Positions 1 to 64,000 of a stretch of DNA of 64,000 nucleotides are shown one piece after another. How positions within the stretch are numbered: the stretch's first letter is position 1; each line of letters opens with the position of its first letter. Under the pieces are notes generated by a model. It searched no databases, was not told where the DNA came from, and was given only the letters and a program-made list of their open reading frames with translations. The position numbers and the translations under genes are program-made. This DNA comes from Spongilla lacustris. Taxonomy: Eukaryota > Porifera > Demospongiae > Spongillida > Spongillidae. The stretch spans positions 1,437,075-1,501,074 of the forward strand of contig OX442437.1 in NCBI GenBank assembly GCA_949361645.1. The letters are read 5' to 3'.

Positions 1-56
1 TATTGACATTTTAAGGTGGCAACAGCTCCACCCTCTTTATGCAGGCCCCCAAACAC

Positions 57-2334
57 TTATTAGCAAATCTCTTTGATCTTTTGAGACACTTCAACTCTGA
101 ATAGAAATTCCTAGACAAATCACTCAACTCAACCACATTCTAGTGGGAGGAAAAAGTATTGGGTAGTCTGGTCCCCATACCCAATGGGTAGTCTGGTCCC
201 CATGCTTAGTGGGTGGTCTGGTCCCCATACCTACTGGTTAGTCTGGTCCCATACCTACTGGTTAGTCTGGTCCCCATACTTAGTGGGTGGTCTGGTCCCC
301 ATACCTACTGGGTAGTCTGGTCCCCATACTTAGTGGGTGGTCTGGTTTCCATACCTACTGGGTGGTCTGGTCCCCATACCTACTCCCCATACTTAGTGGG
401 TGGTCTGGTCCCCATACCTACTGGGTAGTCTGGTCCCCATACTTAGTGGGTGGTCTGGTCCCCATGCATACTGGTTAGTCTGGTCCCCATACTTAGTGGG
501 TGGTCTGGTCCCCATACCTACTGGGTAGTCTGGTCCCCATACCTACTGGGTAGTCTGGTCCCCATACTAAGTGGGTGGTCTGGTCCCCATACCTACTGGG
601 TAGTCTGGTCCCCATACTTAGTGGGTGGCCTGGTCCCCATACTTAGTGGGTGGTGGCTGGTCCCCATACTTAGTGGGTGGTCTGGTCCCCATACTTAGTG
701 GGTGGTCTGGTCCCCATACTTAGTGGGTGGTCTGGTCCCCATACTTAGTGGGTGGTCTGCTTACTGGGTGATCTGGGGTGAGCTGATCCCCATACATGAT
801 GACATTGTTGCATGAGATATCGAGGTCTTGCATACATCTGGGGAACCAAGGGGTGCAGTAACCCTCTGGTTGGACCTACAGGAAGGGATGAAATAAAAGA
901 GTGAGAGCAATGAGAGGGGGTAAAGAGAAGGGGAAGGGAAGGGGATGGAATGAGAGGAGAGAGGGAAAGGAGGGGGAGGGGAAAGGGGAAGAGGAGGGGG
1001 AGGGGAAGGGGAACAGATGAGGATAGGGGAGAAGAGATACAAGGAGGAGAGAGGGAGAGGGAGAAGGGGAGGAAAGTAAAGGGAGAGAGGGAAAGGAGAG
1101 GTACATGTATGAGGGAGGGAGGGAGGGAGGGAGGGAGGGAGGGAGGGAGGGAGGGAGGGAGGGAGGGAGGGAGGGAGGGATGGAGGGAGGGAGGGAGGGA
1201 GAGAGGGAGGGAGGGAGAGAGGGAGGGAGGGAGGGAGGGAGGGAGGGAGGGAGGGACCGAGAGTGGGAAGGAGGGAGGGGGAAAGAGGGAGGAAGGGAGG
1301 GAGGGGGAGAGAGGGAGGGGGAGAGAGGGAGGAAGGGAGGGAGGGACGGAGAGTGGGAAGGAGGGAGTGAGTGAGTGAGTGAGTGAGTGAGTGAGTGAGT
1401 GAGTGAGTGAGTGAGTGAGTGAGTGAGTGAGTGAGTGAGTGAGTGAGTGAGTGAGTGAGTGAGTGAGTGAGTGAGTGAGTGAGTGAGTGAGTGAGTGAGT
1501 GAGTGAGTGAGTGAGTGAGTGAGTGAGTGAGTGAGTGAGTGAGTGAGTGAGTGAGTGAGTGAGTGAGTGAGTGAGTGAGTGAGTGAGTGAGTCAAGGCTG
1601 TAAGAAAGTAGTGAGGTATGGGTTCTGGTAGGAGGTGGAAAGTAGCTGTAGGAAAATTGGATGTAAGGACAGGGGAGGAGGTAACAACAGGAAGCTGAAG
1701 GTAAGGACAGGGGAAGAGGAATAGTCAAAAGGGGCCAAGGAGAGAATACAATGTGTTATGTATACATCACACTTACACCACGCAACAGTAGAGGCTCTTT
1801 TGCTCTGAAGATACTGATGGGCCCAACAACCGCTCTTAGCTTTCCCACGAGCAAGGGCAGTACTTCACTAGAGCAAGCACACTGCAAAAATACGTCATGC
1901 TGATCGGATATCTTTGATGGTCTAGTCTCCAAGTGCCTCAGTTGAATGCATAGCTCCTATAATAGGATCGGGAAGTTATGCCAAATTTGGGCGATACAAG
2001 TATGCCAAACCACAGCACAGATATTGGGAGCGATTTTAACAATTTGTACTACATGATGACGACCCCCATGCATACAACACGACATAGGCCTACATGTGTG
2101 TTGCCAAGTGCTAGTGGTCGGGCTACGCCCAACTACTGGTACTAGTATGCAGAAGCGTATAGGGACGTAAGCAATATAAATCCCTACGCCTTTGACTACG
2201 TTATGTCCGTTTAGCCCGCATAATAACAGCTCGAGTAAAACCACTACCTTGAGAGGTTCAAGAGCCGTAATGAAACTCTGCGCCTCCTTGGTGATGGTGA
2301 ATACGAAACAAATGCAGTCACTAGTACTGTTCAT
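57..2334 (-). CDS. Unrecognised split gene, 5' part only (runs off the window)
   Basis: Four exon-like blocks join in phase on the minus strand: 2248-2334 (ATG start, donor AAG|gtagtg), 1777-1881 (acceptor tttttgcag, donor gtaagtg), 765-875 (acceptor cctgtag, donor gtaagc) and 57-139 (acceptor cctcccactag, donor gtgttt). The first three are whole-codon exons (29, 35 and 37 codons) and the fourth ends in phase 2, so 128 codons are open. Readable stretches include CFVFTITKEAQSFITALEPLK-type text, then GYCTPWFPRCMQDLD and NVVELSDLSRNFYSELK. I do not recognise the family and see no signal peptide or membrane segment. Introns 2 and 3 carry the GGGA/GAGT and the 25-bp satellites. The 3' end lies outside the window. 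The block structure is seen; that it is one gene is inferred from phase. Confidence 0.5.
157..757. repeat. 25-bp minisatellite
   Basis: About 24 copies of a unit close to gggtggtctggtccccatac plus ttagt or ctact. Two main variants alternate (cttagtgggtgg and cctactgggtag). On the gene model it sits inside an intron of the minus-strand gene. Open frames across it are repeat artefacts. Confidence 0.95.
940..1592. repeat. GA-rich tract, (GGGA)n and (GAGT)n microsatellites
   Basis: A purine-rich stretch leads into GGGA repeats (about 1107-1256, with interruptions to 1370), then about 55 uninterrupted GAGT tetramers (about 1371-1592). All purine/pyrimidine strand-biased. Long frames rich in SLPP and THSL on the minus strand come from these repeats and are not genes. 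Confidence 0.95.
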
Positions 2335-2673
2335 TTTCGTTGAGCCTTTTTGGATAATTAAAATATACGGTATACATGTAAACACATGCATATCTATGCA
2401 ATGATGTCATGACTAACAATTACAAATGTACATTAAAACGCCCTACCGAAATGTTCCTTTACATGGATATTGTACTTATATCCCATGAGTCTGCCGCATT
2501 TTTTTGTTATGCTGTTAATAGTTGTTGGGTTGTTCACATATTTATAAAACTACGGATATTGAATGAATCATACTCTTTACATATAAACTACATACACAAA
2601 TCCCTCAAAAATTGATGCTCATACCAAGCATTGCTTCAACCATTTTTTAAAAAGTGCAATATAAAACTGTCAA

Positions 2674-5600
2674 TCATGTGCCCAGATCTGTATCATTGAG
2701 CATCTTAGTCCATTCCACCAGTTCATCTACTTCAACATTAGCTCCAGCAGCTGGACTGTACATGTTCATCTCTATATCCCATTGCTGAGGCTCCTGTTGC
2801 CTTATTTGAGGTTCCCGTTGACTTTTTTGTGGCTCTTGTTGACTTTGACTTAGTTCTTGCTGCCATTGTGTATTCTCTGTAGCAAACATTCATTTTTCAA
2901 GCACATGGTATGCTTTCTATCACTAAACAATGCTAGTTAAGGCTGCCCAAAATATGTCTGTAGCGTTGGCAATATTGCGCATAGTTATAGTACATGTACA
3001 TGTATCAGACCTTCAAATTGCAGATGTACCCCGTCAACATGTACTCAAAAGGACATGCAGGCAGTATTCATTATGAAACTAGTAAAGCACAACTGTTCAC
3101 ATTACCTCCTCCTCCTTTCATAGCATTTTGGTACATCTTCTTTAATTCTTCAACCCTCTGAAGCCTAGTAGTGCTGTGCTTAGTTTTGCCCACCTTGGAG
3201 CCTTTGAAGTTACCGTATCTCAAAACGGTGTACCTGCATGGAGTGATATCACATGTGTCAGTGACTAATGTAATACATGAAAGTGCCTAGAATTAAATTT
3301 TAAATACAAGTTTCCGAATAGCTAGTGAGTAGTTTAACTGTTGGTGTGAATGGCATCTTACTTTCAATGTACATGTATATGATCAAAAAAAGTTTATTCC
3401 TAACTGTATAGCTGTTTCGCCAATGTATATGTAAGCTGATTTACTTATAGGCTAAAATATCATGCAATATGATTGGCTAGTTGCTGGTGTCTAAACCATC
3501 ATGCTTTACAATGAAACAGAAAAATGAATGCTAACACATTCTTTTGGGGTTCTGGGCTTAGACACTAAGGCATACTTAATGCCTCCATATGCTTGCAGGG
3601 ATAAATGACACAGCTCTAAGGTCTTACAGTTAAAAAGCACTGACAACTGACCACCCAAAGCATGCTCTATATGCTGGAGAAACCAAGGGATCTATCTACA
3701 TGATTTAGAATCCCCTGAGAGCCCTTATCGGTAAGAAGGGCCCAAGGGATTCTAGATAACTGATGTGGATCACAATGGTTTTATAGCAACAAACCAATAA
3801 ACATAGGGAGGATACTCTAAGTGTCAGAGGAAGGTACTCTACCATACAGTACCTGCCGTCTGGCTCTTAGAGTACCTGAAAAGGCCACTATGTAATATAA
3901 GGTAACCGCAATTGACCAATCAGGTTGCGAGATTTCACTATGCTACAGTACAAACATCAATGGCTCACTGCTCCAGTTTTGCATCTATGGTTTCCGCAGT
4001 CCCTGGGCGAACTGTTGCACAATGTACTTTCTGCAGCATCTTGTCCTTCTGAAGCAGGGCCATAACTGCCAGCCAAAAATAAGATTATATTAATGACCTG
4101 TGATTTACAGCCCTTCCTCAGCAGTTCATCTCTTTTTATTCATCACACACACAATGCAAACACTCTATCTCCACATACATTGATTGACCTGTTTGTAGTC
4201 AGTTATTGAAGTGGCAATGCCCTTCCAGAGGGTAAGATATTCATCGTAAGACACGTACTTCTGGTGCAGTTGATCTGAAGTGGACTTTGATGATGGCAGT
4301 GAAGAGTGTACTTTGTCCTCAAGCTTCTCCACAATGGGGGGCGATTCTTCCTCATCAAATTCATATGGAGAGAGACCAGCTGTAAAGAAATAGCAGAGTT
4401 AGAAATCAATGTACATGTACTAGATGAACAATTTGAGACAATTATATTTTCAGCAGACAAAAACGCTCTTAAAGAATTGATCGCACAATGCTATTCGAAA
4501 AAGTTTAAAAAGTCATACGATGTGTTGTTGTAGGTACTGAAATGCATGCACCCAATACAGTATGCACACGCACAACTTCAAAGTGTAGCTAACCATCCAC
4601 TCTGAGACTAGCTGCAGCGCAGTCCAGTACCATCTGTCTGTAGGTGTGTGGTGCCTCTCTAAGCAAGTTGGCAGCCTCCTGGTTCAGAATGTATGTGTCT
4701 TCCATCACAGGTTGTGACAGAGCTGACTGAAAAGAAGTGAGCCACTATGAGATCAAACTGGCTACATGTGTCCAAGCAATATATGATGATTAGGTGAACG
4801 ATGCGAGTGAGAACAAGCGATTGTAACAAAGTGGGCATATTTAAGTACAGGAAGGCATACATGCAACACTAAAGAAAGGCACATGCATTGATGTGTAGCT
4901 TTTGTGCTGTAACGGCACACAGATACAGTACGCATGTAACAGCACACATGTACAGATACAGCTAGTACACATGTATACATACTGTATAACAGCACACAGA
5001 TACAGTACACATATAACAGCACACAGATACAGTATACATATAATAGCACACAGATACATTATACATATAACAGCACACAGATACAGTACACTTACAACAG
5101 CACAGATACAGTGTGGCATACATGTACATGTAGTGCATGCCATATAGTGAACCTGCAGGGCTAAGAGAACAGTTCCAACGGTGCAGTCCTCAGACCACTC
5201 TTCTCTCAACAGACGGATCATAACCCTGCCATCAATAGGGTCCACTGCAGTTGGGTGTAAAATAAATAATTTAAGTGAACAGGAAATTAAGAAATATTAG
5301 CAATTAAAAGTCATTCAGCGATGGCAGAAGACTATAGGGGGGGGGGGGGGGGAGAGGGGGGGGGGGGGAATGACTTGTATAATGTAGTATAATGTATTCT
5401 TTAGTACAGTTAGGATACACGTGTACGTTCATGTGAGGTGGTTTCTTGTACCACCCCAGCCCCTGGTACTAAAGATAAATACACATGTGAAATAAGGAGC
5501 AGGATAAGGGGCGCACACCCCCTCCCCTGCTTTGCCACCATGGTTATCTGACTATGATAACATATGAACTTCTTCAGGTGGCTAACAGTCAGTACTACCC

Positions 5601-6211
5601 ACATGATCAGTTTGACAACAACGCACAACAAAACACAGGCACCGTCTCAAAGAATGCATGCAGCATACCATTTGGGTGAAAAGGAATAGTGACAAAATGA
5701 ATTCCTGGTGGTCTTGTATTATATTCTTCATTGAAAAATAAGGACAGCTGGAGCAGTCCACCTAAACAAGAAGAAGTTTCACTTTTTCGTTATTCTATGC
5801 AAATTTTCTAATACACGCAGCAGCAGTTCAGAACCAACACCATGTCCAAATCTTCTTGTCCATTCAGCTGTGCATAGACGAAGACGCCAGAAAAAGGGGG
5901 GTCGGTTCAGCGTTTTACCATGCGAACAGGGCGTGTATAATGTAGTCATAACTCCTTATCTGCGGCCATATTTGTACAAACAACAACACACCCACATCTA
6001 ATGTTTACCATCCCATTCCGTTCCAGCTAAGCCGGCTATCCTCGCATTCCATTGATAAATGCCTGGGCTTTCTTGGGGGACGGCACTAATACCCTGTAAG
6101 AGACGGATCAAAGCAAAGCATGCCCCAAATTTCTCTTGTGCTCACATCTATCGGGTCCCTTTGCAAGGCCACGAAGTCCCTTCGGAGAAGCATGTACGCT
6201 CTCGAATGCAT
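2674..6211 (-). CDS. UBE2U-like ubiquitin-conjugating (E2) fold protein, catalytic Cys replaced
   Basis: Nine exons join in perfect phase to 342 aa: 6146-6211, 6009-6093, 5669-5761, 5153-5244, 4594-4726, 4189-4379, 4028-4065, 3106-3233 and 2674-2876. The start ATG (6209-6211) has an in-frame TGA just upstream. The product opens MHSRAYMLLRRDF, and the UBC core shows TEWDGGLLQLSLFF, the PP motif, and IPFHPNVDPIDG, all close to vertebrate UBE2U. The C-terminal tail (VDELVEWTKML) also matches the UBE2U tail, and length fits the long UBE2U form. The HPN motif is kept, but the residue eight after its Asn that should be the thioester cysteine is Met (DGRVMIRLL). An active E2 would carry ubiquitin there, so this looks like an inactive UEV-type variant. 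Exon 7 (38 nt) is the weakest block; its sequence fits phase but not the family. Exon boundaries are inferred. Confidence 0.82.
4905..5112. repeat. Short tandem repeat, about 27-bp unit
   Basis: Seven or so imperfect copies of acagcacacagatacagtac plus acatata. It lies in the intron between exons 4 and 5 of the UBE2U-like gene. Confidence 0.85.
5336..5368. repeat. Poly-G tract
   Basis: Two runs of G split by 'aga', in the intron between exons 3 and 4 of the UBE2U-like gene. Length in such tracts is often unreliable in assemblies. Confidence 0.9.
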
Positions 6212-7227
6212 TTCTCACCGAGCATTAGTATCATCACTATGGCAACGTTCGGTTATTTAGATGATTGCATGATATGATGTAACTATCAGCCAAGTCACAA
6301 ACCAAGAATGTAATTAGTGGAATACTACGTAATGATATGAAACTGATTGTGGGTGGAAGCGCGACCGTACACCCTTAAACCCTAACCGCTCACCTCCTAT
6401 CAGGATTAGAATGTGTGCAAGAGTCTCCAGACATAATAATACGTCATGGCCCGTTGGCCACACCATGTACCAACTGATGCTAATCGGCCCAAAAAAAATG
6501 AACTGAGACATCATTTTTACATCACATGTTATTTTTTTCTAGATAAATAAGTGCAAACATGTTTGAATAAACTGTGAGCTAAGCAATCTATCCAGAGAAA
6601 ACTCAAAGTTAGATAGGCAGAGATCTTGCCAAGATGGCTCTTACCACAGCCTAGACATTTGAAGTGGCTGCAGTTGTGCAGAAACTATGGCCAAATGTGA
6701 AGGTGTTGCGTGATCCAACTAACATGTATCAATTACCAAAGGTACACAAACCTTGGCACTTATAGTCATTAGCTGCAAGTTTGCTCTTCTCAGCTGTCAT
6801 CAAGGCTGAATCAGACAAAATGGCAGTTGTAAGTGGGGAGGTGATCAATGGCAGGAGGTCACACTCAGGTGACTCTCACAACCATCCAAGGTCACTTCCC
6901 AACTCCACCTGTATACCCAGACTTGTACGATCGGATGGCAGACATCAAGCAGTCGATTGTGATGATGCATGATGCCCTAGGGTGGTCAAGAGCTGTATGC
7001 AGGCACAGTGGACACAGGGAGCCTCTTGCAACATGTGAGCCAAGCTACCATCTGGATCCAGGCGAAGACCAAGTGTGGCAGAATTATTAGTGTGTCGCTA
7101 TGCATTATTGGTCTGGGCTCGAGAATAGCACTTCATTTGATTATGAATTACGGTACATTGTACATATGCACGTTACGCATAGCCTATATTTATAGAACGC
7201 GAAGCTCAAATTGTGATCACATGATAC
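6212..7227. other. Intergenic, divergent promoter region
   Basis: Lies between the start codons of the minus-strand UBE2U-like gene and the plus-strand membrane protein gene, so it should hold both promoters. I see no clear TATA box or known element. A protein-like but unplaced open stretch occurs at 6850-7090; I could not tie it to splice sites or a family. Confidence 0.5.
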
Positions 7228-10200
7228 ATGGCCATCGCAGCACTATTCCTGGTGGCTGTCACCTTCGGACTTAGCGAGGCTGTGTGTACGAAATACAAGA
7301 ACATCAGCGTTTCGAATGTTGCTCCATCAGCCGATACGGCAAATTGCTTGAACGGTAGGTCTACATGCAAGACGTTGGAGTACGCGCTCAGTAACGTGAC
7401 CAACTGTACCTACGTAAGCATCAACTGCAGCGGTCCGTTGGTGGTCAAAGCTCCCGTTAACGTCGGTAACGTTCATGGATTGTTATTAGCTGGCGTTAGC
7501 ACCCAGAGAGTGCTATGCTCTGAAGGAGCGGGGATAGCGTTTCAAGCGGTTAGCGACGTACAGATCGTCGGACTGTATTGGTCACAGTGTTCGATACGTC
7601 ACCCCACCTTCTCATCGAATGGAAGATCGTCTAGTGTCGTCTTTATTGAGTCCGCTGATATCACCATCAAGGATAACAGCTTCACCACAAGCTACGGTAC
7701 CGGATTATCCTTATACAATGTAGGAGGGACGGTGACAGTACAGAACTGCTCATTTCTCAACAATACTATAATTGGCTGTGCAGGAACAAGCTGTGATGAG
7801 GACAGCCAAGGACTACATATCGAGTTTGGATGTTACAATAACACCTGCGGATTGTTAAGTCTACACAACTCCAACGCACTTATAATTTTGGAGAATAATT
7901 CCTTTTTGCTTAATAACAATCCATATTCTGAGACACAGCAACCACTTTTGGACTACTCGACCATTTTAAATAGCGGCTTGGGAGGTGGTCTGGCCGTAAT
8001 CATTAAAGGGAATAGTTTGAACAATACAATCATAATCACGGGATGTACTTTTGAGAACAATAGTGCCTTATTGGGTGCGGGCTTGGCATTCATGGTATTA
8101 GATGCTGCCACTTCAAATGAAATTAGCATCCTTCAAAGTTCTCAATTCACCTCTAACTCTGCAGCTCAGGCTGGTGGAGGGATACTTCTAGTTCTGACTA
8201 CCACTGCTGTGCTTCCGAACAACAGCATTACAGTTTCAGCCTCATTTGTTAGCAACTCTGCTTCACTGGGTGGGGCCATGGCATGCTACAGTGCCTATCA
8301 GTCATACCCCAATCTGCGTAACTCCCTTACCATCACACAAAGCTCCTTCTCTATGAACATTGCATATCGTGGTGGGTCTGCACTCAGCCTTGTAACACTT
8401 TGGAGCAGAGACAACGGAGGATACCCTCTTGTGGCAAGCATGGATCAATCTAATATCACCTACAACATTATATCAGCACTCTCCCCTTATGGATCATCGT
8501 CATCAGTTGTGGGTGTGGGAACTGTGTACTTGGAGTTATCCTCTTTAGCTATCAGCAGTGTACTGTTCAACTGGAATGTTGGGACTGCTCTTTTTTTGTC
8601 ATCATCATTTGTCACACTTCAGGGTAATGTGGAATTTGGATACAACTATGCAATCAATGGAGCTGCAGTCTATCTCTCAGGAGTGTCATGGCTGACCCTT
8701 ACAAGAGGACTCCAGTTACGTTTGGAGGGAAATTATGCACTCCAATATGGAGGTGGGCTTTATCAGGATTTTCCACTTCCTGGTGTCTCTGGAGAGTGGT
8801 GGGATTGCATCATACGATATGAAAATAGTTCAGTTTTGGTTGAGAACTGGGAAGTGAATGTCACATTTTTCAATAACAGTGCACAAAGAGGAGGATCTTC
8901 TATTTATACCAGCAATCCAGAAAGTTGTATAAGAGAAGGGGATAGCCCTCCTTTTACAAATTCACGGGTGTATAATTTCTTGGGTTCAAATGCAGCAGAA
9001 CAAGTGTCCAATCCTCCAAGTACATTCTATTCCAATCAAACGTCAGCAAATGTATGGCTGGGACAAATACCACAATTAAATGCATATGCCTTAAGTATCT
9101 TTAACCAATCCATGGCTGGAACTGTACTGGCAGCATTGGATTACAGTGGAAGCAGTCTGAACCTTTCTTTAGGAGGTAATAGTGCAGTCCAACTCAACTC
9201 AGTATCAGCCACTAGCTGGTATGTGACAGGTCCCCAGAGTTTGAATAACACTGAAAATGCCAAAGTAATCATCTACTCCACACAACAGCCCCTAACCATC
9301 ACAAGAATTGCTTTCAATGTTACACAATGTCCTTTTGGTTGCCCCTACAACGTGATGTTGAAGGTATGTATGTGCAAGTCAACAAGTGCTATACAGTGTG
9401 AAAATAATGTATGCTGCATTAAATATGGGTACTGGTATGGAAAGTTTGAAACAATTAGTGGAATTGATGTGTATGAAGGAGATGTGTGTCCTCGTGGATT
9501 TTGTAGCTACAATGGAAATGGTTTGTGCCCTAAAAATTCATGTCCATTCATTTCGGGGTATTGCAAATTACCTCAAACTGCGGATGACATATGTGCCGAT
9601 AACAGAGGAGGAGCATTTTGTTCATACTGTACTGATGGGAATTCATTTACATATGATGCTACCAAATGTGTTGACAACAGCAGATGCAGTCCTGGGTACA
9701 AAGTTCTACTGGTGCTCATCCTATTTCTGTACTGGGCTGTCTTGACGGGAGTTATAATATTTGCTCTCAAGTTCAAATTTCGTGTTGGATCTGGTCGTCT
9801 GTATTGTGTGCTCTATTACTTCAGTATCATTAACTATTTTGTGGGCAATAATTATCCAACAACTTTCTTACAAGTATCTGTTGATCTGATTAGTGGAATT
9901 GTTCTTCAGCCTCGTTTTATTGGTTCTATTAATCTATGTATATCAGAAGGCATACTTCCAGTACAAGTTATAGCTCTGAGTTACATACATCCACTATTCT
10001 TTCTACTACTTGTTATTGGAATAATCTTTATGGCTCGATATTTCAAAACCATTGCAATGCTAAAATCAACAAGTCAAGCTGTTTGTCTTCTCATACTTCT
10101 CTCCCACACTTCTCTTGTTGAGACTTCCATCACTATCCTTAGACCTGTGACCTACTCTCATTTGGAGGGTGGGTATGTTGGTATTCAACCAACTACACAA

Positions 10201-11022
10201 TACTTTGACCCTTCATATCATCTTCCATATGCTGTGATTGCCATAATTATTTTATTGGTCAATATTCCACTGTCAGTGTTGTTGTTTTTAACCCCATGGC
10301 TGGTTAAATACAGCTTTTTCAAAATGGATAAAATTAAGCCTATCTTAGATGAATTTCAAGGTTGCTACAGGGATGAATATCGCTCGTTTGCTGGTTTTTA
10401 CCTTATTGTAAGGGAACTGATCTATGTAGTGTCATTATTTCCTAACCTGAAGGTGTATGGGGCCATCTATACATATCAGTGGATCTCAATTATGGTGGTG
10501 ATTATCCATGCCATGGTGCAACCTTATAAGGAGAAGTGGCTGAACATCCTGGACACAGTGCTGCTAGCAAACCTTGTGGCTGTTAGTTTGCTGTTTGGTG
10601 GTACAGCCTACACCCTTTTTGGTCAGAATAACGACAGCCGCAACTTTCATGTATTCCTTGTTCACATATTTGTACTTATGCCAGTCACTTATGCTGTGAT
10701 GCTTGGAGCATACCTGCTGAGCACTCGACTGTGGAAATATGCTAAGAAACGGAAGAGTGTCACTCTTAATGAGGTTGCTGGGATGCAATTGCAATCACCA
10801 GGGCAAGTGGTGAATGGAACTCAAATAGATATAGATGTGTTGGAAAACATGTCAGGAAATCAATCATCTGGAAGCCAACCATCAGGAGAATCGTCAAGTT
10901 CATCTGGAAAGCAATCGTCAGAAAAGCAAGCCGTGCAACAAAAAATGGAAGGAAATATATCTCAGACACTTCTAGTAGTTAACAAGTTAGATGATCGTCG
11001 GGACTCTGTGATATTTCATTGA
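7228..11022 (+). CDS. Secreted-ectodomain beta-helix / multi-TM membrane protein, intronless
   Basis: A single 1264-aa open frame. Residues 1-18 (MAIAALFLVAVTFGLSEA) look like a signal peptide. Residues about 60-700 are Asn/Ser/Gly-rich with recurrent 'N-S-F-x-x-N-x-A' and 'GGG' motifs and many N-glycosylation sequons, as in right-handed parallel beta-helix (pectin-lyase-like) proteins. A cysteine-rich block follows (about 710-825), then roughly eight or nine hydrophobic segments (about 826-848, 858-875, 909-935, 951-972, 1001-1026, 1056-1070, 1085-1097, 1111-1131, 1140-1164). The DEFQGCYRDEYRSFAGFY motif precedes a late TM. The tail is Ser/Gln-rich and cytosolic by prediction. Such proteins are expanded in sponges and cnidarians as far as I recall; function is unknown. 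A cell-surface receptor or adhesion role is inference. Confidence 0.88.
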   Translation: MAIAALFLVAVTFGLSEAVCTKYKNISVSNVAPSADTANCLNGRSTCKTLEYALSNVTNCTYVSINCSGPLVVKAPVNVGNVHGLLLAGVSTQRVLCSEGAGIAFQAVSDVQIVGLYWSQCSIRHPTFSSNGRSSSVVFIESADITIKDNSFTTSYGTGLSLYNVGGTVTVQNCSFLNNTIIGCAGTSCDEDSQGLHIEFGCYNNTCGLLSLHNSNALIILENNSFLLNNNPYSETQQPLLDYSTILNSGLGGGLAVIIKGNSLNNTIIITGCTFENNSALLGAGLAFMVLDAATSNEISILQSSQFTSNSAAQAGGGILLVLTTTAVLPNNSITVSASFVSNSASLGGAMACYSAYQSYPNLRNSLTITQSSFSMNIAYRGGSALSLVTLWSRDNGGYPLVASMDQSNITYNIISALSPYGSSSSVVGVGTVYLELSSLAISSVLFNWNVGTALFLSSSFVTLQGNVEFGYNYAINGAAVYLSGVSWLTLTRGLQLRLEGNYALQYGGGLYQDFPLPGVSGEWWDCIIRYENSSVLVENWEVNVTFFNNSAQRGGSSIYTSNPESCIREGDSPPFTNSRVYNFLGSNAAEQVSNPPSTFYSNQTSANVWLGQIPQLNAYALSIFNQSMAGTVLAALDYSGSSLNLSLGGNSAVQLNSVSATSWYVTGPQSLNNTENAKVIIYSTQQPLTITRIAFNVTQCPFGCPYNVMLKVCMCKSTSAIQCENNVCCIKYGYWYGKFETISGIDVYEGDVCPRGFCSYNGNGLCPKNSCPFISGYCKLPQTADDICADNRGGAFCSYCTDGNSFTYDATKCVDNSRCSPGYKVLLVLILFLYWAVLTGVIIFALKFKFRVGSGRLYCVLYYFSIINYFVGNNYPTTFLQVSVDLISGIVLQPRFIGSINLCISEGILPVQVIALSYIHPLFFLLLVIGIIFMARYFKTIAMLKSTSQAVCLLILLSHTSLVETSITILRPVTYSHLEGGYVGIQPTTQYFDPSYHLPYAVIAIIILLVNIPLSVLLFLTPWLVKYSFFKMDKIKPILDEFQGCYRDEYRSFAGFYLIVRELIYVVSLFPNLKVYGAIYTYQWISIMVVIIHAMVQPYKEKWLNILDTVLLANLVAVSLLFGGTAYTLFGQNNDSRNFHVFLVHIFVLMPVTYAVMLGAYLLSTRLWKYAKKRKSVTLNEVAGMQLQSPGQVVNGTQIDIDVLENMSGNQSSGSQPSGESSSSSGKQSSEKQAVQQKMEGNISQTLLVVNKLDDRRDSVIFH

Positions 11023-11831
11023 GTTCATGCAGAATAGTGCAGATTCAAGTTGAACTCATGTTTCATTTATTGCAAGTTGGTTACTGATTTATTGTTTTTG
11101 ATTTTGTTACCTTAGATACATTGTTGCAGTTAAAGTTTGCCAAGACCCATGTGCCACGATCAGTAGCTGAGCTGCCGCTGCCACTGCCAATCCAGTTGAA
11201 AGAAAACCTCACAGCAAAATAAGAAAAAAAACCCATGAGTCATTTTATGATTTAGTGTTGATTTTAAATTGGTTACAATCTATAGTCTGAAAAATTCTTC
11301 AATTGATTCTGGAGTATTTAGACGATTGGGGGGGGGGAAGGGGGGGGGGGGGAGGGGGGAGGGGGGCAACTTTTAAAATGGTATAACTTCACCATAATGC
11401 TCCTACATGCTTTCCTTTTAATTTTTTGTTAAGAAGTAAATTATCAGACGTTTCCTTTATTTTGTATTTACGATGGAACTTTTGTAAGGGACTTCTATAC
11501 AGCGAAACATGGCAGAAGTTGCTAATGAGACATGCATATATACGTAGTCGTGTTTTTCAATTTTTGGGGGGTCAACTTCCCGTAACTTGTGAGCACTGTA
11601 ATATCTGCACCATAACTGGCGAAGGTACCACATTTTGGGATACATTTAGGCATTCATTTACATTCATTTTGTACTTGCTGTGTTTCTTCGTGGAGTTTTT
11701 ATAAGGACTTATGTTTTGTCAAACACAGTGAATCAATTTGTGACGTCAGCGGTAAAAGGTCCATGCGAGCTTTGAAAACTGATGTATTAACATGTATTAA
11801 CATTTCTGAATCGTTTGAAAGTTTATTTTCT

Positions 11832-11894
<63 letters not shown>

Positions 11895-13438
11895 ATGTAA
11901 TGTTAGAGGAAAGTCACAAAATACAATTTGCTTAAAAACCACTGAAACATATTACAAGTATCAAACATTTAAATGTGGAATGTCAGTTACAAAATATAAC
12001 CTTTTTTGCTCACCATGTATAATCCTAATAGTTTATCACAGTTTGGTGCCTTAAAGTTCATCCATGTAGCATACGTGTATGCCAGGCAAATGAATTGCCT
12101 CATTTTGTGTATGATTGTGATGGTCATTCTAAAGAATGTGTTCCACTTAAAACAAACATTGTTATCATTACTGACCCTCTTTTAGAACTGTTATAATCTG
12201 ATGTGCATGTAAATTCCATTCTCACCTTACATCTTGTAAATTTATCAATGTATTCACTCAAATTTACCTTATAGTCATAGACACTGGCACAAAACTTTAA
12301 GTTCAGCATATAAAACCTCACTCATTTTTATAGGGTACTTCCTTGGATGCAGAAATGCAATTTTTCATCCCGTAGCAGCACTTCCATTATCAATTTTTCT
12401 GTGCTATATGTAACTGTAATCATTTTCAGGAGGGTCCAAAAGTGAATGTATTTCCTTATAATAATGTAGTAATTGAGATTAGAAAGGTAAAATTATGTTG
12501 TGCGCCAAAATACTAAAAATATATGGAAACATCTAGAACTAGCCGGTATTGAAACAAAGCTATCGAGTTTTGTCAAGTGGAAACTAAATCAGAGTCTTTA
12601 TAGTTTATTTTTATTTTTAAAAGAAGGGTGTACGCTATAGTGAACTTCTTAGAGTGCCTTATTTTGACATAGTCAATGTATCAATAATGGATCCCATGCG
12701 TACTGTATTACTGGGAATGGTTAGGAATGAAATGAAACACCATATTTCTAATCTCACAAAATCACAGGTGACATGATTCAACAGTTGTACCAAAGAGATT
12801 ACTGTCCCCTACAGTGTTGGGACATCTTCGCTCTGATTGGGAAGATCACAGAATGACAGCACAGCAATGGAAAAACTTATGCAGACCCTTATATATTACA
12901 AACCCCAGTATTCAAAAATTTAAATTATATGCATTAACACCATACTGAAAAGGTTTGCAGCTGTCTATGGCAAGTGACAAGTGTCGGTGAACTACCACAT
13001 GGCATCACATATACCAGAGGTTAGAGCAATAAATAAAAAAACAAGTTTATTTATGAATGAATCAATACCGTATTTTCACTCCTTTTTCGTTTTTTTTTTT
13101 TTTTTAAGTTCGTCGACGCTTTGCATGATATTGTTTATTTTCGTTTTTCAGTGATTCGTATCAAGAAAGAATGTGTATATTGTTGTAATTCGTTTAGCGG
13201 TAAATTCTGGCTAAGCTATTAACTGGTACGCTCGTGCGCATAAGTGGTACTGCCCACCACATTCAACGTTAACCGTTATGTCGCGCTTCCCGCCCTTGGG
13301 ACAGACTGGGTTTTGGAACCTCCACCTCCGTTGTCGCCATCTTGGTCGCCATATCTCCGCATTTATTAATACTGCAAACTTAACAACTAACGTTATGTAG
13401 GTTCATCTGATGCTAAAAGCGTATATTTCTTGATTTTC
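11023..13438. other. Intergenic; only simple repeats seen
   Basis: Holds a G-rich tract (11328-11367), an (AC)n microsatellite (11835-11893) and AT-rich sequence. I found no exon chain with coherent phase on either strand. Confidence 0.6.
11835..11893. repeat. (AC)n microsatellite
   Basis: About 28 uninterrupted AC dinucleotides. Confidence 0.97.
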
Positions 13439-15083
13439 ATGCTTTTGTGCGAGAGTGGAAACGAACAAAAAAACGAAAATGGGCTGAAAATACGGTATGT
13501 TGTTTTTTGTGTTTCCAGTAAGAATAAGAACATTGATTGTGAGCTTCAGCATAATTTTTCAAAGGTTATTTTAGATCTGCCGAAAGATGTGAAGATGACT
13601 CATATTCAAAGACTTAAAAGTTTCAAAGACATGAAAACCATCAAAAGTACTGAAACATTCTTGAATACATCATACATGGTAATATTGTTTCTTCCAACTC
13701 ATCTTCACTAACACCATCTAAGTAAATTCATGCTTTATAAATTAGATGGCATTACACTCCCAGATAAATTACATATGGAGCTTTAGTATTTGTTCTTCTT
13801 GCTTCAAAGTATCCTATTAAGCATGTCGTAAATGAGAATGTTTTTCATATTGTCAGATATAGCTCAGCTCACAAAGAAAGAAGTATATACTGCAATATAT
13901 TATTGTTCTCTATTTTAAAACAATACCCATGCTCTGCAATCCATACCAATTCTGACTGTGCTCCATCATTATACGCTGCTGCTCTGTAATATACACATAG
14001 GTGCATTGGCCTTCACGACAAAGCCGGCTGTGCAGGAAGCAACAGAATAGGTGTGCCTATTACAGCTACATGAACTACCTATTGTTAGTGATCATGTGAA
14101 GGGGGAAATGAATGTGGACAGTTCGATATGTAAGCAGATGCGACTTAGAGCCACTATCAAAACCTCATGTGTGCAAAAAAGAACACCTAATGCTGAATAA
14201 TCATTATGTGTAAGTGTTTTGTAACTATTTATTTTTTATTGCTTTCTTCATTGGGTGCCTATGTATATGTATTCTATGACTGCTTTTATATAACATACTG
14301 ATAGATTTACCGGTCTTCTCCCTCTTTCAGCAGCCTTCACCTTGTATGCAGTCTTGGCACATAGACACGTGGGATCAATATGTACATTGATATACGGAAA
14401 TCTGCACTATACTAATCTCGTTCTCATCCCTTTACATGCCATAAAGTGGTCTGGGAATTTTAATTGCGCTTCATTATGTAGTTGTAAAAACATTATACAA
14501 GAACCACAAGAACGTTGCTGGCATTATAATGAGATCTATTTAGGTGATAACAGTTGTCCAAGGTGAGAGTTCTTCACCATAACAATCGATGGATTACATT
14601 TATCCTAGCCTTAAACTAACCAATAGGATTGTAGACATATGTGTGATTGTCATGCAGTGTGCTAACAGTGCAATAAACAAGGATGTAGCTTAACACACAG
14701 ATATCTACTAAATGGTGGCTGGAGTGAGCAAACACCACAAGGTTTGCACTGGTAGCATGCCAAGAAAAATCACAAAATTAGTCAAAAAAATCTAAACACA
14801 AAAAAGTGATCAATTTTTTTGTAGGGTGCTTTCTCACAGCTTGCAATCATTTTGAAGAAGTATGTACAGCAGACTGAAACCAGGTGAGAACCAAATGCCA
14901 TAAGTCCTTAAGCTCATTAATATTTATTTCCTGCTGTTTTGTGTTTCATATCCAATCAAAGAATTTTAAAAATTCATAAATGAACGGTACATTCAGCCTG
15001 TATGCTCTGCTTTTTTTACAATCAGATTGTGTCGATTAAAAGTCACAATATTAACTCACACACTGGATGCATGTGAGTCCTCA
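13439..15083 (+). CDS. Unrecognised split gene, partial model
   Basis: Phase-coherent blocks on the plus strand: 13439-13678 (ATG at 13439, donor ATG|gtaata), 14825-14883 (acceptor ttttgtag, donor CAG|gtgaga) and 15026-15083 (acceptor tttacaatcag, donor TCA|gtacgt). Joined text includes ILDLPKDVKMTHIQRLKSF, then GAFSQLAIILKKYVQQ, then RLKVTILTHTLDACESS, which looks like helical repeat protein but matches no family I know. Inside the first block, 13495-13518 has a GTATGT start and TTTCCAG end (24 nt, in frame), so it could be an ultra-short intron or simply coding. The 3' end is not resolved: a following acceptor at about 15172 leads quickly to a stop. Confidence 0.4.
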
Positions 15084-15623
15084 GTACGTAAATATAAACA
15101 CTTGGCTATGTATAACATTTACAATACATGGCATTCTAATGCAACATTGTGGAACTTTAGAACCTCTTCTGATGAGCTGATGTCACCAACATGTATTGCC
15201 ACATGTAACTCAAGTGTTGTCACGAGCAGCACAAAGTAGATAACATAAGAGCACTGAGGTGAAACTGAAAAATGAATAAATTAATTTCTGTGAGTCATAT
15301 GTCTGTTATGGTTTCCTGTGGCTGGCCAACAGTTGACAGCAGCTACAGGGTTAAGTAGCACTAACACAGGACTTGACTAGTTCAATGGTGTAGTGTGCCT
15401 TCAGGTTTGCCTTCTGCAGACATTAGACAATGACAATAAGGACATCCACCTAGTTGTGATGAGGTAACTGATAGTGGACTTACCAATCCATCCTTACACA
15501 GTGGTTTCACAAGGACTGTGACAGCATTCTTTACTTAGAGTGCTTATGTTCTGAAAAGATGAGAAGAAGCTATTACTAAAATTCATATATTCACATGTGT
15601 TCCAATGTGCACATTAAGCACAT

Positions 15624-15804
<181 letters not shown>

Positions 15805-15805
15805 C

Positions 15806-17178
15806 CTAATCACCATGACTCTCTCCCAGTACTGCCTAAAGTCCTGCACAAATGGAAACCGCAATGCAAAGAAGTGTTCCATGGTGATACAGCTCTGTCC
15901 AGCAGGATGCTTTGCTTTAGTAGTCCACCAGGTGACCAAATTGAGCAGTGCAATGTTTCATGTCTCCATCTGCTTTATGCATACTCCGTTGGGCTGAATA
16001 CAGCAACCAATGTTGTGTTAATAAATAATGAATATTAATAGCCAAAAGGAAAATTATAGGTGCAATAGATCTATGACACTACAATACACTGCCACCTTCC
16101 CTTGTGGTGGTAATCCTAACGGGGCCAGCTCATCAGCCACATGTGCATAGTATGAACGCTTGTCACAAGGTCAAGTACCTAGGTAATCGATCACAGTGCA
16201 TCACTTCTTGTCATGTATACACAGATCCAGCAGTACAAAATGTCCATTTCCTAACAACACCCACCTCGCTATGGTCCAGAACAAGGCCGTATGTCCTTAT
16301 ATGGAATTAATACTATGGCTGAGGGATTACCTGTGTCTATGAACTGGTCCATCTTTCTAGGCCCTTCTATCCATAAAAGACAATTCCACAATCCACATTA
16401 ATTGTTGTGAATAAATAAACCCCACCCCCCACCATGCCCACTACACCCACTCCTCTGCCATGTAATCCACCCCTGTTGAGTACAACTGCTAGCCAGCACA
16501 CCAATTCCAACGTAACTGGATGTGCAGTCCCCAGACCAAATATGTTTGACCAGCATATTTGCAGGTTGTGTTACCACTCCTCACCTACCACACCCACTGG
16601 GCCTACCACATCCACCACACCCACACCTACCACACACCCACCCCTCCCTACCACACCCACCCTACACCTACCACAACCCACCCCTCCCCTACCACACCCA
16701 CCCTACCCCTACCACACCCACCCCTCCCCTAACACACCCACCCTACCCCTACCACACCCACCCTACCCCTACCACAACCCACCCCTCCCCTACCACACCC
16801 ACCCTACACCTACCACACCTTCCAACTGGGTGAGGTCAGCCATGACCTGTTCAAACAGGATGTGAGAGGCTGCCAGCAGATGAGCTACATCAGGGAGAGG
16901 ATCACAAACTAACATCAGAGGAAAGAGACAATGGTAAAAATATCTTCACAATTGGTCCTCACTCCCCTTATTCCCCTCTCTTCCTCCTCCCTCCCCTCCT
17001 ATTCTCCCTTACCTTATCCGCATGTCCAATGTAGTACTCCACTATGTAGTGTAGGATGTTCTTTGAGTCTTCACATCCTTCACTTTCACCAGGAGGTCTA
17101 TGTCAAGCCTTTGGCACACCCTCCGACTTTGCTACCACTGTTCATCACATTCCCCAGAGCCAAGAACAGCACACACAC
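15806..17178 (-). pseudogene. Formin FH2-domain C-terminal region, frame-broken
   Basis: Formins nucleate and elongate actin through the FH2 domain. Exon blocks on the minus strand match its C-terminal half in order: 17013-17178 (VLFLALGNVMNSGSKVG, the hallmark GN.MN motif, then ILHYIVEYY), 16819-16908 (LLAASHILFEQVMADLTQLE), 16331-16366 (RKMDQFIDT) and 15806-15969 (FGHLVDY, then TMEHFFALRFPFVQDFRQYW). Splice sites flank each block. The frame breaks at about 17105 (one base short in a T run), about 17062 (one base short in an A run), at the join to 16908, and near 15916. No N-terminal FH2 exons are found upstream before the next gene. Either a decayed partial copy or several homopolymer assembly errors; intact neighbours favour decay. 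Confidence 0.7.
16578..16815. repeat. C-rich minisatellite, 18-23-bp unit
   Basis: Imperfect copies of ccaccctacccctaccacac. Located in the intron between two formin-like exons. Confidence 0.9.
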
Positions 17179-17199
17179 CTGGATTATGGAGAGGTGACA

Positions 17200-18520
17200 G
17201 AGAAATGAGAGGAGAGGATAGAGATGGGAAGGTGTTTGAGGGAAGGGTGTGAGGGAGGGAGGTGAGGAAGTATAGCACCTCTAAACTCCGCTCCCCTTCC
17301 ACCATCTTTCCTTACCTCACACCCAGCCTTCCACAACCTGATTATATGCTTGCATGCTCTTGTGGCACTTCATGTCTTCTGACATGTGTGCACTTGTAAG
17401 TACATGACGATACTAGTATCTGGGTAGCTCACAGCCAGCAGTATATCAGAATATGGATCTACAAAATATATGCCAGAAAGCGTACTTCAATTTTCTTCTC
17501 CAAGGACTTGAAATACACTGAATCAAACGCGGACATATAATTAATTGCCATTTAAGCTACTCTGTCAAGATGGCGGCTATTATGGTTACCATGGTCACGT
17601 ACCATTTCTGAGAACCCTCTAGGGAGGCTGGGTAGTCTATTCAGGAACAAACCAGAATAAGATGAAATTATTGTTTGACAAGTAAATTAAAAACATTCTC
17701 TATACGAGTGGTATATAGGATTTAAAAAGGAAGGAAACAAGGGTCTAATAAAAAGGGAAAAGGTAATAATCCTCTTACAAACGGGTTTGTTCCATGAGTT
17801 TTTTTTCTTCATGATATGAGAGATTGCAACTAGACAGTTTTGAAATGAGATCACTTGTTATTCATGATTCTCACACCCTCTCCGCTCCTGCCATATAACC
17901 AGTGCAGTTTACAAATTTAAAACTCAGTAAGCAATTACTGAAGGAGGAGGAGGTGTATGCTGTGTGGAAGGGGAGGGGGAATGGTGTAATGGTCCAAGAA
18001 GGGAGGAGGACAAGGTGGTAAGACCCCGATCTTACATTACCTCTAAATAACAAACGTCATGTCAGAGCATGTAGGCACAGGTTAACACGGCAGGCATGCT
18101 TCTATGTTGTAGGGCATGACATAGGTTTAGTAGGAAATTGAAGTAACTCGGGCAGGCATGTACGTGCATGACACGGCTACATGATTGTAGGTTGTAGACA
18201 CGGCACACATGTCATAGCTTAGCTTGTAAGCACACTCGAAGATGGCACATCATGCAAATAGGTTACGGCGCAATTAAGTGCACCAGATCCATCGCAAGGT
18301 GCGTGCCAATGCAACCTAGCCACTATTCGATGAAAGCTGATTTATTAATACAAAATCGTATTCATTCATACTGCAATTAATTTGCGTGTATTAAACAGCT
18401 TCTAATCCCCTACACCTACAGTCAATACATATCTAGCGACAGCTGCAACTAGCCAATGTTCCATTAAGGTGTACAGTACCTATTAGGAATAAATATGATC
18501 ATTACATAACACAATTGTGT
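17200..18520. other. Stretch without a supported gene
   Basis: I searched both strands for missing N-terminal formin exons and for a 3' untranslated region of the next gene. A weak formin-like block with donor gtaagga ends near 17308, but its family match is too poor to call. Confidence 0.4.
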
Positions 18521-21500
18521 TCACGTTAACTCACAATTACTTTGGTTGTCATGGCAAAATGTAGTAGGCATGTGAATGTGAAATAGGAAATGCAAAATAA
18601 TTTTGCATTGTTCATCATAGCATCCATGGTGACAAGGAATAAGTAGGAATACGAAATGGTTCAACTTACTGGCTGCATTGTTCATCATAGTTTCCATCGT
18701 GGCAAGGAATAAGTAGGCACATGGAGATGGAATCGCGGGAAATGCAATATCGTTTCTACTTACGTACTGCATTGTTCATCATAGTATCAATAGTGATAAG
18801 AAATAAGTATGAATACAAAATGCAACATCATTTCTACTTACAGGCTGCATAGTTTCCATAATGATAAGGGATAAGTAGACATATCATGTGAATGTGGAAT
18901 GGAAATGCAACATCATTCATATTCAGAAATGAGCAGTCACCAAAGTTGTACATAGTTGCATTTTGTATTCAGCTACTTAAAAATGGTACAGGATTTTGTT
19001 TTAGTTCTTTGTTCTGGACAGAAATTCAAGATTAATTTGTGATGATGTAATATAGGAAACACCAAAACTTGAATATTTCTAACAAAATAGCTTCAATGCC
19101 CATAAGGTATGTTTAGCTACTTCAGTTAATATAGGTTTTGCAAAAGAAACACTAGGTTTATATTGAAAGTTTCAGTTCCAGTAGTCAAAACAGTTATTTT
19201 TATAGACATGTACACAAATCTCTGTACATGTCTATGAAAATAACTGTTTTGACTACTGGAGCCAAAATCTCAATACAAACCTAGTGTTTCTTTTGCAATA
19301 TCTATATTAGCTAAGGCAGATAAACATACCTTATGGATATTTGAAGCATTAGTTCATTTAGTTAGTTAGCAATATTCAAGTTCTGGTGTTTCGTATGTGA
19401 ATTATAATATCTTGAATTTCTATGTAGAACTGAGAGCTGAAAAATCGAGAAAGTAAAAGATCCTGTACCTTTTTAAATATGCAAATATGCAACTTTGGAG
19501 ACCTGCTATAGGCATTTGCATCGTTCAAAAAAATATATATACATGAAAAAAGTGATATCATAATGACAAAATATGTACATTTTATTATAAACTACAAAAT
19601 ATCAAATTTGAATATTTATTTGCAGATGACCACAAAATGTACAGGTATTTCTCAATATATTCTACTTACAAGCTGCATTGTTCATCATAGTATTCACGGT
19701 GACAAGGAATAAGTAGGCACGTGATGGTGGATATTAAGTGCAACATCTTTTCTACTTACACCCTACATTGTTCATCATAGTATCCAGGGTGACAAGGAAT
19801 AAGTAGGCATGTGAAGGTGGAATACATCTTTTCTACTTACATCCTGCATTGTTCATATAGTATCCAGGGTGACAAGGTATAAGTAGGCATGTGAAGGTGG
19901 AATGGAAAATCCAACATCATTTCCACTTACACACTGCATTGTTCATCATAGTATCCATAGTGACAAGGATAAGTTGGTATGTGAAGGTCCTATAGGAAAT
20001 CCAACTCATTTCTACTTACGTACTGTAGTATTCATAATGGTTTCCATGTTGACAAGGAATAAGTAGGCATGTTAAAAAGTAATATTTGAAATGCAACATT
20101 TCTACTTACGCACTGCATTTTTAATAAAATCGATGGTGACAAGGAATAAGTAGGCATGCATGTGAAGATGCATGGAATAAGAAAGGCAAAATCTTTTCTT
20201 CTTACTTTCTGCATTGTTCATCATAGTATCCATGGTGACAAGGAATAAGTAGGCACATGAAAGTGTAATAGGAAATCCAACATCCTTTCTACTTACGAAC
20301 TGCATTGTTTATCATAGTATCCATGGTGACATAGAATAAGTAAACATGTGAAGTGAAATGGGAATTGCAAGATCATTTTTACTTACTCCCTGCATTGTTC
20401 ATCATAGTTACCATTGTGACAAGAAATCAGGAGGCATTTGAAGGCAGAATAGAAAATGTAACATCATTTCTACTTACACACTGCATTGTTTATCATAGAT
20501 AGTATCCCATGGTGACAAAGGAATAAGTAGGCATGTGAAGATGGAATAGGAAATTCAAGATCATTTCTACTTACTCCCTGCATTGTTCATCATAGTTACC
20601 ATTGTGACAAAGAATAAATAGGCGTGTGAAAGTGAAATAGGAAATACAACATCATTTCTACTTACGTTCTGCATTGTTCATCATAGTATCCATGGTGACA
20701 AGGAATTAATAGGCCTGTGGAAGTGAAATGGAAAATGCAACATCATTTCAACTTACTTGCTGCATTTGTTCATCATAGTATTCGTAGTGACAACGGAAAA
20801 AGTAGTCATGTGAAGATGGAATGGGAAATTCAAGATCATTTCTACTTACTACCTGCATTTTTCATCACAGTATCCATGATGACAAGGAATAAGTAGACAT
20901 GTGAAGACGGAATAGGAAATGCAAGATCATTTCTACTTACTCCCTGCATTTTTCATCATAGTTACCATTGTGACAAAGAATAAGTAGGCATGTGAAAGTG
21001 AAATAGGAAGTACAACATCATTTCTACTTACAGGCTGCATTGTTCCATTGTGACAAGGAATAATTAGGCATGTGAAGGTGCGTGGGATAGGAAATGCAAA
21101 ATCATTTCTACATGTACTTACACACTATAATTTTCAACATAGTATCCATGGTGACAAGGAATATGAAGGTATGTGAAAGCTAAATAGGAAATACAACATC
21201 ACTTCTACTCACATCCTGCATTATTTATCATAGCATTCATGGTGACAAGGGATAAGTAAACATGTGAAGATGGAATATAGGAAATCCAAGATAATTTCTA
21301 CTTACTAACTGCAATATTCATCATAGTTTCCAAGGTGAAAAGGAATAAGTAGGCATGTTAAGGTGCAATAGGAAATGCAATATCACTTCTACTTACAACC
21401 TGCATTATTCATCATAGCATTCATGGTGACAAGGGATAAGTAAACATGTGAAGATGGAATATAGGAAATCCAAGATGATTTCTACTTACGTACTGCATTG

Positions 21501-22480
21501 TTCATCATAGTATTCATGTGACAAGTAGTAAGTAGGCATGTGAGGGTGGAATACAAAATACAACATCATTTCTACTTACTCCCTGCATTTTTCATTATAG
21601 TTCCATGGTTGCAAGGAATAAATAGCATGTGAATGTGGAATAGGGAATGCAAGATCATTTGTACTTACACACTGCATTGTTTATCATAGTATCCATAGTG
21701 ACAAGGAATACATAGGCATGTGAAAGTGGAATAGGAAATGAAACATCATTTCTACTTACAAACTGCATTGTTCATCATAGTATCCATGGTGACCGCAAGG
21801 AATAAGTAGGCATGTGAAAATGGAATAGGAATTGCAACATCTGTTCTACTTACAAACTGCATTGTTCATCATAGTATCCATGGTGACCGCAAGGAATAAG
21901 TAGACATGTGAAAGTGGAATATGAAGTGCAACATCATTTATACTTACAGTCTGCCGCATTGTTCATTATATAGTTTCCATAGTGACAACAGATAAGTAGG
22001 TATGCTAACAAACAATTTTCCTTACACGCTGCATTGTTCATCATAGTATCCACAGTGATAAGGAATAAGTAGGCATGTGAAGGTGGAGTAGGAAATACAA
22101 TATCATTTCTACTTACAGGCTGCATTGTTCATTATAGTTTCAATGATGACAAGGGATAAGTATGCATGTTAAAAAAACGCAGCATCATTTCTACTTACAC
22201 ACTGCATTGTTCATCGTAGTATCCATGGTGACAAGAAATAAGTAGGCATAAGAAGGTGGAAATAGGAAATGCAACATCATTTCTACTTACAAGCTGCATT
22301 GTTCATCAAGGTGAAAAGGAATACGTAGGCATGTTATGGTGCATGGAATAGGAATAAGACTTACCTTCTGTATTGTTCACGTTAGTATCCATGGTGATGA
22401 AGAATAAGTAGGCATGTTTGAATTGAAATGCAACACTTTGAGACTTACAGGTTGCATTGTTTTAATAGCATCCATGGTGA
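18520..22480 (-). repeat. About 90-bp tandem array, interrupted once; each unit carries splice sites
   Basis: On the plus strand a unit reads roughly ttctacttac, NNN, ctgcattgttcatcatag, then tatccatggtgacaagg and aataagtaggcatgtgaagg. Spacing between triplets is 74-97 bp, mostly 89-94. Sequence around the triplet is nearly fixed from unit to unit, while the triplet itself varies freely. The two edge units are broken: at 22449 the acceptor AG has become AA, and at about 18600 the donor half is deleted. The array is not CRISPR: units are imperfect and diverge gradually. Confidence 0.95.
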
Positions 22481-22833
22481 TAAGGATTAGGTGGGATTTA
22501 ATTGGTAAGACCATGTTATTAACAGACATTCACCTCTTCCGTCCTCAAACTTCCATAATTTCTGTTCATTTCTGCGTAATATTAAGTTATAACTGAATAC
22601 GCCTACTCTCTCAACGGCGCAGCCTTACCCCGTAAGATGTCGTCGCGGTTAGTTAACAAGTCGCTGTTTTCCACGACTTCATTGCTCATCTCAATGAGAT
22701 CATCCTCAAGCTGTGAGTTAGGTGGAAATCTTACCATAGTTTCTCTGTGGCAGTCGCAAACCTTAATGTGCCTGGGACGAGCATCAGCAAACACGGTCAG
22801 CAGGGACACAAGAAGAGCCAATTCCTTCAGCAT
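18537..22833 (-). CDS. Secreted cysteine-rich peptide gene with a tandem array of single-codon (3-nt) exons
   Basis: Exon 1 (22629-22833) encodes a signal peptide (MLKELALLVSLLTVFADA) and a short acidic region, ending in phase 1 at G|gtaagg. Exon 2 (22534-22571, acceptor acgcag, donor gtgaat) returns the phase to 0. Then come 34 units, each with AG, three variable bases, and GTAAG (once GTGAG). Triplets, given by lowest plus coordinate: 22365, 22291, 22199, 22117, 22026, 21948, 21854, 21760, 21669, 21580, 21490, 21397, 21306, 21213, 21122, 21032, 20941, 20850, 20757, 20666, 20575, 20478, 20387, 20297, 20206, 20110, 20020, 19931, 19841, 19760, 19670, 18842, 18764, 18670. The first 17 read KLCPRTFFCGYVLDCPG. 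The last 17 read VQNGCGFKCYCDGLPYP. The next acceptor (18540-18541) is followed by TAA (18537-18539). Total 115 aa. The six array cysteines space as C-x5-C-x5-C-x6-C-x3-C-x-C; the end resembles antistasin-type inhibitors. Splicing is inferred, motifs are seen. Confidence 0.65.
18955..19493. repeat. Fold-back (inverted repeat) insertion within the array
   Basis: Imperfect arms of about 255-270 bp (18955-19211 and 19223-19493) face each other across a short spacer. The centre contains gtctatgaaaataactgt-type sequence mirrored on both sides. It sits between two units of the array, so one intron is about 825 nt instead of about 88. Looks like a MITE-type fold-back element; no coding capacity. Confidence 0.85.
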
Positions 22834-23100
22834 TCTCTGTTGGTAAGAAATGAGAGAATTGCTCGAACGATTAATTTAAATACACTACTGACAAAGAAAC
22901 CTAATAAGGCCACTCAAATAAGATTCCTTGCTTTTCATTTTCCGCCCGCATCATTTATTGGTACCGCATGCATGCTCACTTTCACTATTACATCACATGA
23001 TCATGTAACTTCATTGTATTAATAATTGGCATAACAAATGCTATCTTGAACGTATCAGTTGTGTTTTTTTTCAAAAACTACTATCCTTCAGTATTTGCCA
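22834..23100. promoter_or_regulatory. Upstream region of the single-codon-exon gene
   Basis: The 5' flank of the minus-strand peptide gene. I see no convincing TATA box; the stretch is moderately AT-rich. Listed only to mark where the promoter should be. Confidence 0.3.
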
Positions 23101-23179
23101 GTGGATCAGAACATTCCTTTCGCGACACAGCAAAAAAAACGCGTCGAATCCATTTTTTGATTCCACAATTGTTGCATCG

Positions 23180-23427
23180 CCATGAAACACAACACTGAAC
23201 TTGAAGCCATTTTCTTATGAAACACAACACTGAACTTGAAGCCATTTTCTCATAAAACACAACACTGAACATAAAGCCATTTTCTTATGAAACACAACAC
23301 TGAACTTGAAGCCATTTTCTTATTAAACACAATACTGAACTTGAAGCCATTTTCTTTTGAAACACAACATGCACTGAACTTGAAGCCATTTTCTTTTGAA
23401 ACACAACACTGAACTTGAAGCCATTAC
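23180..23427. repeat. About 36-bp tandem repeat, seven copies
   Basis: Copies of ttcttatgaaacacaacact plus gaacttgaagccatt, with small changes. Minus-strand frames of FSVVFYEKMASS-type are read-through of the repeat. Confidence 0.9.
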
Positions 23428-24349
23428 ACAAATCACGTGGAGAGAGCAGCATGTAAAGTAGCAACTGTAAGCTATCACTCAGGCGTTTATACCTGCTGCT
23501 CACTAGCGATTTAACTGATATGAATAATTGATAAGTTCATGATTGAATAACTAATACACGGTACAAAGAGTGGAGCCGCCATGGCGGTTCCGGCGGCCAT
23601 GGTTCCGTCGCTGCTGCAAGACGAGAACAAAGCTAAAGCCTGAGCGCTTTACAAGGCCGATCTCTTCATATATATATATTCATATTTTATCAATAGCTCA
23701 CCATTGTTGCCAGCAAGTTGATCTGTTGGTTTACTCTTCAAACTGCTAGAATTTTGAACCAGTCATTTAGGATTGGGAAAAGAACCAGTCTGATTCAAAC
23801 CTACAGGCACTTGCTTTCCATCCTGAGGCGTCCAAACTATATAGCCATCTTATTTTTGAACCATTTGATTCCTATATTTGCATCAAATAAGTAGTGTTTA
23901 CAGTTACTGGCCGAAGGGATATGACCATGCACCTTTGAAACATTATACCAATTTGTGATCATGTAGTGTTGAATTATAATACCAACTACATTTAATTAAT
24001 TTGCTCTTCTTCTCAGCTTGTCTTGTTTAAACTCTAAAGTCCCTTCCTGCCATACAATATTTTCTTGTGGCCACATTTAAGTCAAATGGTTTTTAGGCAT
24101 TTATTGAAGGGAAGCTTTACCTTTCTTCAAACTTGCTATAAATGTAGGCCTATAATATATTGGTGTAAATCCATTCAAGTGTTTTTGTACTTTTTACTCA
24201 ATGCACACAATCGCATGCGCTGCCAGCCACAAATTCTACATTGATTTAACAATTCAAATTGAGCCATTTAATAAAGTAACTGGATACTTCAAATTGGTTA
24301 TGTAATTCAACTGTATAAAAATATTTAAAAATGTTCAGCAGATCAAGTT
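23428..24349. other. Intergenic, nothing recognised
   Basis: AT-rich sequence without an exon chain I can support. The 3' untranslated region of the amidohydrolase gene should lie at its right end. Confidence 0.5.
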
Positions 24350-26029
24350 CTACATCCATATGTGGTTGCAATGGCCATTAGTGTAGGTTTCCACAACATG
24401 GATTGTAGTTGGGTCATCCAGTTTCATTGGGTCAACAAGGTAAGGATTTGCAGATAGAACAACCAAATCTGCTCGGAAGCCCACTTTCAACCTTCCAAGA
24501 TCATTCTCACGGAACAGCTGCCAAGCTGGCCCAGTAGTGTAAGCCTGAATTGCTTGGTGGATGGAAATACGGTGACTAGGTCCGTAAACTGTGGTACCAT
24601 CATCTCTGTGTGTGCGTGTGACAGCCGTTTTGATACTGGCTAATGGTTGTGGTGGTCCTGGAAAAGCCGGAGTATCTTGATGTAAAGAAACTTTGCAGCC
24701 ATATTTAAAGGCAAAATCAACAGGTGCCCAATTGTCTGTGCAGTCTTTGCCAAGAAGTTCTTCACTGAATGACTTTCCATAAAAGTAGAGTTGGCTCACA
24801 AACATGGAAGGGGCAACGTCCAAGTGGGCACACTTTGCAAGCTGAGCTTCTGTTGCAAATCCCATATGTTCTATCCTGTGACGCCTGTTCCTACCTCCTA
24901 AGGCTTCATACACACTGAGGACCTGGTCAATTGCCCTGTCCCCTTGTGCATGGATTGCCACTTGCCACCCAGCATTGTGATATGGCTTGACTTGTTTCAG
25001 CAGCTGATCGGAGGTCCAATTCAGCGTTCCATAATTTGGAGGTGGAGGAAAACAAAGTTTCTGGGTGAGGTCACTGTAAAGATATGGCCTCTTCAGTGCA
25101 GCTGTACCAGAATGAGGTGACCCGTCTGCAAATAATTTAACCCCTGCATGCCACAACTGTTTATTTCCCTTGAGCCTTGTTGGATTCTTTATTTCATCTT
25201 CTTTTGTCCAAACTGTATAATAAGCCAGACGTACAGGGAGATGTGAAACATCGCTTTGTAGCCCTTGCAAGATGGAATCTACATATTGGCGTCCCGAAGA
25301 CCCGCATGCATGCTCTCCTATTGAAAAAGATAGATCGAGTTCTGTAGTGGTTGTCAGCCCAGCTCTTGCGTACTCTTTTAGTGTACTCCTGATTGCCTCC
25401 AGAAACTTCTCAACTGTAGGCAATGGGGCATGCTGTAGCGCTTCGTGTATAGCTGGCTCTTCCAACAGCTGACCCGTGACATCTCCGTTTTTGTCCCTCA
25501 CATACGTACCACCTGATGGGTTTGGGGTGTCCTTGGTGATGTTGGACGAGGAAAGGGCCGCGCTGTTTGCGTAAGCCGAATGTCCGTTCTGAGTGATCAC
25601 CAGAATGTTTACTTCCGCTGAAAAGTTTGTATCGAGATAGTTGGCCGACAGCTGTGGTAGGTCAGCAACAAGTTCTATATCCCACCCTGTGAACACGCAC
25701 CATCCGCCTTTGCCGGCGTTGGCGATGACCTCTTTCATCTTGTCCCGAATGGCACCGTACGTGTTATAATTATAGCCACCGACATCAGAGTATGCGGAGT
25801 TGTATAGAGCTGCGTATATGGTATGGCTATGCGCTTCTATAAAGCCGGGGAGTATGGTTTGGTTTTTAAGATCGACAACTACTGTATCTTTCCCGATGTT
25901 CGGCTGGATATCTTTGTAATCTCCTACAGCAGCAATCAGTCCATCTTTCACAGCAAGAGCTTCAGCTGTAGGGTTGGAGTCATCGAGGGTGATGATGGTC
26001 CCCCCATGGAACACACGATCGTAACTCAT
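24350..26029 (-). CDS. YtcJ-like metal-dependent amidohydrolase, intronless
   Basis: A 559-aa single-exon frame starting MSYDRVFHGGTIITLDD. It has the amidohydrolase-3 (YtcJ/AepA-like) plan: an N-terminal beta-sandwich, PGFIEAHSHT with the HxH metal motif (H67, H69), LFADGS near residue 295, IHAQGDRAID and RIEHM with later metal-ligand histidines, and a C-terminal GRLKVGFRADLVVLS sandwich return. The family hydrolyses amide or related bonds with one or two divalent metals; YtcJ substrates are mostly unknown. No signal peptide, so probably cytosolic. Usual family length is 530-570 aa. Being intronless among heavily split neighbours and of a type common in bacteria and fungi, it could be an old horizontal acquisition or a retrocopy; sequence alone does not decide. 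Confidence 0.9.
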   Translation of the reverse strand: MSYDRVFHGGTIITLDDSNPTAEALAVKDGLIAAVGDYKDIQPNIGKDTVVVDLKNQTILPGFIEAHSHTIYAALYNSAYSDVGGYNYNTYGAIRDKMKEVIANAGKGGWCVFTGWDIELVADLPQLSANYLDTNFSAEVNILVITQNGHSAYANSAALSSSNITKDTPNPSGGTYVRDKNGDVTGQLLEEPAIHEALQHAPLPTVEKFLEAIRSTLKEYARAGLTTTTELDLSFSIGEHACGSSGRQYVDSILQGLQSDVSHLPVRLAYYTVWTKEDEIKNPTRLKGNKQLWHAGVKLFADGSPHSGTAALKRPYLYSDLTQKLCFPPPPNYGTLNWTSDQLLKQVKPYHNAGWQVAIHAQGDRAIDQVLSVYEALGGRNRRHRIEHMGFATEAQLAKCAHLDVAPSMFVSQLYFYGKSFSEELLGKDCTDNWAPVDFAFKYGCKVSLHQDTPAFPGPPQPLASIKTAVTRTHRDDGTTVYGPSHRISIHQAIQAYTTGPAWQLFRENDLGRLKVGFRADLVVLSANPYLVDPMKLDDPTTIHVVETYTNGHCNHIWM

Positions 26030-29000
26030 AGCTGTAGGATGTGAACGAACCGCGATATCACAAATAAATCAAGAGCAGACCATATCATTACATGTATTCT
26101 AATATCTATGGGCGGACGTAAGAATTTATTGGGTGAGATATATATGAATAATTGAGACTGGGAGCGCTGTAAACTTCCGGTCTGAGGCTCCGCCCCAGGG
26201 GTTCGCCAAGACAATAGCAAATAAATTAAGTCGTGTACATGTACACGGTATTACTTAGTATTTTAGCATTAAATTCCTTAAATACGAAAATGATGCCAAT
26301 CGAGCCAGGAGGGCTCGGGCATTTTGCCGCATCAAAACATTACTTAGTATACATATATGTACATTACATGTACTTACATTTACACGTAAACATTGCGGTT
26401 TACTAAGTAAACTGTTTTAGGTTGCAGCGTGTACGAGTGGACATTTAGTTATGACATGGACTGGAAACCGCATGTCGCCATTCTGAATTATTAATGAGTT
26501 AGTACATGTACACGATGATGTGACTGTTGTTAGTGCATCAGAAGACTGGGACTTGACTGGGGTGCTGTGACGTTGTGTGTTATGTTTAGACGCAATATGA
26601 ATATATAAATGTCACACGCTCGTCCCAATATTGGTTCAATTACTCACGCGACACATCCAATATTGGTTCAATTACATCACGCGACACGAAGTTCTCTAAA
26701 GGCAAGTGAGTTCAGGAACTATCAGCGATCCTTTTCAAGGCCTATAACTTTCATACAAGGTTGGTTCCGTTTTTTTTTCTATCGATTTGGTGATCCGCGT
26801 GGTACGAGGTTATAGTTTGCCGTCCCTGTATTGAAAACTCCCTCTGGCCCTCCGTGAAAAGGGTAAAAAGGAACAACAGCGACATAAGTAAGCTCTCTAT
26901 CATACCATGGGTGTAATAGGACTGATTTGACTTCACCTTGTTTATTGTCATTTATAGCATAATCAAGACAAGGTAATTTAATGGCTTCTACTGTGAGCCA
27001 TTTTGTGTAAAGATAGAACAAGAAACGGTAGCGCCAAGCAGAATCCAGGTGTAGTGGTGTCTGGTGGGTGTATTGAGATATAAAGCATGTTAACAAGGTG
27101 TAGGTTTGTTGAGATTCTGCGCTTCAATTGCGGAGTTTGAGCTGTCATGATTTACATAGCCCTTGTGATATGCCTCGAAGAAAACACTTAGTGGGCCGGC
27201 CAAACGTCTCTTGAAGTACTGTATGGGTCTGTGGTTACCCATAGCATACCAAGCTTCTCTTTATAGCACCGTATCAAGCTGCTTAAACGAATCCGACAGT
27301 TCAACGGTTTTCAACCATATTCGTGTATCTCATTAACGGCGACGCCTTTCCAATTAATATGTCACATGCATGTCACACAATAATATATTCATATTTGCGG
27401 TCGAATAAGGTCTATACATGTAGACCTTCCTTTCTGCGTTTTTGGCATCGCTAATTCAAAATGAGCAATGCAATGAACCAATAATTAATAATCATAAGCT
27501 CTAGTTAAACTAAACCATCCTGGTATACTGTGAAACGTTCAGTAAAGCCATAACTCATACCATATTTGCAGAGGCCTGACAAACAGAACTTGCGCATCGG
27601 TAGATTAAAATCGTTTGCCCTTTCTGTACGAAACATCTCTTCCAATACAAACTATACCATGTGAGTTGCATCATATCATGAAGCGCTGTGAACACCTTTC
27701 AAAAGTAAATCAAAACAAATGTCTACTCATCGGTGTGTCCAGGAGCCTAACCAAAGTAGCGTAGCAAGGCAAACATGCAACATAGAAGCTATACCCGTAC
27801 GTTAACGTAATCTGACCTCGCCGAAGTAATGCAATTTAAGGGCAGGGATTAACGGGTTTACCTCAACAGCAGAACAGCTTTCTGTAACTTACAAGTTGCT
27901 CCAAGGCTAAGACAGCTTGACAAAAGCCTTTGTTCACTGATTCTCTGAAAAAGGTTGGAAACGAGGCACAAGAGGATATGGCGACAATTTGTAATATTAA
28001 TAACGTTACGCGGCGGTTTCCAGTCCATGTAATAATTAAGTGTTCTAAGAGTACGTCGTATTTGGTCAAACTCAAGGGGCACCCCCCGCCCCTATTCGTA
28101 TTTGGCCCCCGTTGTATTAATTTGCATTTCAAAGGGCACCCCCTCGGGCTAAATAAAGTTACAACATGATCATGATGTTATTTAGTTTACATGTTGCGCC
28201 ATGGAGAGAAACGTGTTTATATACCGGTAGCGGATCTAGCGGTGGGGGAAGATTTCAGATTTGGAAGCTCCGGACCCTCCTCCGTTTACCTCCGTCAGCC
28301 TGTGCTGCCACGATATGCCCGCACCTTATTGCATTCCCTCGAAAAACATATTAATAGTATTCAAGCTCTATGCTCTTTAGTCCGTGTTTCGCGAAGTTTA
28401 TGCCATCAATTTAAGACTGTGCCGAACGGGTGCTTAAACACAAGTTCGTATAGATCAACAAGTATCTGCACGGTTCGATAGCCCAAATGAATATTTGTTA
28501 ACTAGCTGGGCCATGGTGCCTTGAAGTGAGTAGATAGTACTACATACACATCAGTATCGGAAACTTGCATGTACTTATTAATACTATACAAATGCGCATA
28601 AAATAAGACATGAATATTTGAATAACATCATGCACAAAAGTATTTTATAATTGCATGCACATTTATACCGTGTTGCAAAACCACGAATACATTTTAAAAA
28701 TATTAAACGATCAGATCAGTTCATCCTGACAATTAGAGCATCTGATCACATATTTCCCCTTTGTCTTGTTCTGCAACAACATGTATGTATACAGTGAACT
28801 GACGGGATATCTAGTACTGTGTATACTATAAATAAGTTTTTCATCGTCACCATGACACACACTAGCTTGTGTCATATGCAATGGTTAGAAGATCAGAACT
28901 TGAATTGCTCATATATGAGCAGCATTAACTATCATATCATGTCTCAAGCTCTTGCCAGTGAGCTCATGCACTTTTCATGCATCAGTTACGCTTACACCAT

Positions 29001-29420
29001 CAATTCAAGCTCCAGTATATCAAAGATGCAGAACTGGCTCGGATGACCTGGCTAAAGCCGGTGTATAGATTAATGGGGCTGCATGTTTGAATATTAGGCT
29101 GGGTCGGCATCTAGACATGGAGCACTGAAGAAAAAAGTGCAGTTAATAGTAAAATACACATACCTAGTGAACTTCTGTCTTCTTGTTGCATAAACTCAAC
29201 TAACATTAGAAAAAATAAATACATAAGTATTCCCAAGGATATTATGGTCTTTATTTGACTTGCTCCACTGCTCCAATACTTTTAAAAGAATATCAACAGC
29301 CTCAGCAATACAGATATTCAAATGTTTTACTGACCATTCTATTTGAATTCTGGCCTTAAAATCATCAGCAATGACAAAATCATAAACTGGCTTCTCTTAG
29401 TGGTTCATTTCCTGTGAATG
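26030..29420. other. Long region with no confident gene
   Basis: Contains a minus-strand 105-codon frame (26779-27096; VVPFYPFHGGPEGVFNTG-like text) and a plus-strand frame near 28191-28481, both protein-like but unconnected to splice sites or a family. A short direct duplication (ccaatattggttcaattac) occurs at about 26620-26680. I support no gene here. Confidence 0.4.
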
Positions 29421-29444
29421 CCCTGATTACCTCATACCTTCCCC

Positions 29445-29516
29445 GGCCCCCACCTTACCTCAGTTACCTCATACCTATAGGTATGAGGTAACTGAGGTAC
29501 TGTAAGGTGGGGGAAG
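29445..29516. repeat. Hairpin made from the 20-bp satellite unit found at 35.4 kb
   Basis: ccaccttacctcagttacct, then catacct, is mirrored around 'ata' as aggtatgaggtaactgagg plus tactgtaaggtggg. The same motif, with the same 'cttcccccaccttacctcag' lead-in, begins the large array 6 kb away. Confidence 0.85.
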
Positions 29517-30225
29517 CCATTGGAGTTAGACTGCAAATAAATTAGTTGGTATGTCAAACCAAAATGTGGTTTCAAGTCAACTACAGTACTGGCTCGCACA
29601 TCAGGAAATTAACACCTTCGCACATCAGGAAAATTAAGTACATTCACCTGCTTTAAAGTAAGCTGTTGGTGTACACAGCACAGCCCCCAGTGCCGCCCTC
29701 GAATTACATTCACAGTTTTTGTCAGAAATTGATCTCTAACCACCAACGCTGCACTAAAATTCAATTTTAGGTATCGTTTCGAAATCCGCCCCTTTTCTAA
29801 AATTTCATTTCTTTCTCTGAGCCCTGCCTACCTGTACTTCTTACCTTCATTACATGTGTAATAAGAGCTTCAACCTTCCTTTCTTACCTTGGTGGGGGGA
29901 GGGACACAACCCCAATAAAGGAAACTGTACACTGTTCCTTCAATCTTACCTGCACGTGTTCACTTTCTTGATGACACACCTGTGCATAGCTCCACATGTA
30001 CAGGTACATGCATTTAACACACCATTTTTTGCTGGGTAAGGATGAAAAGCACGACACAATAAAAAGGCACTGTGTATGGAGTGATGGTCTTCTTTATGCT
30101 CACACCATCAAGCATTTGCAACATGTCGATGGGTATGGTGATTTGGTATGACAAGTGTGTATGGTACCATAGCTGCAGCATTACATGCCAAAAACGGGCC
30201 ACCAGAAAAAATGCTTTTTATTTAG

Positions 30226-30361
30226 GACAGCTTTGCCAACCATTCATACGGAGAACACAGATCAATTGCGTTCAGGTCTCTGGCTCATTGAGGCAGATGG
30301 ACGTTGCGGACAAATGCCTGTGGAGTATGATCAGGTTAGGCTGGCTGCCACGGGGATCTAA
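30226..30361 (+). CDS. Terminal exon-like block, copy 1 of 4
   Basis: Acceptor tttttatttag followed by 45 open codons to TAA in the +1 phase, including GLWLIEADGRCGQMPVEYDQ. I do not recognise the family. The upstream exon is not visible. Other copies: 30612-30747 (+), 32211-32346 (-) and 32597-32732 (-). All four keep the frame, the acceptor and the stop, which suggests coding sequence rather than chance. Confidence 0.45.
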
Positions 30362-30611
30362 GCAGTACATGTAATGCTGCTTGTTTTGCATGTGTAGGAA
30401 CCATACACACTTGTGCATAGATCTACATGTACATCAAATAACAGTACAGTACATACACATGTACACACACATTCAGCACAGTGTGTGGATGCTCATGCAT
30501 CTACAACATGTTGATGGATATGGTGATTTGGTATGACAAGTGTGTATGGTACCATAACTGCAGCATTACATGCCAAAAACGGGCCACCAGAAAAAAATGC
30601 TTTTTATTTAG

Positions 30612-30747
30612 GACAGCTTTGCCAACCATTCATACGGAGAACACAGATCAATTGCGTTCAGGTCTCTGGCTCATTGAGGCAGATGGACGTTGCGGACAAA
30701 TGTCTGTGGAGTACGATCAGGTTAGGCTGGCTGCCACGGGGATCTAA
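30612..30747 (+). CDS. Terminal exon-like block, copy 2 of 4
   Basis: Same 136-bp block as at 30226, about 386 bp downstream in the same arm. Differs by a few bases, including Pro to Ser in the CGQMPVEY motif. Confidence 0.45.
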
Positions 30748-32210
30748 GCTACATGTAATGCTGCTTCTTTGTATGTGTAGGAACCATACATGTACACGAC
30801 ACCTAATCTAAAACAGTACAGTACATGTACATGCAGTTAGCCATGTGCAGATAAGTATATTGTATGCATGATAGACATCTGGCTGCCCTTAACCCCCTTT
30901 GTGGAGTGGAGAACCCCACCAGTTTAGCTTCAGGTGTTGGTTGTTACCTCTCCTTGATTCCACTGCATGTGCCACACTGTACACCTGTAATACAATTATT
31001 TATATATTAGCACTTGACAGTTGTCTTTGCAAAAATCCGCACCTTACAAACACCCATGCAGCGAATGCAGAAAGCAACCATCTCCACCAACTTGCTAAAG
31101 TACTGTCTGCCAGGTGGTAAATGAGCAAACTGCACACCGCGTGTAGGCAAAGCCACGGCAACGTTGTTGTGCGTGTTTAAATCTTCACTTCAACTAAATA
31201 CAATCAGCATGACAACAGTTCGCGTGCGCTGTGGCTGGATCCCTGTGGCTAGCTCACGAAGCTACAACTGTGGTCATGTTTAAGACGCCATATACTAGTA
31301 TAGCCACCACGTGCACTATTATACATTTACCGGTATTCACTTGCCTCATCGTTTCACACATATGATTCCAAAGTTCAACGACTGTAGACAGAGTAGGCCT
31401 ATGACTGTAGTTTCTGCCGCTGTAATTTCGCAGGCATATAAAGGTGCTCATTCACTAGAAATCGGGACTCGGACCACGATATTCTAATGAATGAGCACCT
31501 TTTTATTATTATGTTTACTGCATGCGGCCGCTACATGTACACACTGCACTGCCTACAGTTGCTGAACTTTGGAATCATATGTGTGAAACTATGAGGCAAG
31601 TGAATAAATGTATAATAGTGCACGTGGTGGCTATACTAGTATATGGCGTCTTAAACGTGACCACAGTTGTAGCTTCGTGAGCTAGCCACAGGGATCCAGC
31701 CACAGCGCACGCGAACTGTTGTCATGCTGATTGTATTTAGTTGAAGTGAAGATTTAAACACGCACAACAACGTTGCCGTGGCTTTGCCTACACGCGGTGT
31801 GCAGTTTGCTCATTTACCACCTGGCAGACAGTACTTTAGCAAGTTGGTGGAGATGGTTGCTTTCTGCATTCGCTGCATGGGTGTTTGTAAGGTGCGGATT
31901 TTTGCAAAGACAACTGTCAAGTGCTAATATATAAATAATTGTATTACAGGTGTACAGTGTGGCACATGCAGTGGAATCAAGGAGAGGTAACAACCAACAC
32001 CTGAAGCTAAACTGGTGGGGTTCTCCACTCCACAAAGGGGGTTAAGGGCAGCCAGATGTCTATCATGCATACAATATACTTATCTGCACATGGCTAACTG
32101 CATGTACATGTACTGTACTGTTTTAGATTAGGTGTCGTGTACATGTTCAGATGCATATGCACAAGTGTGTATGGTTCCTACACATGCAAAGAAGCAGCAT
32201 TACATGTAGC

Positions 32211-32346
32211 TTAGATCCCTGTGGCAGCCAGCCTAACCTGATCGTACTCCACAGGCATTTGTCCGCAACGTCCATCTGCCTCAATGAGCCAGAGACCTGA
32301 ACGCAATTGATCTGTGTTCTCCGTATGAATGGTTGGCAAAGCTGTC
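32211..32346 (-). CDS. Terminal exon-like block, copy 3 of 4
   Basis: Mirror of the second copy, in the right arm of the palindrome. Acceptor, open frame and stop are intact. Confidence 0.45.
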
Positions 32347-32596
32347 CTAAATAAAAAGCATTTTTTTCTGGTGGCCCGTTTTTGGCATGTAATGCTGCAG
32401 CTATGGTACCATACACACTTGTCATACCAAATCACCATATCCATCAACATGTTGCAGATGCATGAGTATCCACACACTGTGCTGAATGTGTGTGTACATG
32501 TATATGTACTGTACTGTTATTTGATGTACATGTAGATCTATGCACAAGTGTGTATGGTTCCTACACATGCAAAACAAGCAGCATTACATGTACTGC

Positions 32597-32732
32597 TTAG
32601 ATCCCCGTGGCAGCCAGCCTAACCTGATCGTACTCCACAGGCATTTGTCCGCAACGTCCATCTGCCTCAATGAGCCAGAGACCTGAACGCAATTGATCTG
32701 TGTTCTCCGTATGAATGGTTGGCAAAGCTGTC
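32597..32732 (-). CDS. Terminal exon-like block, copy 4 of 4
   Basis: Mirror of the first copy, in the right arm. Acceptor, frame and stop intact. Confidence 0.45.
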
Positions 32733-33430
32733 CTAAATAAAAAGCATTTTTTTCTGGTGGCCCGTTTTTGGCATGTAATGCTGCAGCTATGGTACCATAC
32801 ACACTTGTCATACCAAATCACCATACCCATCGACATGTTGCAAATGCTTGATGGTGTGAGCATAAAGAAGACCATCACTCCATACACAGTGCCTTTTTAT
32901 TGTGTCGTGCTTTTCATCCTTACCCAGCAGAAAATGGTGTGTTAAATGCATGTACCTGTACATGTGGAGCTATGCACAGGTGTGTCATCAAGAAAGTGAA
33001 CACGTGCAGGTAAGATTGAAGGAACAGTGTACAGTTTCCTTTATTGGGGTTGTGTCCCTCCCCCCACCAAGGTAAGAAAGGAAGGTTGAAGCTCTTATTA
33101 CACATGTAATGAAGGTAAGAAGTACAGGTAGGCAGGGCTCAGAGAAAGAAATGAAATTTTAGAAAAGGGGCGGATTTCGAAACGATACCTAAAATTGAAT
33201 TTTAGTGCAGCGTTGGTGGTTAGAGATCAATTTCTGACAAAAACTGTGAATGTAATTCGAGGGCGGCACTGGGGGCTGTGCTGTGTACACCAACAGCTTA
33301 CTTTAAAGCAGGTGAATGTACTTAATTTTCCTGATGTGCGAAGGTGTTAATTTCCTGATGTGCGAGCCGGTACTGTACACAGGGTAAACCAAAATTGAAA
33401 CCACATTTTTTTATCCTTAATCTTTACATG

Positions 33431-33476
33431 ATCACGCGTTACCCCTGGGGAACGTTCGTTCCTCAGGGGTAACGCA
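33431..33476. repeat. Short inverted repeat
   Basis: cgcgttacccctggggaacg is mirrored at once by cgttcctcaggggtaacgca. A related ttccccctggggaacg motif recurs at 34495-34511, so the two may bracket one inserted element of about 1.1 kb. Confidence 0.7.
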
Positions 33477-33588
33477 CGTTTGATAGCTTGTAACTTTCGT
33501 TCGACAATAAGTAATAGATCGATTAGCTGGCACGTGATAAACACAACTCGGCTCTTTGTCCGCCTGACCTCATTTTGGATTTTCGACG

Positions 33589-33927
33589 TTGGGTTCGTTG
33601 CCGTTTGTCGCTGTTATTACGCTATTCTCGATGACGAAGGGTTTGAGCATCAGTGTTCGGGTGAAGGCAAAAGCAACGAAAATACTCGGTGCAAGACAGG
33701 AGTTTGGCAAACAGGCTTCAAAGGTTGAAATGCGCAGTGAAATAGTGCGGAAGGAAGGAGCAGGCCCCGCTACAAAGTGGGTAGTAAGATGGGACAAGCC
33801 ACTGTGTGAAAGTGCATGGAACGCGCGCAGCCTCACTCGCGAGGACGATAGCGAAGCTGATGAAAAAGTTATAAACGTCCAGCCTGGATTTTTTAGGCTG
33901 GTTTTAAACAAAAATACATCCAAATAG
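33589..33927 (+). other. Unrecognised open frame, possible mobile-element N-terminus
   Basis: A 113-codon frame with basic, protein-like text (KWVVRWDKPLCESAWNARSL, then an acidic DDSEADE). It runs into a fold-back at 33864; beyond the fold-back an acidic stretch (DDESSDSDEAP) appears at about 34182. The layout and the flanking inverted motifs suggest a transposon-derived gene, but I cannot name the family. Confidence 0.35.
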
Positions 33928-34174
33928 CGTAAAAACCATCCTGGAATTGAACGTTCAGGGTGGGAATAGTATAAAATCCATGCATGTTGTTCTACCCTGC
34001 GGGCTGGTTTTGTCGAACAAAACCCATGTTATAATTGTTACCTCAACATGGTTTTTGTTCGAAAGAACCAGGGTAGAACCATATCTATTTCCACCCTGGA
34101 CGCTCAATCCCAGGATGGTTTTTACGCGATTTGCTGCATTTGCTAAAAATCCAGGCTGGACGTTTATAACTTTT
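33864..34174. repeat. Fold-back element, arms about 130 bp
   Basis: aaaaagttataaacgtccag at the left end is mirrored by ctggacgtttataactttt at the right end, and the arms match inward through aaaaaccatcctgg / ccaggatggttttt and beyond. It splits an acidic coding-like stretch. Confidence 0.88.
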
Positions 34175-34529
34175 CCCTGTGCTAGTGATGATGAATCTTC
34201 AGACTCAGATGAGGCTCCAGTTGTGGTTGAACATGTCGCTCCAGCTTGTTGTTGGACACCATCAACAACGTGCATTACTACTGTGTGACATGCAGTCGGC
34301 CAACAGATGGCTATATTGTTACTGCAGCTGTCTGCGGTATGCAGTCAGAAAGGGGATCTCGATTTATGGACTGGCATCAGGAACATGGAGTTCCACACTC
34401 TGAATAACAAACCTTCAATTGTAATCATAATTTTGTTCCAATGTGTTAGTTTTGTCATTTTTGAAAAACTTGATTTTCGGGGGCCAACAGTTACGTTCCC
34501 CCTGGGGAACGAATACTTGCGCAGATAAA

Positions 34530-35410
34530 GATTTAAAAAGCCTTAGTTACTCATATTTTTATGTGGAAACCAGAAATATTGTTTTAAAAAAAGAAAAGAA
34601 AAAAGAAAAAACGTGAATAAAGAAAACGAACTTCCCACCTGCATGCATGGGAATTGGAGCTAACTTTAGCTATACTGAGCCTGCAACCACTCCTACTTAT
34701 TCACTGCACCATTTAAACAACTTGCTTCATACATCTCCTAAACTGCCATCAAGTTGATTTACTGAATATGCTATAATGTATGTCCCTGATGATGGGTTAA
34801 TGTGTAGCATTTGCATGTAAAATGCAAGCATGCAGTGATGTTCTGCATGCACCTATCATTGTTAGACGAGTAAAATAATTATTTTACAGAAACCATTCCA
34901 TATTAGTATCGCATAGCAAATTAAATGCAATGTGCATACACATGTATATCATTAGAACAAATACATATATTAAATCTGTATACATTTCATACAATGTTTT
35001 TTTTAATATGCACTTTTTTCTGCATAAATGCATGTTCCATTTATGCACTATACCAAACAATTCATGCGAGAGAAGCATTTTTATATGTTTAAATGTTCAT
35101 CAGCTTCAAACCTACTGTATAAGTGTGTGTGTGGGTGGTACTGGGTGTGCATGTGTGTGGGTAAGGTGTGTGTACCTATGTGTTGCGTTTTAATGGGGAT
35201 ACTTGATATAGATTTGAAATCCAAAAATAGTATTCTGCAACTGATTTAACATGGGTTAGTTTGAAGTACAAACCAATTCATATCCTGCAAACCAAAAGTT
35301 ACGCTTAAACCAAAAATTTGGTTTCATAATTTGGTTTGCTCTACAAACCATCAAAAATTTAAACTGGTGCATGGTTTAAAACTCCTTGGTTTGACATAGC
35401 AACCAATTTA
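34530..35410. other. Intergenic, nothing recognised
   Basis: AT-rich; includes a purine run and short GT stretches. No supported exon chain. Confidence 0.5.
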
Positions 35411-35429
35411 TTTGCAGTGTACCAGCTTC

Positions 35430-36236
35430 CCCCACCTTACCTCAGTTACCTCATACCTACCTCAGTTACCTCATACCTACCTCAGTTACCTCATACCTAC
35501 CTCAGTTACCTCATACCTACCTCAGTTACCTCATACCTACCTCAGTTACCTCATACCTACCTCAGTTACCTCATACCTACCTCAGTTACCTCATACCTAC
35601 CTCAGTTACCTCATACCTACCTCAGTTACCTCATACCTACCTGAGTTACCTCATACTTACCTCAGTTACCTCATACCTACCTCAGTTACCTCATACCTAC
35701 CTCAGTTACCTCATACCTACCTCAGTTACCTCATACCTACCTCAGTTACCTCATACCTACCTCAGTTACCTCATACCTACCTCAGTTACCTCATACCTAC
35801 CTCAGTTACCTCATACCTACCTCATACCTACCTCAGTTACCTCATACCTACCTCAGTTACCTCATACCTACCTCAGTTACCTCATACCTACCTCATACCT
35901 ACCTCAGTTACCTCATACCTACCTCAGTTACCTCATACCTACCTCAGTTACCTCATACCTACCTCAGTTACCTCATACCTACCTCAGTTACCTCATACCT
36001 ACCTCATACCTACCTCAGTTACCTCATACCTACCTCAGTTACCTCATACCTACCTCAGTTACCTCATACCTACCTCAGTTACCTCATACCTACCTCAGTT
36101 ACCTCATACCTACCTCAGTTACCTCATACCTACCTCAGTTACCTCATACCGACCTCAGTTACCTCATACCTACCTCAGTTACCTCATACCTACCTCAGTT
36201 ACCTCATACCTACCTCATACCTACCTCAGTTACCAT
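35430..36236. repeat. 20-bp minisatellite
   Basis: About 40 almost perfect copies of ctcagttacctcatacctac; some copies lack the ctcagtta half. Very low divergence points to recent expansion. Frames of LPHTYLSYLIPTSVTS are artefacts. Confidence 0.97.
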
Positions 36237-36442
36237 CTTATAATTACCTAATACCTAACACTCTACCTTACCTATAATTACCCTTTTGACTTGCATGCCT
36301 TGTCTTGAAAAAAAGTCCATTCTCTAGCAAGGAAACAATGGTAACTAAGGAAATTTAAATCCAGTACTGCGTGCATGTATCCCGGCTATATCAGCATTTA
36401 TAGAATGCAAAATGTATCGTCCTACAGAAGTACTTATATATA

Positions 36443-36930
36443 TATGGGACAGTTTCCGCGAAAATGTCCGACTTTTATAACATTATAATGTTATAAAAAT
36501 GCTTCTTGTTTGAATCGCTATATCTTCCGAACGCGAAACGCTATCGACTTCCTATTTTCAACAGTTCATACTACACCATTTCTCTATAATAAATTACATT
36601 TTGGAGTCTTGCACTTGCTCCATGCCAGTATTGCAATGTTCGATACCCGACCGGGTTAAAACCCACCATAACTTTAGGTAGGAGTAATCAAATCGCTTCA
36701 AATTCGGTTTGTAGGTACAGAGGTCCTATACCTATCGATTTGTTCTGTTCGTTAATTTTTATGTAATCCGTTACGGAGATACAGCTTTACAAAGTAAGCG
36801 CACGTTTCCCGCTTGAATCGCGCCTTTACATGAGGATGAAACTGCTTCCATACCCAGGAGTACATGAATATTCAACTACATCCTGACAGTGGGCTGGGAG
36901 CAATGTTATCACGTGATTTATTGCGTATTA
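36443..36930 (+). repeat. Left terminal inverted repeat
   Basis: Matches the reverse complement of the right copy almost throughout, e.g. gcttcttgtttgaatcgcta, aattcggtttgtaggtacag and gcgcctttacatgaggatga. The match ends around 'cacgtgattta'. Confidence 0.85.
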
Positions 36931-37601
36931 AATAGTCTGGGGACCCGAATTGTTTATTTCATTTCGCTTCAAGGTTTATAGCGTAGCGGTGAATGTTGTC
37001 GACTTCCCATTTTCACCACATCATGTCTCTATGTAAAATTCGAATAGTGCCTCTTAATTAAATCCACTCCCTGTGGAAAATACGTATACAGGAGTTGTTA
37101 CCTCCAGGGGTTCCAAACCCGAGTATCTCCCTGCACTCAGGAGTGTCGGCATTGCCTCAATCGGTATCCGTACATCAACTACTGATACGATATTCGGTAA
37201 AGCATATATATCTCCCGCTAGTTTCGTACCATTTAGCTTGGATGGGGCTGTAATGAATGCACTGTGTGTGTGTTTTTTTTTTTTAAAAATTTATGCACGT
37301 ATCAAATGCTGTTACACATCGAGAGCGTTGCTGAGCATGTAAGACGTTAGACAGATCGACCTACATGGAAAAACATTTATAACAAATGATTAGAACCATT
37401 AGATGCTGAACGAAGCAATTTTCGCTCCGCAGGGTAACGCCGGTTTATGCAGAACCAAAACTTACCATTGTCACTTTCCAAGTAACGTCTTCCGCGAAAC
37501 ATTCAGCCTACGCGCCTAGTCTTTTGTAATATTTATGTAAAGGGCAATCTCAGGGTAGCCGAATACAGTATTGCTGCATGCGAATTGTTGTAATATTATA
37601 G

Positions 37602-40388
37602 ATGTGCAACCATGAGAAAGGCGGTACACAAACAATCCTACCGAAGGCCAATTTGCGTACACTTTCACGTGATTTTCCGCGTGTTAATACTTGCATGGAT
37701 GATATGGAAGTACTTGACTCGAGCGACGGAGAGCTCACCTCGCACGGCGACGATGACGTGCAAGAATCGGAGCGGATTGGAGAGGTTGGAGAAAATGAGA
37801 ACGATGGGGATGGTGGTGAAAGTGAAACCAGCGTCTGTGGAGGTTACGCTAGGTATGGGTGTGTGGACGATTTTTGCAGTTATGGTGGTCGTAGCTCTGG
37901 TTCTAGGGATGTAAGTGGTGGCGAAGGTGATGATAGTGGTGATGGGGGTAGCAGTGATGGTGACGATAGTGATCGAGGTGATGGAGATAGCAGTGATGGT
38001 AGCCAACGTGATTGGGGTAGCAGTGATGGTGATGAAAGTGATCATGGTGATGGTGGTGATGAGGGGATAAGTAATGTACTCAATGGCTTCCTTACCAGAG
38101 GAGGATGCTGCAAACACAACTGTCTAATTAAGTCTGCTGACTTGGCCCAAATTAGAGCACATTCCTTGGCTGCATTGGACAAGAAAACCAGAAAGGCTGT
38201 TGTTCTTGGAATGCTGGCTCTAGTTCAAGACAACTCGGGTTTCCATTATCACCTTGACTGGTCTACCCCCATATGCAAGACGGCCTTCTGTGCTGTTGCT
38301 GATATTACTTGCCGTACACTACAGCGCTGGAAGCAGGAGGTGTGCTCTGGCTCAGATATTGTCCCAAATGCCCATGGCAACAGTGGCAGGGCACCCCACA
38401 ATGCCCTATCTCAATTGGATAAGCTGACAGTGGTCAAGTTTATCAAAAACTATGCTGCAGCTCATGCCCTACCTGACCCTGGTCGACTGCAGGGCAAAAC
38501 CAGGGACTTTTTGCTGGAGAGTAGTCATACCATGAAGTCCTTGTATCGCGACTACTGCCAGGCTGTACTTGTGGAGGTCGAGTCCAGGAGGGCCTTGCCA
38601 GCTACACAACAACCATGCCCTTACCGGCTTACGAGCCAATTACGGAGACAGTATACTCTGCTCAATGTGCCTACTCCTGATCCTGTGCCACCTGTCCCTC
38701 ACATGGTGTCATATCCAACATTCATCAGGCTGTGGCGTGAGTACTGTCTGAACATCAAGATTCAGGCTTCACGTAGCGACTTGTGTGACAAATGTGATAA
38801 GGCTTTGGTCACCTTACGGCACAGCCTGTCTGATGCGCAGCGCAAGGCTATCAATGACAGCTACAACCAGCACCTCAGCAAGGCCAAGGAGCTGAGGGAG
38901 AATTACAATGCCAATATTGAGGTGGCTGAAAAAGTGTGGAGAGGGAAGACACAGAAAGAAAAAGACCAAATCCTAAGCCACTTGAAGTCCAGGGTCCAGC
39001 TGTCTCCCCTCACCTCCTATGCCTACTTGGATCTCTGCATGCAGTATTCCTTTGATTACTGCCAGCAGGTGTCCCTCCCCTACAGCTCCCAACAGAGGGG
39101 AACCTTTTACTTCAGGACAGCTCGCAAGGTCCATGTTTTTGGAGTGTGCTGTGAGCCATTGTGTCGTCAGGTGTTCTTCCTGATAGACGAGGCAGAGCAT
39201 GTGGGCAAGGGGGCCGTGGTGGTGGTCAGCCTGGTGCATGCCTTTTTCCACCTGCATGGACTGGGAGAGAGGAATGTAACCCTACAGGCAGACAACTGTA
39301 CTGGGCAGAACAAAAACACCACCATGCTGTGGTACATGGCCTGGAGGGTGATAACTGGTCTGCACGACAGGATTCAGCTGAACTTCATGCTACCTGGGCA
39401 TACCAAGTTTCGGCCAGACTCCTATTTTGGGCTCTTCAAGAAGCACTACCAACGACAGGATCACATAGACGACATGGCAGACCTTGTCAAATGTGTATGC
39501 AAAAGTGGCCAGGATGTTGAATGCGTGCCACAGCTATACCAGAACTGGCTATTTTATGATTGGAACGTCTTCTTGGGCCAGTGGTTTGAGCCTCTGAGTG
39601 CCTTTGGGCGCTCCCATACATTTGAATTTGACAGGGAGCACCCCGGTGTAATGGAGATGAGGGCCATGCCATCAGACACTAATCCCACCAAGGTCAACAT
39701 GCTCAGGACTGGTGTGAAAGTGGAAGACATCCGGAATGCCTTTCAGCACCAATTATTGCCACCTGTTATAAAGCCAAAAGGGTTGTCCCTCCAGCGGTCG
39801 CAGTACCTGTTTGAAAAAGTGAGGGAGTACGTCCATGACCCAACCAAGAGGGACAATGTCTGTCCGAGGCCCCAGGGGATCACTGAGGCCAGCTCTGCTG
39901 GTGGCACCTCTCTGCAGTCAGGAGACAGTGAGCTGCCAGGATCTTCAGCTACTATCCCTAACACTCCCACTGATGGGGAGGTCCATGTCCTCATGCCTGA
40001 GAATTCAGGTGCCGGCAATGGTGGTTCTGGGTCTCTGAAGAGGAAACGTAGGACCAGGTCTGAGCTCATCTATGCATTCAAGTGTTCAGTATGTGGCAAT
40101 GAGTATGCCAGCTACAATGCCCTGTTCCTGCACAGGAAGAGAAACCACACAATGCCTCCTGTCACAGGTGATGGATCAGGTGGTGGCACAAGTGGTGTCA
40201 CAGGTGATGCACTGCCAGTGGCTGTTGACAGCTCCCATGATGAAGGAGAAGCTAGCCAGGTTCGACCTAAGCGCAAACGCAGGCAATTAACAGAAGCTGA
40301 ACGAAAGTTCTGCTGCACGGAGTGTGGCCTAAAGTATGGAAGCAATGCTGCACTGTGCACTCACAGAAAGAAGAACCATAGCTTGTGA
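37602..40388 (+). CDS. Transposase-like protein with two C2H2 zinc fingers
   Basis: A 928-aa intronless frame. The N-terminus is acidic and Gly/Ser/Asp-rich (about residues 40-160). A Cys pair (SDLCDKCDKAL) and a helical stretch follow. The core has VFFLIDEAE, LQADNCTGQNKN (about residue 561) and GHTKFRPDSYFG (about 600), the signature of a large repetitive family in invertebrates that I believe is labelled DUF7869. Its spaced Asp residues suggest an RNase H-like (DDE-type) nuclease fold, which is inference. The C-terminus carries two C2H2 fingers, CSVCGNEY...HRKRNH (about 828) and CTECGLKY...HRKKNH (about 903), likely for DNA binding. Its position just inside the left terminal inverted repeat fits a transposase role. 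The frame is intact. Confidence 0.85.
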   Translation: MCNHEKGGTQTILPKANLRTLSRDFPRVNTCMDDMEVLDSSDGELTSHGDDDVQESERIGEVGENENDGDGGESETSVCGGYARYGCVDDFCSYGGRSSGSRDVSGGEGDDSGDGGSSDGDDSDRGDGDSSDGSQRDWGSSDGDESDHGDGGDEGISNVLNGFLTRGGCCKHNCLIKSADLAQIRAHSLAALDKKTRKAVVLGMLALVQDNSGFHYHLDWSTPICKTAFCAVADITCRTLQRWKQEVCSGSDIVPNAHGNSGRAPHNALSQLDKLTVVKFIKNYAAAHALPDPGRLQGKTRDFLLESSHTMKSLYRDYCQAVLVEVESRRALPATQQPCPYRLTSQLRRQYTLLNVPTPDPVPPVPHMVSYPTFIRLWREYCLNIKIQASRSDLCDKCDKALVTLRHSLSDAQRKAINDSYNQHLSKAKELRENYNANIEVAEKVWRGKTQKEKDQILSHLKSRVQLSPLTSYAYLDLCMQYSFDYCQQVSLPYSSQQRGTFYFRTARKVHVFGVCCEPLCRQVFFLIDEAEHVGKGAVVVVSLVHAFFHLHGLGERNVTLQADNCTGQNKNTTMLWYMAWRVITGLHDRIQLNFMLPGHTKFRPDSYFGLFKKHYQRQDHIDDMADLVKCVCKSGQDVECVPQLYQNWLFYDWNVFLGQWFEPLSAFGRSHTFEFDREHPGVMEMRAMPSDTNPTKVNMLRTGVKVEDIRNAFQHQLLPPVIKPKGLSLQRSQYLFEKVREYVHDPTKRDNVCPRPQGITEASSAGGTSLQSGDSELPGSSATIPNTPTDGEVHVLMPENSGAGNGGSGSLKRKRRTRSELIYAFKCSVCGNEYASYNALFLHRKRNHTMPPVTGDGSGGGTSGVTGDALPVAVDSSHDEGEASQVRPKRKRRQLTEAERKFCCTECGLKYGSNAALCTHRKKNHSL

Positions 40389-40919
40389 GGATGATGAAGG
40401 CTGGTCCTCAACACAGAGAGTATGTATTGCTAGCTGCTAGTATTTTGCGTGCCATGTGTACCTTTGGCGAACCCGTCTAGGTGTTGTGAGGTGCTTTGCT
40501 GACACCACACATGCATGTGCTTTAGAGTGCTGTGGGGTGTATTTCATGTGTACCGTAGGTGACTCTGTTGTGTTTGATTTGACTGCAAAAATAGTTTTTT
40601 CATAAAACAGTTCCTATTAAAACTTGCCACATAGGCATGTGGCATTTTAAATCTACAACTAGGTGTCACCGTTCATCTGCCATTATGTGTACAGTGTATG
40701 TAGTGGTCCAATTTGGATCTTAAGGTTAATTGTCCTCAGTATCTGCTTGAAAATACCCACGAGCATTCCTGTACACTTATTGGTACGTGTATGTGTATAA
40801 GCCAAAAATTTAATAGCACTTCTCTCTATTGTCACTTTGTCATACTGCCTTCCACAATCAGATTGGCTACAGGCCAACATTGTAGTTTTTTTCTTTATAA
40901 GTCTCGTCTCTTCGGAAGC

Positions 40920-41032
40920 CTGCATGTTAGAGAAAGTGCGGATACTCCACCAAGAGGGACATGTCAGGTGGTCACTGAGGCCAGTTCTGCTGATGGCACC
41001 TCTCTACATTCTGCAGGCAGCCCATAACCTTC
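40920..41032 (+). pseudogene. Relic copy of part of the zinc-finger transposase-like gene
   Basis: gagaaagtgcggatactcca, then ccaagagggac, gtcactgaggccagttctgct and ggcacctctctacattctgca repeat, with changes and a deletion, the stretch at about 39815-39920 of the 928-aa gene. It lies 540 bp past that gene's stop. Confidence 0.75.
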
Positions 41033-41570
41033 AGTAAACCCCATTTTCATTTGAGTTGCATGCAACATATTGTTGGCTTTGACTTGAGATCACAATGGGA
41101 CAAGCTGAATTTACTTTTAATCCCATGCAAGCACTCAATGGGTATTATACAGAAAACGTGAACTTTATGACCAGTAATGAGAAGTACGAGTTTGCTTTTA
41201 ATAACCTTCCTTACAAGACTGCAACTGGGCATGGATGTTGCACTGAATAAAGCAAAAAAGTTCTGTACATAATTAAATAGCATACAATGCTTCTCTTGCC
41301 ATAATGCCCTCCTTTGGCCTCCTCCTCCTCCCAGGCACGACACAGTCTGTCAGTGTGCTGGCTGCTTTGCATGAGTAGTGGGAGGGGCTGTCTTTTTCGT
41401 GGCGATCTGCATTCATCAGTTTTTCCAAGGAGCATGGCGTTTTGGCACCTGAATGGTCACAACGTTGCACAATACTGGTAGTTTGGAGCTTTGTAGACTA
41501 TATGATGCAATATTCAAATGGTGAATCCGCACTCCCGACCAATCAAAAAAAAAGAGCGCGAAAAAGAGAA

Positions 41571-43568
41571 ATGGCACGTCATATGGTAAAAGACACTATT
41601 GTTGAAATGCAAAAGAACCTGCAGTGTCCTATATGGTAACTGATGCCGATTACTCGTGGATTATTTTGATTTTGTATATTAAATTCATGTAGCTTGGAAC
41701 TGCTCGTGGACCCGTACACAACGCGGTGTGGCCATGCGTTTTGCAGGTTTTGCAGGCATGCATGATGCGTAATCAGTGAGATATCGTCTATAATTGCAGA
41801 GTCTGCATATGCACCGTTATATCCAGCTGCAAGCATGCAATGTGCCCTCTCTGCAAGCAGGCCGTGACGAAGCGGTATATATTATTATAAGGCCTAACCG
41901 TCAAATGGGCCAAGGGTATTTATGTTTAGGCCCATTTCAGTAGCCTCAACGAGAGTTCCAGGCTGGGTGAAATTGCAGAAGCGTTTAAGGCATTAGAATC
42001 AGCAGTGAAGAAAGACATGAAGGAAGACGTTACTAGTACCTGTAAGCTTATCACTCCCTACGTGTATCACCCTAATTTTTGCCCACCACAGGTACACCAA
42101 TTACCTGTGCATACGACAGTCATGAAGCCACATGCATAGGCACACCAAGTATTAATCCAGTAGGCCACTATTTTAGGGATATGTGTGCTCCCCTCACCCC
42201 AATGGACCAACCCCCCCATGGACCCATCCCCACCCCCACCCTCACCCCCACTTTGTGTATGTGTGACTTTAATGTTATGAGGAGGCCACATGCACACTCA
42301 CACTGTCTGTACATGATTGTGGAATAAACTTTACATGGCAATGGAAAGGATGTTACTGTCGTCGAGGAGACACAATTTCATCTGAATAGCAAGTTACCGC
42401 AGGATGATCTACATGTACTACAGCAGGAGGAGCAGATGTCTATGTCACAAGCCACACAGATACAAGCATATGCTTCACCACATCTATCTCTTGTTGGTTC
42501 AAGACTTACAGGGGCTCAACTGGTGAGCTAGCCATGTCATGTGATGTAATGTGTGCTTTATGTCATATGACCAGCCTGTTAATGCACACTTTTTCTGTTG
42601 ATAGCAACAAGCAAAAATATTTGCTAAGAAGCATGGTGGTCGCATCGCTACTTGCTTCAATGGCAGGACCACCCACATTGTCGTTAATGTAGGTAAGTTG
42701 CCTGATATCGCACTGTTGAGCCATTTTAGGGTAATCACATGTAAGTGTGAACATTGCACATAACTTTGCTGTGATGCCTACAACATTATTGTATACCACT
42801 CAGATGAAAATGGCAGGTGCACTCGAACATTCAAGTACCTTCAGGGTATAGCGTCAGGTCGCTGGATCGTAGATTATCAGTGTGAGTCTTTCTCCCTTTG
42901 ATGTATACGCCTTGTGAAATGTGTGTGCCTTGCTGTGTAGGGATCAAACATAGTCTAGAGAATGAGCGACAAGTGGCCCTTCCTGTGGTATGCTTGTATC
43001 ATTTGTAATTTTTTTATTTTTGGTTTCTGGTCAGAACATGTACGAGGTGAGAGGGGACCACGTTTACAGTGTAAATGCACCTCAAAAGGCACGATTGAGT
43101 CTTGCTGGTGGGGTATGTGGTGGAATAACTAGCTCATGTATTCACATGTATTATTTGATTTAGGAAGCAGGCCTGTTTGCGTGCATGAATTTTTTTGTTA
43201 TGGAAGGGTGTAATCCACTTTCGAAGGAGCAAATAACGAACCTCTTAGTATTGGCAGGAGGAAAAATAGTGTCAAAACCACAAGTATGCTAAAAACAACT
43301 GAGTAATAATACAACTAACCATTAATAAATTTATTGCAATCTCAGTCATGTTTGGTAGTATGTGACACAACATCCCCATCAGAAGGGCTTGTGGATGCCA
43401 CTGTTGTTGTTAGCAGTTGGGTGATGGATTCACTCTCAAATTATAAGTAAGTACTTTGCTCCGTCACATTTGACCTATGTTATGTGATCTCAGTTGTGTG
43501 TTTGTACATGTAACGTGCTTCTTAACAGGTTGCTTTTGGTCAGCAAATATGGTGTGACTTCTGTTTAG
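41571..43568 (+). CDS. Compact BRCA1-like protein (RING plus tandem BRCT)
   Basis: Thirteen phase-matched exons give 362 aa: 41571-41635, 41693-41746, 41800-41874, 41941-42041, 42092-42159, 42349-42522, 42605-42692, 42804-42881, 42941-42987, 43035-43112, 43164-43283, 43346-43446 and 43529-43568. The N-terminal C3HC4 RING reads VEMQKNLQCPICLELLVDP, CGHAFC, then CPLCKQAVTKRSLNES, matching the BRCA1 RING and its following helix. The first BRCT has RTFKYLQGIASGRWIVDYQW (BRCA1-type, including the Lys used for phosphoserine binding); then EVRGD and GLFACMNFFV lead into the second BRCT, which ends WVMDSL. BRCA1 is an E3 ligase with BARD1 in DNA repair. The long central region of vertebrate BRCA1 is almost absent. 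Exons 5 and 6 (the linker) have weak splice sites. Joins are inferred. Confidence 0.83.
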
Positions 43569-44217
43569 TGAGACCACCTGCATTATAGTTTTGGAAACCC
43601 TATATGTTCAGAACCGCCTCTTACTACTCTGCTAGTGTGCTGTATGTGTATGATGTGATTGATATTGATATTATCACTGGTGAAATGACTGGACTGGTCT
43701 AATTGTACTGTAGTTGCAGTGGTGATGTTCTCCATCTGCTGCTATGACATGGGTCTGGGAACGAAAGTGGTGCTACAACCACATTGACCCATCCCACACA
43801 ATCACAAGTAACATACTATGATCTTCCAGGACACAACTATTATTTCAACACTCCCTAGGGCAACCAGCAATACCTGGGATCATGTCACAGCTGCATTTGC
43901 AGAAAGGTGCATGCAGCATAACATATATATTTGCAAATCAGCCCATACACCATGTAGGCATGTGTGGATTTTTACCCCTCCACAGATACATGTGCATGAC
44001 ATTTAGGTTTTATCATGGTTGCATGCATGGGGCAAAAGTCTTGCCACAAAACAAAATTCATGACATTGGGCCTTTGTTACTAGTACAAACAAACAAAATT
44101 AAGATACCATCAGAGGTGTGGAGGGTTGCAGGTGTTGCACACACACAAACACACACACAACACAGCACATGTCTCAGCATATGAAGTGGGAAGCTAAAAT
44201 CCCATTACAAACATTGT

Positions 44218-44375
44218 TTTGTTCAGATTACACAGTGACAGAAACAAAGAAACACGAGTTCAATGACATCAAGTCTTATGAGCTTGGAGGTGATCCAAGC
44301 AATGGCAACATTCTACCAACAGGCATCACGAATCACTGCGTCTTCATCCTGTCTAGTTCTTGCAGATCTATGTAG
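44218..44375 (+). other. Isolated exon-like block
   Basis: Acceptor ttttgttcag leads into 50 open codons ending at TAG (VTETKKHEFNDIKSYEL, then GDPSNGN). No partner exons or family identified. It lies between the BRCA1-like gene and the large satellite. Confidence 0.3.
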
Positions 44376-44504
44376 CCATCCTTTCTGAGTGCAGTGTTTT
44401 TTTAATTACTAATTATTAATGGTAATCAGCAGAAGGGTGTGCTCATTCCACTGCTGTCTGCTGTAGGGACCGCTTCACAGTAGTTGTATACTGCATGTGG
44501 TTAC

Positions 44505-47500
44505 TCCTCTGTCTTCTACACAGCTATATGCCATGCTACACAGCTATCAGCCATGCTCCACAGCTATATGCCATACTCCACAGCTATCTGCAATGCTCAA
44601 CAGCTATCTGCCATGCTCCACGGCTATCTGCCATACTCCACAGCTATCTGCCATACTCCACAGCTACCTGCCATGCTACACAGCTATCTGCCATGCTCCA
44701 TAGCTATCTGCCATGCTCAACAGCTATCTGCCATACTCCACAAGCATTGATGCTACACTTGCAGCTATCTGCATTGATGCTCCACAGCTATCTGCCATAC
44801 TCCCATAGCTATCTGCCGTACAGTTATCTTCCATGCTCCATAGCTATCTGCCATACGAGCACACAGATATCTGCCATACTCCACAGCTATCTGCCATGCT
44901 CCACAGCTATCTGCCATGCTCCACAGCTATCTGCCCAGCTATCTGCCATGCTCCAAAGCTCGCTGCCATGCTCCACAGCTATCTGCTATACTGCACAAGC
45001 CGCTATCTGCCATTTGATGTTCCACGGCTATCTGCCATGTTCCACAGCTATCTGCCATGTTCCACAGCTATCTGCCATGCGCCACAGCTAGCCATGCTCC
45101 ATAGTTATCTGCCATATGAGCACACAGCTACTGTATCTGCCATGCTCCACAGCTATCTGCCATGCTCCATAGCTATCTGCCATGATCCACCGCTATCTGC
45201 CATGCTCTGCCATATGAGCACACAGCTATCTGCCATGCTCCATAGCTATCTGCCATGCTCCATAGCTATCTGCCATGCTCCACAGCTATCTGCCATGCTC
45301 CACAGCTATCTGCCATGCTCCACAGCTATCTGCCATGCTCCACAGCTATCTGCCATGCTCCACAGCTATCTGCCATGCTCAACAGCTATCTGCCATACTC
45401 TACAAGCAGCTATCTGCCATTGATGTTACACATGCAGCAATCTGCCATGCTCCACAGCTATCTGCCATGTTCCACAGCTATCTGCCATGCGCCACAGCTA
45501 GCCATGCTCCATAGTTATCTGCCATATGAGCACACAGCTACTGTATCTGCCATGCTCCACAGCTATCGGCCATGCTCCATAGCTATCTGCCATACAGCTA
45601 TCTCCCATGCTCCATAGCTATCTGCCATACAGCTATCTCCCATGCTCCATAGCAATCTGCCATACGAACACACAGCTATCTGCCATCCACAACTAAAGTG
45701 TATCTGCAATGCTTCACAGCTATCTCCCATGTGCCATAGCTATCTGCAATTCTCCATAGCTATCTGCCATACAAGCACATTAGCACACAGCTATCTGCCA
45801 TACTTCACAGCTATCTGCCATGCTCAACAGCTATCTGCCATGCTTCACAGCTATCTCCCATGTGCCATAGCTATCTGCCATACTCCATAGCTATCTGCCA
45901 TACCAGCACACAGCTATCTGCAATACTCCATAGCTATCTGCCATACAAGCACACAGCTATCTGCCATACTTCACAGCTATGTGCCATGCTCCATAGCTAT
46001 CTGCCATGTTCCATAGCTATCTGCCATGCTCTGCCATACGAGCACACAGCTATCTGCCATGCTCCACAGCAATCTGCCATGCTCCACAGCTATCTGCCAT
46101 GCTCCACAGCTACTTCACAGCTATCTGCCATGCTCCACTGCAGCTATCTGCCATACTTCACAGCTATCTGCCATGCTCCACAGCTATCTGCCTGCTACAC
46201 AGCTATCTGCCATACTCCACAGCTATCTGTGATCCTCCATAGCTATCTGCCATACAGCTATCTGCCATGCTCCATAGCTATCTACCGTGCTCCATAGCTA
46301 TCTGCCATACGAGCACACAGCTATCTGCCATGCTCCACAGCTATCTGCCTGCTACACAGCTATCTGCCATACTCCACAGCTATCTGTGATCCTCCATAGC
46401 TATCTGCCATACAGCTATCTGCCATGCTCCACAGCTATCTGCCATGTTCCACAGCTAGCCATGCTCCATAGTTATCTGCCATATGAGCACACAGCTACTG
46501 TATCTGCCATGCTCCACAGCTATCGGCCATGCTCCATAGCTATCTGCCATACAGCTATCTCCCATGCTCCATAGCTATCTGCCATACAGCTATCTCCCAT
46601 GCTCCATAGCTATCTGCCATACGAACACACAGCTATCTGCCATCCACAACTACAGTGTATCTGCAATGCTTCACAGCTATCTCCCATGTGCCATAGCTAT
46701 CTGCAATTCTCCATAGCTATCTGCCATACAAGCACATTAGCACACAGCTATCTGCCATACTTCACAGCTATCTGCCATGCTCAACAGCTATCTGCCATGC
46801 TTCACAGCTATCTCCCATGTGCCATAGCTATCTGCCATACTCCATAGCTATCTGCCATACCAGCACACAGCTATCTGCAATACTCCATAGCTATCTGCCA
46901 TACAAGCACACAGCTATCTGCCATACTTCACAGCTATGTGCCATGCTCCATAGCTATCTGCCATGTTCCATAGCTATCTGCCATGCTCTGCCATACGAGC
47001 ACACAGCTATCTGCCATGCTCCACAGCAATCTGCCATGCTCCACAGCTATCTGCCATGCTCCACAGCTATCTGCCATGCTCCACAGCTACTTCACAGCTA
47101 TCTGCCATGCTCCACTGCAGCTATCTGCCATGCTCCACAGCTATCTGCCATACTTCACAGCTATCTGCCATGCTCCACAGCTATCTGCCTGCTACACAGC
47201 TATCTGCCATACTCCACAGCTATCTGTGATCCTCCATAGCTATCTGCCATACAGCTATCTGCCATGCTCCATAGCTATCTACCGTGCTCCATAGCTATCT
47301 GCCATACGAGCACACAGCTATCTGCCATGCTCCACAGCTATCTGCCTGCTACACAGCTATCTGCCATACTCCACAGCTATCTGTGATCCTCCATAGCTAT
47401 CTGCCATACAGCTATCTGCCATGCTCCACAGCTATCTGCCATGTTCCACAGCTAGCCATGCTCCATAGTTATCTGCCATATGAGCACACAGCTACTGTAT

Positions 47501-50500
47501 CTGCCATGCTCCACAGCTATCGGCCATGCTCCATAGCTATCTGCCATACAGCTATCTCCCATGCTCCATAGCTATCTGCCATACAGCTATCTCCCATGCT
47601 CCATAGCTATTTGCCATACGAACACACAGCTATCTGCCATCCACAACTACAGTGTATCTGCAATGCTTCACAGCTATCTCCCATGTGCCATAGCTATCTG
47701 CAATTCTCCATAGCTATCTGCCATACAAGCACATTAGCACACAGCTATCTGCCATACTTCACAGCTATCTGCCATGCTCAACAGCTATCTGCCATGCTTC
47801 ACAGCTATCTCCCATGTGCCATAGCTATCTGCCATACTCCATAGCTATCTGCCATACCAGCACACAGCTATCTGCAATACTCCATAGCTATCTGCCATAC
47901 AAGCACACAGCTATCTGCCATACTTCACAGCTATGTGCCATGCTCCATAGCTATCTGCCATGTTCCATAGCTATCTGCCATGCTCTGCCATACGAGCACA
48001 CAGCTATCTGCCATGCTCCACAGCAATCTGCCATGCTCCACAGCTATCTGCCATGCTCCACAGCTACTTCACAGCTATCTGCCATGCTCCACTGCAGCTA
48101 TCTGCCATGCTCCACAGCTATCTGCCATACTTCACAGCTATCTGCCATGCTCCACAGCTATCTGCCTGCTACACAGCTATCTGCCATACTCCACAGCTAT
48201 CTGTGATCCTCCATAGCTATCTGCCATACAGCTATCTGCCATGCTCCATAGCTATCTACCGTGCTCCATAGCTATCTGCCATACGAGCACACAGCTATCT
48301 GCCATGCTCCACAGCTATCTGCCTGCTACACAGCTATCTGCCATACTCCACAGCTATCTGTGATCCTCCATAGCTATCTGCCATACAGCTATCTGCCATG
48401 CTCCACAGCTATCTGCCATGTTCCACAGCTAGCCATGCTCCATAGTTATCTGCCATATGAGCACACAGCTACTGTATCTGCCATGCTCCACAGCTATCGG
48501 CCATGCTCCATAGCCCATGCTCCATAGCTATCTGCCATACAGCTATCTCCCATGTTCCATAGCTATCTGCCATACGAACACACAGCTATCTGCCATCCAC
48601 AACTACAGTGTATCTGCAATGCTTCACAGCTATCTCCCATGTGCCATAGCTATCTGCAATTCTCCATAGCTATCTGCCGTAAAAGCACATTAGCACACAG
48701 CTATCTGCCATACTTCACAGCTATCTGCCATGCTCAACAGCTATCTGCCATGCTTCACAGCTATCTCCCATGTGCCATAGCTATCTGCCATACTCCATAG
48801 CTATCTGCCATACCAGCACACAGCTATCTGCAATACTCCATAGCTATCTGCCATACAAGCACACAGCTATCTGCCATACTTCACAGCTATGTGCCATGCT
48901 CCATAGCTATCTGCCATGATCCACCGCTATCTGCCATGCTCTGCCATACGAGCACACAGCTATCTGCCATGCTCCACAGCGATCTGCCATGCTCCACAGC
49001 TATCTGCCATGCTCCACAGCTACTTCACAGCTATCTGCCATGCTCCACTGCAGCTATCTGCCATGCTCCACAGCTATCTACCATACTTCACAGCTATCTG
49101 CCCTGCTCCACAGCTATCTGCCTGCTACACAGCTATCTGCCCTACTCCACAGCTATCTGTGATCCTCCATAGCTATCTGCCATACAGCTATCTGCCATGC
49201 TCCACAGCTATCTACCGTGCTCCATAGCTATCTGCCATACGAGCACACAGCTATCTGCCATGATCCACAGCTACAGTGTATCTGCCATACTCCACAGCTA
49301 TCTGCCATGCTCCACAGCTATCTGACATGCTCCACAGCTATCTGCCATGCTCCACAGCTATCTGCCATGCTCCACAGCTATCTGCCATACAAGCACACAG
49401 CTATCTGCCATACAAGCACACAGCTATTTGCCATACAAGCACACAGCTATCTGCCATGCTCCACGGCTATCTGCCATGCTCAACAGCTATCTGCCATACT
49501 CTACAAGCAGCTATCTGCCATTGATGCTACACATGCAGCAATCTGCCATGCTCCACAGCTATCTGACATGCTCCACAGCTATCTGCCATGCTCCACAGCT
49601 ATCTGCCATGTTCCACAGCTATCTGCCATGCGCCATAGCTAGCCATGCTCCATAGTTATCTGCCATATGAGCACACAGCTACTGTATCTGCCATGCTCCA
49701 CAGCTATCTGCCATGCTCAATAGCTATCTGCCATACAGCTATCTCCCATGCTCCATAGCTATCTGCCATATGAGCACACAGCTATCTGCCATCCACAACT
49801 ACAGTGTATCTGCAATGCTTCACAGCTATCTCCCATGTGCCATAGCTTTCTGCAATTCTCCATAGCTATCTGCCATACAAGCACATTAGCACACAGCTAT
49901 CTGCCATACTTCACAGCTATCTGCCATGCTACACAGCTATCTGCCATGCTACACAGCTATCTGCCATACAAGCACACAGCTATCTGCCATACAAGCACAC
50001 AGCTATCTGCCATGCTCCACGGCTATCTGCCATGCTCAACAGCTATCTGCCATACTCTACAAGCAGCTATCTGCCATTGATGCTACACATGCAGCAATCT
50101 GCCATGCTCCACAGCTATCTGCCATGTTCCACAGCTATCTGCCATGCGCCACAGATAGCCATGCTCCATAGTTATCTGCCATATGAGCACACAGCTACTG
50201 TATCTGCCATGCTCCACAGCTATTGGCCATGCTCCATAGCTATCTGCCATACAGCTACATGTATCTCCCATGCTCCATAGCTATCTGCCATACAGCTATC
50301 TCCCATGCTCCATAGCTATCTGCCATATGAGCACACAGCTATCTGCCATCCACAACTACAGTGTATCTGCAATGCTTCACAGCTATCTCCCATGTGCCAT
50401 AGCTATCTGCAATTCTCCATAGCTATCTGCCATACAAGCACATTAGCACACAGCTATTTGCCATACTTCACAGCTATCTGCCATGCTCAACAGCTATCTG

Positions 50501-52330
50501 CCATGCTTCACAGCTATCTCCCATGTGCCATAGCTATCTGCCATACTCCATAGCTATCTGCCATACCAGCGCACAGCTATCTGCAATACTCCATAGCTAT
50601 CTGCCATACGAGCACACAGCTATCTGCCATACTTCACAGCTATGTGCCATGCTCCATAGCTATCTGCCATGTTCCACCGCTATCTGCCATGCTCTGCCAT
50701 ACGAGCACACAGCTATCTGCCATGCTCCACAGCTATCTGCCATGCTCCACAGCTATCTGCCATGCTCCACAGCTATCTGCCATGCTCCACAGCTATTGCC
50801 ATGCTCCACAGCTATCTGACATGCTCCACAGCTATCTGCCATGCTCCACAGCTACTTCACAGCTATCTGCCATGCTCCACTGCAGCTATCTGCCATGCTC
50901 CACAGCTATCTGCCATACTTCACAGCTATCTGCCATGCTCCACAGCTATCTGCCTGCTACACAGCTATCTGCCCTACTCCACAGCTATCTGTGATCCTCC
51001 ATAGCTATCGGCCATACAGCTATCTGCCATGCTCCACAGCTATCTACCGTGCTCCATAGCTATCTGCCATACGAGCACACAGCTATCTGCCATGATCCAC
51101 AGCTACAGTGTATCTGCCATACTCCACAGCTATCTGCCATGCTCCACAGCTATCTGACATGCTCCACAGCTATCTGCCATGCTCCACATCTATCTGCCAT
51201 TCTCCATAGCTATCTGTGATACGAGCACACAGCTATCTGCCATACTTCACAGCTATCTGCCATGCTCCAAGCTATCTGCCATGCTTCACAGCTATCTGCC
51301 ATGCTCAACAGCTATCTGCTATACTCCACAGCTATTTGCCATACGAGCACATAGCTATCTGCCATGCTCCACGGCTATCTGCCATGTTCCACAGCTATCT
51401 GCCATGTTCCACAGCTATCTGCCATACTCCACAGCTAACTGCCATGATCCACAGCTATCTGCCATGATCCACAGCTATCTGCCATGATCCACAGCTATCT
51501 GCCATGCTCCACAGCTATCTGACATGCTCCACAGCTATCTGCCATGCTCCACATCTATCTGCCATTCTCCATAGCTATCTGTGATACGAGCACACAGCTA
51601 TCTGCCATACTTCACAGCTATCTGCCATGCTCCAAGCTATCTGCCATGCTTCACAGCTATCTGCCATGCTCAACAGCTATCTGCTATACTCCACAGCTAT
51701 TTGCCATACGAGCACATAGCTATCTGCCATGCTCCACGGCTATCTGCCATGTTCCACAGCTATCTGCCATGTTCCACAGCTATCTGCCATACTCCACAGC
51801 TAACTGCCATGATCCACAGCTAACTGCCATGATCCACAGCTATCTGCCATGATCCACAGCTATCTGCCATGATCCACAGCTATATGCCATACGAGCACAC
51901 AGCTATCTGCCATGCTCCACAGCTATCTGCCATGCTTCACAGCTATCTGCCATGCTCCACAGCTATATGCCATGCTCCACAGCTATACGCAATGCTCCAC
52001 AGCTATATGCCATACGAGCACACAGCTATCTGCCATGCTCCATAGCTATCTGCCATGCTCCACAGCTATCTGCCATGCTCCACAGCTATCTGCCATGCGT
52101 CACAGCTATCTGCCATGCTCCACAGCTATATGCCATGCTCCACAGCTATATGCCATACGAGCACACAGCTATCTGCCATGCTCCATAGCTATCTGCCATG
52201 CTCCATAGCTATCTGCCATACGAGCACACAGCTATCTGCCATGCTTTACAGCTATCCACAGCTATCTGCCATGCTCCACAGCTGTCTGCACCACCCCACA
52301 GCTATCTGCCATGCTCCACATGTTCACTGA
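44505..52330. repeat. About 20-bp satellite with higher-order units near 0.96-1.0 kb
   Basis: Hundreds of copies of ctatctgccatgctccacag with variants (tactcca, tgctcaa, acgagcacacag). Blocks repeat at about 957-997 bp: the same variant order starts near 45642, 46599, 47596 and 48552, and again more loosely at 49748 and 50305. A 365-bp block is duplicated at about 51125 and 51490. Long frames of SAMLHSYLPCSTAICH are artefacts. Confidence 0.97.
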
Positions 52331-52544
52331 CACTGCGGGCAGTTTAGCTTACGAAAGAAAACTTCTACAGCTCCCAATCTCCACCACCCATTCATCCGAG
52401 CATTCATCTTAGATATATATCGTCGTTTTCGCACTGGGCCGTTCGAAATCGTCCGTGGAATTAAAGAGGCGAGGTGCACCCGCCAAAAGGTCCGCCTTAC
52501 AAAAAAGGTCTGGGAACTGTAAATAGCAATTAACTAACCAATTG

Positions 52545-53040
52545 CTGCATTAAATCACGTGAGTATTCCTCAAACTACTGTATGTCCCAGCCCACGGGAT
52601 CTAGTTGAATATTCATGTGCTCCGGGGTATGGAAGCAGTTTCATCCTCATATAAAGGCGCGATTCGAGCGGGAAACATGCGCTTACTTTGAAAAGCTGTA
52701 TCTCCGTAACGGATTACATAAAAATTAACGAACAGAACGAATCGATAGGTATAGGACCTCTGTACCTACAAACCGAATTTGAAGCGATTTGATTACTCCT
52801 ATCTAAAGTTATGGCGGGTTTGAACCCGGTGGGGTATCGAACGTTGCAATACAGGTGTGGAGCAAGTGCAAGACTTCAAAATGTAATTTGTCATAGAGAA
52901 ATGGTGTAGTATGAACTGTTGAAAATAGGAAGTCGATAGCGTTTAGCGTTCGGAAGATATAGCGATTCAAACAAGAAGCATTTTTATTATATTATAGTGT
53001 TATAAAAGTCGGACATTTTCGCGGAAACTGTCCCATATAT
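52545..53040 (-). repeat. Right terminal inverted repeat
   Basis: Reverse-complement copy of the left repeat, with scattered substitutions (roughly one in ten to fifteen by eye). Ends cggaaactgtcccatatatc. Confidence 0.85.
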
Positions 53041-54469
53041 CGATAAAAATATGGTTTCTACGTCTATACCACCTCATAGCAAATAACCAACTACAGCTAT
53101 TCATATGCTCCCGACATTCGGATTTGAAACAGCAGTATGGCCTAAATTATGACTGACGCCTCCATGACTATTGAAGAGGGCGTAGGTCCTGGTCAATAGA
53201 GTTGTATTCCCATCCTCTTCAACTAAGGAAATGCACAGGAGCGAGACATCATGGTTTAGAAAAGGATGCGATCTAATTGTATCTTGAATTGCCATGCCAG
53301 TCAAATTGCCGTTCTCACTGCATGCATGCCGGAGTATTGATCGTTCATCTGAATTTCCATCTTACATTGATATCAGTTCTCGCGTTTGAATGCAATGCGT
53401 AGAATTGCATCCTGAATTGAAGGTCACAAGTTTATAATCCCATCTAGTTACTTGACGTATTAATTACAATCAAGTTGATGGGTGAGGTAAGTCGCAGGCG
53501 CACTGCGCAATGTACAATTCCCTAACTATGTGTAGGTGGACTCGTCTTGCAGTTATCAAACTGCACTGTCTACAGTGAGTGAGCAGAAGTCGACGTCGAT
53601 ATCTGGCAGCATTCGATCCGTTCCGGCGATAAGTGGCAGTCGCCGAAAGTGGAGGTAACATTAATTGCCGGCGATAGATGTTTTTCATGACATACCTCGA
53701 TCGTTAAGTTGAGTCTGTACCGAACAAACCATTTGAAATTACGCCCCCCCCCCCCCCCCCCCCCCCCCCCACCCCGGGCCTATACCAGACAGTTTATAGT
53801 AATAATAAGAATGCGTGCAATAATCCAGGGATGCAAAGATTGGAGTTGTGCGGGTGGCGCATCTGCATGCATGCCCTCTTAGCCGTGTCACTTTGGCTCC
53901 ATTGAGCATGACTTGGAGGTGAAAGGTGCATGGGTCACGTGCCTTTAGCTCACTCTCATGCAACCTCTGATACACAAAGGGCAATGCAGAAGCCAATGCA
54001 ATTAGGTGGCACGAGGTAATTACTGGCTTCCTAAATGTAAACATCGTTTTTAGACTATACATGTGGCCTTTCAGTTTAGTCATCAAATTACACAGGGAAA
54101 AAAAAACGCGTGAAATCATTACGTACAGATTCAATGCTCTTACACTCTGCATGTATAGCTGTAGACAATTTGATTGGGGCGAATTTGATTCCTATCAATC
54201 GTTTAGCATCATACTAATACCGAATTGCATGCAATGCCGTGCTTATTATAAGCTGTAGTATAATTATGCACAAATGGATTATTTGCCTGACTGTGCGTTG
54301 TACATCACCGCATGGTCACTGTTTTTATTTTATTTTTTATTTTTTTACGAAGAACTAGTCTAATCAAAACAGCGAATGATTTGAATGTTAGGTTTAACTT
54401 CATGTTACATTTAACTGCATTTCTTCATTTTTTAAAAAGCTTTTTATTTTATTTAAAAAAACTCTTCAG
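53041..54469. other. Intergenic; poly-C tract
   Basis: Contains a 28-base poly-C run (about 53743-53770). No supported gene on either strand. Confidence 0.5.
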
Positions 54470-54609
54470 TATCTCAGGCCTTCAACCAATGCTGCTGCAG
54501 CGAGGGAAATCGTGCGGGTGTTGCGTCATTGTGACAATCATTGTGATTTGTGCGTTACTTCTCATTATGTCAATTTTGTTGGGCGTTTTTTGTGGAACAA
54601 AACATCTTT
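54470..54609 (+). CDS. Exon encoding a single transmembrane segment
   Basis: Acceptor aaactcttcag and donor gtaagtgatc bound a 140-nt block. In the open phase it gives a basic lead (QRGKS), a CGCC cluster and a 20-residue hydrophobic helix (VTIIVICALLLIMSILLGVF), then CGTKH. An acceptor at about 55014 could continue it in phase. The rest of the gene is not identified. Confidence 0.4.
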
Positions 54610-54907
54610 GTAAGTGATCAAATCATGCAATCAGCCCAAACTCACAGCAATGCCTTGTACGCTACTGCATGTTATTATACATCGCGTGTTCATTTTATCA
54701 TACATGTACCTTAAGTGTGTTAATTTAATTGCATAGCCGGGCCGCAACTGTATTTGATCAGTCTGATATAACGACACTTCATCCCACGCTTAATTGTGCT
54801 CTGTGCGATACCGGTATAACTACTCCTAGCTAGGCTGCATGGCATGCGGTTGTAGTGTGTGCAGTCTTAATTGAAGATTTCGTTTTAGTGTACATGCATG
54901 TACATGT

Positions 54908-54969
54908 AGTCTGGGGACCCGACTGATGGCTGTACATGTACCGACAGCCATCAGTCGGGTCCCCAGACT
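54908..54969. repeat. Perfect 26-bp inverted repeat
   Basis: agtctggggacccgactgat then ggctgt, a 10-base loop, and the exact mirror. The tagtctggggacccga end also occurs at about 36932, just inside the left terminal inverted repeat. Confidence 0.95.
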
Positions 54970-55169
54970 AGTTTTAGTGTTCTTTCAACTGCTTCTTATT
55001 AGTTGTTCATTTTAGGCAAAAGAGTATGGTTAATTCACTATTATTGTATGCACTTATCTTTATGTTCTCATGCAGTTTTCCATTTCAAGTATGGCTGTAC
55101 CTGTATAGCTATAATTTATATATTATAATAATTATAATTATAATATATATAATTATAATTATATATATA

Positions 55170-56160
55170 ATGGCTGCTAGTCTCGCCTCCAGCTCCAATC
55201 GTCGCAGTAAGCTAGAGAATGATTACATCACTAGATTTGAGAAGCACGCTGTAAGTAATAATTAGTAATTATAAATGATATGCATGCATGTCTTGGTTCC
55301 ACTCCTACGTCTATTGTAATTCGGCATTCCGGTCCCTGGTGCTGTATATTACAATCAGTTCAGGACTTCCGGGTATTACGTCACCACCTACTGGTTGGAA
55401 TGTTGGAATGGGCCGGGAATTATTTGCATTCTGTAACTGCATGCAAAACACATTCTTCTTTGTTCATGCACCCGCTACCAAGTCAGAGTTTTGCTTACTG
55501 AGATGAAATTATTAACACATTACTAGTGTCTATTCATATCGAGAAATTGGCGGTCAAAAGGATTACGCGGTATTCGGTCATTGCGTAATTCAATGTCCAT
55601 AGAAATGTATGGACGCATTCAGTAAACTGCAGCTAACTGCAGAAAAAAAAATTATATTGACTAGGTGCTCTCGGATTTGCAATGTGGGGACTATTTAGCA
55701 TATTTTGAGTACTTTCACGCACCGTAGGTACCTATATCCGCACTTCCACATTAATTATGCAAGGTTTCCAATGTCCATTCATTTTATCTCATTTATTTAT
55801 TCAGTCATCAATAGTTTCCCAACCAAATGATGTTTTCCTTAGGTGCCACCGGATTATATGAGAGTAATCAATGCACTTATTTTTCATCATTTTTTCAGAG
55901 CTTAGGGCCTTCAAATCGCGCTTCCCTTGAATGGTTAGTGAGATACACCCCAAATCCAAAACGCATAATATCACGTGCTACTCTTTCGTCAGTTAGCCGT
56001 GCCCAGACCGAGCTGTTCTGTAAGCACATGTAGTTATTAAAGATTATATGTATTGCATATTGATGTTTATAACCACGACCCCACCCACCACTATAATGTA
56101 CACAACAACTTAACGTGCAAAATAACTTATTAACCGCTATTTACTGTAGGCAGAGAATAA
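55170..56160 (+). CDS. Small three-exon gene, about 70 aa, unrecognised
   Basis: Exon 1 (55170-55250) starts MAASLASSSNRRSKLEND and has a strong donor gtaagtaat. Exon 2 (55899-56019, acceptor tttttcag, donor gtaagcac) reads GPSNRASLEWLVRY and ISRATLSSVSRAQTELF. Exon 3 (from 56150, acceptor ttactgtag) adds CRE and a stop. All phases agree. Basic and Ser-rich, no signal peptide. If the last donor is not used, a stop follows three codons later anyway. An AT-rich tract lies directly upstream of the ATG. Confidence 0.45.
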
Positions 56161-56239
56161 GAGATAATCTGCTGTAGGTTCGGTACTTCCGCGGACGATT
56201 TCGAACGGTACGAAGACGACGATATCGAAGATCAATCCC

Positions 56240-56660
56240 ACGAGGATATGACATGCAGGTTAAAGACCTGGAAGTCTGCCTGTGGACTGGATTCTATGGC
56301 AGAACTTAAGCCTACTACCCCACAGGCCACAGGTAACTACTACGGAGGTACGGGAGTGCACGGACCCTATTGCAGACAGACAGCTATAAAGCTGGTACTA
56401 TACTCTGGACTCTACGGCAGGCAGCGACGGAATACCCCTGGTCCATGTATGGAGTGAATTCTATGGCAATAAGCGATGCATGAAGAATCACACAGTTAAC
56501 AGCTATGAACTCAAATCTATGGCAGACACCTAACAGCTACAGTGTATGGAGTTGGGGTGATCCCTATTGCACACAGCTATGAAGTACTCCATGGCAAGTA
56601 AGCACCTAAGAAATGAATCCTATGGCAGATACCCCACAGCTGACAGCGTGTGTGTGAGCA
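56240..56660. repeat. Degenerate satellite-like stretch
   Basis: Scattered tctatggcag and acagctat motifs resemble the 20-bp satellite at 44.5-52.3 kb in reverse. The adjoining 56160-56260 matches 52395-52480 in inverted orientation (gttcgaaatcgtccg / cggacgatttcgaac). Probably an old relic of the satellite edge. Confidence 0.5.
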
Positions 56661-56899
56661 TGTGTGTGAGTATGTATGCGTGACTGTGTGTGCGTGTGTT
56701 GTTGTGTGAGTGGCTATGAATCCTCTCTTCCGCTCTCTCTCTGTACATGTTAGTCAGTATGTAAATGTATATGTATACTTAGAATCAGTTCTTGTTACCT
56801 TGTATGTAATGTAATTGGCTAGTTTTGATGACATTCTGCATTTTTTTCCACAGTACACAACTCAAACTCCAGCTACCAATGCTCACCAATGGCAAGCTC

Positions 56900-57034
56900 T
56901 ATTTACCCCCTCCCTCCCTCCCTCCCTCCCACCCTCCCTCCCTCCCTCCCTCCCTCCCTCCCTCCCTCCCTCCCTCCCTCCCTCCCTCCCTCCCTCCCTC
57001 CCTCCCTCCCTCCCTCCCTCCCTCCCTCCCTCCC
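56900..57034. repeat. (CCCT)n microsatellite
   Basis: About 33 CCCT tetramers with one interruption. Directly upstream of the RNF113-like block, where it would serve as an intron's pyrimidine tract. Confidence 0.97.
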
Positions 57035-57677
57035 TTCAACTCCATCCTCGCCTCTTCCCTCCTTCCATGATCCTCTCCTTCCACTTTCCTTCATCAGAGG
57101 AGGCTCAGAGGTGTTCAGTGACAAAGATAAGGACAAACTCAGCAAGGTGACCCACACATACTAAGTCTGAGAGGGAGGCATGACATGGAGGCCACCCTCA
57201 CCTTGGAGATGGAGACAGAACAGAACAGGGACCAGTGGGGTGTCATGGAGAAGGCACAGAATTTGAACCAGGTCTGGGCACTGGTCACCATTTGCAGTAA
57301 CCCTTTATAAGCCAGTCAGATACAGTGATATTAGCCCTTTAGTGACACAAGTTTTAACCCTGTAAAGACACCAATATCAGCATTATTCTCCAGAACAAAT
57401 TTTGTATTTGTATATGTCTTGTTGCCATGGTGATTCATGTCCTCCTACTATGCTGCAAAACTCATAGTCTGTTGTATGATGATTAATTAATATTGCTTGT
57501 TTTCCATATATAGTATGGAGGAGGAGAGGACACAATTACACCGAGTACTTCGAGGCCGCGAGGGGAGGGAGACCTCACAAGGGAGTGCAGCCAGCGGGTG
57601 GGTGTGGTCAAGGGAGGTGGTAGCAGATGTGATGAGGCCAAATATTGTGGCATACAATTGTACGATTCCATGAGTGT

Positions 57678-57678
<1 letters not shown>

Positions 57679-57708
<30 letters not shown>

Positions 57709-57722
57709 TTGTGTGTGTGTGT
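57679..57722. repeat. (GT)n microsatellite
   Basis: About 20 GT units, one interruption. Confidence 0.95.
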
Positions 57723-57782
57723 CTGCAATGTATGGTAGCAAGCACACGATGCATGAACATGAACTGTACAGAAAATGTCACA

Positions 57783-57903
57783 CACTTTAAAAGGAGCACA
57801 CCTTAAAGGGCATACTTTAAAAGGAGCACACCTCAATGGGCACACTTTAAAAGGAGCACACCTTAATGGGCACACTTTAAAAGGAGCACACCATAATGGG
57901 CAC
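57783..57903. repeat. 29-bp tandem repeat, about four copies
   Basis: Units of aaaaggagcacaccttaatg plus ggcacactt. Minus-strand CAPFKVCPL frames derive from it. Confidence 0.9.
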
Positions 57904-57906
57904 ACC

Positions 57907-58310
57907 TTCCCCTACACAAAAATCTTGGCATACATGTTCCAAATTCATGTGTGATATGTTGTCGCATGTGTTCCAGTTTTTCTAGAGCACTGTTGAACAT
58001 GCTTATGTCATTCAATTGCAGGCATATCACTCTTCTAACTTGTACAGGTCGAAGAGTTTCTAAAACGCGTTCCCCCGAGAAGTTATAAAGTGGCACACCC
58101 CTTAGCATATTAGCGGGTATGCCTCATCGGGGAATCGCTTTTTAGAAACTATTCATCCTGTGCAAGTTAGAAGAGTGATATGCCTGCAATTTAATGACAT
58201 ACATGTACATGTAAGCATGTTCAACAGTGCTCTAGAAAAACTGGAACACTTGCAAAAACATATCACACATGAATTTGGAACATGTCATGCCAAGATTTTT
58301 TCGTAGGGGT
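57907..58310. repeat. Fold-back element, arms about 165-180 bp
   Basis: aaaaatcttggcatacatgt ... gcaggcatatcactcttcta on the left is mirrored by tagaagagtgatatgcctgc ... catgccaagatttttt on the right, with a roughly 60-bp centre. Noncoding, MITE-like; lies in an intron of the RNF113-like remnant. Confidence 0.9.
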
Positions 58311-58350
58311 TCCATTGCGGGATAATGTGCTGACAGCATTCTATATGTAG

Positions 58351-58458
<108 letters not shown>

Positions 58459-58524
58459 TGATGTGTCTGGTGTGTGCTGGTGTGTTATGTAGGTATGTGC
58501 TGGTGTTTGCATGTTGTGTTTGCC

Positions 58525-60030
58525 CATACACCAGCCTATACACCATACACCAGCCTAGACTTCATACACCAGCCTGTACACCATACACTAGCCTGTACAC
58601 CATACACCAGCCTGTACACCATACACCAGCCTGTACACCATACACCAGCCTATACACCATACACCAGCCTAGACCCCATACACCAGCCTAGACCCCATAC
58701 ACCAGCCTGTACACCATACACCAGCCTGTACACCATACACCAGCCTAGACCCCATACACCAGCCTAGACACCATACACCAGCCTGTACACCATACACCAG
58801 CCTGTACACCATACCCCAGCCTAGACCCCATACACCAGCCTACCATACACCAGCCTGTACACCATACCCCAGCCTAGACCCCATACACCAGCCTGTACAC
58901 CATACCCCAGCCTAGACCCCATACACCAGCCTGTACACCATATACCAGCCTATACACCATACACCAGCCTAGACCCCATACACCAGCCTGTACACCATAC
59001 ACCAGCCTGTACACCATACACCAGCCTAGACCCCATACACCAGCCTGTACACCATATACCAGCCTATACACCATACACCAGCCTAGACCCCATACACCAA
59101 ACTATACACCTATACACCATACACCAGCCTGTACACCATACACCAGCCTGTACACCATACACCAGCCTGTACACCATACACCAGCCTATACACCATACAC
59201 CAGCCTATACACCATACACCAGCCTAGATCCCATACACCAGCCTATACACCTATATACCATACACCAGCCTGTACACCATACACCAGCCTATACACCATA
59301 CACTAGCCTGTACACCATACCCTAGCCTGTACACCATACACCAGCCTGTACACCATACACCAGGGTATACACCAATTACCATACACCAGCCTATACACCA
59401 TACACCAGCCTATACACCATACACCAGCCTATACACCTGCCTAGATCCCATACACCAGCCTATACACCTATACACCATACACCAGCCTGTACACCATACA
59501 CCAGCCTATACACCATACACTAGCCTGTACACCATACCCCAGCCTGTACACCATACACCAGCCTGTACACCATACACCAGCCTATACACCATACACTAGC
59601 CTGTACACCATACCCCAGCCTGTACACCATACACCAGCCTGTACACCATACACCAGCCTATACACCATACACCAGCCTATACACCATACACCAGCCTATA
59701 CACCATACACCAGCCTATACACCATACACCAGCCTGTACACCATACACCAGCCTATACACCACACACCAGCCTGTACACCATACACCAGCCTATAGCTAT
59801 ACACCATACACCGGCCTGTACACCATACACCAGCCTGTACACCATACACCAGCCTGTACACCATACACCAGCCTGTACACCATACACCAGCCTGTACACC
59901 ATACACCAGTCTGTACACCATACACCATCCTATACACCATACACCATCCTATACACCATACACCATCCTATACACCATACCCCAGCCTGTACACCATACC
60001 CCATACATCAGCCTATACATCATACTTAAA
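58525..60030. repeat. 19-bp minisatellite
   Basis: About 78 copies of cagcctgtacaccatacac with variants (tatacacc, tagacccc). Some longer sub-blocks recur. Confidence 0.97.
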
Positions 60031-60189
60031 AAACCAGCCCATACACGTACCTACATGTACATGTACCAGAATACTGAAGGCTTTTGTCATACATGTACCT
60101 ACTCTTAATCTTAAGATCTGCCCATGGTCTGTACTGTTAATATAATAAACTTGAAAGGGAACCCACAACCTTATCTGATGTTAGAGGCC

Positions 60190-60475
60190 CATCTACCTTG
60201 CCTACATGTAGACCTACCTCCTACATGGACCTACATAGGCCTACCCTACATGAACCCTTACATGGACCTACATAGGCCTACCCTACATGGACCTTAGGCC
60301 TACCCTGCAGTTCACCCTACATGTACTTACATAGGCCTACCCTATTACCCTGCATGAACCCTTACATGGACCTACATAGACCTACCCTGCATGAACCCTA
60401 CATGGACCTACATAGACCTATACCCTGCATAAACCCTTACATGGACCTACATAGACCTACATGTACCTACCTGAG
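60190..60475. repeat. Tandem repeat of cctacatggacctacatagg type
   Basis: Irregular copies of a 30-40-bp unit built from ctacatggacctacatag and gcctaccctacatgaaccct. Confidence 0.88.
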
Positions 60476-60954
60476 TACTGAAAATTACTTGTGTCTTTTG
60501 TCTACATGCACGTACATGTAACAGCTGCCCTTCTGTGCTGTGAATATAATTAAACATGAAAGGAACCCACAACCTTATCTGATGTTAGACATAAAATAAA
60601 CATACCCTGTACATGTACATGTACCTGGACTTATATGTACCTACCTAAGACTACCATATCTACAAGACCTACATGTATATTTATGTACATGTGTACATCT
60701 ATCTAACTACTGGCATGTACTTATGTACATGTAGGACTACCGTGGACCTACATGAATTTGGTTTTACCAGAGGGCGCACGAAAACTGGGGGGGAGGAGGG
60801 GATGCAGTTGAAGGGGTACATTTGTACATGCCCTGTTGTGCTCCATCGCTTTGTTGACATTTGTCAGCAAGTATTTGGACTTTTATTTTTACGTATGACA
60901 CAACATGTAATCTACTCGCGGGTATATGTAATCATCAACGGAAGCGTGTGTGGC

Positions 60955-61050
60955 TGGGGGGGGGGGGGGGGGGGGGGGGGGGCAATTGCTGCCAGATGGG
61001 TGGCATTTCATATGCCATGGGGGAGGGGGGGGGGGAGAAGCTGGCCCCCC
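60955..61050. repeat. Poly-G tracts
   Basis: A 27-base G run (about 60956-60982) and shorter runs at about 61020-61036. Another lies at 61259-61272. Confidence 0.9.
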
Positions 61051-61937
61051 ACCCCACCCCCAAGGCTATGCTTGATCTGGGGCTGCATGGTATCTACTTA
61101 GACTTATCGTAAGTACTGAAGGTTAAGTGTTCATGTGTCTTTCCTCTTCACCTTCGTACCACCTACACTGTACTCCTTTTTAGTAGAAACCATACAGAGA
61201 AGTTACATGTATAAGTCATACAAACCACACACTGTGTGCAGAATGTGTGTGTGTGTGGGTGGGGGGGGGGGGTAATGAATGACAGGGGCCTGTTGGGCAA
61301 GCACTAGTCCTGATGCCTTGGTTGAGCTTTGCATTGGACCTAATGGGAGGGGATGGAGTGTGCTTTGTGCATGATGCTGAGGGCTTTGGTTTTATGGTAG
61401 GGGCATTTGTTCTGATGCATAACCATCACTTTTTTCCTCTAGGTTTCAATATCAGGAGCTGCGAATTTGTTTAAATGTCTGTTTGCAACTGTTTTCACGG
61501 AGATGTGCTACCATCAAGTATCTATGATGCTACTTAGGCACTTATCTTTTTTTGTTTTGTTTGGTGCTCATCATATGACACTAGACTTGCTTGTAACTGT
61601 GATAGCCATCCGATGAGGAAGAAGCGCAGCAGGGTCTTTGTGGTTATTGTCAATTATTTGTAAACGTAACTCAGTGATGGGGAAGGGCAGCATGACCCGT
61701 CGACCTGATCACTACGGTAAATGTATTAACCTATAAGAAGTTCGATATCTTGACATGAAATAAACGTTTAAGATACGGGTTCTAGCTTGCCAATGTGTTC
61801 GGCTCTAGAGAAACGCCCACGCTGCCGGTCCGCCCATATCGTTTACATCTCCCATATCACATTGAGTCGATGATTGACTACGGAAGGGGCTAAGAGAAAC
61901 TATAAATGTAATAGCATATATCATAGGAAGTATCGCT

Positions 61938-62204
61938 TTATATAATCTCTGCTTTTACGATATGTTGCCCGCGCGATGATCGCGATCGAGGCTTCATGGC
62001 AATAATGTATTGCTGCATAGAAAGTGGCATAAAAAGTGCTGGTGGCGTGACGTGCACAACTGACGCTTCACCAATATTGAAAGAATGGGTAAATATGCAT
62101 GGCGGATCAGCATATATGATGACATGTTGGGAGTTGGGACTCGGTCTCCCGTCGTGAACTACTAGTAATTGCGGACCGGCCACTTTGGACGAAGCCGACA
62201 TCAT
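61938..62204 (-). CDS. Small open frame, 88 codons, unrecognised
   Basis: Starts MMSASSKVAGPQLLVVHD and reads as ordinary protein, with a basic SRSSRGQ tail. Composition is unlike the neighbouring repeats. No family, signal peptide or splice partners recognised; could be a first exon. Confidence 0.3.
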   Translation of the reverse strand: MMSASSKVAGPQLLVVHDGRPSPNSQHVIIYADPPCIFTHSFNIGEASVVHVTPPALFMPLSMQQYIIAMKPRSRSSRGQHIVKAEII

Positions 62205-64000
62205 CCCTAAGGCTTTCGGTCATCTGCGGTGCGTTTTCAATCTGTGTTTACGGGAGCTGCAATTACTTTTACTCACTTAGTATTAGTAATACGTCATCGG
62301 CTTTGTATGCGTCTCGTGAGCTAGGCCATTAATTAAAAACATTATTGATAAATGACATAATTGTTAATAAATGTTACGTAACATGTCTACTTCACGAATA
62401 AATTAGTGCGGTAGAAATTAATTTTTTGTCTTGATTTTTGTACAAGAATGGCTCATGATATAAATCTATAAATTACAGATTCACAATCAGACCGATTTAT
62501 CGTACTTAGTACATGTGTTTAAAAATCAATTTGAAAAAAAGTGCTAAATGTCCGCCTATGTATGGGCAATTTCTCCATATGTTGCATCTGAACTGTGAAC
62601 AGGTGTGCACACTTTACTGCATAACTTCCTCATTGTCTTACACAACTAAGGAAGATCTGATTAGGTCAAGGTTTTTATACAACATACCCAAAGGTGGTTG
62701 TGATACATGGCTTTGATATTATTTGAAATCATTAAGTCCTTATGGTGATAGGAGGGCGTCATGTAAGAGTTGTTTGTGAAGAATTTCAACCAGAAAACCA
62801 GATCTAACTCTCCTTGTATGTAATTACCAGATGGAATGTAATTTTCAAAGTTCAAGTTAACATTTGCATTACACTATCACCTGACAACATTGGTAATATG
62901 TGGTTTTAATTTATAGTTTATTTATGACTAACTTAATTAGGCTTAAGTAAAGTGTGAACACACGTTCACACTTTACTTTTATTCGCACTTTAAATTGAAT
63001 TTTGCATCAGGGGAACATGATATGAAATAGTCAATCACAGTGATGATAGAGGGCATTAAGGTGTATGTACCTCATCTTGGATCATCTTAATTAGATTAGT
63101 GTATACAAAGCACTGATGCTTTTTAGGTACAGTGTGCACACCTGTGCACACTGTACCATGCACCATGTTGTGTGGTACGGATAATTGCTGACTATTTTTA
63201 TCTTGACATTTGTATCAGTGGTTATTGTTGTCAATCATTATGTAAGGAAACACTGTGTAATAGGAGAAAATTGCATAAGCCAAAATGCACTTAGTGTTGC
63301 TAATCATTTGCCGCAGATCCAACACTCTGCAAAGCTGTCTGCCTCTTCTTATTTGCAGGTACATGTACAAAACCTTTCAAGTGAAGTATCAGACACCTAC
63401 ATGTAAGCTTTGAAGCAGGGCACAGGTACAGTGCAGAAGCTTCCGTCCTTCTGACTCCCCAGGTTCACAAGGAGATTGGGCCACCCCTCCATCATGTCAT
63501 TCTGCCATGCACACATCCTGCAGCGACTACTGTTACAAATGACTAGTTCTTGCTCGACATCAGCTTCAGCCTGAATCACCCATGTAGCCCTGGCTTTAAA
63601 TTCCTCACGGCCTCCTTCTCATCTGAGTCTATAGGCACTCTACTTCACTGGCTTCATTAGAAACTACATATATACGCTGTTCAACTGCCCTACCTACATG
63701 TCTTGTCCATTCTCACTAGTCTGGCACATCGTCACTGGGGACTCACTCAGTGTAAATCCATTGCCACGCCCTCCTTTGTCCGTGTCTACTAGTACCACCG
63801 CTGCCTTGTTGTGATTGTATACTCACACCTGTACGTGTAAAGGCGTTATAAAAAACCATAGCTATATCCCTACTTCGAAACACTTCCTGTAATACCAGCT
63901 GTCTGCTGAAAATTCTGCATATTAGAATTAAGGTCTGTAGCTTGCCGAGTTTTACAACGCTCAAAATTAAGCCTGAAATTCCTGGCTCCTCCTCTATAGG
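62205..64000. other. No supported gene; two perfect short palindromes
   Basis: 62945-62978 (aagtaaagtgtgaa mirrored) and 63126-63157 (ggtacagtgtgcaca mirrored) are perfect inverted repeats. Otherwise AT-rich sequence without an exon chain I can support. Confidence 0.55.

Follow-up and report, generated by a model that had tools for sequence, protein, structure and literature searches.

We found that a minus-strand gene of Spongilla lacustris, located in the 64,000-nt stretch of DNA analysed here (the window), is best explained as a propeptide gene whose variable part would be spliced together codon by codon and ended by a terminal exon with the stop codon first, a reading to which we give a probability of about 90%. 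Judging from sequence, it is a member of a large multigene family in this sponge. In the proposed mechanism, three ordinary exons would encode a signal peptide and an acidic propeptide, consecutive one-codon exons would be spliced into a variable mature peptide, and the terminal exon would close the frame. One intron of about 88 nt and one codon would make up each unit of about 91 bp.

A pattern search of the window identified 34 AG-NNN-GT[AG]AG units on the minus strand, from 22367 down to 18670, with the donor GTAAG in 33 units and GTGAG in one. These are the same 34 units that the initial annotation had claimed. It had also stated that both splice dinucleotides are kept in all 34 inner units, and this holds; the word "inner" allowed for two degenerate units that flank the array. 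The unit spacing is 74-97 nt, except for a single gap of 828 nt. The triplets read KLCPRTFFCGYVLDCPGVQNGCGFKCYCDGLPYP, comprising 20 distinct triplets with six Cys codons and no stops, and their pairwise identity between units is 29%, versus 77% for the 12 bases preceding CAG. Single-codon exons 1-31 (19670..22367) are separated by introns of 71-94 nt and read KLCPRTFFCGYVLDCPGVQNGCGFKCYCDGL, and the last three, CCT, TAC and CCA (PYP), are located at 18670..18844. The 825-nt intron separating units 31 and 32 holds a long nested inverted repeat (18936..19502), a foldback or MITE-like insert.

Upstream of the array, exon 1 was modelled at 22762..22833 (72 nt, MLKELALLVSLLTVFADARPRHIK) and aligned with paralogues, and has a hydrophobic start resembling a signal peptide; a hydrophobic N-terminus was also judged by eye in the gene models. 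It is followed by intron 1 (22711..22761, 51 nt, GTTTGC...ACAG), exon 2 (22629..22710, 82 nt), encoding a predicted acidic propeptide LEDDLIEMSNEVVENSDLLTNRDDILR plus 1 nt, and intron 2 (22572..22628, 57 nt, donor GTAAGG). The signal-peptide exon of the initial annotation is therefore not one exon, but exon 1 of 72 nt and exon 2 of 82 nt with a 51-nt intron between them. Intron 1 is open in the window gene, and in-frame stops were found in 17 of the 18 loci with this intron delimited. Both this intron and the multigene family had been overlooked in the earlier description. The 38-nt exon said to restore phase 0 was located at 22571-22534 (exon 3, 22534..22571), and phase 0 is indeed reached at its end. 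Intron 3 (22368..22533) holds the first degenerate unit, AA-CCT-GTAAGT, with CCT at 22449-22451, where by eye AA replaces AG. All of these features are on the minus strand.

The second degenerate unit (18590..18609, minus strand) has lost both AG and GT, and lies within the last intron. The first AG past the last unit is at 18541-18540 and is directly followed by TAA at 18539-18537, as had been predicted, so that the terminal acceptor, the stop and the start of the terminal exon occupy 18537..18541 on the same strand. About 190 nt beyond the stop is AATAAA (18341..18346, minus strand), a possible poly(A) signal. A TATA-like box, TATTTAAA, is located at 22875..22882 (minus strand), about 49 nt upstream of the ATG, and similar boxes were seen by eye before the ATG in several paralogues.

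A genome-wide search for GAACAATGCAG-NNN-GTAAGTAT gave 368 matches, with 0 for the reversed-pattern control. The same motif pair separated by 4-30 bases gave 16 matches (6 nt in 12, 9 nt in two, 4 nt in two), and with 0-2 bases between them it gave none. These counts bear on the idea that the units are recursive-splicing ratchet points of a long intron, with the triplet as a by-product. In known recursive sites AG lies close to GT, and the units recall them in this respect. However, the ratchet sites known so far take the form AG|GT and leave no bases over, whereas here a spacing of 0-2 bases never occurs and the triplets avoid stops, and we regard this explanation as very unlikely.

Since the AG and GTRAG letters of the window units were preset by the search pattern, conservation was taken from 423 units of 21 loci located from 23 upstream intron bases alone. 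Of these units, 405 keep the A and 396 the G of the acceptor, while 377 keep the G and 370 the T of the donor. The commonest base at codon positions 1-3 was found in 163, 136 and 243 units. If the array were a decaying tandem repeat in which splice-like motifs had arisen by chance, or a set of tandem non-coding RNA units, the detection of the 91-bp tandem repeat as such and the few broken units would fit. But when units are located without recourse to the splice sites, AG and GT rank with the best-conserved positions and conservation is lowest in the triplet, and the reversed pattern gave nothing; we give such an origin practically no chance. Scored over lengths of 2 nt and above, the exon was 3 nt long in 371 of the 423 units and 6, 9, 12 or 21 nt in 31, while four had other lengths and 17 were unreadable. 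Most of the 27 six-base units, chiefly in locus L023, lie at CAGCAG-type tandem acceptors, and their length is therefore ambiguous. Acceptors shifted by indels often still give AG-NNN-GTAAG.

Stop codons are rare in the units. Among 369 three-base units we found two stop triplets, both at array ends, against 13.9 expected, and 0 of 10,000 shuffles of this set had two or fewer. The 31 longer units contain no in-frame stop. The unit run of a further locus, L037, closes with TGA. The 368 exact genome-wide units include two TGA, one of which is the 3'-most listed in its cluster; the other stands alone, 7.6 kb past the L023 units. In L013 and L019, degenerate or longer units come after the stop units.

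Complete models were obtained for 16 of the 22 loci tried (all but L010, L018, L022, L028, L048 and L058), and exon 3 closes in phase 0 in 16 of 16, with the exon 2 acceptors picked by script among in-frame AGs and the exon 3 end motifs picked after viewing the sequences. Exon 3 is 35, 50 or 53 nt long in the other complete models, in each case 2 mod 3. The terminal exon opens with a stop (AAAG|TRA) in 13 of the 14 loci examined, the paralogue sites being AAAG|TGA or TAA, and the remaining locus ends in a TGA unit. Because the loci are paralogues, these terminal exons and the unit motifs are not independent observations. L022 carries an array, but its model is broken: exon 3 was modelled at 40 nt (1 mod 3) and contains a stop, and a search for an open exon 2 found none. 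No array was found in L010 and L015. AG and GT around three bases, entry in phase 0 and a closing stop were found with these exceptions, and the comparative predictions of one codon per exon, as initially proposed, were borne out in nearly all material, which supports that reading at the level of sequence.

Protein searches with the window gene and with an alignment of eight paralogues, the latter scoring the best 8000 candidates by shared words, returned relatives of exons 1-3 only, and none of the 15 proteins read enters the array codons. The Ephydatia muelleri models P0003 and P0006 start like exon 1, and intron 1 is missing in P0003 and P0005. In P0003, P0006 and P0007 the match breaks off where exon 3 ends or close to that point, and array codons are absent. 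This absence would agree with an array that is a skipped intronic minisatellite, exon 3 being joined to the stop exon in an otherwise real gene. The frame survives such skipping too, given the phase-0 end of exon 3 and the stop that opens the terminal exon. We nevertheless consider this improbable, as it leaves unexplained the 3-nt spacing, the avoidance of stops, the depletion of AG and the hypervariable triplets between conserved sites.

Within the introns, the GTAAGT donor is nearly invariant, AG is almost absent down to AATGCAG, and a branch-point-like CTTAAC or CTTCAC is found around -50 in half of them. In 134 introns of 88 nt, we counted 13 AG-creating substitutions versus 75 expected. 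Between the two halves of L009, splice motifs differ at 2 of 175 sites versus 136 of 1938 other sites, and between L058 and L043 at 0 of 112 versus 68 of 1694. Three more diverged pairs show splice-motif differences at 0/70, 0/77 and 0/98 sites. The codons of L058 and L043 differ by two changes among 16 compared, both synonymous. In L045/L046, splice motifs differ at 36 of 91 sites, which we read as a loss of collinearity. The splice motifs and the AG-free introns look constrained.

Under codon-by-codon splicing, a single codon supplies the exonic part of both splice sites, and splice recognition would thus rest on the intron alone. Simultaneous binding of U1 and U2AF at the two ends of a 3-nt exon is hardly feasible, and splicing is therefore likely to be stepwise and intron-defined. 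Tandem duplication and recombination within introns may add, remove or shuffle whole codons with the frame intact. Extended U1 pairing beyond +6 as the cause of GTAAGTAT is unsupported by the U1 copies read: ten copies were found, and the two read begin (T)AACTTACCTGG, unpaired with AT at +7/+8.

The predicted products have features of secreted peptides known elsewhere. Conotoxin-like and neuropeptide-like precursors have a conserved signal and propeptide, with a hypervariable mature part in one or a few exons. The sponge genes share this layout, with a conserved N-terminal part, a variable end that is Cys-, Pro- or Gly-rich, and basic and Gly-basic termini, but differ in that the mature part would be encoded by one codon per exon. 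Gly, one or more basic residues and a stop close 9 of 14 loci, the C-terminus expected of an amidated precursor, whereas the window gene ends YP-stop. In a search for PAM, 11 fragments of PF03712 were found in the genome; this domain is not exclusive to PAM and occurs also in other copper monooxygenases. L009 encodes two collinear Cys domains with RR between them and ends GRR-stop.

The single-codon exons may also be spliced non-constitutively, with varied inclusion and skipping giving many peptides per gene, a possibility that is compatible with our best explanation. The units are frame-neutral with near-identical splice sites, and any subset of three-base exons preserves the frame. Schistosome micro-exon genes (MEGs) are likewise described as making many proteins through alternatively spliced central exons (PMC10526429). 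However, the conserved order in the L009 double domain, the Cys patterns and the Gly-basic-stop ends suggest that ordered inclusion matters, and we hold varied inclusion to be possible but rather unlikely.

According to the same article (PMC10526429), Schistosoma mansoni MEGs have 10-20 microexons per gene and introns of 0.1-5 kb; most of the microexons measure 15 bp, and their range is given as 6-81 bp in the body text and as 3-81 bp in the abstract. Like the sponge genes, MEGs form a multigene family with runs of very short exons, whose lengths are mostly multiples of three, and with variable products; MEG proteins are secreted, as is predicted for the sponge peptides. Unlike MEGs, the sponge loci have runs of 5-57 exons, nearly all of 3 nt (371 of 423 units, rather than 6-81 bp and mostly 15), and their introns, of about 88 nt each, are similar and arranged in tandem. 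In plants, the accessible part of PMC8831610 reports 1-nt exons in APC11 and VPS55, and exons of 1-15 nt do get spliced. The VPS55 microexon shares GTRAGT donors with the sponge array, whereas the plant microexons described there are single, or two neighbours, inside ordinary genes, and do not spell out an entire peptide one codon after another. No precedent for arrays of 3-nt exons emerged from the literature searched, in which the papers listed were judged by their titles and the opening of their abstracts, and whose scope excluded preprints and most subscription journals.

Public RNA reads already make the codon-by-codon claim testable; a poly(A) RNA-seq data set, ERR12708738, is named in PMC12141999. 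If true, a protein would be built one codon at a time by splicing, through more than 30 successive ligations, and the genes would test models of the spliceosome for exons too short for binding at both ends. A wider reading, which we put forward tentatively and at somewhat less than even odds, is that the exon equals the codon: dozens of secreted-peptide genes would be strings of codon cassettes in an animal without neurons, with codons added, deleted and swapped by recombination in similar introns. Exon skipping may multiply the peptides, and the predicted products would be Cys-rich, Pro/Gly-rich or poly-acidic, some amidated like hormones. The family would then be a natural system with codons as modular evolutionary units, and would hold a peptide repertoire overlooked by gene finders, as the E. 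muelleri models P0003, P0006 and P0007 illustrate.

We searched the window by pattern and identified 34 AG-NNN-GT[AG]AG units on the minus strand, running from 22367 to 18670, as the initial annotation had described. The spacing from unit to unit is 74-97 nt, with the exception of one 828-nt gap between units 31 and 32. The single array intron in this gap contains a nested inverted repeat with arms of up to 78 nt (18936-19502). Read in order, the triplets spell KLCPRTFFCGYVLDCPGVQNGCGFKCYCDGLPYP, with 20 distinct triplets, six cysteines and no stops, and the predicted C-terminal end of the gene is YP-stop. When the 34 units were compared pair by pair, the triplet was on average 29% identical, whereas the 12 bases preceding CAG reached 77% and positions +9 to +20 reached 67%; the values for CAG (96%) and for donor positions +1 to +8 (91%) are both partly fixed by the search pattern. 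Immediately upstream of the gene lies a 35-bp tandem repeat (23182-23425), which carries ATGGCTTCAAGTTCAGT on the minus strand. The window also holds a very large 20-bp satellite of about 391 copies (44519-52320) and further 19-25 bp satellites at 58524-60003, 35438-36217 and 160-759.

The genome (248,560,934 bases in 51 contigs, of which the contig of the window makes up 6,794,245) holds a family of such genes. The published assembly, odSpoLacu1.1, is given as 248.7 Mb in 70 scaffolds (PMC12141999) and differs from the set searched among the smaller scaffolds. At a cutoff of E <= 0.001, the reading of exons 1-2 from the window gene matched 17 times, counting the match to itself, and the DNA of one paralogue gave at least 41 matches, with some genes matched twice (40 of the 59 candidates scored). 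We found at least five units in 15 of 17 loci (the window and 16 fetched paralogue stretches); by this criterion L010 and L015 have none. Among 34 further, partly overlapping loci, 30 have at least five units, and the stretches looked at for L028, L050, L052 and L054 have none. The exact string GAACAATGCAG-NNN-GTAAGTAT occurs 368 times genome-wide and its reversed control 0 times. By hand, the 335 of these places that were listed fall into about 65 clusters, several of them lone units; the window's own array, which is of the GTAAGTAG type, is not one of these clusters.

With 4-30 bases between the same flanks, the genome holds 16 occurrences (twelve of 6, two of 9 and two of 4), and with 0-2 bases it holds none. 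To avoid picking units by their splice sites, we used 23 upstream intron bases alone, which led to 423 units across 21 loci. The acceptor A was kept in 405 and the G in 396, the donor G in 377 and the T in 370; the commonest base at the three codon positions occurred in 163, 136 and 243. By a script that admitted no lengths under 2, the distance from AG to donor was 3 in 371 units; 27 units had a distance of 6, one had 9, two had 12 and one had 21, while it was not a multiple of three in four and was unreadable in 17. In units located this way, three-base spacing is often retained where an indel has moved the acceptor. The majority of six-base units lie at CAGCAG-type tandem acceptors, above all in L023 (C17:6053900-6061900). 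This very long array has CAGCAG/ACT acceptors at which 6-nt and 3-nt readings compete, as well as several broken sites, and looks partly decayed.

Complete gene models were obtained for 16 of the 22 loci tried (15 paralogues and the window gene). In these models exon 1 is 63-78 nt long and in phase 0, and intron 1 is 42-68 nt long. The initial annotation had a single first exon, which is in fact two exons split by intron 1: of the 18 loci in which this intron could be delimited, 17 have in-frame stops in it, and the two exons were read as one because the window gene, the sole exception, has no such stop. Exon 2 leaves phase 1, which is no independent test since its acceptor was picked among in-frame AGs. 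Exon 3 is 35, 38, 50 or 53 nt long, being 2 mod 3 and ending in phase 0 in all 16 complete models, including L015, which has no array in its stretch; the script did not impose this length, and the end motifs were chosen after inspecting the sequences. L022 speaks against this pattern: it has an array, yet its exon 3 was modelled as 40 nt containing a stop, and an open exon 2 was not found, so this locus is either broken or mis-modelled.

We found two stops among 369 three-base units, TGA in L013 and TAA in L019, each closing the run of three-base GTRAG units in its own array. Past it lies a six-base unit in L013 and, in L019, a nine-base unit itself starting with TGA. When codon positions were shuffled within arrays, the mean was 13.9 stops, and none of 10,000 shuffles gave two or fewer. 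The 31 longer units of the same set have no in-frame stops. Outside this set, L037 has TGA as the last of seven units in its stretch. Of the 368 exact units, 75 begin with T and two of these are TGA; among the units listed, that at C5:1351661 is the 3'-most of its cluster, and that at C17:6046180 stands alone, about 7.6 kb past the L023 units. The terminal exon opens with a stop right at the acceptor (AAAG/TGA or TAA) in 12 of 14 loci by pattern and in L021 by eye, and the fourteenth, L013, has its TGA unit instead; the count left out the long loci L010, L015, L018, L022, L023, L055 and L056. We established the anatomy, frame and stop use of the array genes.

The splice sites are constrained, and so are the introns against premature AG. 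Across 280 introns between 60 and 110 nt long, AG was counted 43 times, or 0.06 of what base composition predicts, and never within 30 nt of the acceptor, although the last bases are biased by the way the acceptor was chosen. Among 134 introns of exactly 88 nt, we observed 13 AG-creating substitutions vs 75 expected; of six control dinucleotides, TG stood at 3.8 times its expectation and the rest at 0.6 to 1.3. CTTAAC or CTTCAC, its A mostly at -50, was found in 140 of the 280 introns, another match to the loose motif yTnAy in 134, and neither in six; AG falls between CTTAAC/CTTCAC and the acceptor in 9 of the 140. Splice motifs differed at 2/175, 0/112, 0/70, 0/77 and 0/98 sites in five pairs of copies. 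The 36/91 differences in a sixth, L045/L046, probably arise where the stretches stop being collinear. Non-splice sites differ by 7% between the L009 halves and by 4% between L058 and L043; in the remaining pairs they include possibly non-homologous flanks. In four of the six pairs most codon changes are replacements, there are none in L055/L056, and the 16 codons compared in L058/L043 show two, both synonymous.

The predicted ends are Cys-rich in the window gene, L009, L057 and L058, Pro-Pro-Gly-like in L014, Gly-rich in L011, and Asp-rich in L051 and L053, two paralogue arrays on contig C17 that read as aspartate-rich runs; there are others besides. The L009 array is divided by RR into two collinear domains, each roughly 25 codons long, and has weaker donors on a few units. 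Gly, basic residue(s) and a stop form the usual amidation signal. Such an end is predicted in 9 of 14 loci: L009 (GRR-stop), L011 (at the earlier of its two terminal exons), L012, L014 (whose last unit has a GC donor), L016, L020, L021, L024 and L058. The window gene, L013, L017, L019 and L057 are without it. Copper-monooxygenase fragments are present in the genome and are at most a candidate for the amidating enzyme.

From the genomic sequence, we predict that array codons are included in the transcript, completely or combinatorially. Because three bases are too few for both ends to be bound simultaneously, the pre-mRNA would be spliced stepwise by intron definition, each ligation setting a new codon next to the following GTAAGT donor. 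Whole codons may have been moved by recombination within the similar introns. The usual U1 5' end is ATACTTACCTG; the U1 genes L059 and L060 instead begin (T)AACTTACCTGG. Extended U1 pairing was unsupported by these two copies, read of ten found.

The named relatives in protein searches are Ephydatia muelleri gene models. Three of them, P0003, P0006 and P0007, resemble exons 1-3 and continue with unrelated sequence; judging by their names, they probably belong to the set predicted by Augustus trained on RNA-seq (PMC7385117). The nearest kind of gene is the schistosome MEGs, but these have long introns and exons of mostly 15 bp, for which the abstract gives a range of 3-81 bp and the main text one of 6-81 bp (PMC10526429). 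Plants have one-nucleotide microexons (PMC8831610). No arrays of 3-nt exons were found in the literature searched by title or start of abstract, with preprints outside the coverage. The layout of the gene itself had no precedent in these searches, though it is built of parts (microexons, peptide precursors) that are already known.
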